From the NCBI RefSeq assembly GCF_000737325.1, contig NZ_CP011125.1, forward strand, positions 6,014,001-6,078,000: a DNA stretch of 64,000 nucleotides, written 5' to 3'. Below the pieces are notes generated by a model. That model saw nothing but the letters and a program-made list of their open reading frames with translations. It was not told the DNA's origin and ran no database searches. The position numbers and the translations under genes are program-made. This DNA comes from Sandaracinus amylolyticus (GTDB taxonomy: Bacteria > Myxococcota_A > Polyangia > Polyangiales > Sandaracinaceae). Shown here in pieces: positions 1 through 64,000 of the stretch (within the stretch, counting starts at the first letter, position 1; every line of letters begins with the position of its first letter).

Positions 1-774
1 GATCGAGGGCTGCGTCGCCTTCCACCCAAAGCGTCCGATCGCCGTCTCGCCGCGCGCCGCGTCCCACACGTGGTTGATGCGGCCCGAGATCCCGTCGCCA
101 TCGGCGTCGTTCGGATCGGCGAGCGCGAGCAGCGTCGCGTCGGGCACCGCTTCGAGCAGGCCGAGCCCGTAGACCGGCGGCGCCACGCGCGCGCTGGTCA
201 TCACGTCGTCGTGCATCGGGCCGTACGCGAGCGTGTCGATCGTGAGGATCGGACGGCGCAGCGAGTACGCCTCGCCGTCCTCGTACGCGCCGGGGACCTC
301 TTCCCACGCGAGGTGCGTCGCGCCCTCGGCGGGCACACCGGGGATCGCGCGCGGCTGCAGCTGACCGCCGTACGTCGGCTCGCCGAGCGGCCCTCCGTGC
401 GCGTCCTGGCCGGGCACGCTGAGGCGCACGAGCATCGACACCATCTCCTCGCCTTCGCCCGGTGGCTCACCGCGACCGTCGAAGAGATGGCACGAGCCGC
501 ACGAGAGCGCGTTGTGCAGCGGGCCGAGGCCGTCGCGCGCCGAGGTCGACGAGGGCGCGACGACCCAGTTGTCGCCGAAGAAGTTGTTGCCGACGAGGAA
601 GCGCGAGCGCTCGTCGAAGGTGAGGTTGCGCGCGGAGATGGAGTACGCGGCGCGCGACGTGTCGAAGACCGTCGTGTCCCCGCCCGAGCGCTCCTCACCG
701 GGCTCGTAGCCGGAGGGATCCGCGGGCGCGCACGCGAGCACGAGCATCGACACGATCAGCGCCGCGCGTTCCAT
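1..774 (-). CDS. Di-haem oxidoreductase family protein (DUF1111-like), 3' end outside the window
   Basis: The frame is open from an ATG at 774 to the window edge, giving 258 codons of an unfinished protein. It starts with a lipoprotein-type signal ending LVLAC. Around residues 60-100 it has the family landmarks: F-VGNNFFGDNW, then GLGPLHNALSCGSCH, a c-type haem-binding CxxCH, then DGRGEPPGEG. Members are usually 400-500 residues with a second haem motif nearer the C-terminus, which would lie outside the window. The start codon shares one base with the stop of the imelysin gene (TGATG), so the two are translationally coupled. Imelysin/di-haem pairs recur in iron-regulated loci; the substrate is unknown. 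Family call is firm, function is inference. Confidence 0.8.
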   Translation of the reverse strand, partial: MERAALIVSMLVLACAPADPSGYEPGEERSGGDTTVFDTSRAAYSISARNLTFDERSRFLVGNNFFGDNWVVAPSSTSARDGLGPLHNALSCGSCHLFDGRGEPPGEGEEMVSMLVRLSVPGQDAHGGPLGEPTYGGQLQPRAIPGVPAEGATHLAWEEVPGAYEDGEAYSLRRPILTIDTLAYGPMHDDVMTSARVAPPVYGLGLLEAVPDATLLALADPNDADGDGISGRINHVWDAARGETAIGRFGWKATQPSI

Positions 775-1982
775 CACTCCTCGAGGTTGATGGTCACACC
801 GAGGAGCGCCGCGATCTCCGCGATCGTGCGCGTCTGCGCGCGCAGCGCGTCGACCGCAGCGGCGATCGCGACACGGCCCGAAGCCTCGTCGTTGCCGAGG
901 ATCGCCTGATCGAAGGGCCCCGGGATCGCCTCGATCGCGGCGATCGACGCGTCGAGCTGCTCGCGCATGCGCGTGTCGAGCGCGGCGTCACGCGACGCGA
1001 CGAGATCCGAGAGGCTCGCGCCCTCGACCACGCTGCCGTCGGTGCGCGTGTAGCGACCGAGGTAGACGTTGCGGATGCCGATCGCGTCGTGGAGCTGGTC
1101 CTGGAGCGTCGTGTCGCTGAAGCACGAGTGCTCGTCCTCCTGCTCCTTCGTCATGTACGCGACGTTCATCCGCTCGCCCGCGAGCTCGGCGCCGCTGAGG
1201 CTGCCCATGCCCACGAGGATGCGGCGCAGCGGCTCGCGCGGGTCTTCGTCGGCGGCGGCGATCATCTCGGCGCGGTAGTTCCCGGCGGACTCGCTCCACG
1301 CGTCGCGCACCTCCTCGAGGTGCGTGACGAGCAGCGACGAGGTCGCCACGAGGTACGCACGACGGCGCGCGACGCCAGTCGCCTCGCCGCCCTCGACGTA
1401 GTCCGTGTGCGCGCGCGCGCCCGCGCCCGTGGTGCTGAGGTCCTGGCCCCAGAGGAGGAACTCGATCGCGTGATAGCCGGTCGAGACGTTCTCCTCCGAG
1501 CCCACCTGGTTGCGCTCCGCGAGCGAGGCTGCGTCGATCGTGGGCAGCTCCGTGTCGTCGTAGATCAAGCCGCCCTCCACGGGCGCGCCCGACGCGTCGA
1601 CGACGTAGTCGATGTACGCCTCGTCGAGCGGCCACGCGTTCACGAGACCCTCGGGGCCGGTCTCGGGGTCGTCGATCGGGCCGTCGTAGAAGCGCGCGAC
1701 CTCGGTCTCGAGGTACGCGGGACGGCTCTCGGTCCACGCGGTGCGCGCGGCGGCGAGCGTGGTCTCGGAGGGCGACGCGAGCATCGCGTCGATCGCGCCG
1801 TCGAGCGTCTGCGCGCCCGTGACCGCGTCGGAGTACGCGGCGTGGAGGATGCTCGCGTAGGTCTCGGTGACCTCGAGCGACTCTTCGGCGGTGACCGATG
1901 GAGTGCTCTCACCGTCGCAGGCGCCCAGCGCGAGCGCGATCAGAGGAGCACGAAATAGCTGACCCTTGGTCGGAAAACCCAT
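774..1982 (-). CDS. Imelysin-family (IrpA/M75-like) lipoprotein
   Basis: A 402-residue exported lipoprotein. The signal peptide ends in the lipobox ALGAC near residue 22, and the mature protein is acidic and helical. The imelysin hallmark GYHAIEFLLWGQD (GxHxxE metal-site motif) lies near residue 175. Family members are envelope proteins thought to take part in iron acquisition; proteolysis is not well supported for the family. The ATG at 1982 is chosen because it is followed at once by a good signal peptide and because the predicted transcript would start there. A Fur-like box covers the base just upstream, which fits iron repression. It forms an operon with the di-haem protein. A TTG at 2018 would add 12 residues but overlaps the -35 element. 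Confidence 0.85.
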   Translation of the reverse strand: MGFPTKGQLFRAPLIALALGACDGESTPSVTAEESLEVTETYASILHAAYSDAVTGAQTLDGAIDAMLASPSETTLAAARTAWTESRPAYLETEVARFYDGPIDDPETGPEGLVNAWPLDEAYIDYVVDASGAPVEGGLIYDDTELPTIDAASLAERNQVGSEENVSTGYHAIEFLLWGQDLSTTGAGARAHTDYVEGGEATGVARRRAYLVATSSLLVTHLEEVRDAWSESAGNYRAEMIAAADEDPREPLRRILVGMGSLSGAELAGERMNVAYMTKEQEDEHSCFSDTTLQDQLHDAIGIRNVYLGRYTRTDGSVVEGASLSDLVASRDAALDTRMREQLDASIAAIEAIPGPFDQAILGNDEASGRVAIAAAVDALRAQTRTIAEIAALLGVTINLEE

Positions 1983-2018
1983 GATAACGACTCTCATTTG
2001 CGCGCAGCACGTTGTCAA
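1982..2018 (-). promoter_or_regulatory. Fur-like box and promoter of the imelysin operon, back-to-back with the promoter of the P460 gene
   Basis: On the minus strand a perfect -35 TTGACA (2018-2013) is followed by TGAGAGTCGTTATCA (1996-1982), which matches the 15-bp Fur consensus TGATAATnATTATCA at most positions. The box runs into the ATG, so it would cover the -10/+1 region and the mRNA would be nearly leaderless. The -35 DNA is palindromic: on the plus strand TTGTCA (2012-2017) with TGTCAT (2033-2038) can serve the divergent cytochrome gene starting at 2048. No strong -10 hexamer is visible on the minus side. Confidence 0.55.
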
Positions 2019-2047
2019 GTCGAACGGCAGATTGTCATCCTGGCGCG

Positions 2048-2554
2048 ATGCTCCGAGGGGTCGTCGCGCTCGTGATCGCGTGCTCGGTGAGCGCGTGCGC
2101 AGCGCCCGATGCGGGCGGTGGGTTCGTCGCGCGCGACGAGGACTTCGACGGGTTCCTCGAGTGGCCTTCGTTCGAGCTCCCGCCGGGCAGCCTGACGATG
2201 GCGCACGACGACGGTGCGACGCGTCGCCTGTACTTCACGCACGTGCCCGAGAGCGCGAGCGCGCCCTTCCCGGTCGGGACGATCCTCGTGAAGACGGCCG
2301 AGCTCGGCGCGCCATCGACGTGGGAGATCCACGCGATGGTGAAGCGTGGGGGCGACTTCAACGCCGAGGGCGCGCGAGGATGGGAGTTCTTCGATCTCGC
2401 GATCGACGAGAACGGCCGCGTCGTGATCGTCTGGCGCGGCGAGAGCCCGCCTCCGGGCGCGGGATATCCGGGCGCATCCGACGGAGCGTGCAACTCGTGC
2501 CACACGCTCGTTGCCGATCGCGACTACGTATTCGATCGATCGCTGTTCGATTGA
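2048..2554 (+). CDS. Cytochrome P460-like single-haem lipoprotein
   Basis: A 168-residue protein with a lipoprotein signal (CSVSAC near residue 18). The body resembles the cytochrome P460 fold: YFTHVPE, FPVGTILVKT, then WEIHAMVKRGGDFN and a late c-type haem motif CNSCH near residue 153. P460 proteins are periplasmic haem proteins; redox function is likely but the substrate cannot be read from sequence. It diverges from the Fur-controlled imelysin/di-haem operon and shares its intergenic region, so the three may belong to one periplasmic iron or haem redox locus. A start at 2012 would place residues before the signal peptide and is rejected. Confidence 0.65.
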   Translation: MLRGVVALVIACSVSACAAPDAGGGFVARDEDFDGFLEWPSFELPPGSLTMAHDDGATRRLYFTHVPESASAPFPVGTILVKTAELGAPSTWEIHAMVKRGGDFNAEGARGWEFFDLAIDENGRVVIVWRGESPPPGAGYPGASDGACNSCHTLVADRDYVFDRSLFD

Positions 2555-2568
2555 AGGATCGGAGCCCG

Positions 2569-2976
<408 letters not shown>

Positions 2977-2979
2977 TCG

Positions 2980-3432
2980 TCACGGCGAGCAGTAGCCGCG
3001 ACTGCCGTCCCACGCGAGCGGCTGACACACCTGTCCTTCGTCGCACACCGACGCGGGATCGAACTCGGGGACGTCGTCGGGATCGAGGTAGGCCGGAGGC
3101 GTGAGCTGACACGACTGGGTGCACACGCCGTCCTGACAGATCCCGCCCGGCTCGCAGTCGAGCTCGGCGGCGCACTCGGCGTCGAATGGCAGCGGCCCTC
3201 CGAACCAGCACACGCGGCCGTTCGACGGAGACGCGAGGCACACGCTGCCGTCCGCGCACACCCACGTCGCGTCGTCGCACGGCGCCATGCACGCGGATCG
3301 CATCTCGTCGACGACGACGCAGATCATGCGCCCGCCGCAGTCTCCGTCGACGCTGCACGCGGCGCCGGGATCGACACCACCACACGCAGCGAGCACGATC
3401 GCGATCACGAGCGAGCCGAGCGCGCGACACAT
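2980..3432 (-). CDS. Cysteine-rich lipoprotein of unknown function
   Basis: A 150-residue protein starting MCRALGSLVIAIVLAAC, a clean lipobox (LAAC) near residue 17. About 18 cysteines follow in pairs of the type C-x5-C (CSVDGDCGGRMIC, CDDATWVCADGSVC, CEPGGICQDGVC), the repeated Dickkopf/EGF-like pattern common in myxobacterial surface lipoproteins. No catalytic motif is seen. The ATG at 3432 is preferred over an upstream start because the signal peptide begins there and a TAGGTT hexamer lies 7 nt upstream. It is convergent with the YjbQ gene, with only 3 bases between the stops. Confidence 0.75.
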   Translation of the reverse strand: MCRALGSLVIAIVLAACGGVDPGAACSVDGDCGGRMICVVVDEMRSACMAPCDDATWVCADGSVCLASPSNGRVCWFGGPLPFDAECAAELDCEPGGICQDGVCTQSCQLTPPAYLDPDDVPEFDPASVCDEGQVCQPLAWDGSRGYCSP

Positions 3433-3538
3433 CGGCGCGAACCTAGCAGGTCTCGCGGCATGGTAAGTAGCGGCGCGCGCGGTCTCGACGTCGCGCAGCA
3501 GCGTGCCCATGTCCTCGGGCTCTCGCGAAAGGGTGCGG

Positions 3539-5032
3539 ATGACGACGAGGGGTCCAGGAGCCGAGCGCGCGCACGTCGTGATCGTGGGCGGTGGGCTCGC
3601 AGGGTGCGCGGCAGCGACGGTGCTCGCGGAGCGCGGCGTGCGCGTGACCGTGATCGAGAAGGAGCGCTACCTCGGCGGGCGCGTCGGCGCGTGGGAGGAC
3701 CAGCTCGCGGACGGAACGCGCTTCGAGATGGAGCGCGGGTTCCACGCGTTCTTCAGGCAGTACTACAACGTCCGCGCGCTGCTGCGGCGGATCGATCCGT
3801 CGCTCTCGTGCCTGCGCCCGCTCGAGGACTATCCGCTGCTCGGCCCGCGCGGATGGAGCGAGTCGTTCTCGGGTCTGCCGCGGCGCGTGCCGCTCAACCT
3901 CCTCGCGCTCGTGTGGCGCACTCCGTCGCTGCGCCTCCGCGATCTGCCGCGCATCGACGTGCGCCCGGCGACGGAGATGGTCGCGTTCGATCCGAGCGCG
4001 ACGTATGCGAAGTGGGATCACGTCACGGCGCGCGAGTACCTCGACTCGCTCGGGTTCCCCACGCGCGCACGGCAGATGTTGTTCGATGTCTTCGCGCACT
4101 CGTTCTTCAATCCGGAGCACGAGTACTCGGCGGCCGAGCTGCTCGCGATGTTCCACTTCTACTTCCTCGGGAACCCCGAGGGCCTCGTGTTCGACGTGCT
4201 GCGCGAGCCGTTCTCCACCGCGCTGTGGAAGCCGCTGCGCGCGTACCTCGAAGCGCGCGGCGTGCGCTTCGTGATGGAGAGCGAGGTGTCGCGCATCGTG
4301 CGTCGCGGCGCGCGCCTCTCGGTCGAGCACTCGAGCGGTCGCGAGGAGGGCGACTCGCTGGTGCTCGCGGTGACGGTGCCGGCGCTGCGCGCGCTCGTCG
4401 ATGCGTCGCCGTCGCTGCGCGACGAAGCGAACGGCTCGTCGTCGCGCGTCGATGCGTGGACGCGCGAGGTCGCGTCGCTCGACGTGACGCTGCCGTTCGT
4501 CGTGTGGAGGCTCTGGATCGATCGACCGCTGCGCGCCGATCGCGCGCCGTTCGCGGGCACGACCGGGCTCGGCATCCTCGACAACGTGTCGATCTACGAG
4601 AAGCTCGAGGGCGAGAGCGCGGAGTGGGCGCGGCGCACCGGCGGCTCGATCGTCGAGCTGCACGCGTACGCGGTCGACGAGTGGATGGACGAGGCGGAGA
4701 TCCGTCGCGCGCTGATGGACGGGCTCTACGAGATCTATCCGGAGGCGCGCGACGTGAAGGTGCTCGACGAGCGGTATCTCGTGCGTCGCGACTGCCCTTC
4801 GTTCGCGCCGGGATCGCACGCGACGCGGCCGGGTGTGGAGACGCCGGTGCCGGGGCTGTGGCTCGCGGGCGACTTCGTGAAGCTGCCGTTCCCCAGCGCG
4901 TTGATGGAGCGCGCGGTCGCGTCGGGGTTCCGCGCGGCGAGCGGCATCGCGGCGTCGCTGGGCGTCGCGGAAGAGCCGATCCGCACGGTGCCGCCGCGCG
5001 GCGTGCTCGCGCCGTGGGTGCCGCGCGCGTGA
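3539..5032 (+). CDS. CrtU/CruE-like carotene desaturase/methyltransferase (FAD amine-oxidase fold)
   Basis: A 497-residue FAD enzyme. The N-terminal dinucleotide site is VVIVGGGLAGCAAA, followed by VIEKERYLGGRV; the C-terminal FAD-closing segment is GLWLAGDFVKLPFPSALMERA. The segment ERGFHAFFRQYYNVRALLRRID near residue 60 is typical of the CrtU/CruE branch, which converts beta-ionone rings to aromatic rings, rather than of CrtI phytoene desaturases. Coupling to lycopene cyclase (GTGA overlap) fits a beta-ring-modifying step toward aromatic carotenoids. A generic carotene or zeta-carotene desaturase is the alternative. ATG 3539 is chosen; ATG codons at 3503 and 3509 are also possible. Confidence 0.7.
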   Translation: MTTRGPGAERAHVVIVGGGLAGCAAATVLAERGVRVTVIEKERYLGGRVGAWEDQLADGTRFEMERGFHAFFRQYYNVRALLRRIDPSLSCLRPLEDYPLLGPRGWSESFSGLPRRVPLNLLALVWRTPSLRLRDLPRIDVRPATEMVAFDPSATYAKWDHVTAREYLDSLGFPTRARQMLFDVFAHSFFNPEHEYSAAELLAMFHFYFLGNPEGLVFDVLREPFSTALWKPLRAYLEARGVRFVMESEVSRIVRRGARLSVEHSSGREEGDSLVLAVTVPALRALVDASPSLRDEANGSSSRVDAWTREVASLDVTLPFVVWRLWIDRPLRADRAPFAGTTGLGILDNVSIYEKLEGESAEWARRTGGSIVELHAYAVDEWMDEAEIRRALMDGLYEIYPEARDVKVLDERYLVRRDCPSFAPGSHATRPGVETPVPGLWLAGDFVKLPFPSALMERAVASGFRAASGIAASLGVAEEPIRTVPPRGVLAPWVPRA

Positions 5033-6195
5033 CGCTCGACGCGGAGCACGTGATCGTCGGCGCGGGCTGCGCCGGGCTCTCGCTCGCGGTGCGGCTCGCG
5101 ATGCGCACGCCGCGCGAGCGCGGGCGTGTGCTCGTGATCGATCCGCGCGAAGAGCTCGGCGGCGATCGCACGTGGTGCATGTTCCGCGGCGCGCCGCACC
5201 CGTTCGAGCGCGCGATCACGCATCGCTGGGATCGGTGGCGCGTGATCGCCGGCGGGCGCGTGATCGAGCGCAGCGTGCCGGGGCGGCCCTACGAGCACGT
5301 GGACTCGACGCGCTTCTTCGAGGAAGCGATCGCGCGCGTCGAAACGAGCGAGGGCGTGCGGCTCGAGCGCGGGGTGCGCGCGGACGCGATCGTCGACGAG
5401 GGCGCGCAGGTGCGCATCGAGACCGGTGGCGGGACGCTGCGCGCGCGCATCGCGTGGGACGCGCGCGGAGGCGGGCCCGACGAGCGGCCGCGCGAGGACG
5501 ACGTGCGCTGGATCCAGCACTTCGTCGGCTGGGTCGTGCGCACCGAGCGGGCGATCTTCGAGCCCGGGATCGCGACGCTGATGGACTTCTCGGTGTCGCA
5601 GTCGCGTGGGCCGCACTTCGTGTACGTGCTCCCGTACGCGGCGAACGAAGCGCTGGTCGAGGACACGTACTTCGGCGACGTGCCGCTCGCGGTGGCCGAG
5701 TACGAGCGCGGGATCCGCGAGTGGCTCGACGCGCACCACGCGGGCGGCGTCGAGATCGTGCGGCGCGAGCGCGGGCAGATCCCGATGAGCACGGCGCAGA
5801 TCACGCCGCGTCGCGATCCGCGCATCGTGCCGATCGGCCTGCGCGCGGGGAGCGCGAAGCCGTCGAGCGGCTACGCGTTCGCGTTCATCCAGCGTCACGT
5901 GGAAGCGCTGGCAGCGCGCGTCGATCGCGGCGAGACGGTGCCGCCCGAGGTCGCGGTGCGCTCGCCGATCACGACGTTCTACGATCGCGTGTTCCTCGCG
6001 TACTTGCGGCGCCATCCGACGAGCGCGCCCGAGGTGTTCGGCTCGCTGTTCGCGCGCACGAGCCCGGAGCGCCTCGTGCGCTTCTTGTCGGAGGAGGGCG
6101 GCGTCGGCGATCACCTCGCGGTGATGAACGCCGTGCCGCGCCTCGCGGTGATGGCGGAGATCGCGCGCTCGCGCGGGCTGTGGATGGGGCGCTGA
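5029..6195 (+). CDS. crtY: Lycopene beta-cyclase (CrtY/CrtL type)
   Basis: A 388-residue flavoprotein that cyclises the ends of lycopene to beta-carotene. It opens with HVIVGAGCAGLSLAVRL, the dinucleotide-binding fold, then ELGGDRTWCMF, the cyclase motif, FVYVLPYAANEALVEDTYF in the middle, and KPSSGYAFAFIQRH near residue 280, the family signature. Start is GTG, overlapping the stop of the upstream desaturase by four bases. The product would feed the CrtU-like enzyme. Earlier carotenoid genes (crtE, crtB, crtI) are not in the window. The stop abuts the stop of the convergent coiled-coil gene with no spacer. Confidence 0.85.
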   Translation: MTLDAEHVIVGAGCAGLSLAVRLAMRTPRERGRVLVIDPREELGGDRTWCMFRGAPHPFERAITHRWDRWRVIAGGRVIERSVPGRPYEHVDSTRFFEEAIARVETSEGVRLERGVRADAIVDEGAQVRIETGGGTLRARIAWDARGGGPDERPREDDVRWIQHFVGWVVRTERAIFEPGIATLMDFSVSQSRGPHFVYVLPYAANEALVEDTYFGDVPLAVAEYERGIREWLDAHHAGGVEIVRRERGQIPMSTAQITPRRDPRIVPIGLRAGSAKPSSGYAFAFIQRHVEALAARVDRGETVPPEVAVRSPITTFYDRVFLAYLRRHPTSAPEVFGSLFARTSPERLVRFLSEEGGVGDHLAVMNAVPRLAVMAEIARSRGLWMGR

Positions 6196-7560
6196 CTACG
6201 CGCGGGCGGCGTCGCGCCACGCCGCGAGCTTCTCGCGCTTGATCGCGAGCTCGGACGCGACGCGCTTGATCGCGTCGTCGTCGAGCGCGGCGAGCGCCGC
6301 GCGATGCGCGATGCCGAGCGCGTGCAGCTTCGCTTCGATCTTGGGGCCGATGCCGGCGATCGTGCGAAGGCTCGCGGCGTCCGGCGATGCGGCAGGCACG
6401 GGCGCCGCGTCGAGCCGAGCGCGCAGCGACTCGAGCTCCTTCTCGAGCCGCGCGTCGTTGCGACCGTTCTCGATCACCAGCGACTCGAGATCCGCCATCC
6501 GCGGCAGCAGCGCGTCGACGCTCGACGCCGTGCGCAGCTCGTCCTGCGCCTCCGCGAGCTCCTCGATGCGCGCGAACGCCTTCTCGGCGCTCTCGATCGC
6601 GCTCGACATCCTCGCGCGCTCGCTGCGCACCTCGTCGAGCAGCGCATCGACGCGCGTCCGCATCGCGGCCTGCTCGCGCTCGATGCCGAGCATGCGCGTC
6701 TCGATGCGATCGATCGCGAGGCGCAGCTCGTCGGGGCGCGGATCGCCTTCGATGCGCGCGACGCGATCCTCGATGCTCGCGAGACGCACGGCGCGCGCTT
6801 CGTCGAGCCGGCGGTTCTCCGCGAGCTCGGAGCGGAACGCGCTGACGCCCGCGCGGGCTGTGTGCGCGAGCGTCTCGACCTCGCTCGTGCGCGCGTCGAG
6901 CGCCTCGAGCGGGAGCGGTCGCTCCGCGCGCGCCATCGCGTCGCGCGCGGTGGACACGGCGCGCTCGAGCTCGGCACCGAGCTCGCTCTCGATGCGATCG
7001 AGCCGCGCGCTCAGCGCGTCCGCGCGCTCGCGGCTCGCGATCGCGTCCTGCTGCGCGCGGCTGGCGGCGGCGCGCGCGGCGGAGAGCTGGATCTCGAGCT
7101 GCGCGATGCGCTCGCGCCAGGGATCGAGCGACACGTCGGGCGCCGTCGACGCGCGCGCCGCGGTCGCGATCGAAGGCGCGCTCGGCGGGCGCGGGATCAG
7201 GAAGTCGGGCGAGCTGCCGGGCGGCGGCGTCGACGCGCGGGCGAGCGCGGGCGGGAGGCTCGACGAGCGCTTGGGCGGCGGCGGCGCGGTCGGTCGCACG
7301 AGCGACTGCGGAGGGCGCGCCGAGGGGCTCGTGCCGGTGCGCGCGATCGCGCTCGACGGGAGCGCGGTGGGCGCGATCGACGGGCTCGCGCTCGACCCGG
7401 TGCGCGCCGACGACGCGAGCGGAGGCAGCGCGGATCGCAGCGGCGGGAGCGCAGCGCGGAGCGTGCCGGACGAGCTCGGTGCGCGCGGAGGCGTCGACCC
7501 GCGCGCCTCGGGCAGGCGCACTTCGGAGTCGGTCTTGGTGTCGTCGGGAGAATCGGACAC
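6196..7560 (-). CDS. Coiled-coil protein with disordered N-terminus and C-terminal helix-hairpin-helix
   Basis: A 454-residue protein of unknown function with three parts. Residues 1-145 are rich in Ser, Pro, Ala and Arg and look disordered. Residues 150-385 are a continuous Glu/Arg/Ala/Leu-rich heptad region predicted as coiled coil. The C-terminus has a helix-hairpin-helix segment LRTIAGIGPKIEAKLHALGI, as in DUF4332-like and other nucleic-acid-binding HhH proteins. Start is GTG at 7560 with TATCAT 8 nt upstream. A structural or nucleoid/DNA-associated role is possible but is only inference. Its stop abuts crtY tail-to-tail. Confidence 0.65.
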   Translation of the reverse strand: MSDSPDDTKTDSEVRLPEARGSTPPRAPSSSGTLRAALPPLRSALPPLASSARTGSSASPSIAPTALPSSAIARTGTSPSARPPQSLVRPTAPPPPKRSSSLPPALARASTPPPGSSPDFLIPRPPSAPSIATAARASTAPDVSLDPWRERIAQLEIQLSAARAAASRAQQDAIASRERADALSARLDRIESELGAELERAVSTARDAMARAERPLPLEALDARTSEVETLAHTARAGVSAFRSELAENRRLDEARAVRLASIEDRVARIEGDPRPDELRLAIDRIETRMLGIEREQAAMRTRVDALLDEVRSERARMSSAIESAEKAFARIEELAEAQDELRTASSVDALLPRMADLESLVIENGRNDARLEKELESLRARLDAAPVPAASPDAASLRTIAGIGPKIEAKLHALGIAHRAALAALDDDAIKRVASELAIKREKLAAWRDAARA

Positions 7561-7610
7561 GCGCAGCGATGATACTCGACGTGACGCTCTCGGGAACTAC
7601 GCTCGCGCGC

Positions 7611-8030
7611 ATGCGTCAACCCATGATGATCTCGGTCCTCTCGCTCGTGATCGCGCTGCAGGCGTGCGGACCTCACGAAGAGCAGAGCGCGCCGAGCGAC
7701 GAGACGAGCGGCTCCGAGACGAGCACCGGCAACGATCAGGGCGGCGAGAGCGGCGGCGGCGAGACCAGCGGCGAGACCAGCGGCGGGCAGATCGTCGTCG
7801 GCACCGACGCGTGCACGACCGACGCGGACTGCGTGCCCGCGGACTGCTGCCACGCCGCGGCGTGCGTCGCGCGCGCGAACGGGCCGAGCTGCGGCGACGC
7901 GATGTGCACGATGGACTGCCGCTCCGGCACGATGGACTGCGGCGGTGGATGCCTCTGTCAGGAAGGTCGCTGCGCCGCGCGGCTCATGGTGATGGAGCAG
8001 CCGCAGGTGCAGGGCGACGCGCCGCAGTGA
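7611..8030 (+). CDS. Small cysteine-rich lipoprotein
   Basis: A 139-residue protein. The signal MRQPMMISVLSLVIALQAC gives a lipobox cysteine at residue 19, followed by a Ser/Thr/Gly/Glu-rich linker (to about residue 60) with the repeat GGETSGETSG, and a domain with about 12 cysteines (CTTDADCVPADCCHAAAC, CMDCG-like). Linker plus Cys-rich knot is a common myxobacterial surface design; no enzymatic residue set is recognised. TACGCT lies 7 nt before the ATG, so the transcript is probably near-leaderless. Its stop abuts the stop of the convergent ABC permease gene. Confidence 0.7.
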   Translation: MRQPMMISVLSLVIALQACGPHEEQSAPSDETSGSETSTGNDQGGESGGGETSGETSGGQIVVGTDACTTDADCVPADCCHAAACVARANGPSCGDAMCTMDCRSGTMDCGGGCLCQEGRCAARLMVMEQPQVQGDAPQ

Positions 8031-8822
8031 TCACTTCCATCGCGTGAGGATCGCTTCGCGCGAGAAGAGGCGCACCGCGATCCACAGGGCGAGCGCGTCG
8101 ATGCCGAGCAGTACCGCGGCACCCCAGAGCAGGAGCCGCACGTCGAGGAAGAGCTCGCCCATCACCGTGGAGATCCCCATGACGATGACGGGGATCACCA
8201 GGAATCCGACGAGCCCCTGCGCGGTTCGCGGATCGTTGACCCGCGACGACGCGACGATCGCGGCGAGCGCGCTCAGCAGCGCGAGCACCGGCGTCACCGC
8301 GAGGAACGCCGCGGGCCACACCGCGCGCACCGCGAGCGCGAACACCGCGGGCGGGCACGTCTGGTGGAAGCCGGCGAGCGTGATGACGTACGCGAGCTGC
8401 GTCATCAGCGTCGCGGGCACGACCGCGGCGAGGCACTTGCCGAGCAGCAGATCGCCCGTCGCGATCGGCGTCGCGAGGAGCGGCTCGAGCGTGCGCTCGA
8501 CCTTCTCGCCGACGATCGCGTGCGCCGCGATCGTCGAGGGCAGCGCGAGCGCGATCAGGAGCAGCATCGAGAGGTACTGATCGGCGACGAGCGCGAGCAG
8601 CGCGTCGCGACCGCGGCCGAGCGCCTGGAGCTGCGGCGCGAGCCCGGCGGGGACGTCGCCGCGGAACTCCGCGTCGGGGACGCGCGAGAGGAACGCAGTC
8701 GTCGAGATCGCGGCGCCGACCAGCGCCATCGGGAGGATCGCCATCGTGAGCATCACGAGGCGGTTGCGGCGCAGCTCGATCCACTCGCGACGCATCACCG
8801 CGCGGACGTGGTGCACGTTCAT
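8031..8822 (-). CDS. ABC-2 type transporter permease
   Basis: A 263-residue integral membrane protein with about six hydrophobic segments, beginning with the cytoplasmic RREWIELRRNRLVML typical of NatB-like ABC-2 permeases. A loop reads IVGEKVERTLEPLLATPI, the conserved intracellular stretch of this family. It overlaps the upstream ATPase by four bases (ATGA) and is the last gene of a four-gene coupled operon. The pair probably forms an exporter (NatAB or drug/lipid type); the substrate is not evident. Confidence 0.85.
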   Translation of the reverse strand: MNVHHVRAVMRREWIELRRNRLVMLTMAILPMALVGAAISTTAFLSRVPDAEFRGDVPAGLAPQLQALGRGRDALLALVADQYLSMLLLIALALPSTIAAHAIVGEKVERTLEPLLATPIATGDLLLGKCLAAVVPATLMTQLAYVITLAGFHQTCPPAVFALAVRAVWPAAFLAVTPVLALLSALAAIVASSRVNDPRTAQGLVGFLVIPVIVMGISTVMGELFLDVRLLLWGAAVLLGIDALALWIAVRLFSREAILTRWK

Positions 8823-9742
8823 GCGCGCGCCTCCTTCGCGGCACCGACGAGCTCGAGGTAGACCTGCTCGAGCGTGCGCACCTCTTCGCTGACGGTGCGG
8901 ATCTCCGCGCCCGCCTCGACGAGCGCGCGCACCAGCGCGGGGTTCTGCGACTCGGGATCGTCCAGCGCGATGCGCAGCGTGTCGCCCGCGAGCTCGACGT
9001 CACGCACGAAGGGCAGCGCGCGCGCGACGTCGGCGATCGCGCCGTGCGCGGTCGCGAGCCGCACGATGGTGCACGCGCGCTCGAGGTCGCGGCACAGCCC
9101 CGCTGGCGTGTCGACGCGCAGCAGTCGCGTGCGCAGCACACCGATGCGATCGCAGAGACGCTCGGCCTCGTCGAGGTTGTGCGTGCAGAGGATGATCGTG
9201 CGCCCTTCCCTGCGCAGCTCCGTCACGAGCTCGCGCACGGTGCGCGCGGCCGCGGGATCGAGCGCGCTCGTCGGCTCGTCGAGGAACACGACCTTCGGCT
9301 CGTGCAGCACCGCGCGCGCGATCGCGAGGCGCTGCCGCATGCCCTTGCTCCAACCCCCGACCGGCTCCTTGCGGCGCGCCCAGAGGTCGAGCCGCTCGAG
9401 CACCGCGCGGATGCGGGCGTCGGTGTCGCGCAGGCCGTGGATGTCGGCGAAGAAGCGCAGGTTCTCGACGGCGTCGAGGCGCACGTAGATGCCCGGCGTC
9501 TCGGTGAGGATGCCGACGTGCGCGCGCACCTGCTCGGCCTGGGTCGCGACGTCGAAGCCCGCGACGGTGGCGCGACCCGTGGTGGGAGAAATGACCGCGG
9601 TCAGAAGTCGCACCGTGGTCGTCTTGCCCGCGCCGTTCGGTCCGAGCAGGCCGAAGACCTCGCCCTCCGCGATCTCCAGATCGAGCCCCTCGAGCGCGAC
9701 GAAGTCGCCGAAGCGACGACCGAGGTTCTCCGCGCGGATCAC
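8819..9742 (-). CDS. ABC transporter ATP-binding protein
   Basis: A 307-residue ATPase: Walker A GPNGAGKTT near residue 38, signature WSKGMRQRLAIAR near residue 137 (SKGMRQ replaces LSGGQ, normal for NatA-like exporters), Walker B KVVFLDEPTSALDP, and the His-loop ILCTHNLDEAERLCDR. The C-terminal 80 residues form the regulatory tail of this subfamily. Start is GTG at 9742 with a good GAGGAGGAG ribosome-binding site; it overlaps the upstream lipoprotein stop (GTGA). It works with the downstream permease as an exporter. Confidence 0.9.
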   Translation of the reverse strand: MIRAENLGRRFGDFVALEGLDLEIAEGEVFGLLGPNGAGKTTTVRLLTAVISPTTGRATVAGFDVATQAEQVRAHVGILTETPGIYVRLDAVENLRFFADIHGLRDTDARIRAVLERLDLWARRKEPVGGWSKGMRQRLAIARAVLHEPKVVFLDEPTSALDPAAARTVRELVTELRREGRTIILCTHNLDEAERLCDRIGVLRTRLLRVDTPAGLCRDLERACTIVRLATAHGAIADVARALPFVRDVELAGDTLRIALDDPESQNPALVRALVEAGAEIRTVSEEVRTLEQVYLELVGAAKEARA

Positions 9743-10143
9743 TCTGCTGCTCCTCCTCGGGGCTGCAGCTTCTCCGGCGACTGCAGCCGCCCCGACGCGC
9801 ACTCGGCGCTCCAGCGCGAGACGCACGCCTCGATCGACTCGACGCCGCACGCCTCGGCGTAGATGCCCTCCACCTCGCTGCAGCAGCCGAGCGCGATCAT
9901 CGCGGCGCGATCGCTGACGTGGTGCGGCGTGCTCGTGGGGTCGTCGATGCACGCGCGATGCTGTCGCCCGAGCTCGTCGCGCGCACCCTCGCACTCGAGC
10001 GCGCATCGGACGCGCACCTCGCGACCACCGCGACGGGTCGCGATCGGCTCCGTCGGCTCGTCGCGACGCTCGGTCGTCACGGGCTGCGGGGCGCGCTCGC
10101 TGCACGCGGTGAGCACGATCATCGCCATCATCACGCGCTTCAT
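9739..10143 (-). CDS. Small lipoprotein inside the ABC operon
   Basis: A 134-residue protein with a lipoprotein signal MKRVMMAMIVLTAC. The mature part has eight further cysteines (for example CALECEG, LGCCSEVEG, ACGVESIEAC) and no recognised domain. It sits between the FHA-ABC gene and the second ABC ATPase with four-base overlaps at both ends, so it is made with them and may be an envelope component of the transport system. A role in transport is inferred from context alone. Confidence 0.65.
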   Translation of the reverse strand: MKRVMMAMIVLTACSERAPQPVTTERRDEPTEPIATRRGGREVRVRCALECEGARDELGRQHRACIDDPTSTPHHVSDRAAMIALGCCSEVEGIYAEACGVESIEACVSRWSAECASGRLQSPEKLQPRGGAAE

Positions 10144-13100
10144 CCCACGCGCTTGTCCTTGAGGCGCAGGAGCAACATCGTGAGCACCACGCAGCCGAAC
10201 GTGAGCGTGCCGATGCCGGTCGCCGCATAGACGATCGGCATGTGGAGCGAGGGGATGAACCCCGGGAAATTCTCCATGTAGCGCTCGATCTGACAGACGT
10301 GCAGGTGACCGCGCGCGCGCAGATCGACGTTGCTCAGCGCCTCGAGCGCGTAGCGCGTCGTGGTGAACCAGCTCACGAGCCAGGTGAACCCGGTGAGGCG
10401 CGTGATCGATCCCGCGAAGAGCAGCTGCGGGATGACCAGGAAGTTGATGCCCCAGAGCGCCGAGACCGGGTTGCGCACAGCAGCGGAGAGCGCGAGGCCC
10501 ATCGCGCTCGCGGAGCTCGTCACCATCACGCCGACGAGCCAATACCAGAACGGATTGCCGCGCAGCTCGAGCAGCGGCAGCGCGACCGTGAGGTTGAGCG
10601 TCGCGACGATCGCGCCGAGGCCCGCGAGCACGAGGAACCGCGCGAGCACGTACGGGATGATGTTGAGCCCCGCGAGCCGCTCTCGCTCGTAGATCGTGCG
10701 CTCCGCGACGAGCACGTTCGAGCTCGCGATGATCATCGGTAAGAAGAGCGCCATGAGGATCGCGAGCAGGCCGGTGCGGGGATCGCGGATCCGCGCGTCG
10801 CGCCATCGCTGCATCGTGTCGCTGAACGGCGGCTCACCACGCATCACGCGCGCCTGCACCGCGCTCTGCACGGTCTCGGGATCGCACGCGATCGTCTCGT
10901 GCTCCGAGGCGCACTCGTCGACGGTGTCGGGGCCCGTCGTGTCGCGACATCCGAACGAGCCCGCGGCGAACGTCGTCGAGCCCGCGGTGGTGAGGCCGAT
11001 GAGCAGTCCGAGCAGCGGCGCTTGTAGCAAGAGGAGCAACAATGCGGTCTTGTTGCGCAGCGTGAGCTTGAGCGAGCGCGCGAGCAGCACCGGGAACTGC
11101 CGGAGCGACGAGCGACTGCGCGGCTTGGGCGGCGGGCCCTGGGTCGATGCGTCCGCGCCGGGCGCGCGCTGCGTGACGAAGCGCTGGAACGTCTGGGTCT
11201 TCTGGAACCGACCGCGCCACTCGTCGGCGGGCATCTGCTCGACGTGGTCGAACATCTCGCGCGGCTTGCCCGGCGCCGCGCCGAAGAACTCGTACGAGTC
11301 GGGCGAAGGCGGACCGTAGAAGAGCAGCTTGCCGCCGCGACCGAGGATCGCGACGGTGTCGAACTTCTCGTACTCCTGGTAGTCGGGCTGGTGGATCGTG
11401 AGGACGATCGTGCGGCCGCCATCCGCGAGGCGTCGCAGCGTGGCGACGACGTCGGCGGCGTCGGTCCACGAGAGGCCGCTCGTCGGCTCGTCGAGGATCA
11501 AGAGCGAGGGATCGGTGACGAGCTCGACCGCGAGGTTCACGCGGCGCCGCTGACCGCCGGAGAGCACCTTCTCCTCGGCGCTGCCGATCTGCAGATCGCG
11601 CTGCTCCCAGAGGCCGACCTGCTTGAGCGTCTGCTCGATCGCGGCGTCGAGATCCTTCTTGCTGGTGCCGCTCGGCAAGCGGAGCTTGCACGCGTACCAG
11701 AGCGCCTCGCGCACGGTGAGCTGCGGATGGACGATGTCGTCCTGCGGCACGTAGCCGACGTTCGTGCGGAACGACTCGTACTGCTGGAAGAGCGGGCGAC
11801 CGTTGAGCAGCACGCCGCCGTGCGTCGGGCGATAGAGGCCGAGCACGCTCATCAGCAGCGTGCTCTTCCCTGCGCCGCTCGGGCCGAGCATGCCCACGAG
11901 CTCGCCCGGGAAGATCGACATCGAGACGTGATCGAGCAGCGTGCGCGGCTTGCCGCTGCCGCGATCGGGCACCGTGAGCCCGACCTGCACGAGATCGAGC
12001 CGCACCTTCGCGCGCTGTGCGCCCGCGATGCGGCCACCCTGGCCGATCATCAGCGCGACCGCGCCGACCATCACGCGCTGTCCGGGGCGTGCGATCGCGC
12101 CGCGCGAGGAGACGCGCTCGCCGTCGACGTAGGTGCCGTTCGTCGAGCCGAGATCCTCGACGCGCACCGTGCCGTCGCTGCCGCGCGTGAGCCGCGCGTG
12201 GCGCGTGCTCACGGTCGGGTGCGGGAGCACGAGATCGTTCTCGGCGCCGCGCCCGACGTGCAGCACCGGGCGGTCGAGGTTGACGTTCTGCGTGACCGCG
12301 GCGGCGAGCGCGGACGCGCCCGACTCCGCCTCGCTGAGCAGTCGATCGAGCAGCGGCACGGGCAGCGGGAACCCGCCGAGCAAGAGCAGCGAGTTCGGCT
12401 GCAGGCGCGCCTCGGTCACGCGGAAGTGCGGCCCGTCGATGAACGTGCCCGCGGGCGCGCCGAGGTCGCGCACGACCATCACGCCCTCGGGCGTCTCGAC
12501 GATCTGCGCGTGCTGCGGCGCCACGTCGGGGTACTCGATCGTGACGTCGCTCGGTGCCGCGCTGCCGAGCACGATCGGCTGGCCCTTCGCGGGACGTCGC
12601 ACGACGCGCACGAGCAGGTTCGCGATGCGCGGATCCGACAGCGGCACCGGCGCCGAGCCGAGGCGTACGTCGTCGCGGAACGTGATCGCCTGGCGCACGA
12701 CGCGCACGCCGTTGACGTACGTGCCGTTGGTCGATCCGAGGTCGTCGATCTGCAGCCCCGCGGGCTGCGTCTTCGTGATGCGCGCGTGGCGCGCGGAGAC
12801 GACGGAGTTGTCGATCACGATCGAGCACGCCGGATCGCGACCGAGCGTGATCTCGGTGGCGGGCGGCGGCGTGCCCACGAGCCCGAGCGCGCTCACCTGA
12901 TCGAGCGCCATCGTGCGCGGCGGTGCGGCTTGCTGCGGCGGTGAGACGGCGGACGGACGCGGCGCGGCGACGCCGGGCGACGATGCGAGCGGTGCGCCCG
13001 GCGCGGACATGCGCGGCGCGGGCGAAGGCACCGTGACGGGCGCGGGCATCGGCACCGACTCGCCGACGCGCGTCATCGGCGCGCCCTCTGCGCCGGTGGA

Positions 13101-13175
13101 GAATCGGAGCCCGCACGACGCGCAGAACTGAGCGTTGGGTGGGTTCTGCGCTCGGCAGCGCGGGCAAGTGATCAT
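10140..13175 (-). CDS. Zinc-ribbon/triple-FHA ABC exporter (ABCG-like half transporter)
   Basis: A 1011-residue fusion. Order: zinc ribbon with Cys 4, 7, 18 and 21 (CPRC...CASC); a Pro/Ala-rich linker; FHA domain 1 (about 107-165, SARHARI and STNGTYVNG); a weaker FHA domain 2 (200-255) lacking the canonical SxxH and STNGT; FHA domain 3 (305-360, STRHARL and STNGTYVDG); ATPase with Walker A GPSGAGKST (431-439), signature VLSGGQRRR, Walker B LLILDEPTSG and TIHQPD His-loop; then about six membrane segments. FHA domains bind phosphothreonine, so export may respond to the many kinases encoded nearby. ATG 13175 is chosen because the ribbon starts there; TATCCT lies 12 nt upstream. Confidence 0.9.
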   Translation of the reverse strand: MITCPRCRAQNPPNAQFCASCGLRFSTGAEGAPMTRVGESVPMPAPVTVPSPAPRMSAPGAPLASSPGVAAPRPSAVSPPQQAAPPRTMALDQVSALGLVGTPPPATEITLGRDPACSIVIDNSVVSARHARITKTQPAGLQIDDLGSTNGTYVNGVRVVRQAITFRDDVRLGSAPVPLSDPRIANLLVRVVRRPAKGQPIVLGSAAPSDVTIEYPDVAPQHAQIVETPEGVMVVRDLGAPAGTFIDGPHFRVTEARLQPNSLLLLGGFPLPVPLLDRLLSEAESGASALAAAVTQNVNLDRPVLHVGRGAENDLVLPHPTVSTRHARLTRGSDGTVRVEDLGSTNGTYVDGERVSSRGAIARPGQRVMVGAVALMIGQGGRIAGAQRAKVRLDLVQVGLTVPDRGSGKPRTLLDHVSMSIFPGELVGMLGPSGAGKSTLLMSVLGLYRPTHGGVLLNGRPLFQQYESFRTNVGYVPQDDIVHPQLTVREALWYACKLRLPSGTSKKDLDAAIEQTLKQVGLWEQRDLQIGSAEEKVLSGGQRRRVNLAVELVTDPSLLILDEPTSGLSWTDAADVVATLRRLADGGRTIVLTIHQPDYQEYEKFDTVAILGRGGKLLFYGPPSPDSYEFFGAAPGKPREMFDHVEQMPADEWRGRFQKTQTFQRFVTQRAPGADASTQGPPPKPRSRSSLRQFPVLLARSLKLTLRNKTALLLLLLQAPLLGLLIGLTTAGSTTFAAGSFGCRDTTGPDTVDECASEHETIACDPETVQSAVQARVMRGEPPFSDTMQRWRDARIRDPRTGLLAILMALFLPMIIASSNVLVAERTIYERERLAGLNIIPYVLARFLVLAGLGAIVATLNLTVALPLLELRGNPFWYWLVGVMVTSSASAMGLALSAAVRNPVSALWGINFLVIPQLLFAGSITRLTGFTWLVSWFTTTRYALEALSNVDLRARGHLHVCQIERYMENFPGFIPSLHMPIVYAATGIGTLTFGCVVLTMLLLRLKDKRVG

Positions 13176-13299
13176 GCGAGCGCGCGGAGGATACCGGAAC
13201 CCGGTGTCCAAGGGAGAGATGGCGTCGGAGCTGCTGCGCCCACGCGCGGACCTCGGTGTGCGCGCGCTCTCGCCGGAGTGGCGCGCGCTGTTCGCGCCG

Positions 13300-13512
13300 A
13301 GAGGGCTCGCCGAGGACGTCGAGCAGGGCGCGCGCTCGCGGCGCAGAAGCCGCACGACGACGCGCTCTTCGCGCACCTCCCGACGGACAGCACCCGCACA
13401 CGATGTTCGTCACGTGCGCGGACAGCCGCATCTCGCCGGGGCTGCTGATGAACGCGCACCCGGGCGACTCTTCATCGTGCGCTGCATCGGCGCGCTCGTG
13501 CCGCCGTCGACG
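13300..13512 (+). pseudogene. Beta-carbonic anhydrase remnant, N-terminal half (frameshifted)
   Basis: Conceptual translation gives DGQHPHTMFVTCADSRISPG and LLMNAHPGD, then after a one-base shift LFIVRCIGALVPP, the first half of a beta-carbonic anhydrase with the zinc-ligand motif CADSR at 13415-13429. At least two frameshifts are needed, near 13378 and at 13466-13470 where one base is missing between GAC and TCTTC. The coding sense then stops at about 13510, and the second half of the enzyme is found on the opposite strand. No intact start-to-stop frame exists. Confidence 0.75.
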
Positions 13513-13690
13513 AGCGAGCTTCGTGGGGACCTCGCCCCTCTCCAGCGCGCTCACCGTGCCGCACTTGCTGTGGCCGCACACGACGATGTGCCGCACGCCG
13601 AGCACGCCCACGCCGTGCTCGACTGCGGCGCCCTCCTGGGGCATCGCCTCGAGCTCACGGTGCCCGGCCCCGCGCCCGTGCCGCCCGACG
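13512..13690 (-). pseudogene. Beta-carbonic anhydrase remnant, inverted middle/C-terminal segment
   Basis: On the minus strand the DNA reads EGAAVEHGVGVLGVRHIVV then CGHSKCGTVSALERGEVP, the second zinc-ligand block (His and Cys of CGHSKCG at 13558-13578) and adjoining helix of a beta-carbonic anhydrase. It should follow the 13300-13512 segment on the plus strand but is inverted relative to it. The last third of a normal enzyme is absent. Together the two pieces hold every zinc ligand but cannot make one protein. It lies upstream of accC, whose enzyme consumes bicarbonate. Confidence 0.75.
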
Positions 13691-13773
13691 CGGAGTGATC
13701 GCGACGCGCGGTTGTGCCGCCGTGCTGCGTCCTGCATGCTGCGCCCGCTTTTCCGGACGGAGGACGCACCGAG

Positions 13774-15297
<1,524 letters not shown>

Positions 15298-15315
15298 GCG
15301 CACGACGGAACGAAG

Positions 15316-15350
15316 AGAGGCCGCACCGGGCTCGAGCCGGTGCGGCCTCT
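15316..15350. terminator. Hairpin between convergent accC and PPC lipoprotein genes
   Basis: A perfect 14-bp inverted repeat, AGAGGCCGCACCGG and its complement, with a 7-nt loop, located 18 bp after the accC stop and 21 bp before the stop of the opposite gene. There is no T-run, but position and stability suggest a bidirectional terminator. Confidence 0.75.
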
Positions 15351-15371
15351 TCGCCGTTCACGCGAGCGCGA

Positions 15372-16316
15372 TCACTCGGTCGCGGCCGCGATGTTCACCA
15401 CGAAGCGACCCGCATCGACGTCGGAGTAGCCGTCGACGACCACGATCACTTCCTGGCCCTCGGTCGCCGTCAGCATCACGCGCGAGCGCGTGTTGCCCGC
15501 CTCGACGTCGACGTCGTCGTTGCACGCGAGGTTCTCGGTCGCGTCGCACGCCGCGCGCAGATACAGCAGCGTGTCGAACGTCGAGCCGATCGTGTCGAAC
15601 ACGTAAGTGCCCGCGGCCGGCGCGGTCCAACGGAACGCGCGATCGGGCGCGTCCGCGCCGTCGCACTCCTCGGTGCCGCCCGCGAGATCGGCGCCCGCGA
15701 GGGTCGTGGTGCCCGAGAAGACCGCCTCGCCCAGCGCGCTCGACGTCTCGCCCTCCGGGCACGTGCTCGCGGTCGTCCCGACGATCGTCGACTCGACGCA
15801 CTCCGCCACCGCGCCGAGGAACGCGGTCGCGATCGCCTCGGGCGGATTCGCGCACTCCGCGCCTCCGCACTCCTCGAGCGCCTCCGCGTCGCACTCCGCG
15901 TCGGCCGCGCACTGCGACAGCGCACGGGCTCCGTGGGCCTGGCACGCGAAGTACGTCTCCGCCGCCGCCTCGTCGCTCACCGCTTCCCAGCCCGCGCGGT
16001 CACACGCGCGCGCCTCGGTCGAGCCCGCGTTCCCGAGCACGCAGTCCTCGGCGCTCGCGAAGCCCTGCGCCTCGTAGTCGCAACCGCAGAGCGTCGTCGC
16101 GAGCGAGACCTGCGCCATCTGCACCGCGTCGAAGGGATCGCCCTCGATCCCCGCGTCGCTGCCGCCGCCTCCGCCCGCATCGCCGGTGCCGCCGCCCGCG
16201 TCCGCGCCACCGCCGTCCGCGCCACCCGCGTCGTTCATCGGGGTCGTGCCGCCGTCGTCGTCACCACACGCCACGAGCGCGAGCGCGAGAAGAACCACTG
16301 CTGAAATCCGAGCCAC
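15372..16316 (-). CDS. PPC-domain lipoprotein
   Basis: A 314-residue lipoprotein. Start GTG 16316 has GGAGG ten bases upstream and leads into a signal ending LALVAC. A Gly/Asp/Ala linker follows (about residues 20-60), then a Cys-rich helical region, then a C-terminal bacterial pre-peptidase (PPC) domain: AFRWTAPAAGTYVFDTIGS, FDTLLYLRAAC, ACNDD and a final beta strand GRFVVNI. PPC domains are beta-sandwiches usually attached to secreted enzymes, but no enzyme domain is present here. Probably surface-exposed; function unknown. Confidence 0.75.
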   Translation of the reverse strand: MARISAVVLLALALVACGDDDGGTTPMNDAGGADGGGADAGGGTGDAGGGGGSDAGIEGDPFDAVQMAQVSLATTLCGCDYEAQGFASAEDCVLGNAGSTEARACDRAGWEAVSDEAAAETYFACQAHGARALSQCAADAECDAEALEECGGAECANPPEAIATAFLGAVAECVESTIVGTTASTCPEGETSSALGEAVFSGTTTLAGADLAGGTEECDGADAPDRAFRWTAPAAGTYVFDTIGSTFDTLLYLRAACDATENLACNDDVDVEAGNTRSRVMLTATEGQEVIVVVDGYSDVDAGRFVVNIAAATE

Positions 16317-16402
16317 GTCTCCATCCTCCACGCGAACGAACGAGCTCCCTCCAGCCCGATCGCGAAAAAGCGGCGACCGTACCGCCCGACACTCGCGACG
16401 CA

Positions 16403-16449
16403 ACTGGCACTGTGAGGATCGGACGACTGGCACGCTGACTGGCACGCTC
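16403..16449 (+). repeat. Three copies of ACTGGCAC upstream of the PPC lipoprotein gene
   Basis: ACTGGCAC occurs at 16403-16410, 16426-16433 and 16438-16445; the last two form an exact tandem of an 11-base unit with a 12-base period. They lie 87-133 bp before the GTG at 16316. They may be binding sites for a regulator. The same octamer heads the inverted repeat at 43625-43656 between ilvN and ilvC. Confidence 0.45.
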
Positions 16450-16463
16450 CGCGACGGACGTGA

Positions 16464-16502
16464 AGAGGCCGCCACCGGACTTCGAATCCGGCGGCGGCCT
16501 CT
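16464..16502. terminator. Hairpin downstream of the 16558-17082 gene
   Basis: A 16-bp inverted repeat (AGAGGCCGCC..CCGGA against its complement) with one mismatch and a 7-nt loop, located 56 bp after the stop of the minus-strand lipoprotein gene. The arm sequence resembles the accC terminator (shared GAGGCCGC core). No T-run. Confidence 0.6.
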
Positions 16503-16557
16503 CGATTCCCTCGCTCGACCCGAGCACGGCCCGGATCTCGCGGTGGAGAGCTCTAGA

Positions 16558-17082
16558 TCACGAGGGCGGCGTCTCTTCGCAGCGCCCCAGCTCCGGATTG
16601 CACGTCCAGCCTTCCTGACACGGGTGCTCCGCATCGCAGTCGCGATAACAGAGGCCGTATGCGTCGACGCCGGTGCCCATGCGGAAGCATCGATATCCGC
16701 TGGGGCACGTCTGCGCGTCGATCAGCGCCTCCGGCGGAGCGCAGGTGTTGACACACCAGCCCATCCCGCTGCCCGTGAGGTCACCCATGCAGATCGACAT
16801 CTCGGTCGAGCAGGTGCCCGCCGGCATCTCGTCGGTGCCCGGCGTGCAGCGCCCGCCCGGCTCGTTCTCCGCGGGCTCGCCCTGGAATCCGCCGTTGCAG
16901 CCGACGGTCGACGCGGCGTTCGCCATCTCCGCGGTGCACGAGACGGGGCCCGAGTCGCTCTCGCTCCCCAGACCACCACCGTCGGCCGCTGGAACGTCGC
17001 CACCGCCGCTGTCACCACAAGCCACCGCGAAGAGCGCGGCGACGACCGCGAGCCACGCTCGCGCGCCCATCCCACTCGACAT
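16558..17082 (-). CDS. Cysteine-rich lipoprotein
   Basis: A 174-residue protein starting MSSGMGARAWLAVVAALFAVAC, a clear lipoprotein signal, after a GGGGAGGAG ribosome-binding site. The mature chain has a short Gly/Asp/Ser-rich linker and about 15 cysteines in C-x5-C type spacing (CPSGYRC, CYRDCDAEHPCQEGWTC), similar in style to the 2980-3432 protein. No catalytic motif. Likely a surface lipoprotein. The 268 bases upstream, to 17350, contain no recognisable gene or motif. Confidence 0.75.
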   Translation of the reverse strand: MSSGMGARAWLAVVAALFAVACGDSGGGDVPAADGGGLGSESDSGPVSCTAEMANAASTVGCNGGFQGEPAENEPGGRCTPGTDEMPAGTCSTEMSICMGDLTGSGMGWCVNTCAPPEALIDAQTCPSGYRCFRMGTGVDAYGLCYRDCDAEHPCQEGWTCNPELGRCEETPPS

Positions 17083-17350
17083 CGATTTCTCCTCCCCGTA
17101 TCGGCGGCAAAAGGGCCGCGCGAAGGAAGTCCGTTGATGACGAGAGAGCTAGGTACCGCCGTGGCGCCGACAAGAACGCGACCCGATTCACGGGGCGCAC
17201 TGCGCCGTGGCGCATCATCGAATGGTCCCTCGTCGGGGTCATCCGTCAGAGTCGGAGTCGCGGTGTGCGCGCGCGAATCGCGCGAGCGATCGTGGTGCGT
17301 GCTCGCCGTGCCGCGAGCGCGGGAGTCGCGCGAAGAGCGCAGCGAGCGAG

Positions 17351-18580
17351 TCAGCGCGAAGCGGGCGCGACGTCGTACGCGCATCGGAAGCCGACGAGCC
17401 ACGAGCGGCGCTCCGCCGCGGACGGCACGTCGCTCGTGTCCGCAGGCATTTCCGCCGGAACGAACGCGCCGGCGAACTGGAGCCCGGGATGACCGATCGG
17501 CTCGCTCGCACCGACGTTGCTGAGCTCGTGGACGTCGCGAGGCAGCGGAGAGAGCTGGACCACGCCGAACGAGAGCGCGCCGACGGTCGTCGACGCCCAG
17601 TTGCTGCCCGCGAGCAGGATCGTTCCGCGCGCGAGATCCGACGGAGGACACTCGGCGCGCCACGCCGGGCGCGTGATCTCGATGACGGCGGTCGACGCGC
17701 CGCCATACGAGGTCTCGAGGTCGACCACGCAATCGAACAGGTGCTCGCTCACGTTGCCGCTGAGATCGAGCACGCCGTACGGGCTCGCGCCGAGCGGCGC
17801 GGATCCCACGGCGCGGGTCTCCAGCGCCACCGGCTCGCCCCACCAGAGCCCGACGGTCGCATGCTCGATCCACCACTGCTCTTCGCCGCCGCTCGCGGGG
17901 AGCGCCCAGCCACGCTCGCGCGTCGGCGGCGCGTCTCCCCAAGGGAAACGCCGCGATCCGGGACCAACCCCGCGCGCCGCTTTCATGAGCTCGGGCGCGA
18001 GCGGCAGGCGTCCTCCGTGGCTCTCGCAGAACGCCTCTGCCTCTTCGCGCGTGACGCACACGACCGGGTGCTCGCCGCGCGCGTCGTCGGGCACCCCGCC
18101 ATGCCAGCCGGACGTCTCGGGCACGCTGTCGATCACGGCGGTGTCCGGATCGACGCCGAGCACGAAGCGCACCCCGCAGTCGTCCGGCGGCGCAGGCACG
18201 ACGCCGGTGCGCACCGCCGCGGCGTACGCGTCCACGGTGACCTCGGTGCGATCGAGCCAGAACGTCGGAAGGATCGCCGGCGCGACCGGCGACGGCTCGA
18301 TCTCCAGCGGAGCGGGCTGCTCGCCGTACCACCAGTAGCGCGCGAGCTCGAACGCTCCGCCGGGCACACACGCGACGTCGGGGTGCTCGCGCCCGCACGG
18401 GGCCGCCGCCGCGTCGACCAAGAACGCATCGGGGGGCGCCGCGTCGGGACCGATGAGCCCGGTGCGCGCGCCGCACTCGCATCCCGCGAGCGTCAGCGAC
18501 CCGACGAGCAACGTCCTCGCGAGCGACGCGACCCCACGCGACGACGGATCCAACGCGATGCGGGCGACGGCTGGTTTCAC
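17351..18580 (-). CDS. FGE/SUMF1-fold lipoprotein, probably non-catalytic
   Basis: A 409-residue protein with a long signal ending LTLAGC and a formylglycine-generating-enzyme (SUMF1) domain: CVPGGAFELA, FWLDRTEVTVDAYA, EHPVVCVTREEAEAFCESHG, GRLPLAPELMKAARG, RRFPWGD, and the terminal LVGFRCAYDV. The paired cysteines of true sulfatase-activating enzymes are absent from the segment ILLAGSNWASTTVGALSFG. It is therefore more likely a binding or structural member of the C-type-lectin-like fold than an FGE. Start GTG 18580 is the best in frame but has a weak ribosome-binding site. Confidence 0.75.
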   Translation of the reverse strand: MKPAVARIALDPSSRGVASLARTLLVGSLTLAGCECGARTGLIGPDAAPPDAFLVDAAAAPCGREHPDVACVPGGAFELARYWWYGEQPAPLEIEPSPVAPAILPTFWLDRTEVTVDAYAAAVRTGVVPAPPDDCGVRFVLGVDPDTAVIDSVPETSGWHGGVPDDARGEHPVVCVTREEAEAFCESHGGRLPLAPELMKAARGVGPGSRRFPWGDAPPTRERGWALPASGGEEQWWIEHATVGLWWGEPVALETRAVGSAPLGASPYGVLDLSGNVSEHLFDCVVDLETSYGGASTAVIEITRPAWRAECPPSDLARGTILLAGSNWASTTVGALSFGVVQLSPLPRDVHELSNVGASEPIGHPGLQFAGAFVPAEMPADTSDVPSAAERRSWLVGFRCAYDVAPASR

Positions 18581-18678
18581 GCGTCGATCATGGACGAACA
18601 CGACGCATCTCGACAGTGGCGGGTCGGGCGCGAACGCGAAGCTCGACCGTGCGCGCGGAGATCGCGCCGGGCGACGAG

Positions 18679-19917
18679 CTACTTCTTCTTCACGAGCGGC
18701 AGCGGCTCCGCGACGCTGCGATCGTCGCTCTGCCACAGGCCCCTCGGCGCCGGCGACAGCACCGCCGGCGAGCCCGGCACCGTCTTGTTCGGCGCCTTCT
18801 CGACCGACATGCTCGCGCTCTCCGCGGGCAGCACGGCCGGCGTCTCCACCGCCTCGAGCTCCGTCAGCGAGATCTCCTGCGCGCTGGGCTCCGAGACCGG
18901 CGTGAGCGCGGGCGCGCCGAGCTTCGGCGTCGGCACCTCGAGCACCGGCTGCGGCGCGCCCTCCGGCGCGTCCTTGCCGAGCCTCACGCGCGCTGCGCGC
19001 ACGCTCGCGCCGAGCGGCTCCGCGTCCGCGTGCTCCGCCTCGGCGCGCAGCACCGCGGCGAGCGCGCGCGCCATCGACTTCGCGTTCTCGAAGCGCGCGT
19101 CGGGGTGCGTCTCGAGCGCGGTGTGCACCGCGAGCGCGAGCGAGTACGGCACGTCCGGGCGCAGCTCCGAGAGCTTCGGCACGTCGCCCTTGCGCACCGC
19201 GAGCAAGACCTCGAGGTCGTTCTTGCCCGTGAAGAGACGCTTCTGCGCGAGCGCCTCCCAGAGCACCACGCCGAGCGCGAAGAGGTCCGACTGCGAGCTC
19301 GGCTTCGCGCCGCTGATCAGCTCGGGCGCGCAGTACGCGAGCTTGCCCTTGATGACGTTCGGTCGCGTCATGCTCGCGCGATCCATCGCGCGCGCGAGGC
19401 CGAAGTCCGTGAGCTTCACGACGCCGCTCACGCCGAGCAGCACGTTCGAGGGCGACACGTCGCGGTGGTAGACCGGCACGATCTGCCCGCGCGCGTCGAC
19501 GCGCTCGTGCGCGGCCGCGAGCGCGCGGCACACCTCGATGCCGATCGCGGCGACGAGCGGCCACGGCGTCTCCCGCAGGCCCTTGGGGAACGAGCGGACC
19601 CACTGGAACATGTCCAGCCCCTCGATCCACTCCATCACGAGGTAGTAGCCGCCCTCCTCGTCCATGCCGAAGTCGAGGATCTGCACGACGTTCGGGTGAT
19701 GGAGCTCGGAGCCGACGCGGGCTTCCTCCTCGAACATCCTCACGAAGCTCGGATCCGCGTGCTTCGCGTGCTGGATGCGTTTGATCGCGACGGGGCGCTG
19801 GAAGCTCCCGGCGCCGCGCGCCAGCGCCTTCCACACGACGGCCATGCCGCCTTCGCCTGCGGGAGAGACGAGCTCGTACTTCCCCGCGATGATCCTGCCC
19901 GGCGCGTCGACCGCCAT
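18679..19917 (-). CDS. Serine/threonine protein kinase (A)
   Basis: A 412-residue cytosolic Hanks-type kinase. Residues 10-280 hold the catalytic domain: GEGGMAVV (glycine loop, 21-28), VAIKR (Lys46), HRDVSPSNVLL (Asp153, Asn158), DFGLARA (171-177) and CAPEL. All catalytic residues are present. The C-terminal 130 residues are low complexity and end in KKK; no membrane segment is seen. It is divergent from kinase B across 115 bp, and the two align without gaps through about residue 180, implying an inverted duplication. TACGCT lies 21 nt before the ATG. Substrates are unknown. Confidence 0.9.
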   Translation of the reverse strand: MAVDAPGRIIAGKYELVSPAGEGGMAVVWKALARGAGSFQRPVAIKRIQHAKHADPSFVRMFEEEARVGSELHHPNVVQILDFGMDEEGGYYLVMEWIEGLDMFQWVRSFPKGLRETPWPLVAAIGIEVCRALAAAHERVDARGQIVPVYHRDVSPSNVLLGVSGVVKLTDFGLARAMDRASMTRPNVIKGKLAYCAPELISGAKPSSQSDLFALGVVLWEALAQKRLFTGKNDLEVLLAVRKGDVPKLSELRPDVPYSLALAVHTALETHPDARFENAKSMARALAAVLRAEAEHADAEPLGASVRAARVRLGKDAPEGAPQPVLEVPTPKLGAPALTPVSEPSAQEISLTELEAVETPAVLPAESASMSVEKAPNKTVPGSPAVLSPAPRGLWQSDDRSVAEPLPLVKKK

Positions 19918-20032
19918 CCGCTCCAGCCTGCGAGCGCCAGCGTACCTGATCCGCGGCGGCATTTCAGCGATGAACGAAATGGCCCGGGCGCCTCGACTCC
20001 GCGGAGACGCGAGGCTGGTATCCTCGCGGCCC

Positions 20033-21118
20033 GTGGGGCGGGACCAACCGGGGCGGCGGATCGCCGGGAAATACGAGCTCGTCGAGCGCGCCGGCGAGGG
20101 CGGGATGGCGACGGTCTGGCGTGCGATCACGCTCGGTGCGGAGGGCTTCGAGCGCCCCGTGGCGCTCAAGCGCGCACATCCCGCGCTGGCGATCGACCCC
20201 CAGTTCGTCGCGATGTTCGTCGAAGAAGCGCGCGTGAACGCGACGCTCGACCACCCGAACATCGTGCACATCCACGACTTCGGGAGCGACGAGCACGGCG
20301 AGCACTACCTCGTGATGGAGTGGGTCGAGGGGCTCGATCTGCGTCGGCTCGTCCACGCGCACGCGCTCGTCGAGGAGCAGGTCGCGTGGCCGATCGCGGT
20401 GGCGATCGTCGTCGAGGTGCTGCGCGGGATTTACGCGGCCCACACCCGCGAGACGCCCGACGGCGATGCGGCGCCGATCTTCCACCGCGACGTGACGCCG
20501 CAGAACGTGATGCTCGCGGTCAGCGGCGCGGTGAAGATCACGGACTTCGGGCTCGCGCGCGCCACCGATCGCGCGCGCGTGACGAACCCCGGCACGGTGA
20601 AGGGCAAGCTCGGCTATCTCGCGCCCGAGCTCACGCTCGATCATCCGCCGTCGGCGCTCACCGATCTCTTCGGGGTCGGCATCGTGCTCTGGGAGACGCT
20701 CGCGGGAGAGCGGCTCTTCGACGGCGCGAGCGACGTCGAGATCCTGCAGAAGGTGGCCCGCGCGAGCGTGCCGCCGATCATGGCGATCCGCCCCGACGTG
20801 CCGCCCGCGCTCGCCGAGGCCGTGCACACCGCGCTCGCGCGCGATCCTGCGCATCGCTTCCCGGACGTGCGCGCGATGGGGCTCGCGCTGCGCCGCGTGC
20901 TGCGCGACCACCTCGACGAGGCGCCGGACATGCACGCGATCGCGATGGAGGTGCGCGACGCGCGCGAGCAGCTCGGGCTCGGCACCGGTCGCCGCAGCGT
21001 GTCGTCGCTCGACGTCGAGCATGCGAGGCGGGTGCGCGCGGCGCTCTTCGGGACGTCCTCGGACGAGCGCGACGCGAGCGGTGCGATCCCGCTCGAGCTC
21101 AGCCGCAAGAAGCACTGA
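20033..21118 (+). CDS. Serine/threonine protein kinase (B)
   Basis: A 361-residue soluble kinase with an intact active site: GEGGMATVWRA, VALKR (Lys46), HRDVTPQNVML (Asp153), DFGLARA and LAPEL. The tail of about 80 residues ends LSRKKH. Start GTG 20033 is chosen because it matches the start of the paralogue kinase A and because TATCCT lies 8 nt upstream; an in-frame ATG at 19970 would add 21 residues. Residue numbering of every catalytic motif is identical to kinase A. Confidence 0.88.
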   Translation: MGRDQPGRRIAGKYELVERAGEGGMATVWRAITLGAEGFERPVALKRAHPALAIDPQFVAMFVEEARVNATLDHPNIVHIHDFGSDEHGEHYLVMEWVEGLDLRRLVHAHALVEEQVAWPIAVAIVVEVLRGIYAAHTRETPDGDAAPIFHRDVTPQNVMLAVSGAVKITDFGLARATDRARVTNPGTVKGKLGYLAPELTLDHPPSALTDLFGVGIVLWETLAGERLFDGASDVEILQKVARASVPPIMAIRPDVPPALAEAVHTALARDPAHRFPDVRAMGLALRRVLRDHLDEAPDMHAIAMEVRDAREQLGLGTGRRSVSSLDVEHARRVRAALFGTSSDERDASGAIPLELSRKKH

Positions 21119-21201
21119 CGCGCCGCATCCGCTCCGATCGAACCGTTGCAGAGAGACACCACGTCACGTTTCCGCGGCGCGGGTCGCGCTAGACTGGAGA
21201 C

Positions 21202-21305
21202 GTGCCTGACATCGGTGCTCGGAGGCTCCCGCGTGGTGAGGCGCGCGTGACGTCGAAGGCAGGCGATCGGCGCCTACATCGCCGCGTGTGCGAGGAGGCG
21301 CTGCA

Positions 21306-21309
<4 letters not shown>
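21202..21309 (+). CDS. Possible 35-codon leader ORF coupled to kinase C
   Basis: A GTG-initiated ORF begins 6 nt after a TAGACT hexamer (21190-21195), where a leaderless transcript would start. It encodes a basic 35-residue peptide beginning MPDIGARRLPRGEARV and ends in a TGA that overlaps the GTG of kinase C (GTGA). Coupling and promoter position support it; low length and no homology argue for caution. It may set kinase expression rather than make a functional peptide. Confidence 0.4.
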
Positions 21310-22825
<1,516 letters not shown>

Positions 22826-22829
<4 letters not shown>

Positions 22830-23686
22830 GCGAGCGGATCTTCGTCTCCGAGGATCCGAGCGCGGCGTCGCCTCCGCCGAGCGAGAGCGCACCCTACTCC
22901 GCGTGGGCGCCCTCGCTCGCGCTGCGCGCGCACGTGACGCGCATCCACCTCTGCCTCGAGCCGATCGCGGCAGGCGAGGAGATCGTCGAACGCGTGCTGC
23001 CCGACGGCACGGTGCACCTCGCGTTCACGCTGGGCGATCCGGTGCCGGGGCCGCGCGGTGACGATGCGCTCGACGCGGAGGTGCACGGCGCGAGCACCGC
23101 GCCCGTGATCATCCGGATGGCGGGGCGCGTCGAGCAGGTGGGCGTGCACCTGCGCGCGGGCGCGATCGGCCACGTGCTCGGCGTGCCCGCGGGTGAGCTC
23201 GCAGGCGAGCGCGTGTCGCTCGACGCGCTGTGGGGACGCGCGGCCGACGAAGCGCGCGAGCGGCTCGCTGCGGTGCCGCACGGACGCGCGCGGGTCGCGG
23301 TGATGGAGGCGATCCTCGGCGAGCGATTGCGCGGCGTGGATGCGAGCCCGCATCGCGCGGCGCTCGCGGCGTTGCAGCGCATCGTGGAGCACGGCGGTCG
23401 AGAGAAGGTGCGCGACGTCGCGGCGCACGTCGGCGTCGGCGAGCGGCGGCTCGAGCAGCTCTTCCACCAGCACGTCGGGCTCTCGCCGAAGGCCGCGTGT
23501 CGGCTCGCCAGGTTCCGCGCGGCGCTCGCGCTGATTCGACGAGGGCACGCGTGGTCCGACGTGGTGATCGCGTGCGGCTACGTCGATCAGTCGCACCTCG
23601 TGCACGACGTCCGCGCGTTCACGGGCCTCACGCCGGGCGCGCTGCGCCGCGAGTTCGGGTTTCTCCAATCCGCGGCCGGCGCGTGA
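22826..23686 (+). CDS. AraC-family transcriptional regulator
   Basis: A 286-residue protein. The N-terminal part (about 20-160) resembles the DUF6597-type sensing domain of AraC proteins (PDGTVHLAFTLGD, GVHLRAGAIGHVLGV). The C-terminal part holds two helix-turn-helix motifs: VRDVAAHVGVGERRLEQLFH and VVIACGYVDQSHLVHDVRAF, then TGLTPGALRREF, the classical AraC ending. Start GTG overlaps the kinase C stop, so kinase and regulator are made together and may form a signalling pair. The inducer is unknown. Confidence 0.88.
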
Positions 23687-23702
23687 TCGTACGAGCACGT
23701 CC

Positions 23703-24596
23703 ATGACGAACGAGAAGGTGCTCCGGGGTCGGGTGGCGATCGTGACGGGCGGGAGCCGCGGCGCAGGGCGCGGCATCGCGCTGGAGCTGGGCGCGGCGGG
23801 CGCGACGGTCTACGTGACCGGTCGGAGCACGCGCGAGTCCGTGCCCGACGTGTACCGCGGCATCGTCGAGCTGAGCGGCATGTCGCGCATGCCGGGCTCG
23901 GTCGAGGAGACCGCGGACGACGTCACGCGCGAGGGCGGGCGCGGCATCGCGGTGCGCTGCGATCATCGCGACGTGGACGACGTGCGCGCGCTCTTCGCGC
24001 GTGTGATGCGCGAGCAGGGACGGCTCGATCTCCTCGTGAACAACGCGTGGGGCGGGCACGAGACGTTCACGAAGGAGTCGCTCTCCGCGCCGTTCTGGGA
24101 GCAGCCGCTCGCGCACTGGAACGGGATGTTCGACGGCGGTCTGCGCTGTCACGTGATCGCGAGCCACGTCGCAGCGCCGATCTTCCTCGAGCAGAAGCGC
24201 GGCCTGATCGTCACCACGACGTTCTGGGATCGCGATCGGTACCTGCGCGGCAACCTCTTCTACGACCTCGCGAAGGCGTCGTTCAATCGGCTCGCGTTCG
24301 ATCTCGCGGAGGAGCTGCGCCCGCACGGCGTCGCCTCGGTCGCGGTGTCGCCGGGATGGATGCGCACCGAGCTCGTGCTCGCGGGGCACCACACGACCGA
24401 GGAGCGATGGCGCGAGCGCCCGGAGCTCGCGTCGACGGAGTCGCCGCGTTACCTGGGACGCGGGGTCGCGGCGCTCGCGGCGGACGACGACGTGATGCGG
24501 AAGAGCGGGCGCGTGCTGTGCGTCGGCGATCTCGCGCGCGAGTACGGCTTCACCGACGTCGACGGTCGCGTGATCCCGCCCTTCGAGATCAAGTGA
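23703..24596 (+). CDS. Short-chain dehydrogenase/reductase
   Basis: A 297-residue NAD(P)-dependent oxidoreductase. Cofactor motif TGGSRGAGRG near residue 15 (TGxxxGxG type), LVNNAWGG near 108, active-site YDLAKASFN (Tyr/Lys pair) near 185, and PGWMRTEL after it. The pattern resembles the DHRS1-like subgroup. It follows the AraC gene by 16 bases and may be its target or part of the same transcript. The stop overlaps that of the convergent DUF1552 gene by 8 bp. Confidence 0.88.
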   Translation: MTNEKVLRGRVAIVTGGSRGAGRGIALELGAAGATVYVTGRSTRESVPDVYRGIVELSGMSRMPGSVEETADDVTREGGRGIAVRCDHRDVDDVRALFARVMREQGRLDLLVNNAWGGHETFTKESLSAPFWEQPLAHWNGMFDGGLRCHVIASHVAAPIFLEQKRGLIVTTTFWDRDRYLRGNLFYDLAKASFNRLAFDLAEELRPHGVASVAVSPGWMRTELVLAGHHTTEERWRERPELASTESPRYLGRGVAALAADDDVMRKSGRVLCVGDLAREYGFTDVDGRVIPPFEIK

Positions 24597-26040
24597 GCTC
24601 GGGGAGCGGGCCCTCGTGCACCGCGTGCTCGCTCCCGAAGTGCGCGTCCTCGCCGCCGAACGCGTGGAGGATCGACGTGAAGAGGTTGTGCGTCGACTCG
24701 CGCGACGTGTACTCGAGCGCGCCGGGCGCGGTGTCGTAGTCGATGTTGCGCCCGGTGCGGAAGTATCCGCCCGCGCTCCCCGCGAGGAGGATCGGCACGT
24801 TGTACGCGACGTGGACCGCGCCGTTCGAGAACTCGCTCGTGCAGAGCACGAGGCTGTTGTCGAGCAGCGTCGCGTCGCCCTCGAGGAACGTCGGATCGTC
24901 GAGGCCTTCGAGCAGATCGCGCACGAGGCTCATGCGCCAGCGACGGTTGGCGAGCATCTCCGAGACCCACTGGTCGTGCTGCCCCGCCGAGGGTCCGTCG
25001 GGGCCGATCTCGCGCGCGTAGTGGTGCAGCGAGTGGCCGATCTCGTAGCCCCAGTCGGTCCCGCCGACCCACGGCGTGATGATGTCGGCGATCTCGAGGT
25101 TCGCGACGTTCGTGAGGCCGCAGCGCAGCGCCGCGACGATGATGCGCACGTGCAGCGGGCCGATCACGTCGGCGCGCGTCGCTTCCGCGATCTCGTCGGG
25201 CGGCGCGCACATCGGCGGGGTCTCGAGCGCGTCGAGCTCGCGCTCCAGCGCGCGGAGGTGCTCGAGGTGCGCGTCGATCGCGGCGCGATCGCTCGCGGTC
25301 ACGCGCGTGCGGAAGCGCGCGAGCTGATCGAGCGCTCCGTCGAGCACGCTGCGGCGGCGACGGATGCGGCGGAGGAGCGCGGGATCGGGCTCGCCGTCGC
25401 CGGTGACGCCCTCGAAGATCGAGTCGAACGCGGCGCGCGGATCGGGCTCGCCGTGGACGCGCTCGCCGGCGGCGCGGAAGTACGGCGATCCGTACTGATG
25501 GCCCGAGACGTCGAGGTGGATGCGCGAGAAGCGCGCGGGCTGCATCGCGGCGAGGCGCTCGGCGAGGACGTGATCGATCGAAGGACCGAGCGAGCTCGCC
25601 TCGTCGCCGGGGTTCGTGATGCTCGCGGCCGTGAGCGCCGTGACGTTCGCGGTGCCGTGCCCGCCGTCGGCGTACTGGCTCTGGAGGATGCCCGCGCGGT
25701 TGTCGATGCCCTGGAGCACGAGGAGCTTCGACGCCCACGGCGCGAGGTCCTGGTGGATCGGGCCGAGCTCGAGCGCTTCGCTCGTGCTCGCGGGCGCCCA
25801 GTAGTCGAGCCCGTGGCCCTCGCCGCGTCCGTCGGCGCGCCAGCCGCCGTCTCCGTTGGGCCAGCCGCGGTACATGTTCGAGATCGTCCCGCCGTGCTCG
25901 AACACGGTGAGGAAGCGCTTCGGCGCGTCGCCCTGCGCGAACGCGCGACCGTGCGTGTGCTCGAGCAGCGGGAGCGAGATGATCGCGCCGCCGAGCCCGA
26001 CGAGGAACGCGCGACGGCCCGAGTGAAGACGATGGCTCAC
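24589..26040 (-). CDS. DUF1552 family protein, Tat-exported
   Basis: A 483-residue protein. It starts with a twin-arginine-like signal, RRAFLVGLGGAIISLPLLE, then FLTVFEHGGTISNMYRGWP, HGTANVTALTAAS, SIDHVLAERLA and NLEIADIITPWVGGTDWGYE, typical of DUF1552, a relative of the DUF1501 alkaline-phosphatase-like fold. DUF1552 genes usually accompany DUF1587/1592/1588/1585 cytochrome genes in planctomycetes and myxobacteria, as here. The GTG start overlaps that partner's stop by four bases. Biochemical role unknown; envelope location likely. Confidence 0.82.
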   Translation of the reverse strand: MSHRLHSGRRAFLVGLGGAIISLPLLEHTHGRAFAQGDAPKRFLTVFEHGGTISNMYRGWPNGDGGWRADGRGEGHGLDYWAPASTSEALELGPIHQDLAPWASKLLVLQGIDNRAGILQSQYADGGHGTANVTALTAASITNPGDEASSLGPSIDHVLAERLAAMQPARFSRIHLDVSGHQYGSPYFRAAGERVHGEPDPRAAFDSIFEGVTGDGEPDPALLRRIRRRRSVLDGALDQLARFRTRVTASDRAAIDAHLEHLRALERELDALETPPMCAPPDEIAEATRADVIGPLHVRIIVAALRCGLTNVANLEIADIITPWVGGTDWGYEIGHSLHHYAREIGPDGPSAGQHDQWVSEMLANRRWRMSLVRDLLEGLDDPTFLEGDATLLDNSLVLCTSEFSNGAVHVAYNVPILLAGSAGGYFRTGRNIDYDTAPGALEYTSRESTHNLFTSILHAFGGEDAHFGSEHAVHEGPLPELT

Positions 26041-27710
26041 GGGGTCACCTCTCCGACGTTCACGTAGCGGAACGCGTCGCTCTCGACGATCGCGAGCACG
26101 AGCTCGCGCATGCTGCCGGACTCGCGGAAGCGCTCGGAAATGCGCTCCATCGAGCAGGTGTCGAGGCGCGCGGGCACACGACCGAGCGCGCGCTCGAGCC
26201 ATCGATTCGAGAAGCACGCACGCGCCCGTGCGCTCGTCGCGATGCGCGTGCTGAGCTCGACCGCGTCGCGCACCGCGCCGTCCACGTCGGTGCCCGCGAC
26301 GACGCCGCTCGCGTCGAGCGGCAGGCCCGTCGTGAGCTCTTCCGTTCGATGGCGCCCGATGCCGTCGTAGTGCTCGAACGCGAAGCCGACCGGGTTGATC
26401 AGCGAGTGGCAGCTCGAGCAGGTGCCGCTCGTGGTGCGCGCGGTCACGTCCTGTCGCACCGTGCGCAGGCCGTCGCCGTCGTCGCCGCCGTCGACGACGA
26501 CGTCGCTCGCGTTCGGCGGCGGCGTGCCGAGCTCGACGCAGAACACCTCTTCGACGACGAACACGCCGCGGCGGATCGGCGACTGCACCGTCGCGCTCGA
26601 GAACACGGTGAGGAACGCGGCGCGCGTGAGCAGACCGGCGCGCTGCGTCGGGTCGAGCTCGACCCACTGCCAGTCGTCCGCCGAGGTCGGTCCGTCGACG
26701 CCGTAGACCGCGGCGAGCGGGCCGTTCACGTACGCGCGGCGCGTGGTGAGCAGATCCTCGAAGCTGCCGCCGCGCGCGAAGGTGTCGCGCACGAGCGCCT
26801 CGAGCTCGGTGCGCATCGCGGCCTGGAGCTCCGCGTCGTACTCGGGGTAGAGCGTCTCGTCCTTCGACGTCGACTCGAGCGCGTGGTGCAGGCGACCGCC
26901 GCCGAGCTGGAGCCACTCCCAGAAGAACGACTGCAGCGTCTCTTCGGCGCGCGGATCGTCGAGCAGTCGCTCGGCCTGCGCGCGCAGCCCCGCGGCGTCG
27001 AGCGATCCATCGCGCGCCGCGCCGAGGAGCGTGTCGTCGGGCGTCGTGTTCCACAGGAAGTACGAGAGCCGCGACGCCACCTCGTACTGCGAGAGCGGGC
27101 GGGTCGCGTCGGTCGCACCGGGCGCGCCGTGCTCCTCGAAGTACACGACCTCGGGCGACTGCAGGATCACCTCGAGCACGATCTCCATCGCCTCGCCGAA
27201 CGTCAGATCGTTCGCGAGCGCGTTGCGATACGCATCCAGCAGCGCCGAGCGATCGTCGTCGTCGAGCGGACGGCGGAACGCACGGGCGCCGAACGTGTCG
27301 ATGAATTCCGACGCGCACGCGTCGTTCGCCGCGCCGCTCGTGTCGCACGGGAAGATCTCGCGCGACCAGCTCGAGCGACGCGCGATCGCGAGCTCGGCCG
27401 CGTCGCGCAGCTGTCGCACACCGCGCTCCGTGATCACCGGCGCCTCGTCGTCGACGTTCGGCGTGTAGCCGGGATCGCCGAGCAGATCGCGCACGGTGTT
27501 GCGGTACTGCAGCGGCGTGAGGCGGCGCAGCGGCGCGGGTGCGACCTGCGGGATGCCGGTGTCGCACGCGACGGGCTCGCCGGGACCGCCGGGGCCGGGC
27601 CGCGGGCTCGAGCCGCTGGGACCCGCGGGGCCCCCGCCGAGATCGCCGGTGCACGCGCTCGCGAGCACGGCCGCGAGCAAGAGCGATGGACGTGGAAGCG
27701 CGGCGCTCAT
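26037..27710 (-). CDS. DUF1592/DUF1588/DUF1585 haem lipoprotein
   Basis: A 557-residue lipoprotein (LASAC signal, then a Gly/Pro-rich linker). Family blocks in order: LTPLQYRNTVRDLLGDPGY (DUF1587-like), RRPLDDDDRSALLDAYRNA and QYEVASRLSYFLWNTTPDD (DUF1592), IRRGVFVVEEVFCVELGTPP (DUF1588) with a c-type haem motif CSSCH, then DVDGAVRDAVELSTRIA and ERALGR (DUF1585). Such proteins pair with DUF1552 or DUF1501 partners and are thought to act in periplasmic redox or polymer breakdown; none is well characterised in myxobacteria. Confidence 0.82.
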   Translation of the reverse strand: MSAALPRPSLLLAAVLASACTGDLGGGPAGPSGSSPRPGPGGPGEPVACDTGIPQVAPAPLRRLTPLQYRNTVRDLLGDPGYTPNVDDEAPVITERGVRQLRDAAELAIARRSSWSREIFPCDTSGAANDACASEFIDTFGARAFRRPLDDDDRSALLDAYRNALANDLTFGEAMEIVLEVILQSPEVVYFEEHGAPGATDATRPLSQYEVASRLSYFLWNTTPDDTLLGAARDGSLDAAGLRAQAERLLDDPRAEETLQSFFWEWLQLGGGRLHHALESTSKDETLYPEYDAELQAAMRTELEALVRDTFARGGSFEDLLTTRRAYVNGPLAAVYGVDGPTSADDWQWVELDPTQRAGLLTRAAFLTVFSSATVQSPIRRGVFVVEEVFCVELGTPPPNASDVVVDGGDDGDGLRTVRQDVTARTTSGTCSSCHSLINPVGFAFEHYDGIGRHRTEELTTGLPLDASGVVAGTDVDGAVRDAVELSTRIATSARARACFSNRWLERALGRVPARLDTCSMERISERFRESGSMRELVLAIVESDAFRYVNVGEVTP

Positions 27711-27802
27711 GAGGACAGCGTGCGCGAACTGCGCGGCGCGATCACTTACGGTTCGATCGCGCTGACACCGCCGAGGACTGCGACCGTGGTAGACAAGGTG
27801 CG

Positions 27803-29497
27803 ATGCGCGCGTGGCTCCTCGCCGGCCTCGCAGGTCTGGCGCTCGGCTGTCGCACCGTGCCGGCGACGCAGGTGCTCGTCTTCTTCCACGCGGAGGACGA
27901 GCTCGCCGCCGAGGCGACCTCGATCCGCGTGCGCGTCGACACCGACGAGGGCAACGCGCTCGATCGCACCGATCCGCTGTCGCGAGACGGCGTGACGCAC
28001 CTCGCGCGCGTTCCGCTCGTGCCGCGCGACGGAGATGCGAGCCGCCGCTTCCGCGTCTCGGGCGCGCTCCTCGACGCGCGCGGCGAGGTGCTCGTCGAGG
28101 TCTCCGCGGTCGGCGGGTACGTCAGCCACGAGCGACGCGAGCTGCACCTGTGGCTCGATCGCGAGTGCGTCGGGATCGAGCCGTGCGGCGACGGGCGCAC
28201 CTGTCAGCTCGGCGTGTGCACCGGCGAGTGCTTCGAGCCGGGCCCGCTCGGCGACACCGCGCGCTCGCAGCCGCTCTGCGGCGAGTGCGAGACGTGCACG
28301 AGCGGCGCGTGCGCGCCGCGACGCGACGGCACGTCGTGCGGATGCGAGGGCGACACCTGTCAGGACGGGACGTGTCGCGCCGCGGTGCGCGTGCACAACG
28401 TGTTCGCGGGCGAGCTCCACACGTGCGCGACGACCGCGGGCGACGGGCTCTATTGCTGGGGCAGCGATCGCGCGGGGCAGACGTCGATCGGCGAGCAGCG
28501 CGCGGTGCCGACGCGCCTCGCCGCGAACCTCTGGTCGGTCGGTTCGTGCGGCACCGACTTCACGTGCGTGCTCGGCGTGTTCGGCGAGCGGCAGTGCTGG
28601 GGATGGAACGACGCCGGGCAGATCGGCGACGGCACGATGCGCGAGGAAGTGGTGGGGCCGACGGAAGTGACCGAGCCCGCGCTCGATCTGATCGACTCGG
28701 GGTGGAACCACACGTGCGGCATCGGCGAGGACGGGCGTCTCTACTGCTGGGGTGGCAACCGCAACGGCGAGGTGGGTGAGCAGGACATCGGTGGCGGCGT
28801 CGCGACACCGCGCCTGCTCGCGCCCGACGATCGCTTCCTGCAGATCGCGACCGGCGGGTTCCACGACTGCGCGCTGCGCACCGACGGTCGCGTCCTGTGC
28901 TGGGGCCTCAACGAGTCGGGCGAGGTCGGCACGGGGGACTTCGTCGATCGCACCGCGCCCACCGAGGTCGGCTGCATCGAAGGCGAGTGCGTCGACGACT
29001 GGATCTCCGTCGCAGCGGGTGATTTCCACACCTGCGCGATCCGCGGCGAAGGCGAGCTCTGGTGCTGGGGTGGCGGGCAGAACGGACAGCTCGGCACCGG
29101 GCCGATGTTGCTCGCGAACGTGGCGAGCCCGGTCGGGCCGATCGAAGGAGGCCCGTACGCGCTCGCGGCGGGAGGCGGCTCGCACACGTGCGCGATCACG
29201 TCGGAGGGCGCGCTCGCGTGCTGGGGCCGCAACGACTTCGGACAGGTCGGCATCGGCACCACCGATCAGAACAGTCGGCCGGCGGACGTCGTCGCGCCGG
29301 GGCGCGCAGCGTTCCGCGCGCTCGGGCTCGGGCGCGATCACACGTGCGCGATCCGCACCGACGAGACGCTGTGGTGCTGGGGCAGGAACACCGAGGACCA
29401 GCTCGGGCTCGGCGACGGCGCGGGCGATCGCGTGACGACGCCGCGACGCGTATGCTTCCCGCCGCCCGTGATCAGCGCACGTACGTCGGCTCGCTGA
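27803..29497 (+). CDS. RCC1-repeat lipoprotein
   Basis: A 564-residue lipoprotein (signal ending LGLALGC). Residues 20-125 are a beta-rich domain and 125-190 a Cys-rich linker. From 195 to the end run about seven RCC1-type propeller repeats, each with the pattern HTCA-(T/I)...LYCWG...NGQLG or close variants (for example GDFHTCAIRG and CWGGGQNGQLGTG). The fold is a seven-bladed beta-propeller; in bacteria these are surface or secreted proteins of mostly unknown partners. TAGACA lies 7 nt upstream of the ATG. The 3' end overlaps the convergent gene by 26 bp. Confidence 0.85.
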   Translation: MRAWLLAGLAGLALGCRTVPATQVLVFFHAEDELAAEATSIRVRVDTDEGNALDRTDPLSRDGVTHLARVPLVPRDGDASRRFRVSGALLDARGEVLVEVSAVGGYVSHERRELHLWLDRECVGIEPCGDGRTCQLGVCTGECFEPGPLGDTARSQPLCGECETCTSGACAPRRDGTSCGCEGDTCQDGTCRAAVRVHNVFAGELHTCATTAGDGLYCWGSDRAGQTSIGEQRAVPTRLAANLWSVGSCGTDFTCVLGVFGERQCWGWNDAGQIGDGTMREEVVGPTEVTEPALDLIDSGWNHTCGIGEDGRLYCWGGNRNGEVGEQDIGGGVATPRLLAPDDRFLQIATGGFHDCALRTDGRVLCWGLNESGEVGTGDFVDRTAPTEVGCIEGECVDDWISVAAGDFHTCAIRGEGELWCWGGGQNGQLGTGPMLLANVASPVGPIEGGPYALAAGGGSHTCAITSEGALACWGRNDFGQVGIGTTDQNSRPADVVAPGRAAFRALGLGRDHTCAIRTDETLWCWGRNTEDQLGLGDGAGDRVTTPRRVCFPPPVISARTSAR

Positions 29498-30983
29498 AGG
29501 TCGTGTCTTCGAGGTGGTACTCGAGCACGCGCCCGGCGCGTCGCGCCTCGCACGCGCCGTCCTCGACGAGCGCGGCGAGCGCTGCCTGGGCCGCGCGGAG
29601 CGGCGCGCCGACGGCCTCGGCGAGCTCCTTCGCGCTGCGCCCGCGATCCTCGGCGAGCGCCGCGAGGATCTTGTCGGCCAGCGAGCGACCCGCGCGCGGA
29701 TCGGGGCACACCAGGCCGCGCTCGGCCTCGAGCCGCACGTGGCTTCCCTGTCGCTCGAGGTGCGCGATCCCGCCGAGCCACTCGCGCGCGCGGTGCAGCG
29801 CGACGTCGAGCGCGCCGCGATGGATCTCGGGCACGAACTCGAAGCCGTAGACGGCGCGGAAGCACTCTGCCTCGTCGAGCCCTCGAGGCCCGGCGAGGAG
29901 GAGCGTGGCGATGACGGTCTCCGCGCGCCCTTGATGTCGTCGCGACTGCTGCAGCGCGGGCACGCCGTCGAGGACGAGCGCGCGACCGAGGCGCACGACG
30001 CGGCGCGGCGCCGATGCACGATGCTGGAGCGCGTAGAGGATCGCGGACTCGGACGCGATGCCACGCGTCGTCGCGATGCCGTGGAGCGCGGGTGGGATCT
30101 CGGACGTCGCGCCGAGCAGGAACGACTCGAGCGGCGAGCCGTGCGGATCGCGCTGCGGATCGCAGGCGAGCACCAGCGCGTCGACGTCGTCGCGGAGGAA
30201 CGGCGGGGCGCTCGCCGCGCGCGCCTGCAGCACACGCGTCGCGTCGTCGAAGCGCGCGCGGTCGCCCGACTCCGCCGCGTCGCACCACGCGTGGAGCGCG
30301 GCGGCGAGCTCGTCGCGCGCGAGCGAGGACGCGCTGCCTCCCGCGAGCGCGTGCTCGAACGCGAGCCACGCCCCGTGCGAAGTGACCGGCAGCGCGCCGA
30401 GCGCGCGCGTGATCCGGAGCGCGAGGTGCGCGTGCCCGCTCGCGCGGCGTGCTCGCGCGAGCACCAGGTGCGCGAGCGCCTCGCACAGCGGGATGCTCTC
30501 GGTGCGCGCCATGCGCGACGCGCGGCGCGCCGCCTTCACGCCCGACGCGACGTCGCCCGACGCGAGGCGCGCGAGCCCCGCGAGCGATGCCGCGTCGACC
30601 ACGAGATCGGGCTGGCGTCGCTCCGACGCACGTGCGCCGCACGTCGTCGCGAGATCGAGCGCGAGCGCGTGGGCGCCCGAGAGCAAGGCGCGCCACGCGC
30701 CGATCAGCTCGGCAGCGACGTCGGGCGCGCCTTCGGTCGCGGCGGGTCGCGCGTCGGCGATCCGGTCGTCGAGCTCCGACACGCGCGCGGCGTCGAGCGC
30801 GAGCGCCGCGTGACGCGCGCTCGCCGCGAGCACCCGCACCGCGGATCCGCGATCGGCGTCGTCGGCGCTGCGGAGCCGGGATGGCGACATCGCGGCGACG
30901 CGCGCGTCACAGGTCACGCGATCACCGGCGAGCGCCGCGGCGATCGCGGCGCGATCGGCCTCGATGTGGGCGTCCGAGGGCAT
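29472..30983 (-). CDS. Winged-helix-containing regulator-like protein
   Basis: A 503-residue protein not assigned to a named family. The first 300 residues are Ala/Arg/Leu-rich and helical, consistent with degenerate TPR-like repeats. Residues 340-430 (RAETVIATLLLAGPRGLDEAE, EIHRGALDVALHRAREWLGG) resemble the DNA-binding part of OmpR/SARP-like regulators. The last 75 residues form a second winged-helix-like segment, LADKILAALAEDRGRSAKEL. The ATG at 30983 is preferred over one at 31010, which overlaps the likely -10. It diverges from kinase D over 36 bp. A transcriptional role is inferred. Confidence 0.55.
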   Translation of the reverse strand: MPSDAHIEADRAAIAAALAGDRVTCDARVAAMSPSRLRSADDADRGSAVRVLAASARHAALALDAARVSELDDRIADARPAATEGAPDVAAELIGAWRALLSGAHALALDLATTCGARASERRQPDLVVDAASLAGLARLASGDVASGVKAARRASRMARTESIPLCEALAHLVLARARRASGHAHLALRITRALGALPVTSHGAWLAFEHALAGGSASSLARDELAAALHAWCDAAESGDRARFDDATRVLQARAASAPPFLRDDVDALVLACDPQRDPHGSPLESFLLGATSEIPPALHGIATTRGIASESAILYALQHRASAPRRVVRLGRALVLDGVPALQQSRRHQGRAETVIATLLLAGPRGLDEAECFRAVYGFEFVPEIHRGALDVALHRAREWLGGIAHLERQGSHVRLEAERGLVCPDPRAGRSLADKILAALAEDRGRSAKELAEAVGAPLRAAQAALAALVEDGACEARRAGRVLEYHLEDTTFSEPTYVR

Positions 30984-31019
30984 TGGTCGCGACCGCGGGC
31001 GAGGATACAATGGCGCGCG

Positions 31020-32320
<1,301 letters not shown>

Positions 32321-32324
<4 letters not shown>

Positions 32325-33250
32325 CGCGGCTCCGCACGTTCGTCGTGGTGCTCGTGCTCGCGCTGCTCGCGCCCGCATCGATGGTGCATGCGCAGCGCGA
32401 CGAGGCGCGCGCGCTCTTCGAGCAAGCGCGCGAGGCGCTCGGCTCGGGTGACTTCGCGACCGCGCGCGATCTGCTCGCGCGCTCGCTCGCGCTCGCGTCG
32501 AACGTCGGATCCGCATTCAACCTCGCGATAGCGCTGCGCGGCACCGGCGAGCTGCAGCGCGCGATCGAGACGTTCGACGCGCTGCTCGCGGACCGCTACG
32601 GCGCGCTCTCGCCCGAGCAGCGGCGCGAGGTCGAGTCGTTCCTCGTGCGCTCGCGGCGCGAGCTCGGGCACCTCTCGGTGCGCGTGACCGGCGCCGATGC
32701 GATCGAGCTGCGCATCGACGGCGTGCTGGTCGCGACCGCGCCCGACGGCGACGTCGTCGAGACCGCCGTCGATCCCGGTGAGCACGTCGTCACCGCGTCC
32801 GCGCCGCGCCGCACGAGCTACGAGGAGCGCATCGTCGTCGAGCGCGGCGCACGCCGAACGATCCGCGCCGAGCTCGGCTCGACGCTCCCCGGCACGCTCG
32901 TCGTCGAGAGCCCGACGCCCGAGGCGATCGTCGAGATCCTCGGCGTGGTGCGCGGCGCCGGATCGATCCGCCGCGACCTCCCGCCGGGCGAGTACCGCAT
33001 CTCGGTCGCCGACAGCGCAGGACGACGCGAGACCACCGCGCGCGTCGACAGCGGCGAGCTGATGCGCGTCGTGCTCTCGGGCCCGAGCGCGGGCACGCCG
33101 ATCGTCGAGAGCCCGTGGCTGTGGTCGGGCGTCGCGCTGGCGCTCGCTGCGGCGGCCATCGGCATCGCGGTGCCGCTCACGGTCACGCAGGAAGAAGCGC
33201 CCGTCTCCGATCCGATCTACGGCGTCGTCGTCACGCTGACGACGCCGTAG
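32321..33250 (+). CDS. Exported PEGA-domain protein with TPR-like N-terminus and C-terminal membrane segment
   Basis: A 309-residue protein: signal peptide ending MVHAQ near residue 26; a TPR-like helical repeat (RDEARALFEQAREALGSGDF onward); two PEGA-like beta domains (HLSVRVTGADAIELRIDG, and GTLVVESPTPEAIVEILG with PPGEYRISV); then one hydrophobic helix, WSGVALALAAAAIGIAVPL. PEGA domains are surface or S-layer associated. Three in-frame GTG codons occur in a GTGGGA repeat at 32309-32323; the last is used because GGGAG precedes it. Coupled to kinase D. Confidence 0.8.
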
Positions 33251-33251
33251 A

Positions 33252-33278
33252 CGTCCCGTCCCTACCGTCCGCGGGACG
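33252..33278. terminator. Weak hairpin between convergent PEGA and pheA genes
   Basis: CGTCCCG at 33252-33258 pairs with CGGGACG at 33272-33278 across a 13-nt loop, in the 45-bp gap between two convergent stops. A short stem with no T-run, so a tentative call. Confidence 0.35.
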
Positions 33279-33295
33279 AGCACTCCGGTCGGGAC

Positions 33296-34456
33296 TCACT
33301 TCTTCTCGGCATCCGGGTAGCGCGGGTAGCTGCCCAGCACCGTCAGCGCCTGCACGCGCGTCTCGAGCGCCGCGAGCGCGGCCGCGACGTTCTCGTCCTC
33401 GCGGTGCCCTTCGACGTCGATCACGAACACGTAGCGCCACGCGCGATCGCGGCTCGGCCGCGACTCGATGCGCGTCATGTTCACGCCGTTGTCCTCGAGC
33501 ACGCCGAGCGTGCGGCGCAGCGCGCCGCGTTCGGTCTCGTCGGCGATGATGAACGTGAACGTCGTGCGGTCACGGCCGGTCGGCTTCGCGTCGTCCTTGC
33601 CGATCATCACGAAGCGCGTCGCGTTGAACGCGATGTCCTGGATGCCCTCGCGCAGCACCGGCACGCCCATGATCTCGCCGGCGAGCGAGCTGCCGATCGC
33701 CGCGCCGCTCGCGTCACCGCCCGCCTCGCGCACCGCCAGCGCGGTCGACGCGGTGTGGACGATCTGCGCCTGGGGCAGGTTGTTCGCGAGGTACTTGCGG
33801 CACTGCGCGAGCGCCTGCGGGTGCGAGTACACGCGGCGCACCTCGGAGAGCGACTCGACGTTCGACAGCAGGCAGTGCTTGATCGGCAGCACGAGCTCGC
33901 GCCGGATGCGACAGCCGCCCTCGATCAGCGCGTCGATCGCGCCGGCGACCGAGCCCTCGGTCGAGTTCTCGATCGGCACCACGCCGTACACTGCGCGGCC
34001 GCGACGCACCGACTCGAACACGCCGTCGATCGTCGCTTCCTCGATGTACTGCGGGGCGTAGCCGAAGAGCGCGCGCGCCGCCGCGTGCGAGTACGTGCCC
34101 TGCGGTCCGAGGTACGCGACGGTCACGCGCGCCTGGAGCGACACGCAGCCGCTCAGGATCTCGCGGAACACCGCGAGGATCGCGGGCTTCGGGAAGCGAC
34201 CCGCGCCGCGCTCGAGCAGGCGCTCGAGCAGCGCCTTCTCGCGCTCGGGATCGAGCGCGGGCGCACCGCTCGCCTGCTTCGCGCGACGCACCGCACCGAC
34301 GACCTCCGCGCGCTCGGCGAGGAGATCGAGGATGCGATCGTCGATCGAGTCGATGCGCTGCCGCGCCAGCGCGAGATCGGGCACGGGCACGCCGTTCTCC
34401 GGCGTCGGAAGCGGCGTGATGATCGACTCGATCGAGGCGCGGGGATCGTCGCTCAC
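33296..34456 (-). CDS. pheA: Bifunctional chorismate mutase/prephenate dehydratase
   Basis: A 386-residue enzyme catalysing chorismate to prephenate to phenylpyruvate. An AroQ mutase domain occupies about 29-105 (ARQRIDSIDDRILDLLAERA). The dehydratase domain covers 111-290 (VAYLGPQGTYSHAAA, YGVVPIENSTEGSV, FNATRFVMIG with the catalytic Thr-Arg-Phe). An ACT domain at 300-380 has GALRRTLGVLEDNGVNMTRI and ESRP, the phenylalanine-binding signature, so feedback inhibition is expected. Last gene of the long operon; GTG start overlaps the malic enzyme stop. Confidence 0.95.
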   Translation of the reverse strand: MSDDPRASIESIITPLPTPENGVPVPDLALARQRIDSIDDRILDLLAERAEVVGAVRRAKQASGAPALDPEREKALLERLLERGAGRFPKPAILAVFREILSGCVSLQARVTVAYLGPQGTYSHAAARALFGYAPQYIEEATIDGVFESVRRGRAVYGVVPIENSTEGSVAGAIDALIEGGCRIRRELVLPIKHCLLSNVESLSEVRRVYSHPQALAQCRKYLANNLPQAQIVHTASTALAVREAGGDASGAAIGSSLAGEIMGVPVLREGIQDIAFNATRFVMIGKDDAKPTGRDRTTFTFIIADETERGALRRTLGVLEDNGVNMTRIESRPSRDRAWRYVFVIDVEGHREDENVAAALAALETRVQALTVLGSYPRYPDAEKK

Positions 34457-36234
34457 GCCGGCCTCACGGGCAGGTGCCGCGGGGTCCACGAGCGCGCGCG
34501 CACGAACGCGACGGGATCGGGATCCGCGCCCTCGGGCCACGTGCCGACTCCGTCGTCGACCGCGCGACGCATCACGCGCGCTGCGACGTGCGCCGAGACC
34601 TCGCGGAGCTCACGGATCGGCGGGTACATCGCGCCGCTCGCGAGGTGGCGCTCCTGCACGTACTCGGCGAGCGCGTACGCGGCCTCGAGCACCATCTGAT
34701 CGGTGATCTCGGACGCGCCCGAGAGCATCGCGCCGAGGCCGATCCCGGGGAACACGAACGCGTTGTTGCCCTGGCCGATCACGAAGCGCTTGCCGCCGAG
34801 CTCGACCGGCGCGAACGGCGATCCCGTCGCGACGATCGCGCGCCCCTCGGTCCACGCCAGCACGTCGGCGGGGCGTGCCTCGCACGACGTGATCGGGTTC
34901 GAGAGCGCGAGCACGATCGGACGCGCGCACTGCGAGCCGAGCTGCTTCACGATCGTCTCGTCGAACGCGCCCGCCTGACCGCTCAGGCCGATCAGCACGG
35001 TGGCGCGCCCCTCGCGCACCGTCTCGAGCAGATCGGGGCGCTCGCCCGTGATCTTCCAGCTCTCGATCGCTGCGCGACGCTGCGCGAGAGGCGCCTTGTA
35101 CGCCTCCATCTTCGCGCCTTCGATCAGCAGGCCGCGCGAGTCGAGGACGAGCACGCGCGCCCGCGCCTCTTCGTCGCTCAGCCCCTCGCGGCGCATGCCC
35201 GCCTGGATCGCCATCGCGACGCCCGCGCCACCCGCGCCCGCGCCGTGGATCACCACGCGCTGATCGCGGAGTCGCTCGCCCTTGCCCGCGCACGCCGCGA
35301 GCAGGCCCGCGAGCGCGACCGCGCCCGTGCCCTGCACGTCGTCGTTGAACGACGGCATCGAGCGGCGATGACGGTGCAGCACGTCGATCGCGGCGTCCTT
35401 CGCGAGGTCCTCCCACTGCAGCAGCGCGCGCGGATAACGCCGCGCGAGCGCGCCGACGAACGCGTCGACGAGCGAGAGATACGCCTGGCCACGCGCGCGC
35501 TCACGACGCACGCCCTGGTAGAGCGGGTCCTCGCGCAGCGAGTCGCGATCGGTGCCCGCGTCGAGCAGCACCGGCATCGTGCGCGCGGGATCGACGCCCG
35601 CCGCGCCGTAGAGCGAGAGCTTGCCGATCGAAATCCCGATGCCGCCGTGGCCGCGATCGCCGATCCCGAGGATCGCCGACGCATCGGTCGCGACGACGAC
35701 GCGCACGTCGTCCGCGGGCCACGCCGCGAGCAGCGCGTCGATGCGCTCGATGTCGTCGTACGTGATCACGAGGCCCTTGGGCTCCTGATGCACGTGATCG
35801 AAGCGCTCGATCGCCTCGGCGACGGTCGGCGTGTAGACGTACGGCAGCAGCTCTTCGAGGTGCGCGGCGAGCAGCGCCTGGAAGATCACGTCGCTGCGAT
35901 CCTGGATACCGCGCAGATAGAGATGACGACCGAGCGCCGTCGTCTGCAGCCCGAAGCCGGCGTACGCACGCTCGACCTGCTGCTCGAGTGTCGTGATCGC
36001 GGGCGGCAGCAGGCCCTCGAGCCCGAGCGCGCGACGCTCCTCACGGTCGAACGCCGCGCCCTTGTTCGTCAGCGGATGTCGCAGCAGCTGCGCGCCCCGC
36101 AGCGTCGTCGCGAGGTACGGCGCGCCTTGCGCGTCGTATCGGACCTCCACCTCGCGCGCCGCGCCCGAAGCCCTGGAGACGACGCCGGTCACCCGGCCCC
36201 CACGCTCCGTATCCGTCGTCGTCCCCTGGCTCAC
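34453..36234 (-). CDS. NAD-type malic enzyme (oxaloacetate-decarboxylating)
   Basis: A 593-residue protein of the long eukaryote-like (MaeA/SfcA) class, which oxidatively decarboxylates malate to pyruvate. Motifs: LLPYVYTPTVAEAIERF (malate site), KGLVITYDD, ILGIGDRGHGGIGISIGKL, LQWEDLAKDAAIDVLHRHR, FNDDVQGTGAVALAGLLAA, HGAGAGGAGVA (cofactor site) and ALSNPITSCEA. Overlapping starts with leuB and pheA place it in the branched-chain operon, where its pyruvate could feed both citramalate and acetolactate synthesis; that link is inference. Start GTG 36234 follows GGGAGGCGGAG. Confidence 0.92.
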   Translation of the reverse strand: MSQGTTTDTERGGRVTGVVSRASGAAREVEVRYDAQGAPYLATTLRGAQLLRHPLTNKGAAFDREERRALGLEGLLPPAITTLEQQVERAYAGFGLQTTALGRHLYLRGIQDRSDVIFQALLAAHLEELLPYVYTPTVAEAIERFDHVHQEPKGLVITYDDIERIDALLAAWPADDVRVVVATDASAILGIGDRGHGGIGISIGKLSLYGAAGVDPARTMPVLLDAGTDRDSLREDPLYQGVRRERARGQAYLSLVDAFVGALARRYPRALLQWEDLAKDAAIDVLHRHRRSMPSFNDDVQGTGAVALAGLLAACAGKGERLRDQRVVIHGAGAGGAGVAMAIQAGMRREGLSDEEARARVLVLDSRGLLIEGAKMEAYKAPLAQRRAAIESWKITGERPDLLETVREGRATVLIGLSGQAGAFDETIVKQLGSQCARPIVLALSNPITSCEARPADVLAWTEGRAIVATGSPFAPVELGGKRFVIGQGNNAFVFPGIGLGAMLSGASEITDQMVLEAAYALAEYVQERHLASGAMYPPIRELREVSAHVAARVMRRAVDDGVGTWPEGADPDPVAFVRARSWTPRHLPVRPA

Positions 36235-37322
36235 GCTCCGCCTCCCTGCCCTGCCGCCTGCGACATCGCATCCACGACCGCGTTGGTCATCTCGCGGGTC
36301 CCGAGCGTGCCACCGAGATCGCGCGTGCGCGCGCCCTTTGCGATCGCGACGTCCACACCGCGCTCGATCGCGGCCGCTTCGTCGGTCCAGCCGAGCGAGT
36401 GACGCGCGAGCATCGCGGCGCTCAGGATCGCGCCGACCGGGTTCGCGAGGCCCTTCCCTGCGATGTCGGGCGCCGAGCCGTGGATCGGCTCGTAGAGCCC
36501 GCGCGGGCCCTCCCCGAGCGACGCGCTCGGGAGCAGCCCGAGCGATCCCGCGAGCGCCGCCGCTTCGTCGGTGAGGATGTCCCCGAACATGTTCTCGGTG
36601 ACGATCACGTCGAAGTCCTTGGCGTGCGTCAGCAGCTTCATCGCGCAGGAGTCCACCAGCTGGTGCTCGAGCGAGATGCCACCGTGACGCGCCCCGACCT
36701 TCACCGCGATCTCGCGCCACAGCCGCGAGCTCTCGAGCACGTTCGCCTTGTCGACGCTCGTGACCTTCTTCTTGCGCGGCGCCGCGAGGCGGAACGCGAG
36801 CTCGACCACGCGCTCGATCTCGTTCTGGTCGTACACGAGCGTGTCGAATGCACGCTCGACGCCGTTCTCGACCGCACGGCCCTTCGGCGTGCCGAAGTAG
36901 AGACCACCGGTCAGCTCGCGCACGAAGACCATGTCCGCGCCCTCGATGCGATCGCGGCGCAGCGGCGACGCGTCCGCGAGCGCGGCGTGGAGGCGCACCG
37001 GGCGCAGGTTCGCGAACACGCCCATCGCCTTGCGCAGCCCGAGCAGGCCCGCCTCGGGGCGCGTCTTCGCGCGCGGATCGTCCCACTTCGGACCGCCGAC
37101 CGCGCCGAGCAGCACCGCGTCCGCGGCCACGCACGCCTCGCGCGTGCGCTCGGGCATCGCCTCCCCGGTCGCGTCGATCGCGATGCCGCCGAGCAGCTCG
37201 TCGCGCGTCTCGAACGACTTGCCGCCGCGCTTCGCCGCGACACCGAGCACGTGCAGCGCGGCCTCGGTCACCTCGGGCCCGATGCCGTCTCCGCCCAACA
37301 CCACGATCCGCGCGCTCGTCAT
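36231..37322 (-). CDS. leuB: 3-isopropylmalate dehydrogenase
   Basis: A 363-residue, full-length NAD-dependent decarboxylating dehydrogenase. Motifs: VLGGDGIGPEVTEAALHVL, LLGAVGGPKWDD, FVRELTGGLYFG, DKANVLESSRLWRE, VTENMFGDILTDEAA and EPIHGSAPDIAGKGLANP. In this operon it would act in leucine synthesis and, as a citramalate-pathway enzyme, on 3-methylmalate for isoleucine. The ATG overlaps the cimA stop by four bases. Confidence 0.96.
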   Translation of the reverse strand: MTSARIVVLGGDGIGPEVTEAALHVLGVAAKRGGKSFETRDELLGGIAIDATGEAMPERTREACVAADAVLLGAVGGPKWDDPRAKTRPEAGLLGLRKAMGVFANLRPVRLHAALADASPLRRDRIEGADMVFVRELTGGLYFGTPKGRAVENGVERAFDTLVYDQNEIERVVELAFRLAAPRKKKVTSVDKANVLESSRLWREIAVKVGARHGGISLEHQLVDSCAMKLLTHAKDFDVIVTENMFGDILTDEAAALAGSLGLLPSASLGEGPRGLYEPIHGSAPDIAGKGLANPVGAILSAAMLARHSLGWTDEAAAIERGVDVAIAKGARTRDLGGTLGTREMTNAVVDAMSQAAGQGGGA

Positions 37323-38926
37323 CCGACCTTCTCCTGCGGGGGCACGCTCGCGCGCGCGTGACGCGCGAGGCCGTGCTCGATTCCGTCCACCAGCGCTTCG
37401 AGGCTCGCCTCGACGACGCTCGACGACGCGCCGACGGTGCTCCACGTGTCGTCGCCGTCGCTCGTGTCGACGAGCACGCGCGTGACCGCGTCGGTCGCGA
37501 GGCGCCCGTCGAGGATGCGCACCTTGAAGTCGACCAGACGCAGCGCCGCGACCCGCGGCAGCGAGGGCTCGAGCGCCGCGCGCAGCGCTCGATCGAGCGC
37601 CGCGACCGGGCCCTGGTGCTCGCCCGCGGTGTGGACGACCTGATCGCCGATCGCGACCTTCACCGTCGCCTCCGCGGTCGGCTGCCCGTCGCGATCACGG
37701 CCCACGATCACGCGGTAGTCGAGCACACGGAAGGGCGCGACGTAGCCGGGACGCGCGCGCTCGATGCGCATCGCGACGCTCGCTTCCGCGGCGTCGAACG
37801 AGTAGCCGCGCGCTTCGTCGGCCTTGATCGCACGCACGACGCTACGCGCCTCTTCGTCCTCGAGCGAGAGACCAATCTGCTCGGCGTGCGCGTGCACGTT
37901 GCCCTGCCCCGCGAGCTCGCTGACGACCACGCGCGACTTGTTGCCGACGCGCTCGGGATCGACGTGCTCGTAGCTGCGCTTGCTGCGGCGCACCGCCGCG
38001 ACGTGGACGCCGCCCTTGTGCGCGAACGCGCTGCGCCCGACGTAGGGCTTGTGCGGATCGGGCGTGAGGTTCGCGAGCTCCACGAGCTCGCGCGCGGTCT
38101 CGGTGAGCTCCGCGAGCTTGCCCTCGGGCAGACAGCGCGCGCCGAGCTTCAGCTCGAGGTCCGGGATGATCGTGCAGAGATCCGCGTTGCCGCAGCGCTC
38201 GCCCCACCCGTTGAACGTGCCCTGCACGTGCCGCGCGCCCGCGCGCACCGCGGCGAGCGAGTTCGCGACCGCGAGACCGCCGTCGTCGTGCGCGTGGATG
38301 CCCACCGGGCACGAGAACGCGCGGACCATGCGGCCCACGATCGCCTCGACGTCCCACGGCAAGCTGCCGCCGTTCGTGTCGCAGAGGACGAGCTCGCTCG
38401 CGCCGCCGTTGCGCGCGGCGGTGAGCGACTCGAGCGCGTACGACGGGTCCTCGCGCCAGCCGTCGAAGAAGTGCTCCGCGTCGTAGACGACGGTGCGCCC
38501 TTCCTTCACGAGCAGCGCGACCGTCTGCTCGATCATCTTGAGGTTCTCGTCGAGCGTGACGCGCAGCACCTCGGTCACGTGCAGGCGCGAGCTCTTCCCG
38601 AAGATCGTGACGACGTCGGTGCCCGCCTCGAGCAGCGCCTCGACCTGAGGGTCGTGCTCGGGACGCACGTGCGCGCGGCGCGTCGCACCGAACGCGGCCC
38701 ACTTCGCGTGCGTGAGCTGGTGGTCGCGCGCCCGCGCGAAGAGCTCCGCGTCCTTCGGGTTCGAGCCCGGCCAGCCCGCCTCGATCCAGCTCACGCCCAG
38801 CCGATCGAGGCGATCGGCGATGCGCAGCTTGTCCTCGCAGGTGAGGCTCAGCCCCTCGCGCTGCGTGCCGTCGCGCAGCGTCGTGTCGTAGATCCGGACG
38901 CGAAGCGCGTCGACGACCTCGCTCAT
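37319..38926 (-). CDS. cimA: (R)-citramalate synthase
   Basis: A 535-residue member of the DRE-TIM (alpha-isopropylmalate synthase-like) family: IYDTTLRDGTQREGLSLTCE (metal-binding DTTLRDG), WIEAGWPGSNPKD, HAHDDGGLAVANSLAAV and GTFNGWGERCGNADL. The spacing and GWPGSNPKD match TIGR00977-type citramalate synthase rather than LeuA, and a separate leuA is present. It condenses pyruvate and acetyl-CoA, opening the threonine-independent isoleucine route. A C-terminal LeuA-dimer-type domain (from about 400) suggests feedback control. Coupled at both ends. Confidence 0.93.
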   Translation of the reverse strand: MSEVVDALRVRIYDTTLRDGTQREGLSLTCEDKLRIADRLDRLGVSWIEAGWPGSNPKDAELFARARDHQLTHAKWAAFGATRRAHVRPEHDPQVEALLEAGTDVVTIFGKSSRLHVTEVLRVTLDENLKMIEQTVALLVKEGRTVVYDAEHFFDGWREDPSYALESLTAARNGGASELVLCDTNGGSLPWDVEAIVGRMVRAFSCPVGIHAHDDGGLAVANSLAAVRAGARHVQGTFNGWGERCGNADLCTIIPDLELKLGARCLPEGKLAELTETARELVELANLTPDPHKPYVGRSAFAHKGGVHVAAVRRSKRSYEHVDPERVGNKSRVVVSELAGQGNVHAHAEQIGLSLEDEEARSVVRAIKADEARGYSFDAAEASVAMRIERARPGYVAPFRVLDYRVIVGRDRDGQPTAEATVKVAIGDQVVHTAGEHQGPVAALDRALRAALEPSLPRVAALRLVDFKVRILDGRLATDAVTRVLVDTSDGDDTWSTVGASSSVVEASLEALVDGIEHGLARHARASVPPQEKVG

Positions 38927-39525
38927 GACGTCGCCTCCTCACCGCTCGCGAGGCTCTCGAGATCGTGGCGACGCTCGAACGCGCGGATGCGATCGGCGTA
39001 CGCGACGAGGTACCCGAGCTCGTCGATGCCCTGCACCAGGCAGTGCTTCGCGAACTCGTCGATCGGGAACGTCGCGGTGCAGCCGTTCCACTTCACGCGC
39101 TCGTTCTCGAGATCGATCTCGATCTCGATCTTCGGATTGGCCTGCACCGCGCTCACCAGCGCGGCGTGCGGCTCGGGCGCGAGCGCGACCGGGAGCACGC
39201 CGTTGCGCGTCGCGTTGCCGCGGAAGATGTCGGCGAAGCCCAGCGCGATCACCGCGCGGAAGCCGCCCGCCTCGAGCGCCCACGGCGCGTGCTCGCGCGA
39301 GCTGCCGCACCCGAAGTTGCGCCCCGCGATCAGGATCTGCGCGCCCGCGTGCTCGGGCTTGTGCAGCACGAACTTCGGGTCCTTGCGCCACTCCGCGAAG
39401 AGACCCTCGGCGAGGCCCGCCTTGTCGATCGTCTTCAGGAAGCGCGCAGGGATGATCTGATCGGTGTCGACGTCGTCCGCGAGCAGCGGCAGCGCGTGCG
39501 ACTCGAGATGCGCGAAGGGCTTCAT
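38923..39525 (-). CDS. leuD: 3-isopropylmalate dehydratase small subunit
   Basis: A 200-residue, normal-length small subunit. Motifs: [40 protein letters not shown] and [17 protein letters not shown]. It completes the aconitase-like enzyme with LeuC and probably also hydrates citraconate in the citramalate pathway. The ATG overlaps the leuC stop. Confidence 0.96.
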
Positions 39526-40961
39526 GCCGCCACCTCCGGAACGAACGGGAGCTTCCGCGGATCGACCACCACGCCCGCGATCGCACACGCCGCGGCGGTG
39601 CGCGGCGACGCGAGGAACGTGCGGCTTCCCGGGCCCTGACGGCCCTCGAAGTTGCGGTTCGACGTCGACACCGCGTACTGGCCGGGCGTCAGTCGATCCT
39701 CGTTCATCGCGATGCACATCGAGCAGCCGGGCTCGCGCCACTCCGCGCCCGCGGCCTTGAAGATCTCGTGCAGACCTTCCGCCTCCGCGGCCTTCTTCAC
39801 GTCGTGCGAGCCCGGCACGACCATCGCGCGCACGCCTTCCTTCACCTTGCGGCCCGCGAGCACGGCCGCGGCCTCGCGCAGATCGCTGAGGCGCGAGTTC
39901 GTGCACGACCCGATGAAGACGACGTCGATCTTCTTGCCGAGCAGCGGCTTGCCCGGCTCGAGCCCCGTGTACTCGATCGCGCGCTGTCGCGCGGCGCGCT
40001 CGGCGCCGTCGGGCGCGTCCTCGGGGCGCGGCACCGGCGCGTCGATCGGGATCGCCATCGCGGGGTTCGTGCCCCACGTGATCATCGGCGCCAGGCGCGA
40101 GACGTCGATCGTGATCGTCTTCGCGAAGCGCGCGCCCTCGTCGGTCGGCAGCGCGCGCCAGCGCGCGAGCGCGCGATCCCAGCCCTCGCCCTTCGGCACC
40201 GCGGGACGACCGTGCAGGTACTGGTACGTCGTGTCGTCCGGCGCGACGAGACCGGCGCGCGCGCCCGCCTCGATCGACATGTTGCAGAGCGTCATGCGCC
40301 CTTCCATCGAGAGCTGGCGCACCGCCTCACCGCGGTACTCGAAGACGCATCCGGTGCCGCCGTCGACGCCGATCTGCGCGATCAGCGCGAGCACGAGATC
40401 CTTCGCGGTCACGCCCTCGGGCGCGCGCCCGCCGAAGAGCACCTCGACCGGCTCGGGGCGGCGCTGCAGCAGACACTGCGTCGCGAGCACGTGCGCGACC
40501 TCGCTCGTGCCGATGCCGAACGCGAGCGCGCCGAACGCACCGTGCGTCGACGTGTGGCTGTCGCCGCAGACGATCGTCATGCCCGGCTGGGTGCGCCCCA
40601 TCTCCGGACCGACGACGTGCACGATGCCGTTGCGCGGCGTGCCGAGCGAATAGAGCTCGATGTTGTTCTCCGCGCAGTTGCGCATCAGCTGCTCGAGCTG
40701 ACGACGCCCCTCGGAGTCGACGACCGCGAGACCACCGGGACGCGTCGGCGTCGAGTGATCCATCGTCGCGAGCGTCCGATCGGGGCGGCGCACCTTCATG
40801 TTGCGCTCGCGCAGCGTCGAGAACGCCTGGGGCGAGGTCACCTCGTGGACGAGGTGGAGATCGACGTAGAGCACCGCGGGCCGCTTCGGGTGCTCCGCGA
40901 CCACGTGCGACTCCCAGATCTTGTCGAACATCGTCCGAGGACGATCCGCCGTCGCGCTCAT
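39522..40961 (-). CDS. leuC: 3-isopropylmalate dehydratase large subunit
   Basis: A 479-residue [4Fe-4S] dehydratase subunit. Cluster cysteines are in [11 protein letters not shown] and [11 protein letters not shown]; other signatures are [40 protein letters not shown] and [19 protein letters not shown]. Start ATG 40961 shares one base with the leuA stop (TGATG). The order leuA-leuC-leuD is canonical. Confidence 0.96.
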
Positions 40962-42567
40962 CACGCACTCTCCTTCAAGCGAGCCTGTTCGCTGGCCTTC
41001 GCCACCACGCGTTCCTTGCGCGCGCGATCGAGCGCCGCGAGGTACGCCTTCGCGCTCGCGACGAGCACGTCGGTGTCCGCGCCGTACCCGGCGTGCAGAC
41101 CGCCCGACGCATCGCGCACCCGCACGCTGACCTCGCCGAGCGCGTCGATGCCCTCGGTCACCGCGTGCACCGTGTACTCGAGCAGCTCGACCGGCAGATC
41201 GACCACCGCGTCGATCGCGCGGAAGCACGCGTGCACGGGGCCCGTGCCCACGGCGGCCTGCGTCACGTCGCGTCCGTCCTCGCCGCGAAGACGAACCGTC
41301 GCGGTCGGCATGCCCTGCGTGCCCGCCGAGATCTGCAGCGCCTCGAGGCGCCAGCCGCCGAGCTCTTCGCGACGCTCCGACGAGACCAGCGCGAGCAGGT
41401 CCGCGTCGGTCACGTGCTTCTTGCGATCCGCGAGCGCCTTCATCGCGCTGAACGCCTGATCGAGCGCGGGCTGATCCATCGTCACGCCGAGCTCGGCGAG
41501 ACGCTTCTCCAGCGCGTGACGCCCCGAGTGCTTGCCGAGCACGAGCCGCGTGCCGCTCGCGCCGACGTCCTCGGCCTTCAGGATCTCGTACGTCTTCTCG
41601 TGCTTGAGCAGGCCGTCCTGGTGGATGCCCGACTCGTGCGCGAATGCGTTCGCGCCGACGATCGCCTTGTTCGGCGGCACCAGCATGCCGGTGTGCGCGC
41701 TGACGAGGCGGCTCGTGCGCGTGATCTGCGTCGGGTCGATCCCGGTGCGCAGGTTCATGCGATCACGACGGACCGCCAGCGCCATCACGACCTCCTCGAG
41801 CGCCGCGTTGCCCGCGCGCTCGCCGATGCCGTTGATGGTCAACTCCGCTTGACGAGCTCCGGCCTCGAGCCCGGCGAGCGTGTTCGCGACGCCGAGCCCG
41901 AGATCGTCGTGGCAGTGCACGCTCAGGATCACGCGGTCGACGCCGACCGCGTTCTTCTTCACGCCCGCGATCATCGCGTGCAGCTCGAACGGCGTCAGAT
42001 AGCCGACCGTGTCCGGCAGGTTGATCGTCGTCGCGCCCGCGGCGATCGCGACCGACGCGACCTCCCAGAGGTACTCGGGCTCGGTGCGCCCCGCGTCCTC
42101 CGCGCTGAACTCGACATCCTCGCAGAGCTCGCGCGCGCGCGCGACCATCTCGCGCACGCGCTCGATCACCTGCTCCTTCGTCATCCGGAGCTTGTGCTCG
42201 CGGTGGATCGGGCTGGTGGAGAGGAAGGTGTGGATGCGCGGGCGCATCGCGACCTTCACGGCTTCGTACGCACGCTCGATGTCGTTCTTCGTCGCGCGCG
42301 CGAGGCCGCACACGATCGGCGGCTCCGCCTGCGGGCGGCCCGGCACCGGATCGCGACCGATCCGCTCCGCGATCGCGCGCACCGCGGCGAAGTCGTCGGG
42401 CGACGACGCGGGGAAGCCCGCCTCGATGACGTCGACTCCGAGGCGCGAGAGCGCACGCGCGATCTCGAGCTTCTCCTCGCTCGTCATCGACGCGCCCGGC
42501 GACTGCTCGCCGTCACGCAGCGTCGTGTCGAAGATGCGAACGTAGTCCTGGCTCTCCACCGTGGACA

Positions 42568-42568
<1 letters not shown>
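40961..42568 (-). CDS. leuA: 2-isopropylmalate synthase
   Basis: A 535-residue leucine-pathway synthase: [17 protein letters not shown] (metal site), [64 protein letters not shown] and [19 protein letters not shown]-terminal regulatory domain (about 390-520) implies leucine feedback inhibition. The C-terminal extension is rich in Arg/Ala/Lys. Coupled to ilvC (TGATG) upstream and leuC downstream. Confidence 0.95.
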
Positions 42569-43677
<1,109 letters not shown>

Positions 43678-44268
43678 TCAGGCTGCTTCGTCGGTCAGAT
43701 CGACGTCGTCGTCGTCCTCGGACGCGACGACCTCGGTCTCCGGGCGCGCTTCACCGGACGCGCTCGCGCTCTGCGCAGAGGCACCGCGCGTCATCGCGAT
43801 CGATCCGGCCTGCACCATCTCGAGCACGCCGAACGGCTCGAGCAGCGTCACGAGCCCGCGGATCTTGTCCTCGGTGCCGGTGCACTCGATCATCATCGAG
43901 TCGAGGGCGACGTCGACGACGCGCGCGCGGAACACGCTGCAGACCTGCAGGATCGCCGCGCGATCCGCGGGCGTCGCGCGCACGCGCACCAGCGCGATGT
44001 CGCGCGTCACGCTCGGCCGGTGCGTGATGTCGTCGACGCGCACGACGTCGACGAGCTTGTAGAGGTTCGCCTCGACGAGGCGGCCCATCCGGTCGTCACC
44101 GCGCACCACGATCGTCATGCGCGAGATGCCGGGCTCGTGCGTGCGCCCGACGCTGAGCGACTCGATGTTGAAGTTGCGGCGGCGGAACAGCGACGCGACG
44201 CGATTGAGCACGCCCGGCACGTCCTCGACCAACACCACGAACGTCCGCAGGGACACACGATCGCTCAC
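43678..44268 (-). CDS. ilvN: Acetolactate synthase regulatory (small) subunit
   Basis: A 196-residue protein with an N-terminal ACT domain, TFVVLVEDVPGVLNRVASLF and RRRNFNIESLSVGRTHEPG, typical of valine-sensing small subunits, then RVRATPADRAAILQVCSVFR and a C-terminal domain. About 35 extra residues at the C-terminus are acidic (EDDDDVDL). GTG start overlaps the ilvB stop. Confidence 0.94.
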   Translation of the reverse strand: MSDRVSLRTFVVLVEDVPGVLNRVASLFRRRNFNIESLSVGRTHEPGISRMTIVVRGDDRMGRLVEANLYKLVDVVRVDDITHRPSVTRDIALVRVRATPADRAAILQVCSVFRARVVDVALDSMMIECTGTEDKIRGLVTLLEPFGVLEMVQAGSIAMTRGASAQSASASGEARPETEVVASEDDDDVDLTDEAA

Positions 44269-46016
44269 TTCGCGCCTCCATTGTTCTTGCTGGGACGGCG
44301 GATCATGTCGTGCAGATCCGCGCCCGCCGGGACCATCGGGTAGACCGCGTCCTCGGCCTCCACGCGGAACTCGACGACGAACGTCTTGTCGGTCGCGCGC
44401 GCCGCGGCGACGGCCGCCGGGATCTCCTCGCGCTTCGTCACGCGCATGCCGGGAAGACCGTGCGCGTCGGCGAGCTTCACGAAGTCCGGGCTCACGATCG
44501 GCGTCGCGACGTAGCGCCCGCCGTAGAAGAGCTCCTGCCACTGTCGGACCATGCCGAGGTAGCCGTTGTTGATGATCGCGACGTTGACCTTGATGCCGTC
44601 CTGCACGCAGGTGCTGAGCTCGGCCGCGGTCATCTGGAACCCGCCGTCACCGGCGATGATCCAGACTTCCTTCTCCTTCGCCGCGAACGCAGCGCCGATG
44701 CCGGCGGGCAGCGCGAAGCCCATCGTGCCGAGGCCGCCCGACGTCACGAGCCCGCGCGGGTGATCGTGCTTGTAGTACTGCGCCTCCCACATCTGATGCT
44801 GACCGACGTCGGTCACGACCACGGCCTTGCCTTCGGTGAGGCGATAGAGGTCGTGCATCACGTGCGCGGCGAAGAGGCGCCCGTCGTGCGGCGTGTTCAC
44901 GATGTCGATCGGCGCGACCTCGGCGCGCTTCGCGTCGAGCGCCGCGTTCCACGCGACGTGCTTCTTGTCCGCGACGCGCGGCAGCAGGCGCTCGAGCACC
45001 TTCTTGAGATCGCCGATCAGCGCGACGTCGACGCGCACGTTCTTGTCGACCTCGGCGGGATCGATCTCGACGTGGATCTTCTTCGCGTTCTTCGCGTACG
45101 TCGCGAGGTTGCCGGTCACGCGATCGTCGAAGCGCATGCCCAGCGCGATCAGGAGATCCGCCTCCTGGATCGCCTGGTTCACCCACGCCTCGCCGTGCAT
45201 GCCCATCATCCCGAGCGCGCGCGGGTGCGTCGCGGGGAAGCCACCGAGCCCGAGCAGCGTGAGCCCGACCGGGATGTCGCACTTCTCGACGAGCTGCGTG
45301 ACGAGCTCGGTCGAGCCCGAGCGCACGATGCCGTGGCCCGCGAGGATCACCGGGCGCTGCGCGCTCGCGATCAGCGCCGCGGCCGCGTCGAGATCGTGCT
45401 CCGAGATCGGCTTGCTCGGCGCGAGGCCGCGCTTGGCGCGCGACACACGCGTGCTCGCCGTCTTCTTCGGCGCGACGGGCGCGCACACGTTCTGCAGCGC
45501 GTCCTTCGTGATGTCGACGACGACCGGACCAGGCCGACCCGAGCGCGCGAGCTCGAACGCTTCGCGGAGGATCGGATAGACCTCCTCCGCGCGCGTGACG
45601 AGGTAGTTGTGCTTCGTGATCGGGATCGTCACGCCCGTGATGTCGGTCTCCTGGAACGCGTCGGTCCCGATGAACTTCGAGGGGACCTGACCCGTGATGA
45701 ACACGACGGGGATCGAGTCGAGCATCGCGGTCGCGATCCCGGTGACGAGGTTCGTCGCGCCCGGGCCCGACGTCGCGATCGCGACGCCGACCTTGCCGCT
45801 GACGCGCGCGTAGCCGTCGGCCATGTGCGCCGCGCCCTGCTCGTGACGGCAGAGGATGTGGCGCACCGGGTAGCGCGGCATCACGTCGTACGCCGGCATG
45901 ATGCAGCCGCCCGGATAGCCGAAGACGACCTCGACGCCTTCCGCGACGAGCGCCTCCCACATCGCCTCGGCGCCGCGCTTCACTTCGCTCGTCGTGCTGG
46001 GATCGGAACCGTCCAT
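44265..46016 (-). CDS. ilvB: Acetolactate synthase catalytic (large) subunit
   Basis: A 583-residue thiamine-diphosphate enzyme. Motifs: FGYPGGCIMPAYD, CRHEQGAAHMADGYARVSG (catalytic Glu), SGPGATNLVTGIATA, RFDDRVTGN, and the ThDP motif GDGGFQMTAAELSTCVQ with NNGYLGMVRQWQ. It makes 2-acetolactate and 2-aceto-2-hydroxybutyrate. ATG 46016 is chosen for its GGAGGGAGA site; a TTG at 46037 overlapping the ilvD stop is an alternative. Confidence 0.95.
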   Translation of the reverse strand: MDGSDPSTTSEVKRGAEAMWEALVAEGVEVVFGYPGGCIMPAYDVMPRYPVRHILCRHEQGAAHMADGYARVSGKVGVAIATSGPGATNLVTGIATAMLDSIPVVFITGQVPSKFIGTDAFQETDITGVTIPITKHNYLVTRAEEVYPILREAFELARSGRPGPVVVDITKDALQNVCAPVAPKKTASTRVSRAKRGLAPSKPISEHDLDAAAALIASAQRPVILAGHGIVRSGSTELVTQLVEKCDIPVGLTLLGLGGFPATHPRALGMMGMHGEAWVNQAIQEADLLIALGMRFDDRVTGNLATYAKNAKKIHVEIDPAEVDKNVRVDVALIGDLKKVLERLLPRVADKKHVAWNAALDAKRAEVAPIDIVNTPHDGRLFAAHVMHDLYRLTEGKAVVVTDVGQHQMWEAQYYKHDHPRGLVTSGGLGTMGFALPAGIGAAFAAKEKEVWIIAGDGGFQMTAAELSTCVQDGIKVNVAIINNGYLGMVRQWQELFYGGRYVATPIVSPDFVKLADAHGLPGMRVTKREEIPAAVAAARATDKTFVVEFRVEAEDAVYPMVPAGADLHDMIRRPSKNNGGAK

Positions 46017-46033
46017 CGCGCTCTCCCTCCGCC

Positions 46034-47731
46034 TCAATCGCCCATCACGGCGCCGCGGCTCGCGCTCTGCACGAGCTTCGCGTAGCGACGCAGCCAGCGA
46101 CTGCTCACGTTCTTCTCGCGCGGCGCGAGCGCGCGCAGGCGCGCCGCGATCTCCGCCGCATCCACCTTCAGCTCGATCGTCCGCGCCTCGACGTCGATCG
46201 CGATGCGATCACCGTCGCGCACGGCCGCGATCGGGCCCCCCGCCGCGGCCTCGGGCGCGACGTGACCGATGCACGCGCCGCGCGTCGCGCCGCTGAAGCG
46301 ACCATCGGTGATCAGCGCGACCGAGCCACCGAGGCCACGACCGCTGATCGCGCTCGTCGGCTCGAGCTGCTCGCGCATCCCCGGCCCTCCCGCAGGGCCC
46401 TCGTAGCGGATCACGACGACGTCGCCCGCGACGATCTCGCCCGCGTGGATCGCGGCGATCGCTTCGTCGTGCCCGTCGAACACGCGCGCCGGGCCCTCGT
46501 GCTTGCGCATCGAGGGCTCGATGCCGCCGGTCTTCACGACGCTGCCCTCGGGCGCGAGATTGCCGTAGAGCACGGCGAGCCCGCCCTGCTTCGTGTACGG
46601 GTTCTCCAGCGGCCGGATGACCTCGGTGTCGAGGATCTTCGCGCTCTCGATCGTCGCGCCGAAGCTCGACGCGCCGACCACCGGACGATCGAGGTGCAGC
46701 ACGCCGAGGCGACGCAGCTCCGACAGGATCGCCGGCACGCCCCCCGCGCGGTGCACGTCTTCCATGTGGAACTTGCCCGAGGGCGCGACCTTGCACAGGT
46801 ACGGCACGCGCTTCGAGATCGCGTCGATGCGCGCGAGGTCGAAGTCGACGTCGGCCTCGCGCGCGATCGCGAGCCCGTGCAGCACCGTGTTCGTGCTGCC
46901 GCCCATCGCGACGTCGAGCGCGAACGCATCGTCGAACGCCTCGAGCGTCAGCACCTTCCGCGCCGTCAGCCCGCGCTCGATCGCGTCCTTCAGCGCGAAC
47001 GCCGCGCGCTTCGCGATGTCGTTGCGCTCGTCGGTGCCCGCGAGCGCCGAGCCGTTGAACGGCAGCGCGAGACCGAGCGCCTCGCTCATGCAGTTCATCG
47101 AGTTCGCGGTGAACATCCCGCTGCACGAGCCGCACGACGGGCACGCGCTCTCCTCGAGCATCTGCAGGCGCTGCAGCGACGTCTTGCCCGCCTTCAGCTG
47201 CGCGACGCCCTCGAACACCGTCGCGAGGTTGATCGCCTCGCCGTCCGGCGTGCGTCCCGCGCGCATCGCGCCGCCGCTGACGAACACGGTCGGCACGTCG
47301 AGGCGCGCCGCCGCCATCAGCATCCCCGGCGTGATCTTGTCGCAGTTGGGGATGCAGATCATGCCGTCGAGCTGGTGCGCCTCGATCATCGTCTCGACGC
47401 AGTCGGCGATCAGCTCGCGGCTCGGCAGCGAGTAGCGCATGCCCGAGTGGCCCATCGCGATCCCGTCGTCGACGCCGATGGTGTTGAACTCGAAGGGCAC
47501 CATGCCGGCGGCGCGGATCGCCTCCTTCACCACGCGACCGAACTGCTGCAGGTGCACGTGGCCCGGCACGATGTCGACGTACGAGTTGACGACGGCGACG
47601 AACGGCTTGCCCCAGTCCTCTTCCTTCACGCCGGTCGCGCGCAGCAGCGCGCGGTGCGGCGCGCGCTCGGTGCCGCGCTTGATCGCGTCCGAGCGGTGCT
47701 TCGTCTTCGTCGTCTCGTCGTCGTGGCTCAT
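46034..47731 (-). CDS. ilvD: Dihydroxy-acid dehydratase
   Basis: A 565-residue iron-sulfur enzyme: [33 protein letters not shown] (Cys ligand), [19 protein letters not shown] (Cys ligands), [26 protein letters not shown] and [21 protein letters not shown]. It is the first structural gene of the operon, and its upstream region holds a hairpin, a Leu/Val/Ile-rich ORF and a promoter. ATG 47731 is selected on protein alignment. Confidence 0.96.
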
Positions 47732-47775
47732 GGTCGTGCTCGTTCGTGCTCGGAATGCGCGCGCGCAGAAGCGCA

Positions 47776-47809
47776 ACGGCCCCCGCTGCCTCGTGGCTGC
47801 GGGGGCCGT
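47776..47809 (-). terminator. GC-rich leader hairpin upstream of ilvD (possible attenuator)
   Basis: ACGGCCCCCGC (47776-47786) pairs perfectly with GCGGGGGCCGT (47799-47809) around a 12-nt loop. In the direction of ilvD transcription it lies 21 nt after the stop of the Leu/Val/Ile-rich ORF and 44 nt before the ilvD ATG. That is the expected place for an attenuator terminator, but no clear U-run follows. Confidence 0.6.
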
Positions 47810-47830
47810 CTTCCCTCGATTTGCCTATCG

Positions 47831-48178
47831 CTAGGCCGGCCTCCCGCAGTCGTCGCCGATGAGAACGAGGACGACGAGGACGAGAATGAGGAGGACGAGC
47901 CCGCCGAGGAGCCCGATGCCGCCGATCCCGCCCGCGAAGAAGCCGCCGATGCCCGCAAAGAAGAACGGCGTGGGAGCCAGAGCGCCCACGCCGTTCATCA
48001 CCATCACCGTCGCCGCCGCCGTCATCGCCGCCGCCGAGGCCGTGCCCATCGACTTGGGCATCCAGCTCGGCGCGCGCTCGGCACGCGCGCGGTCGTTCTT
48101 CATGGCCTCTTCACGCACTGCGCAGACGTCGGTCCGGCTCAGCCGGCGCGCGCGCATCGAGTGCGAGTGAGTGCCCAT
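47831..48178 (-). CDS. Leu/Val/Ile-rich ORF upstream of ilvD (leader peptide or small membrane protein)
   Basis: A 115-codon ORF from an ATG 10 nt after the -10 of the operon promoter; an internal ATG at 48103 with a GAAGAGG site gives 90 residues. The first half is basic and Met/Ala-rich; the second half is hydrophobic (PTPFFFAGIGGFFAGGIGG) and contains 14 consecutive branched-chain codons, LVLLILVLVVLVLI (47858-47899), then GDDCGRPA and stop. This fits a ribosome-stalling leader for the ilv/leu operon. The alternative is an ordinary one- or two-helix membrane protein. No homologue is recognised. Confidence 0.5.
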   Translation of the reverse strand: MGTHSHSMRARRLSRTDVCAVREEAMKNDRARAERAPSWMPKSMGTASAAAMTAAATVMVMNGVGALAPTPFFFAGIGGFFAGGIGGIGLLGGLVLLILVLVVLVLIGDDCGRPA

Positions 48179-48188
48179 GACGCGACGC

Positions 48189-48217
48189 GTTATCCCTCGT
48201 TTTCTGGAGGGTGTCAA
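48189..48217 (-). promoter_or_regulatory. Sigma-70-like promoter of the ilv-leu operon
   Basis: On the minus strand a perfect -35 TTGACA (48217-48212), a 17-bp spacer and -10 GATAAC (48194-48189) precede the leader ORF. Transcription would begin about 48182, only a few bases before the ATG at 48178. It is the best consensus promoter noticed in the window. Confidence 0.7.
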
Positions 48218-48264
48218 GCTGCGTGTTCTTCCTCACGGTCAATTCGGTCGGATACGGTGAGCCG

Positions 48265-48420
48265 ATGTCGGCACGCGAAGAATCCCGCGAACTGGGGCCT
48301 CCGAGGCGCAGCGCGCCAGTCCGGCTAACACGTTCGTCAGCGATTTCGCGGTCGAGCGTGGCAATCGACCCCGAGATGCGGAGTCGCGCGGACCTGCCCC
48401 ATCGGGTGGGAGTCGCTTGA
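48265..48420 (+). CDS. Possible 51-codon ORF coupled to the FemAB/GNAT-like gene
   Basis: An ATG 6 nt after a TACGGT hexamer opens a 51-residue basic, Ser/Arg-rich peptide (MSAREESRELGPPRRSAPVR...). Its TGA shares a base with the next gene's ATG (TGATG). Promoter position and coupling support translation; no domain is recognised. It may instead be the 5' end of a longer transcript with no functional peptide. Confidence 0.35.
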   Translation: MSAREESRELGPPRRSAPVRLTRSSAISRSSVAIDPEMRSRADLPHRVGVA

Positions 48421-49589
48421 TGCGATCGAGTGGGCGGCCCAGCCTCTCGGCGGTGGAGATCCGAGTGATCGAGCGCGTCGCGGAGGTCGAGGCCGCCGCG
48501 TGGAACGCGCTCGTCGGAGACGACGATCCGTTCGTCGAGCACGCGTTCCTCGATGCGCTCGAGGTGAGCGGCAGCGTCGGCGAGGGAACGGGCTGGCTGC
48601 CGATGCACCTCACCGCGTGGGAGGGCGAGCGCCTCGTCGGCGCGCTGCCGCTCTACGCGAAGGACGACAGCTGGGGCGAGTTCATCTTCGACTTCCAGTG
48701 GGCGCGCGCCGCGCAGCAGTCGCGCATCGCGTACTACCCGAAGCTCACGTCGATGGTGCCGTTCACGCCCGCCACGGGACGGCGGCTGTTGATCGCGGAG
48801 GGCGTCGATCGCGCGGCGGTGATCCGCGCGCTCTTCACGGCGGCGCGCGGCGCGGCGGAGGAGCTCGGCGCGTCGTCGGTGCACGTGCTCTTCGTGAGCG
48901 AGGACGAGCGACGCGAGCTGATCGAGCTCGCGCAGCTGCGCCCGCGTCTCTCGATCCAATTCCACTGGCACAACGAGGGCTGGTCGAGCTTCGACGAGTA
49001 CCTCGACGCGTTCCGCGCGCCCGCGCGCAAGCAGGTGCGCCGAGAGCGACGCGAGGTCGCGGAGAGCGGCGTCGACGTGCGCGTGAAGGTCGGCCCCGAG
49101 CTCGACGACGACGACTGGCGCGCGCTCGGCACGTTCTATCGGATGAACTGCGCGCGGCACGGCTCGTATCCGTACCTCACGCCGAAGTTCTTCGAGCGCA
49201 TCCGCGCGACGAGCGCCGAGCGCCTCGTCGCGGTGCTCGCGTATCGCGAGGGCGCGCCGATCGCGGGGTCGATCAACTTCGAGAAGGGCGCGCACCTCTA
49301 CGGCCGCTACTGGGGCTGCGTGGAGGACACCGAGTTCCTCCACTTCGAGGTCTGTTACTACCGGCTCATCGAGCGCGCGATCGCGAAGAAGATGCGGCGC
49401 TTCGAGGCGGGCGCGCAGGGCACGCACAAGCTGAAGCGAGGGTTGATGCCCTCGCCGATCCACAGCGTGCACTGGCTGCGGCACCCGCGGCTCGCCGCGG
49501 CGATCGAGGACTACCTGCCGCGCGAGGCGTTCGCGGTGCAGCAAGAGATCGAAGAGCTCGCGGCGAGCGGTCCGTTCAAGCGCGGCTGA
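48420..49589 (+). CDS. FemAB/GNAT-like acyltransferase family protein (COG3146-like)
   Basis: A 389-residue soluble protein. Conserved stretches include NPFVEHAFLDALE-like (DDPFVEHAFLDALEVSG), HLTAWEGERLVGALPLYAK, the repeat-like KQVRRERREVAESGVDVRVK, FYRMNCARHGSYPYLT and FEAGAQGTHKLKRGLMP, matching the DUF482 'peptidoglycan biosynthesis/recognition' family with two GNAT-like halves. The acceptor is unknown; a cell-wall or amino-acyl transfer role is guessed from the family. Convergent with the next gene; the stops abut. Confidence 0.75.
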   Translation: MRSSGRPSLSAVEIRVIERVAEVEAAAWNALVGDDDPFVEHAFLDALEVSGSVGEGTGWLPMHLTAWEGERLVGALPLYAKDDSWGEFIFDFQWARAAQQSRIAYYPKLTSMVPFTPATGRRLLIAEGVDRAAVIRALFTAARGAAEELGASSVHVLFVSEDERRELIELAQLRPRLSIQFHWHNEGWSSFDEYLDAFRAPARKQVRRERREVAESGVDVRVKVGPELDDDDWRALGTFYRMNCARHGSYPYLTPKFFERIRATSAERLVAVLAYREGAPIAGSINFEKGAHLYGRYWGCVEDTEFLHFEVCYYRLIERAIAKKMRRFEAGAQGTHKLKRGLMPSPIHSVHWLRHPRLAAAIEDYLPREAFAVQQEIEELAASGPFKRG

Positions 49590-49967
49590 TCACTCGGCGG
49601 GCATCGAGAGGACGCCGGGCCCCGCGAGCCCCTCGCGCGCGGCGCGCTGCATCTCTCCGAGCGTCTCCACGATCTGCTCGATCTCGAGCTCGACGAGCTG
49701 CGGCGCGCGCTCGCGCCACTGCACCGCGAGCGCGTCGAGGTCGTCGACGCGCGCCAGCGCCGCGAGGAACGGCGCGTTGATGCGCAGCACGAGCGATCCG
49801 TCGGTGCGCACCGGCGCGGGCTGGTACGGCGCATCGAGGAGCTCGCCGAGCTCGATCAGCTCGAGCTCGGCGATGCCGTCGAGGTATGCGGGCTCGGGCT
49901 CGCCGACGCCCTCGAGCAAGACGTCGACGAGCTCGTCGCTCGCTGCGTACCAGGTCGTGAACATCAC
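49590..49967 (-). CDS. Hypothetical acidic protein
   Basis: A 125-residue acidic protein with no signal, membrane helix or recognised domain (MMFTTWYAASDELVDVLLEG, ELELIELGELLD, LEIEQIVETLGEMQRAA). The GTG/ATG pair at 49967/49964 directly follows the stop of the secreted-protein gene, so the two are probably co-translated. Function unknown. Confidence 0.6.
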   Translation of the reverse strand: MMFTTWYAASDELVDVLLEGVGEPEPAYLDGIAELELIELGELLDAPYQPAPVRTDGSLVLRINAPFLAALARVDDLDALAVQWRERAPQLVELEIEQIVETLGEMQRAAREGLAGPGVLSMPAE

Positions 49968-50813
49968 TCACTCGCCCGGAAGGAACTCGACCTCGACGTC
50001 GAGGCGCGCACCGGACTCGGGCGTGCGCGGCGAGCTCTCGAGCGCGCGCTCGAGACAGACCGGCGCGCGCTCGTCGCGCACCGTGCTGCGGCCGGGCGTC
50101 ATCTCGGGCGCGTGCCGCGCGCGCATCTGCATCGTCAGCGCGACGGTGCCGGTCGGATCCATCCCGCGGCGCGACGCGCGGCGACGGCAGTCGAGCATGC
50201 CCGCGATCTGCGAGCGCACGACGCGCAGGCCTTCGGCGACCTGCGCGTCCTCGCGACCGCGCACGAGGAAGCGGATGCCCGGCGCCTCGCCGCGTGCGAC
50301 CGCGCGCTCGCCTTCGCGCGTGACCGCGACCTCGTCCGCTTCGTCGGCGCGGCGCGCGGTCTCGGCAGCGCCGGCAGCTGCGGTGTTCTGGAACTCGAGC
50401 ACGACGATCGCCGCGGCGGGGCGCTCGATGCCGTCCATCGACTGGCGCGTGAGCACGCCGCGCACGCAGTCGACGAGCGCGCGGTCGCGCGCGCCGTCCT
50501 GCTCGACGTTCACGTCGGGCCGGCCGCGCTCGGGGAGCGACACGCGCAGACGCACGGTGCCGGTGACGGTCGGACGCTCTTCGACGACGCGCCCGTAGCA
50601 CTCGCGGATCGCGCCCATGCCCGCGCCCGCGGCGCGTCCGAGCGCGGCCAGGCGCGCGGCGCCGGTGCCAGGAACGCTCTCGAGGGACATGCGCACGTCG
50701 GAGCGGGTCGTGATGTGCGCGTGGCCCTGCCCCATCTCCTGCGCGTCGGCGCGCGAGGCCACGAGTCCGGTCGCGAGCGACGTCGCGAGCGTGAAGACGA
50801 CGAAGCGGTTCAT
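49968..50813 (-). CDS. Secreted protein with AgmX/TonB-C-like repeats
   Basis: A 281-residue exported protein (signal ending SRADAQ). It has two copies of an AgmX/PglI-type C-terminal domain pattern: IRECYGRVVEERPTVTGTVR with RALVDCVRGVL, and GMLDCRRRASRRGMDPTGTV with CLERALESSP, each holding a Cys pair. In myxobacteria such domains occur in gliding or adventurous-motility and envelope proteins; the specific role here is unknown. ATG 50813 is chosen for the signal peptide. Confidence 0.65.
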   Translation of the reverse strand: MNRFVVFTLATSLATGLVASRADAQEMGQGHAHITTRSDVRMSLESVPGTGAARLAALGRAAGAGMGAIRECYGRVVEERPTVTGTVRLRVSLPERGRPDVNVEQDGARDRALVDCVRGVLTRQSMDGIERPAAAIVVLEFQNTAAAGAAETARRADEADEVAVTREGERAVARGEAPGIRFLVRGREDAQVAEGLRVVRSQIAGMLDCRRRASRRGMDPTGTVALTMQMRARHAPEMTPGRSTVRDERAPVCLERALESSPRTPESGARLDVEVEFLPGE

Positions 50814-51026
50814 GGCCCCATGATGACCCGCGTTCCGTGTGGGCGGATATCGGGATCGCGCGGGAGCGCCGGCCGGGAGCCACGTCCGGGGGTGGACCGG
50901 GCCCGCGCGCCGGATTCGCCCAGGAAACGGCAGGAGGAGCGCACGCGGCCGGGCGGAGTTCTCGCGACGCTGGAACGCGATTCGGTGGTGCAAGGCAGGA
51001 TCTCCCGAGTTATCCTCGCCGCCGCC

Positions 51027-51227
51027 ATGCAGAGGCGCCGTCCTGCGAAGGCCGCTTGTGATGCCTGTTCCGCGCCGATCGAAGGCGAGCCTGCCGCGCG
51101 CGGGCTCCTGCTCTTCCCGCGTGGAGAGCACGTCGAGCGCGAGGAGCCGCCGCTCTGCGAGCGCTGTGCGCACGCGATCGGCATGACCGCTCTCTACCGC
51201 TTCATCGAAGAAGAAGAAGAGGGCTGA
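51027..51227 (+). CDS. Small zinc-ribbon protein
   Basis: A 66-residue protein with two CxxC knuckles, CDACSAPIEG near residue 11 and CERCAHAIG near 44, and an acidic C-terminus (EEEEEG). TATCCT lies 10 nt before the ATG, indicating a near-leaderless transcript. It could bind zinc or a protein or nucleic-acid partner; nothing more can be said. A stable hairpin follows 55 bp downstream. Confidence 0.6.
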   Translation: MQRRRPAKAACDACSAPIEGEPAARGLLLFPRGEHVEREEPPLCERCAHAIGMTALYRFIEEEEEG

Positions 51228-51643
51228 CCCTCCCGCGCGCTACGGATTTCGTAGCGCCGATGGACGCCGGCCCCGCAGCACCAGAAGAGAGGGCGACATC
51301 CGTCGTCCTCTCTTCTGCATTGTTGTCCTCCTGTCCGCCGAGACGGCTCGCTACGGAATCCGTAGCGCTATGGATTTCGTAGCAGCGCGCGATCACCGGC
51401 GAGCGTCGTCTCCCACCGCGCCCAGCGACGGGCGCCCGTACGGGACGCGCGATGTGGCGCGCTCTCCTCCTCCTCCGAGAGCGCCCAATCGTGCACGCCT
51501 CGCCGCGCATCGCGCGGCCCGCGGGGGTCGACAGGGGGCGAAGCCCCCGGGGAAACGACGAGCTGAGATCCCGTACGGGACGGGCGCGTGGCGCCGATCT
51601 CGTCGTTCGAGATCGGCGTCACGCGCCCTTCCCGTACGGGATC
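51228..51643. other. Structure-rich intergenic region without a recognised gene
   Basis: A 416-bp stretch between convergent genes with no credible coding frame. It contains three CTACGGAWTYCGTAG-like palindromes (51239-51254, 51352-51368 and a weaker copy at 51369-51384), a 15-bp hairpin (51283-51316), a GCGCTCTC/GAGAGCGC hairpin (about 51458-51485), a GGGGGC-GAA-GCCCCC hairpin (about 51534-51548) and a large terminal palindrome. A noncoding RNA, a miniature mobile element or stacked terminators are all possible. Confidence 0.6.
51283..51316 (+). terminator. Hairpin after the small zinc-ribbon gene
   Basis: AGAAGAGAGGGCGAC pairs with GTCGTCCTCTCTTCT (one G-T pair) around a 4-nt loop, followed by GCATTGTTGTC. 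Likely terminator of the 51027-51227 transcript. Confidence 0.65.
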
Positions 51644-51648
51644 TCAGC
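51562..51648. repeat. 87-nt near-perfect palindrome at the 3' end of the TIGR02265 kinase gene
   Basis: Arms of 41 nt (51562-51602 and 51608-51648) match at 39 positions around a 5-nt loop (TCGTT). Each arm contains the smaller palindrome CCCGTACGGGA, which also occurs near 51432. The right arm includes the kinase stop codon. It could be a strong bidirectional terminator or the remnant of a palindromic mobile element. Confidence 0.7.
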
Positions 51649-53860
51649 GCCAGCGCAGAGCCACGGCCGTGCGATCGTCACCGCGACCGCGGCAGCTCAC
51701 GACCGCCGCGCGCACTTCACGCGCGCCGGTGAGCTCGAGCATGCGCTGCCAGAAGCCCGCGAGCGCCCACGCGTACGACAGCGACTCCGGCGCGCCGATC
51801 TCGATCTCCACGCGCACGCCGCCGCCCGGCGTCGGCAGCACCTTCGCGTCACCGCGCGAGTGATAGAGCCTGAACAGCTGCGGGATCCGCTCCGTCGCGG
51901 CCGAAGGGCTCGCCGTCTGCATGAACAAGCGATGCGTCGTCGGCAGCTCGCGATCCGCGATCGCGCGTCCGATTCCCGTCGACGTCGCGCCGTCACCTCC
52001 GCCGAGCACTCGCTCCGCGCCGCGCACGAGCTGATCGAAGAGCGCCATCGGCAGCCACGCCATCGGCAGGATCACGCCCGAGAGGCGCGCGAGCGACTCG
52101 CGATCGAGGTGCTCGCGGATCTGCGCGACCGCCGCCGCGCCGTGCGCGGCCTCGAGGTGATCGAGCGTCGCGATCACCAGCGAGCCCTTGATCTCGACGT
52201 CCGCGCTGCTCGAGCCGCTGCGTGACGGAGTCAGCACCGACCACGGATCGACCGGCAGCGGCGTCGCGGAGGCGAACGACGACTCGCGCGACACCGGAGG
52301 CTCGGGGTCGATCGGCGCGAGCAAGCGCGGCCCTTCGCGTGCCGGGCCGGTCGCCTCACGATACGAGAGCGAGTCGCGGCCGATCGGCGTCGCGCCCGAG
52401 GGCTCGCGCACCGCCGCCGCGCTCACCACGCCGCTCACCGGCTCGCGCGGGAACGGCGCCGACGGCTCGCGCACCGCGACGGGCATCTCGCGCGACGGCG
52501 TCGCTCGATGCGCGCTCTCGATCGCCGCGCGCGCGCGCGCCTCGTCCCAGTCGTCCGACGCCGCGAAGAAGTAACGCGCACCGCCGCTCGGCACCGGCGT
52601 CGCGGCGATCGTCGGCGTGCTCGTCGCGATCGTCGGCTGCGAGAGCGCGCTCGCCGCAGCGGCGCGGCGCGCCGGATCGAGCGAAGGACGCGACGCGGGC
52701 TCGAGCGAAGGGCGCGACGGCGGCGAGCGCAGCACCGGCGGCGGCTCGATCGGCGAGGGCGGCCCATCGCGCATGACCGCGATGCGATCCGCGTGGCCCG
52801 CGGGCGACACCGGCGTCGTCGCCTGCATCATCGTGGGGATCGGCAGCGCCGAGCCCTCCATGCTGTCGAGGCCGTGCGGCGACGGCGCCTCTGCGCCGAA
52901 CGGGATCAGCGCCGCGAGCATCGCCTCCGCGCTCTCGAAGCGCGACTTCGGATCCTTCGCGATCGCGCGCAGCACGACGGCCTCGAGCGCGGGATCGAGA
53001 TCGGGCCGCATCAGGCTCGGGCGCGGCGGCTCCGAGCGCAGGATCGACTGCAGGAGCTGGTGGTAGTTCTCGCCCTCGAAGGGAACGCGCCCCGTGATGC
53101 ACTCGTAGAGGATCACGCCCACCGCGTAGAGGTCGACGCGATGATCGAGGTTCTTCATCCCGCGCGCCTGCTCGGGGCTCATGTAGAACGGCGTGCCCAT
53201 CATCACGCCGGTGCGCGTGAGATCGAGCCCGTCGCCCTCCTCGCGACGCACCTTCGAGATGCCGAAGTCGAGGATCTTCACCCAGTCGGAGTTGTTCGCG
53301 CGACGCGTGAGGAAGACGTTGTCGGGCTTCAGATCGCGATGGACGATCTGCTGTCGGTGCACCGCGTCGAGGCCCGCGAGCGCCTGACCGACGACGTCGC
53401 ACGCGCGGCGCGGCTCGAGCCGATGCTCCTTGCGCAGCAGCGCGGCGAGCGACTGTCCGCGCAGGTACTCCATCACGAGGTACGGCGCGTTGTCCTCGGC
53501 GAACCCGAGGTCGAGGATCTCGACGATGTGCTCGTGGCCCGTCGCCGCAGCGGCGCGCGCCTCGCGCTGGAAGCGCTGCACGGCCTTCTCGTCCTGCGCG
53601 AGCTCGGGATGGAGCCGCTTGATCGCGACCTTGCGCCCGATGAGCGTGTGCTCGGCGACGTACACCGCGCCCATGCCGCCCTCGCCGAGCAGCCCGATCA
53701 CGCGGTACTTGCCCGCGATCAGACGGCCGATGAGCGCCCGCCCGACCGTGAGCGCCTTGCCGGTCTTCGGGCAGTGCGTGTACGACGTCGGGTGCGGCTC
53801 GCCGCAATGCGGGCAGGGCGTGCCGGAGGAGTCCGGCGCGCTCGGAGGCGGGATCGCCAT
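51644..53860 (-). CDS. Serine/threonine protein kinase fused to a TIGR02265-like domain
   Basis: A 738-residue protein. Zinc-ribbon-like CPHCGEPHPTSYTHCPKTGK at 16-35; kinase domain about 50-320 (GEGGMGAVYVA, VAIKRLHPE, HRDLKPDNVFL, DFGISKV, MSPEQARG); a long Pro/Ser/Ala-rich linker (330-560); and a C-terminal domain (about 560-720) with VEIKGSLVIATLDHLEAAHG, LPMAWLPMALFDQLVRGAE and IPQLFRLYHSRGDAKVLP, matching the Myxococcus-paralogous TIGR02265 family. No membrane helix is seen. ATG 53860 is chosen just before the ribbon. A signalling role is clear; output unknown. Confidence 0.88.
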   Translation of the reverse strand: MAIPPPSAPDSSGTPCPHCGEPHPTSYTHCPKTGKALTVGRALIGRLIAGKYRVIGLLGEGGMGAVYVAEHTLIGRKVAIKRLHPELAQDEKAVQRFQREARAAAATGHEHIVEILDLGFAEDNAPYLVMEYLRGQSLAALLRKEHRLEPRRACDVVGQALAGLDAVHRQQIVHRDLKPDNVFLTRRANNSDWVKILDFGISKVRREEGDGLDLTRTGVMMGTPFYMSPEQARGMKNLDHRVDLYAVGVILYECITGRVPFEGENYHQLLQSILRSEPPRPSLMRPDLDPALEAVVLRAIAKDPKSRFESAEAMLAALIPFGAEAPSPHGLDSMEGSALPIPTMMQATTPVSPAGHADRIAVMRDGPPSPIEPPPVLRSPPSRPSLEPASRPSLDPARRAAAASALSQPTIATSTPTIAATPVPSGGARYFFAASDDWDEARARAAIESAHRATPSREMPVAVREPSAPFPREPVSGVVSAAAVREPSGATPIGRDSLSYREATGPAREGPRLLAPIDPEPPVSRESSFASATPLPVDPWSVLTPSRSGSSSADVEIKGSLVIATLDHLEAAHGAAAVAQIREHLDRESLARLSGVILPMAWLPMALFDQLVRGAERVLGGGDGATSTGIGRAIADRELPTTHRLFMQTASPSAATERIPQLFRLYHSRGDAKVLPTPGGGVRVEIEIGAPESLSYAWALAGFWQRMLELTGAREVRAAVVSCRGRGDDRTAVALRWR

Positions 53861-54036
53861 CGGCTCGGTCGAGCGAGTGTCCTCGCTCGCGACGCCTTGC
53901 GTCAAGCCGTTCCGTAGGGTTCCCGCCGGCCTGGACGGGGCCACCGTCGTTTCGAGCGGGCATCGCGCGCACGTCGTCGCAGGACGTGCGTGCACGCTCT
54001 TGCGATTCGCGCGCGAGGCGCGCTAAAGCGCGCTCG

Positions 54037-56712
54037 ATGTCGCACCGATTCTGCGCGTGTCACGGCTCCGAAGCGATGTTCAGCGCGAGCGCGAGCGCGG
54101 CCGACGGCGGTCGTCCCTTCGCGCTCCCCGGCGATGCGCCGCAGTGGGGCCGCCCGCGCCCCTTCGCGATCGAGTCGCTCGTCGTGCGTGTCGCGCTCGA
54201 CCTCGACGCGCGCGCGGTCGACGGCGACTGCGAGATCGGCGTGAAGCGGATCGATCCCGAGGCGCGCGAGGTCGCGCTCGACGCGATCGACTTCGAGCTC
54301 TCGAGCGTGGAGATCGCGCGCGGCGAAGGACAGTGGGCCGCGATCGCGCACCACTACGACGGGCGCGAGATCCGCATCGACGCGAGCGCGATCGGCGCGC
54401 ACGGCGCGACGTTCCGCGTGCGCTATCGATGCACGCCGCGCCGCGGGCTCTACTTCGTCACGCGCCGCGCGCTGCGCGCGCGCACCGCGCCCGACGCGAA
54501 GCCGAGCGAGGTGTGGTCGCAGGGCCAGGACCAGGACAACCGCCACTGGTTCCCGTGCGCCGATCATCCGAACCAGCGCATGCGCACCGAGATGATCGCG
54601 ACGGTGCCGAAGGGCTGGTTCGCGCTCTCGAACGGCGAGCTCGTGTCGCGTCGCGCCGCGGGCGACGTCGAGACCTTCCACTGGCGACAGAGCGACCCGC
54701 ATCCGTCGTACCTCGTGACGCTCGCATGTGGCGCGTTCGACGAGGCGCACACGAAGGAAGGCGCGCTGCCGATCGACTACTACGTGCCGCGCGGAGACGG
54801 CGCGCACATCGAGCGCTCGCTCGGTCGCACGCCCGAGATGATCCGCGTGTTCGCGGAGAAGCTGCGCACGCCCTTCCCGTGGGTGAAGTACGCGCAGGTC
54901 GTCGTCAGCGACTTCATCTTCGGCGGGATGGAGAACACGAGCGCGACGACGCTCTTCGATCGCGCGCTGCTCGACGAGCGCGCCGCGCTCGACGTCGACA
55001 TGGAGTCGCTCGTGTCGCACGAGCTCGCGCACCAGTGGTTCGGCGATCTCGTCACGTGCCGCGACTGGAGCCACGCGTGGCTGAACGAGGGCTTCGCGAC
55101 GTACCTCGAGCACGTCTGGCGCGAGCACGCGGAGGGCGCCGACGCGTACCTCTACGGCATCGAGCAGGACCTCGACACGTACCTCGACGAGGATCGCGAT
55201 CGCTATCGCCGTCCGATCGTCACGAACATCTGGTCCGCGCCGATCGACGTGTTCGATCGTCACCTCTACCAGAAGGGCGGGCTCACGCTGCACGCGCTGC
55301 GCTCGCACCTCGGCGACGACGCGTTCTGGCGCGGCATCGCGCACTACCTCGAGCGCATGCGCGGCAAGGGCGCCGAGACGCGCGATCTGATGCGCGCGAT
55401 CGAGGACGCGACGGGTCGCTCGCTCGAGGCGTTCTTCGATCAGTGGGTGATGAAGCCCGGCCACCCGCAGCTCGAGATCTCGGGCGAGCACGAGTCCGGC
55501 GTCTTCAAGCTCACGGTGACGCAGGCGCAGGCGAAGGGACACGAGCCCCACCCGATGTTCACGTTCGATCTGCCGGTGATCGTCGTGACCGACGAGGGCA
55601 GCGAAGAGCACCGCGTGCCGGTGAGCAAGCAGCGCGAGACGTTCGCGCTCAAGTGCACGAGCGCGCCGAAGATGGTGATCGTCGATCCGCGCTCGAGCGT
55701 GCACGGCACGGTCGACAATCGCCTCTCGACCGCGCTGCTCGCGGAGCAGCTCGTGAAGTCGACGAGCGCGCAGCCGCGCTGGCGCGCCGCGCGCGCGCTC
55801 GGCAAGCGCAACGAGCCGCGCGCGGTCACGGCGCTCGCGAAGGGCCTCGCGGCGGCGGACGCGTTCTGGGCGGTCCGCGCGGAGTGCGCGAGCGCGCTCG
55901 GAGAGCAGCGCACCGAGGACGCGCTGCGCGCGCTGCTCGCGGGCGTCGTCGACGCGAACCCGAAGGTGCGGCGCGCCGTCGCGGCGGCGCTCGGTCGCTT
56001 CCGCGCGATCACGCCGGGCGATCTCGGATCGCGCGCCGCGGACGCGCTGCTCGCGTGGATCGAGCGCGGCGATCGCAGCTACCTCGTCGAGAGCGAGACG
56101 CGCCGTGCGCTCGGTCGCACCCGCGATCCGCGCGCGTTCGACGTGCTCTCGAAGCGCCTCGCGGAAGACGGCGTGTCGTGGGCCGACGTGGTGCGCCAGG
56201 GCACGGTCGACGGGCTCGCCGCGACGCGCGATCCGCGCTCGCTCGCGCTGCTCATGGAGGTGCTCGGCGACGAGCAGGCCCCCGGTGTGCGTCGCTCCGC
56301 GCTCGGCGCGCTCGGCCGCGCGCGCGAGATCGTCGACGAGGGCCCGATCACCGTGAAGGTGCGCGAGGCGATCGAGCAGACGATGACCGCGTTCGATCCC
56401 GGCGTGCGCATCGCCGCGTGCCGCGCGCTGGTCGCGCTGCGTGACGGCGCGGGCACCGGCGCGATCGCGCGCCTCGTCGATCGTGATCTCGATGGTCGCG
56501 TGCGGCGCCAGGCGCGCGAGTCGCTGCGCGACCTCCGCGATCGCAGCGCGCGCGGCAAGGAGGTCTCCGCGCTGCGCGACGAGCTCGAGCGCGTGCGCGG
56601 TGAGCTCCGCGAGCTGCGCGACAAGGTCGGCGTGATCGACGTGCGGGTGCGCGACGCGAACGGCGCCGCGAAGACGACCTCGTCGGACAAGGCCGAGAAG
56701 CCCGCGAGCTGA
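54037..56712 (+). CDS. M1-family aminopeptidase with HEAT-repeat C-terminus
   Basis: An 891-residue metallopeptidase. N-terminal beta domain; GGMENTSATTLFDRALLD (exopeptidase motif) near 305; zinc site HELAHQWFGDLVTCRDWSHA with the third ligand in WLNEGFATYLEH. From about residue 560 the chain becomes alpha-helical HEAT-like repeats (ARALGKRNEPRAVTALAKGL, ALRALLAGVVDANPKVRRAV), ending in a coiled-coil segment (DELERVRGELRELRDKVGV) and a Lys/Ser/Ala tail. Removes N-terminal residues from peptides; the HEAT tail may bind a partner. No signal peptide, so cytosolic. Confidence 0.92.
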   Translation: MSHRFCACHGSEAMFSASASAADGGRPFALPGDAPQWGRPRPFAIESLVVRVALDLDARAVDGDCEIGVKRIDPEAREVALDAIDFELSSVEIARGEGQWAAIAHHYDGREIRIDASAIGAHGATFRVRYRCTPRRGLYFVTRRALRARTAPDAKPSEVWSQGQDQDNRHWFPCADHPNQRMRTEMIATVPKGWFALSNGELVSRRAAGDVETFHWRQSDPHPSYLVTLACGAFDEAHTKEGALPIDYYVPRGDGAHIERSLGRTPEMIRVFAEKLRTPFPWVKYAQVVVSDFIFGGMENTSATTLFDRALLDERAALDVDMESLVSHELAHQWFGDLVTCRDWSHAWLNEGFATYLEHVWREHAEGADAYLYGIEQDLDTYLDEDRDRYRRPIVTNIWSAPIDVFDRHLYQKGGLTLHALRSHLGDDAFWRGIAHYLERMRGKGAETRDLMRAIEDATGRSLEAFFDQWVMKPGHPQLEISGEHESGVFKLTVTQAQAKGHEPHPMFTFDLPVIVVTDEGSEEHRVPVSKQRETFALKCTSAPKMVIVDPRSSVHGTVDNRLSTALLAEQLVKSTSAQPRWRAARALGKRNEPRAVTALAKGLAAADAFWAVRAECASALGEQRTEDALRALLAGVVDANPKVRRAVAAALGRFRAITPGDLGSRAADALLAWIERGDRSYLVESETRRALGRTRDPRAFDVLSKRLAEDGVSWADVVRQGTVDGLAATRDPRSLALLMEVLGDEQAPGVRRSALGALGRAREIVDEGPITVKVREAIEQTMTAFDPGVRIAACRALVALRDGAGTGAIARLVDRDLDGRVRRQARESLRDLRDRSARGKEVSALRDELERVRGELRELRDKVGVIDVRVRDANGAAKTTSSDKAEKPAS

Positions 56713-56719
56713 AGCGATC

Positions 56720-56744
56720 CGGCTCCGCTCGTCGGGCGGAGCCG
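56720..56744. terminator. Hairpin between the aminopeptidase and Imm5-like genes
   Basis: CGGCTCCGC and GCGGAGCCG pair around a 7-nt loop, 7 bp after the aminopeptidase stop and 5 bp before the stop of the convergent gene. Probable bidirectional terminator. Confidence 0.65.
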
Positions 56745-56749
56745 CCGGC

Positions 56750-57322
56750 TCAACGCGCGGGTGGCAGCACGCTCGCCCGCGAGACCGCGCCCGCGAGCAC
56801 GTCGAGCGTGATGCGCTCGCGCGTCGCTTCGAGACAGCGCTGCCGGCCGACGTGCGCCTCGGTCCCGAACGCGCGCACCGCGTGCTCGACGGCCTGCGCC
56901 GCGTAGGCGCGCTGCGCGTAGTACGCGTCGTCCGCGCGCGGATCGCAGGCGAAGCACGCGGCCGCGGCGGCGAGCGCCGCCTCGGACTCGAGCACCGAGT
57001 CCCTCGCGATCTCCTCCGCGGCCTGCGTCGCAGCGAACGCCGCGGCCCACGCGTCGGCGGGTCCGCACTCGCCGCGTGCCCACTTCGTCGCGGTCAACAC
57101 CGCGCGTCCCGGCCGGAGATCGGCGGGACGTGTCCGCTTGATCGCGAGGCTCGCCGCGTCGGCGGCCGCGATCACGACGAGTGGGCGCGACACGCCGACG
57201 CTCATCGCGATGCGCACGAGCCAGTCGCCCCGGCGGCACTCCTCGAACGCGCGGCGGACGTCGCGGTCGTAGGTGTCGAGCCACCGACCGACCTCGCCGT
57301 CGAGCTGACCGAGCGACTGCAT
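56750..57322 (-). CDS. Imm5-like putative immunity protein
   Basis: A 190-residue helical, Ala-rich protein. The pattern FEECRRGDWLVRIAMSVGV, then ADLRPGRAVLTATKWARGEC and alternating Ala/Tyr-Ala runs (AYYAQRAYAAQAVEHA) resembles the Imm5-type immunity family (CPRGDW...W). Such proteins protect against polymorphic toxins, but no toxin gene or secretion marker is nearby, so this could be an orphan or a repurposed member. ATG 57322 follows GGGGAGG. Confidence 0.5.
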   Translation of the reverse strand: MQSLGQLDGEVGRWLDTYDRDVRRAFEECRRGDWLVRIAMSVGVSRPLVVIAAADAASLAIKRTRPADLRPGRAVLTATKWARGECGPADAWAAAFAATQAAEEIARDSVLESEAALAAAAACFACDPRADDAYYAQRAYAAQAVEHAVRAFGTEAHVGRQRCLEATRERITLDVLAGAVSRASVLPPAR

Positions 57323-57510
57323 CGCACCTCCCCTGATCGCCCGGCCCGCTCTGCTGCAGTGCCCGTGCCTCGCGATTTTACTGTGGATTTCGCGATCCGG
57401 CCTGGGGTCGCGAGCCCTCGCCCCGGGCGCCCATCCCCCACGCGACATCTCGCCCCGGTTGAGCATCGCGCACTCGTTCCTACACCCCCAGAGCAGGAGG
57501 CGCTTCGATC

Positions 57511-58107
57511 ATGCGGAAGACGATCCTGATGCTCGCGATGCTGGCGATCGCGTGCGGCGGGCACGACGGCGCGAACGCAGGCGTGGCGGCGGGCAAGCCC
57601 GACGAGCCCTCGGCCGGAGCGGAGGCGCTGGTCTTCCCGGCGTCGGCCGCGGTCGGCGAAGAAGGTGCGCGTCGTCCGGGTGACGGCGTCGCGCTGCGCG
57701 TCTGGTCGCCGACGCCGATCGGCGTGCTGAGCGCGGACGCGCTCGAGGCGTACCGCGTCGTGCTCGAGGCGGAGAACACCGGCGGGCAGGACCTGTCGGT
57801 CGCGTCGTCGTGGGCGCGCACGCGCATCCAGCGCGCGAACGGCGATGCGATCGAGGGCTGCCTCGGCGCGCCCGTCGCGGTGCCCGACACCGCGGCGATC
57901 GCGCCCGGCGGCTCGCTGTTCGTCTCGCTGCCCGCGCCGTGCGCGCTCGAGAGCGGTGGGCGCTACCAGGTGCTCGTCGATCTCTCGATCGGCGCGCGCT
58001 TCGGCGAGAACGCGGAGAGCGTGCGCAGCGCGCGCCACGAGATCGTGGTGAACACCGAGCTCCCGCCGTTCCGCGGCGACGAGCTGCCGCCGATCCCGCA
58101 GCGTTGA
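57511..58107 (+). CDS. Lipoprotein of unknown function
   Basis: A 198-residue lipoprotein (MRKTILMLAMLAIAC). The mature chain is predicted mostly beta-sheet (YRVVLEAENTGGQDLSVASS, SLFVSLPAPC, YQVLVDLSIGARF), an immunoglobulin-like layout, with two cysteines that could form a disulfide. ATG 57511 follows GCAGGAGG. The gene ends 31 bp before the kinase E start and could be its upstream partner. Confidence 0.7.
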   Translation: MRKTILMLAMLAIACGGHDGANAGVAAGKPDEPSAGAEALVFPASAAVGEEGARRPGDGVALRVWSPTPIGVLSADALEAYRVVLEAENTGGQDLSVASSWARTRIQRANGDAIEGCLGAPVAVPDTAAIAPGGSLFVSLPAPCALESGGRYQVLVDLSIGARFGENAESVRSARHEIVVNTELPPFRGDELPPIPQR

Positions 58108-58138
58108 TCGCGCCGCCGGGGGTACCCTCGGCGCGCCG

Positions 58139-59980
58139 ATGAGCGACGACGAGCGAACGCGCGCCGCCAAGCGCGCGCCCGAGGAGACCATCGCGGCGCG
58201 CCCGCGCGCGCGAGCTCCGGAGCACGCGCCCTCCCCGCGCGCCGAGCTGCCGATCGTGTCGCTGCACGGGCCCGCGACGCTCGGCGCGTTCGGGAGCGAC
58301 GAAGCAGGCGCCGAGCTCGCGGTCACGAGCGTGCTCGGCGTCGGCGGCATGGGCCGCGTGCTGCTCGGGCGCCAGCGATCGCTGAAGCGCGACGTCGCGA
58401 TCAAGATGGTGCACGACCCGAGCGCGATGCAGGACGACCTCGTCCGCGAGGCGCGCATCATCGGGATGCTCGAGCACCCGAACGTCGTGCCGGTGCACCT
58501 GCTCGCGCGCTCGGAGCGCGAGGGCGCGCCCTTCCTCGTCATGAAGCGCATCGAGGGCGTGCGCTGGCTCGATCTGATCCGCGCGTCCGATCATCCGCAC
58601 TGGGCGCGCGTGCCGGGCAGCGAGGATCGGCTCGCCGCGCACCTCGAGATCTTCGGCGCGGTGTGCAACGCCGTCGCGGTCGCGCACGAGCGCGGGATCG
58701 TCCATCGCGACATCAAGCCTGCCAACGTGATGGTGGGCCGCCTCGGCGAGGTCTACCTGACCGACTGGGGCGTCGCGCTCGATCGACACGGACCGCTGCG
58801 CGACGACGCGCCGTTCGCGGGCACCCCGACGTACGCGGCCCCCGAGATGGTGCGCGGCGACGAGCGCGAGATCGACGAGCGCACCGACGTGTTCCTGCTC
58901 GGCGCGACGCTCCACCACGCGCTCGTGGGATCGCCGCGGCACAGCACGGTGAGCGTCGAGGCCGCGCTCGGAGGCGCCGCGATGGTCGAGCCCTTCGCGT
59001 ACGGGCCCGACGTGCCCGGGGAGCTCGCGTCGCTGTGCAACCGCGCGACGAGCGCGCGTCCCGAGGAGCGCCCCGCGAGCGCGCTCGAGATGCGCGACGC
59101 GGTGCGCGAGTGGCTCCGTCATCGCGACTCGTACGCGCTGCTCGCGCGTGCCCGCGCGCACGTCGCGGCGATCGAAGACGCCGGCGACGGCGTCGACCGC
59201 GCGATGCTCGAGGCGCGCATCGCGCTCGACGAGGCCGAGCGCCTCTGGGCGCGCAATCCCGACGTCGCCGCGCTGCGCGTGCGCGCGCTGCGGGCGATCG
59301 TGCGCGTCGAGGTCACGCGCGAGCAGCCCGCGACCGCGCGGGTCGCGCTGCAGGAGCTGCGCGAGCTCGGCGCGACGACGAGCGACGAGGACGCGCTGGT
59401 GCGCGCGCTCGAGGCGAAGCTCGCGGAGCGCCGCGCGATCGAGCACGAGCTCGATCTCGACGCCGACGCGATCGCGCGCAGCCGTCTGCTGCTCGCGGTC
59501 GGCGTGCTCGGCGCGATCACCGCGACGACCGCGATCGTGATGCGCCTCTCGCTCGACTCCGCGAGCGCGCGCTGGCAGGTGCTGGTCACGCCCGGCGTGC
59601 TCGCGGTCGGGTACGCCGCGATCGTCGCTTACTTCCGGCGCGCGCTGCTGACGAACACCGCGAACACGCGCGCGGTCGCGACGCTCGGCGGCATCTTCGC
59701 GAGCTCGCTCTTCGTGCGCGCGCTCGGGCTCGCGCAGGACGTCGCGCTCCCCGCGATCTTCGTGTTCGATCTCGCCGCGCTCGCGATCCTCATGGCGAGC
59801 GCGACGTTGCTCGCGTTCCGACGGCTCGCGCTGTTCGCGGGGTTCGCGGCGTGCGCCGCGATCGTGGGCGCGATCTGGCCCGAGCGCGCGCAGCACGCCT
59901 ACGTCGCGACCGTGCTCGCCGCGCTGGTGCACGCCTACCGCGAGTGGGTGCGTGCCCGCCGCGTGACCGGCGCGCGATGA
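58139..59980 (+). CDS. Membrane serine/threonine kinase (E) with DWG activation motif
   Basis: A 613-residue kinase: glycine loop LGVGGMGRVLL, VAIKMVHDP (Lys), HRDIKPANVMV (catalytic Asp), then DWGVALD in place of DFG, and YAAPEMVRG. DWG is common in one bacterial kinase subgroup and is compatible with activity. A helical region (340-450) leads to about six membrane segments (455-600), making a multi-pass C-terminal domain unlike the single helix of kinase D. TACCCT lies 10 nt before the ATG. Substrates unknown. Confidence 0.88.
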   Translation: MSDDERTRAAKRAPEETIAARPRARAPEHAPSPRAELPIVSLHGPATLGAFGSDEAGAELAVTSVLGVGGMGRVLLGRQRSLKRDVAIKMVHDPSAMQDDLVREARIIGMLEHPNVVPVHLLARSEREGAPFLVMKRIEGVRWLDLIRASDHPHWARVPGSEDRLAAHLEIFGAVCNAVAVAHERGIVHRDIKPANVMVGRLGEVYLTDWGVALDRHGPLRDDAPFAGTPTYAAPEMVRGDEREIDERTDVFLLGATLHHALVGSPRHSTVSVEAALGGAAMVEPFAYGPDVPGELASLCNRATSARPEERPASALEMRDAVREWLRHRDSYALLARARAHVAAIEDAGDGVDRAMLEARIALDEAERLWARNPDVAALRVRALRAIVRVEVTREQPATARVALQELRELGATTSDEDALVRALEAKLAERRAIEHELDLDADAIARSRLLLAVGVLGAITATTAIVMRLSLDSASARWQVLVTPGVLAVGYAAIVAYFRRALLTNTANTRAVATLGGIFASSLFVRALGLAQDVALPAIFVFDLAALAILMASATLLAFRRLALFAGFAACAAIVGAIWPERAQHAYVATVLAALVHAYREWVRARRVTGAR

Positions 59981-59984
59981 GCGC

Positions 59985-61151
59985 TCAGCGACCGAGCACG
60001 CGCCGCAGCCGCGCGAGCGCGTCGCGCAGATCGTCGGGCGGCACCGACGTGAAGCACACGCGCGCCCAGCCCTCGTAGTCGGTGCCAGACGCGCTGCCCG
60101 GCGTCAGCAGCACGCCCTCGTCGAGGCAGCGCTCGAGGAAGCCCATCGTGTCCTCGCCCTCGCGGCGGTACGGGCGCACGTCGGCGAAGAGGAACGTGCC
60201 GCCCATCGGGGCCGGCAGGTCGAACGTCGCGGCCGTGCGCTCGGCGGCGTCGCGATAGAGCCGGCGTGCGTTCTCGAGCCACGCCGCGCCCTCGTCGAGC
60301 GCGCGCGCCGCGCCGAGCTGCATCGGACGCGGCGCGCAGTACGTCGAGAACGTCTGCACGCCGCGGATCGCCTGCATCGCCTCCGCCGGCCCGTGCGCGA
60401 ACCCGACGCGCGCGCCCGCGAGCCCGAACGCCTTGGAGAGCGAGTGCACCACGATCGTGCGACCGCGGAAGTCCTCGCGCGCCCACGCGGGCTCGGGGGG
60501 CGCGCTCGTGAAGTAGAGATCCTCGTAGACCTCGTCGCTGAGGATCCAGAGGTCGTGCCGCTTCGCGAGCCGCGCGATCGCGGCGAGCGCGCGCTCGGGC
60601 AGCATCGCGCCGGTCGGGTTGTGCGGCGTGTTCACGTAGATCGCGACGGTGCGCGGCGTCACGCGCGCCTCGAGCACCGCCTCCGGATCGAACGCGGGAT
60701 CGCTCAGCCGATCGAAGAACGGGACCTCGATCGCGCGCCCACCGCGACGCCGCACCGTCCCGCGGATCAGCGGCCAGAACGGCGCGGGGATCAGCACCTC
60801 CTCGCCGGGCTCGATCAGCGCGTCCGCGATCACCGAGAGCGCCGCGGTCGCTCCGCTCATCACCTGCACGAGCTCGCGATCGAGCCGCACCCCCGCGCGC
60901 CGATCGACGTGCCGCAGGATCGCGTCGATCAGCGCGGGCTCGCCCTGCACCGGCGCGTAGTTGTGGAGGCGCGGGAAGCTCTCGGTGCGCTGCGCCTCCG
61001 CGCGCGCGACGTCGAGCGGCTCGAGCCACGTGTCGCCCACGTGCAGCGGATGGACGAGCCCGCCGCGCTCCTTGGCGCGCGCGGCGAGGCGGGAGAAGAC
61101 GCGATCGGTGAGCCCGTCGGAGCTGGATGCGACCTGCGGGAAGCGCGGCAT
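59985..61151 (-). CDS. Class I/II PLP-dependent aminotransferase
   Basis: A 388-residue enzyme: YAPVQGEPALIDAILRHVDR, VMSGATAALSVIADALIEPG, YVNTPHNPTGAMLPE (PLP ring contact), LSDEVYEDLYF, the Schiff-base lysine in VHSLSKAFGLAGARVGF, and FLFADVRPYRREGEDTMG. Related to aspartate and aromatic aminotransferases; the amino-acid substrate cannot be read. The TACGCT hexamer lies 9 nt before ATG 61151. The stop is 4 bp from the kinase E stop. Confidence 0.9.
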   Translation of the reverse strand: MPRFPQVASSSDGLTDRVFSRLAARAKERGGLVHPLHVGDTWLEPLDVARAEAQRTESFPRLHNYAPVQGEPALIDAILRHVDRRAGVRLDRELVQVMSGATAALSVIADALIEPGEEVLIPAPFWPLIRGTVRRRGGRAIEVPFFDRLSDPAFDPEAVLEARVTPRTVAIYVNTPHNPTGAMLPERALAAIARLAKRHDLWILSDEVYEDLYFTSAPPEPAWAREDFRGRTIVVHSLSKAFGLAGARVGFAHGPAEAMQAIRGVQTFSTYCAPRPMQLGAARALDEGAAWLENARRLYRDAAERTAATFDLPAPMGGTFLFADVRPYRREGEDTMGFLERCLDEGVLLTPGSASGTDYEGWARVCFTSVPPDDLRDALARLRRVLGR

Positions 61152-61313
61152 GGCGCGCGCAGCGTACGTCAGCGGATGCCGAGAGATCGAGCCGAGCGCC
61201 CGGAGCGGGCAAGCAGGGCTGGGGCCCCGCGTGCAGCGTTCGGGGAGAGGGGCCCCGATCCGGCTCTGCCGGTGGGGGGAGTGGTCTTCCAAGACCCCTC
61301 CCGAGAACACAGC

Positions 61314-61931
61314 TCACGGGAACGTGACGGCCAGCGTGCGCTGCACCGCGGGGCGCTGCTCGAGCTGCGCGACCCATCGCTGCACGTTCGGCCACTCGGC
61401 GAGCGTGAGCCCGAAGTACGACGGGCTCCGCGTCCAGAACAGCGTGAGCATGTCGGCGATCGTGTACTCGTCGCCCGCGAGGTGCGCGTGCTGCCCCAGC
61501 TGGGTGTCCAGCACGCCGAGGATGCGCTTCGTCTCGTTCACGTAGCGCTCGATCGCGCCCTCGTTGCGCTCGCGCTGGCGCAGGAAGAACCCGGCCTGCC
61601 CGAACATCGGGCCCACCGCGCTCATCTGGAACATCACCCACTGCATCGTGCGCGCGCGCGCCGCGGGCTTGGTCGGCAGGAAGCGACCCTCGCGCTCCGC
61701 GAGGTGGATCAGGATCGCGGCGGACTCCGCGATCGACACGCGCGAGCCGTCGATCGTCGTGTCGAGGACGGGGATCCGAGCGTTGAGGTTCCGCGCGAGG
61801 AACTCCGGCGTCTTCTGCTCGCCCTTGCCGATGTGGACCTTCACGAGCTCGTAGTCCGCGCCGAGCTCTTCGAGCATCAGGATGGGCTTGAGGCCGTTCG
61901 GTGTGCCCCAGGTGTAGAGCGTGTCTCGCAT
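61314..61931 (-). CDS. Glutathione S-transferase family protein
   Basis: A 205-residue protein: thioredoxin-like N-terminal half with TWGTPNGLKPILMLEELGA and ARIPVLDTTI (cis-Pro) and SIAESAAILIHLAE (glutathione gamma-glutamyl contact ES), then a helical half ending LAGDEYTIADMLTLFWT (the conserved Asp of the family). YfcG/YghU-like arrangement. Probably cytosolic detoxification or disulfide chemistry. TATTCA lies 8 nt upstream of the ATG. The 162 bp before it, to 61151, contain no recognisable element. Confidence 0.85.
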   Translation of the reverse strand: MRDTLYTWGTPNGLKPILMLEELGADYELVKVHIGKGEQKTPEFLARNLNARIPVLDTTIDGSRVSIAESAAILIHLAEREGRFLPTKPAARARTMQWVMFQMSAVGPMFGQAGFFLRQRERNEGAIERYVNETKRILGVLDTQLGQHAHLAGDEYTIADMLTLFWTRSPSYFGLTLAEWPNVQRWVAQLEQRPAVQRTLAVTFP

Positions 61932-62050
61932 GGGCCCGTTGAATACGGCCGCGGCGTCGAGAACGGAAGCGCTGACGCGCTGCGTCGCGTCTTCGTGATG
62001 ACCATTCCGTGACGGATCGCGGGTCGCTGCTCTCGTAAATTCGTCTCTCG

Positions 62051-62659
62051 ATGAAGTTGCGTCGTCGGGTGCGGAACGCGTGCGGACGAGCGTGGCTGCG
62101 CGCGTTCGGGTGGGAGATCGACGGCGGTGCGCCGCCGGTCGAGAAAGCGGTCGTCGTCGCGGCGCCGCACACGTCGAACTGGGATCTCCCGTTCACGCTC
62201 GCGATCGCGTGGTCGCTCGACCTCGACATGAAGTGGGTCGGCAAGCACACGCTCTTCGAGCTGCCGGTGTGGGGCCCGTTCCTGCGCTCGCTCGGCGGCA
62301 TCGGCGTCGATCGCCGCACGAAGAACGACGCCGTGAAGGCGATCGCCGACGTGGTGAAGGACAGCGAGCGCATCCTGCTCATCGTGCCGCCCGAGGGCAC
62401 GCGCGGCGTCGCGAAGCGCTGGAAGACGGGCTTCTACTGGATCGCGGTCGAGGCCGAGGTGCCGATCGTCCTGGGCTTCCTCGACTTCGCGAAGAAGCGC
62501 GGCGGGCTCGGCGAGCTCCTGCATCCGACGGGCGACATCGCGCACGACTTCGAGCTGCTGCGCGAGTTCTACCGAGACAAGAAGGGCAAGCACCCCGAGC
62601 GTCAGGGCGACGTCTCGCTCGGCGAGGTCGGCGTGCCGACGCCGATGGCGACCGCCTAG
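62051..62659 (+). CDS. PlsC-like acyltransferase
   Basis: A 202-residue protein of the lysophospholipid acyltransferase superfamily. The motif I histidine/aspartate block reads AAPHTSNWDLPF (HTSNWD replacing HxxxxD), later GVDRR and the motif III block VPPEGTR, then FYWIAVEAEVPIVLGFLDF. It resembles the '1-acyl-glycerol-3-phosphate acyltransferase' group of small lipid-modifying enzymes. No signal peptide; membrane-surface location likely. TAAATT lies 9 nt before the ATG. Its TAG overlaps the TAG of the opposite gene (shared CTAG). Confidence 0.85.
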   Translation: MKLRRRVRNACGRAWLRAFGWEIDGGAPPVEKAVVVAAPHTSNWDLPFTLAIAWSLDLDMKWVGKHTLFELPVWGPFLRSLGGIGVDRRTKNDAVKAIADVVKDSERILLIVPPEGTRGVAKRWKTGFYWIAVEAEVPIVLGFLDFAKKRGGLGELLHPTGDIAHDFELLREFYRDKKGKHPERQGDVSLGEVGVPTPMATA

Positions 62660-63429
62660 AGACGCGCGCGGCGCGCCTCGATCAGGAACGCGTCGAGCTC
62701 GGCCTCGTTCTGCGGCGCTTCGGGGAGCGGCGAGCGCGCGAGCGCATCGTCGAGCGCGGTGAAGAGCGCGTCGACGCGCGCGCGCCATCGCGTGCGCTCG
62801 GCATCCTCGAGCGGCGTGCGCTCGCCGGCGCGCTTGCGCTCGATGAGCACCGCGGCGTCGCGCTGATCGTGCGCGTCGAGCAGCGTCGGGAGATCGGTGA
62901 TCAGCGTGCCGGTCTCGAGCAGGTGCGTGCCCGTCAGCGCGGTGCGCATCACGTAGAGCAAGCGCTTCACCGTCGGTCGTTTGTCGAGCTCGCGCAGCTG
63001 GCTCTCGGCGAACCCGCGGTAGTGTCGATGCACGCGCCGCGAGAGAGAGCGCGCGCCGATCTCGCGCAGGCGCTCGAGCATCGACGACGGCGCGAGCACC
63101 GCGCTGCCGAGCACGCGCTCGAGGAAGTTGCCGTTGCCGCGCAGGATGCCGGTGAGCGCGTGCCCGAGCTCGTTCGACGTGTAGTCGATCTCGACTCCGT
63201 CGAGGATCTCCGCGCGATCGAACGTCGGCACCGGAGGCGCGAGCCCGAGCAGCGCGCGCGTCGGCGCGACGTGGATGCACTTCAGATCGAGATCGCTGTC
63301 CGGCGAAGGAAAGCCGTACGCGTGCGCGCCCGAGAGGTACACGACCACGTGCTCGCGCCGGGCGGACTCCTCGGCGATCACACGGCGCGCGACGTCGCGC
63401 GCGTGGGCATCGAGCAGCGTCTCGATCAT
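62656..63429 (-). CDS. RlaP-like nucleotidyltransferase (DNA polymerase beta superfamily)
   Basis: A 257-residue protein with the signature block YLSGAHAYGFPSPDSDLDLK (the SG..DxD metal-binding core of the superfamily) near residue 31, CIHVAPTRALLGL, DYTSNELGHALTGILRGNGN and FLERVLGS, typical of the family called RlaP (RNA-repair-pathway polymerase beta fold, PF10127). The C-terminal half is helical. It follows the partner gene with a four-base overlap (ATGA). No RNA ligase or RtcB gene is in view, so the substrate is unknown. Confidence 0.85.
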   Translation of the reverse strand: MIETLLDAHARDVARRVIAEESARREHVVVYLSGAHAYGFPSPDSDLDLKCIHVAPTRALLGLAPPVPTFDRAEILDGVEIDYTSNELGHALTGILRGNGNFLERVLGSAVLAPSSMLERLREIGARSLSRRVHRHYRGFAESQLRELDKRPTVKRLLYVMRTALTGTHLLETGTLITDLPTLLDAHDQRDAAVLIERKRAGERTPLEDAERTRWRARVDALFTALDDALARSPLPEAPQNEAELDAFLIEARRARL

Positions 63430-64000
63430 GCGTCCTCCCGCCATTCGAGCTCGGGCGGCTCCGGCGCATCCGCGCCGAACGGGCCCGGCGCGCGCTCGAT
63501 CCAACGGCGCGCGAGCTCCTCGCCGATGCGTCGCGAGAGCGCGTCCACGCGTCGCACGTCGGGGCGCATCGGGAGCGGCGACACGTCGCGCGCGGCCTCG
63601 AGCGCAGGCGCGAGCGCCTCGGCCTCGGCCAGCACGAGATGGAGCGCGACCTCGCCGTTCTTGATCGCGAGCAGGCGATCGCGCGCCGCGTCGGGCACCA
63701 CGAACGAAGGCTCGCCGGTGCGCAGCCACGCCTCGGCCGTGATCAGGAGGCGCAGCAGGTTGTACGCGTTCTTCGGGCGCAGCTCGCGCGGCAGCGCCAG
63801 CGCCGCGGCACGATCGCGCGCGAAGCGTCGCAGCGCATCGAGCTCCGACGCATCGATCAGCCCCTGGTCGTGCATCGATCGATAGAGCTGCTTCACCCAC
63901 TGCCGCGCGGTCGCGAGCGCGCTCGCCTCGTCGGGCGCGGCGCGCGGTGAGCGCGCAGCGAGGCGCGCCGCGAGCGCGTCGAGATCCAGCGCCGGCTCGT
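63426..64000 (-). CDS. Second RlaP-like nucleotidyltransferase, 5' end outside the window
   Basis: At least 190 codons with no stop to the window end. Visible features: LRPKNAYNLLRLLITAEAWL, RTGEPSFVVPD, RLLAIKNGEVALHLVLAEAE and SPLPMRPDVRRVDAL, the C-terminal helical part of RlaP-like proteins (KNAxxLLRLL..LRTGE..). The catalytic core would lie upstream, beyond the window. An internal GTG at 63896 could be misread as a start, but coding sense continues past it (RQWVKQLYRSMHDQGLID). Overlaps the next gene by four bases. Confidence 0.7.
   Translation of the reverse strand, partial: EPALDLDALAARLAARSPRAAPDEASALATARQWVKQLYRSMHDQGLIDASELDALRRFARDRAAALALPRELRPKNAYNLLRLLITAEAWLRTGEPSFVVPDAARDRLLAIKNGEVALHLVLAEAEALAPALEAARDVSPLPMRPDVRRVDALSRRIGEELARRWIERAPGPFGADAPEPPELEWREDA

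Follow-up and report, generated by a model that had tools for sequence, protein, structure and literature searches.

The stretch of DNA analysed here (64,000 nucleotides of Sandaracinus amylolyticus, hereafter the window) carries on its minus strand nine consecutive genes for branched-chain amino-acid synthesis in the order ilvD-ilvB-ilvN-ilvC-leuA-leuC-leuD-cimA-leuB, and a leader open reading frame (ORF) stands directly upstream of this biosynthetic operon (Table 1). The leader ORF ends in LVLLILVLVVLVLI-GDDCGRPA and a stop codon (47833-47831), and it encloses an uninterrupted series of Leu, Val and Ile codons, the amino acids made by the operon. As the original prediction had pointed out, 14 such codons follow one another, a hairpin begins 21 nt past the leader stop codon, and ilvD comes next. 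The start codon of ilvD (47731) lies 45 nt beyond the hairpin. Two further elements were absent from that account, namely an inverted repeat within the leader ORF and a pairing that would compete with the hairpin. The operon also contains, alongside leuA, a cimA-like (citramalate synthase) gene at 37319-38926, and this combination suggests a threonine-independent route to isoleucine.

Table 1. Features of the leader region and of the downstream operon (window coordinates)
Feature	Position	Strand	Basis or remark
-35 element TTGACA	48212..48217	-	position conserved among leaders of the family
Probable -10 element GATAAC	48189..48194	-	spacer of 17 to the -35 element; start codon 10 nt downstream
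Leader ORF, 115 codons (MGTHSHSM...GDDCGRPA)	47831..48178	-	near-leaderless; ORF list and translation
Inverted repeat, 18 nt, 89% complementary, 4-nt loop	47960..47999	-	inside the leader ORF, upstream of the codon run
Control codons, an unbroken run of 14 for Leu, Val or Ile, including a single rare ATT	47858..47899	-	translation
Antiterminator strand CTGCGGGAGGCCG	47837..47849	-	lies within the final codons of the leader; complementary to the terminator 5' arm
Terminator 5' arm	47795..47809	-	common to antiterminator and terminator
Terminator 3' arm	47776..47790	-	followed by the weak U-tract TTGCGCTTCT
ilvD, first gene of the operon	46034..47731	-	Pfam ILVD_EDD_N and C
ilvB, ilvN, ilvC, leuA, leuC, leuD, cimA, leuB	36231..46037	-	ORFs; ilvB by Pfam, others named from sequence

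Promoter and reading frame of the leader

The leader had been described as starting from the best promoter of the window. A consensus scan of positions 47000-49000 gives no sigma-70 site above threshold, but a TTGACA/GATAAC pair is recognisable and its arrangement is kept in relatives. Indeed, the A and T positions at which the -10 element matches are those conserved across 55 aligned promoters, and the nearest relative (genome G002) has a weaker version, GAGAAC. The likely start codon, ATG 48178, is only 39 nt downstream of the first base of TTGACA (48217), in agreement with the near-leaderless start proposed at the outset. A palindrome, TGACGCGACGCGTTA (48178-48192), overlaps this start codon and might possibly serve as an operator; its occurrence in the window is within chance, and a similar palindrome is found at the -35 element of some related leaders. 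An operator palindrome at the promoter, TGACGCGNCGCGTYA, was considered and rejected: its presence in the window is no more than chance would give, the related pattern TTGACGCGNCGCG has 9 genome-wide occurrences compared with 13 for control matches, and a similar palindrome is present in just 12 of 55 leader promoters. The inverted repeat within the leader ORF (47999-47960) is perhaps a pause hairpin; genome G007 has an inverted repeat at a similar place in its own leader (GACGCGGCCC/GGGCCGCGTC).

The leader ORF of G002 has 118 codons and a predicted product 94% identical to that of the window, and its frame is kept despite two in-frame indels. The differences are concentrated in the first 60 codons or so (7 synonymous and 8 non-synonymous changes in addition to the two indels), while about the last 56 codons, including the run, show none; the DNA is unchanged from about codon 63 until past the hairpin, a block of at least 229 bp. 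This identical block is suggestive only, ilvD itself being 97% identical between the two genomes (50 of 1698 positions differ, 44 codons synonymously) with identity unbroken for at most 161 nt. The check asked for in the original prediction, whether the run is better conserved than the rest of the ORF, thus comes out in its favour, and the run, antiterminator and terminator together form the conserved part of the leader, in a comparison of moderate power between two close species. The 45 nt separating the hairpin from ilvD are in contrast full of indels. Since this spacing is so short and indel-rich and follows at least 229 identical nucleotides, we infer that ilvD is transcribed through the hairpin.

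The main alternative raised by the original prediction was a small membrane protein; in this reading the ORF would end at a terminator of its own and ilvD would be expressed from a separate promoter. The run has the hydrophobicity that a membrane helix requires, and the ORF is long, with a frame kept between two species. However, the 45 variable nucleotides before ilvD leave no room for such a promoter, and the only Pfam match of the ORF is sub-threshold. Protein homologue searches, in which a homologue remote from ilvD would have spoken against attenuation, returned only the G002 copy, which is also upstream of ilvD, together with weak matches that look compositional; no homologue independent of ilvD was found.

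Control codons and competing helices

Twenty Markov-shuffled versions of the window give maximal Leu/Val/Ile runs of 4 to 7 codons, against 14 observed. In the whole genome (a single contig of 10,327,335 bases) about 10 other runs of 12 such codons exist; nearly all are simple repeats of the GTGGTC type, whereas the run of the window is mixed. Because comparable runs occur elsewhere, the run alone is not decisive, and it is the conserved arrangement that decides. Across 56 leaders of the family described below, the fraction of branched-chain codons is 0.54-0.88 at codons 9-21 before the stop, with 0.88 at codon -9, and drops to 0.05-0.34 across the last 8 leader codons. These leader ends also favour a rare isoleucine codon, with an ATT:ATC ratio of 93:44 compared with 162:1667 in the operon genes (odds ratio 22); the same comparison of T- and C-ending codons for non-branched-chain amino acids gives an odds ratio of just 2.3. 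ATT clusters 8-11 codons before the stop. In the window, the final Ile codon at -9 (9 codons before the stop) is ATC, and the single ATT comes earlier in the run.

The hairpin (47809-47776) had been described as a perfect 11-bp stem; it actually consists of 12 bp and 3 bp flanking one A.A mismatch, with a 4-nt loop and a folding energy of -32.8 kcal/mol. It lies as a predicted intrinsic terminator between the leader and the first gene, and a strong hairpin is present at this place in all leaders. The U-tract of the window is the weakest seen in the family, many relatives having T5-T8 tails, and this poor tract leaves the efficiency of the window terminator uncertain. In the 12 leaders found by hand, the 5' arm of the terminator begins 19-28 nt past the stop codon.

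The last codons of the leader encode a strand that pairs with the 5' arm of the terminator (CTGCGGGAGGCCG with CGGCCCCCGCAG in the window) and so excludes the terminator, in a position that a ribosome at the stop codon could cover. In the window this antiterminator reaches -27.1 kcal/mol compared with -17.1 +/- 2.9 for shuffles (p 0.004), and the pairing is better than in shuffles in all 12 hand-found leaders (p 0.002-0.041). In the wider set, about a quarter of the leaders do not reach significance in this test; in one clade the antiterminator strand apparently lies just past the stop, outside the tested stretch. Both helices covary, with 15 double changes in the antiterminator (3.0 in shuffles) and 13 in the terminator (2.1 in shuffles), neither count being reached in 500 shuffles; the counts are inflated by kinship among the sequences, and the antiterminator is absent from the structure of the fitted model. 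In folding calculations the antiterminator forms when a ribosome is held within the run and transcription has yet to reach the terminator 3' arm, and the terminator forms when the ribosome sits at the stop codon. Once the transcript is complete, the terminator is in every case the more stable of the two, so that the switch would rest on timing and kinetics, like that of established attenuators.

The weak U-tract of the window could also fit a cis-regulation of another kind, through a codon-independent RNA element, Rho-dependent termination or a leader-binding protein. A precedent exists in Streptomyces, where the codons of the ilvB and leuA leaders deviate from the classical prediction; in S. 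coelicolor, regulation was unaffected when the candidate regulatory codons in the ilvB leader were altered (PMC1262725). We nevertheless consider such a mechanism very unlikely here, given branched-chain codons that are position-specific and end at -9, the preference for the rare ATT, a covarying antiterminator that overlaps the last leader codons, and the good U-tracts of most relatives.

A family of leaders across the order

The leaders of genomes G007 and G005 (IlvD 66-67% identical) are unrelated in their N-terminal sequence and end in VVVSVVLVVVVLLALLVLITGGGALLG and PLALLLLVLIGLVLITGGGPPLP, respectively, each followed by a GC hairpin and then ilvD, and a scan of other families revealed the same layout before much more distant ilvD genes. 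A covariance model (R1), built from 11 leaders with the terminator pairs as sole structure, was run on 177 genomes of the order. The best 30 matches all stand before ilvD, ilvB or an ilvC-like gene; among the next 28 examined, 26 precede ilvB, ilvD or leuA, and the remaining two lie shortly before a contig end. Hence 56 of the 58 best matches, that is all those with an identifiable downstream gene, are located before ilv or leu genes; 11 of the matches are the training sequences and the remainder are not. Three further matches outside the order lie before ilvD, ilvD and ilvB. Every match overlaps an ORF with branched-chain codons ahead of its stop. The model recovered members missed by the scan upstream of ilvD, which alone had overlooked most of them because many operons begin with ilvB or with an ilvC-like gene.

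What is conserved over about 60 genomes is the layout and not the sequence of the leader peptides. In 55 of 56 leaders an in-frame start codon follows TTGAC at a distance of 33-43 nt, compared with 11 of 872 control positions, and leaders of the family are therefore probably leaderless or nearly so. Their normal length is 33-90 codons (median 49). The unusual length noted initially for the window thus holds in that its 115 codons and the 118 of its sister G002 are the longest found; long leaders as such are ordinary in the family.

The composition of the downstream operons is variable. Several genomes have a gene for a diverged IlvC-like protein in first place behind the attenuator, ahead of ilvB (L251 1622-2259 and L259 1912-2960, reverse-complemented), with about 32-36% identity to IlvC over the first 200 residues. 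In G031 and G054, the attenuator precedes leuA instead of an ilv gene (L302 801-2545; L306, reverse strand, 801-2529). The IlvD of the window is itself 67% identical to IlvD of Chloroflexi/Anaerolineae and about 47% identical to most IlvD of its own order, and a second search with this protein across other genomes returned matches from distant phyla only. The same attenuator stands before both the Chloroflexi-like and the order-typical IlvD; ilvD has probably been replaced horizontally while the attenuator stayed.

This distribution bears on two of the alternatives. In about 60 genomes unrelated peptides occupy the corresponding position upstream of ilv and leu operons, and neither the ATT bias nor the antiterminator complementarity would be expected of a membrane protein; this reading, which the original prediction had kept in reserve, finds no support in the searches and appears highly improbable. 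That a low-complexity run happens to adjoin an ordinary terminator might be argued from the 12-codon runs at about 10 other sites of the genome, mostly simple repeats. The recurrence of the combination before branched-chain operons across the order, without similarity of the peptides, and the distribution of the covariance-model matches already contradict such a coincidence, to which we attach a negligible probability.

Proposed mechanism and comparison with known attenuators

We therefore regard it as very probable, from comparative sequence evidence, that the region is a ribosome-mediated transcription attenuator of the ilvDBNC-leuACD-cimA-leuB operon. The branched-chain attenuation proposed originally is borne out by the same layout before ilvD, ilvB, ilvC-like and leuA genes in about 60 genomes and by the covariation of both helices. 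Briefly, RNA polymerase would initiate at or just ahead of ATG 48178, and a ribosome would load on the leaderless or near-leaderless start codon and translate the leader ORF. When charged Leu-, Val- and Ile-tRNA are ample, the ribosome would pass the run and reach the stop codon (47833-47831), where its footprint would cover the antiterminator strand (47849-47837); the terminator (47809-47776) would then form and transcription would stop short of ilvD. If Leu, Val or Ile runs low, the ribosome would stall in the run and leave the antiterminator strand free to take the terminator 5' arm before the 3' arm is made, and the polymerase would continue into the operon, readthrough thus rising on starvation. 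A variant, in which the leaders are leaderless, the rare ATT near -9 makes isoleucine the main signal and the 115-codon leader of the Sandaracinus type also yields a small trans-acting membrane peptide, seems to us rather unlikely.

If so, classical translation-coupled attenuation reaches the branched-chain operons of much of the Myxococcota. The family offers about 60 aligned examples in which the order of the operon, and even its first gene, vary while the switch persists; with near-leaderless starts and rare ATT codons at specific positions, these examples make the rules of control codons testable. The family would also explain short ORFs ahead of ilv genes that annotations omit or misname.

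Classical attenuators of this type are known from the ilvGMEDA, ilvBN, leu and trp operons of enterobacteria. The leaders described here share with them an ORF with cognate codons and mutually exclusive antiterminator and terminator helices between which a stalled ribosome decides. They differ in a longer leader (115 codons; family median 49), a near-leaderless start, an antiterminator strand within the last leader codons and the lack of an Rfam match; indeed, a cmscan of the window region against Rfam 15 brought no family near its gathering score and sub-threshold chance matches only. The ilvB-II motif of the Corynebacterium ilvBNC operon, for which a reporter responds to the medium, likewise combines a uORF rich in branched-chain codons with a terminator and an antiterminator, but its uORF is usually 15-17 codons long, lies before ilvB and belongs to a different phylum (PMC10272879). 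Compared by description only, the ilvB-OMG and Leptospira ilvB motifs are similar in their predicted uORFs before ilvB, rich in branched-chain and Thr codons (PMC10272879). Actinobacterial ilvB and leuA leaders also have runs of Ile, Val and Leu codons by a terminator; unlike here, these runs overlap the terminator, and the S. coelicolor mutagenesis gave no support to classical attenuation (PMC1262725). A leucine-rich attenuator peptide is reported to control branched-chain synthesis at the ilv operon of Staphylococcus aureus (PMC5794164), a system of a different phylum that is set beside ours by description only. A search of openly readable papers gave no description of branched-chain attenuation in Myxococcota. 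The type of attenuation is thus known, and the leaders, apparently undescribed in this phylum, effectively make up a new family within it.
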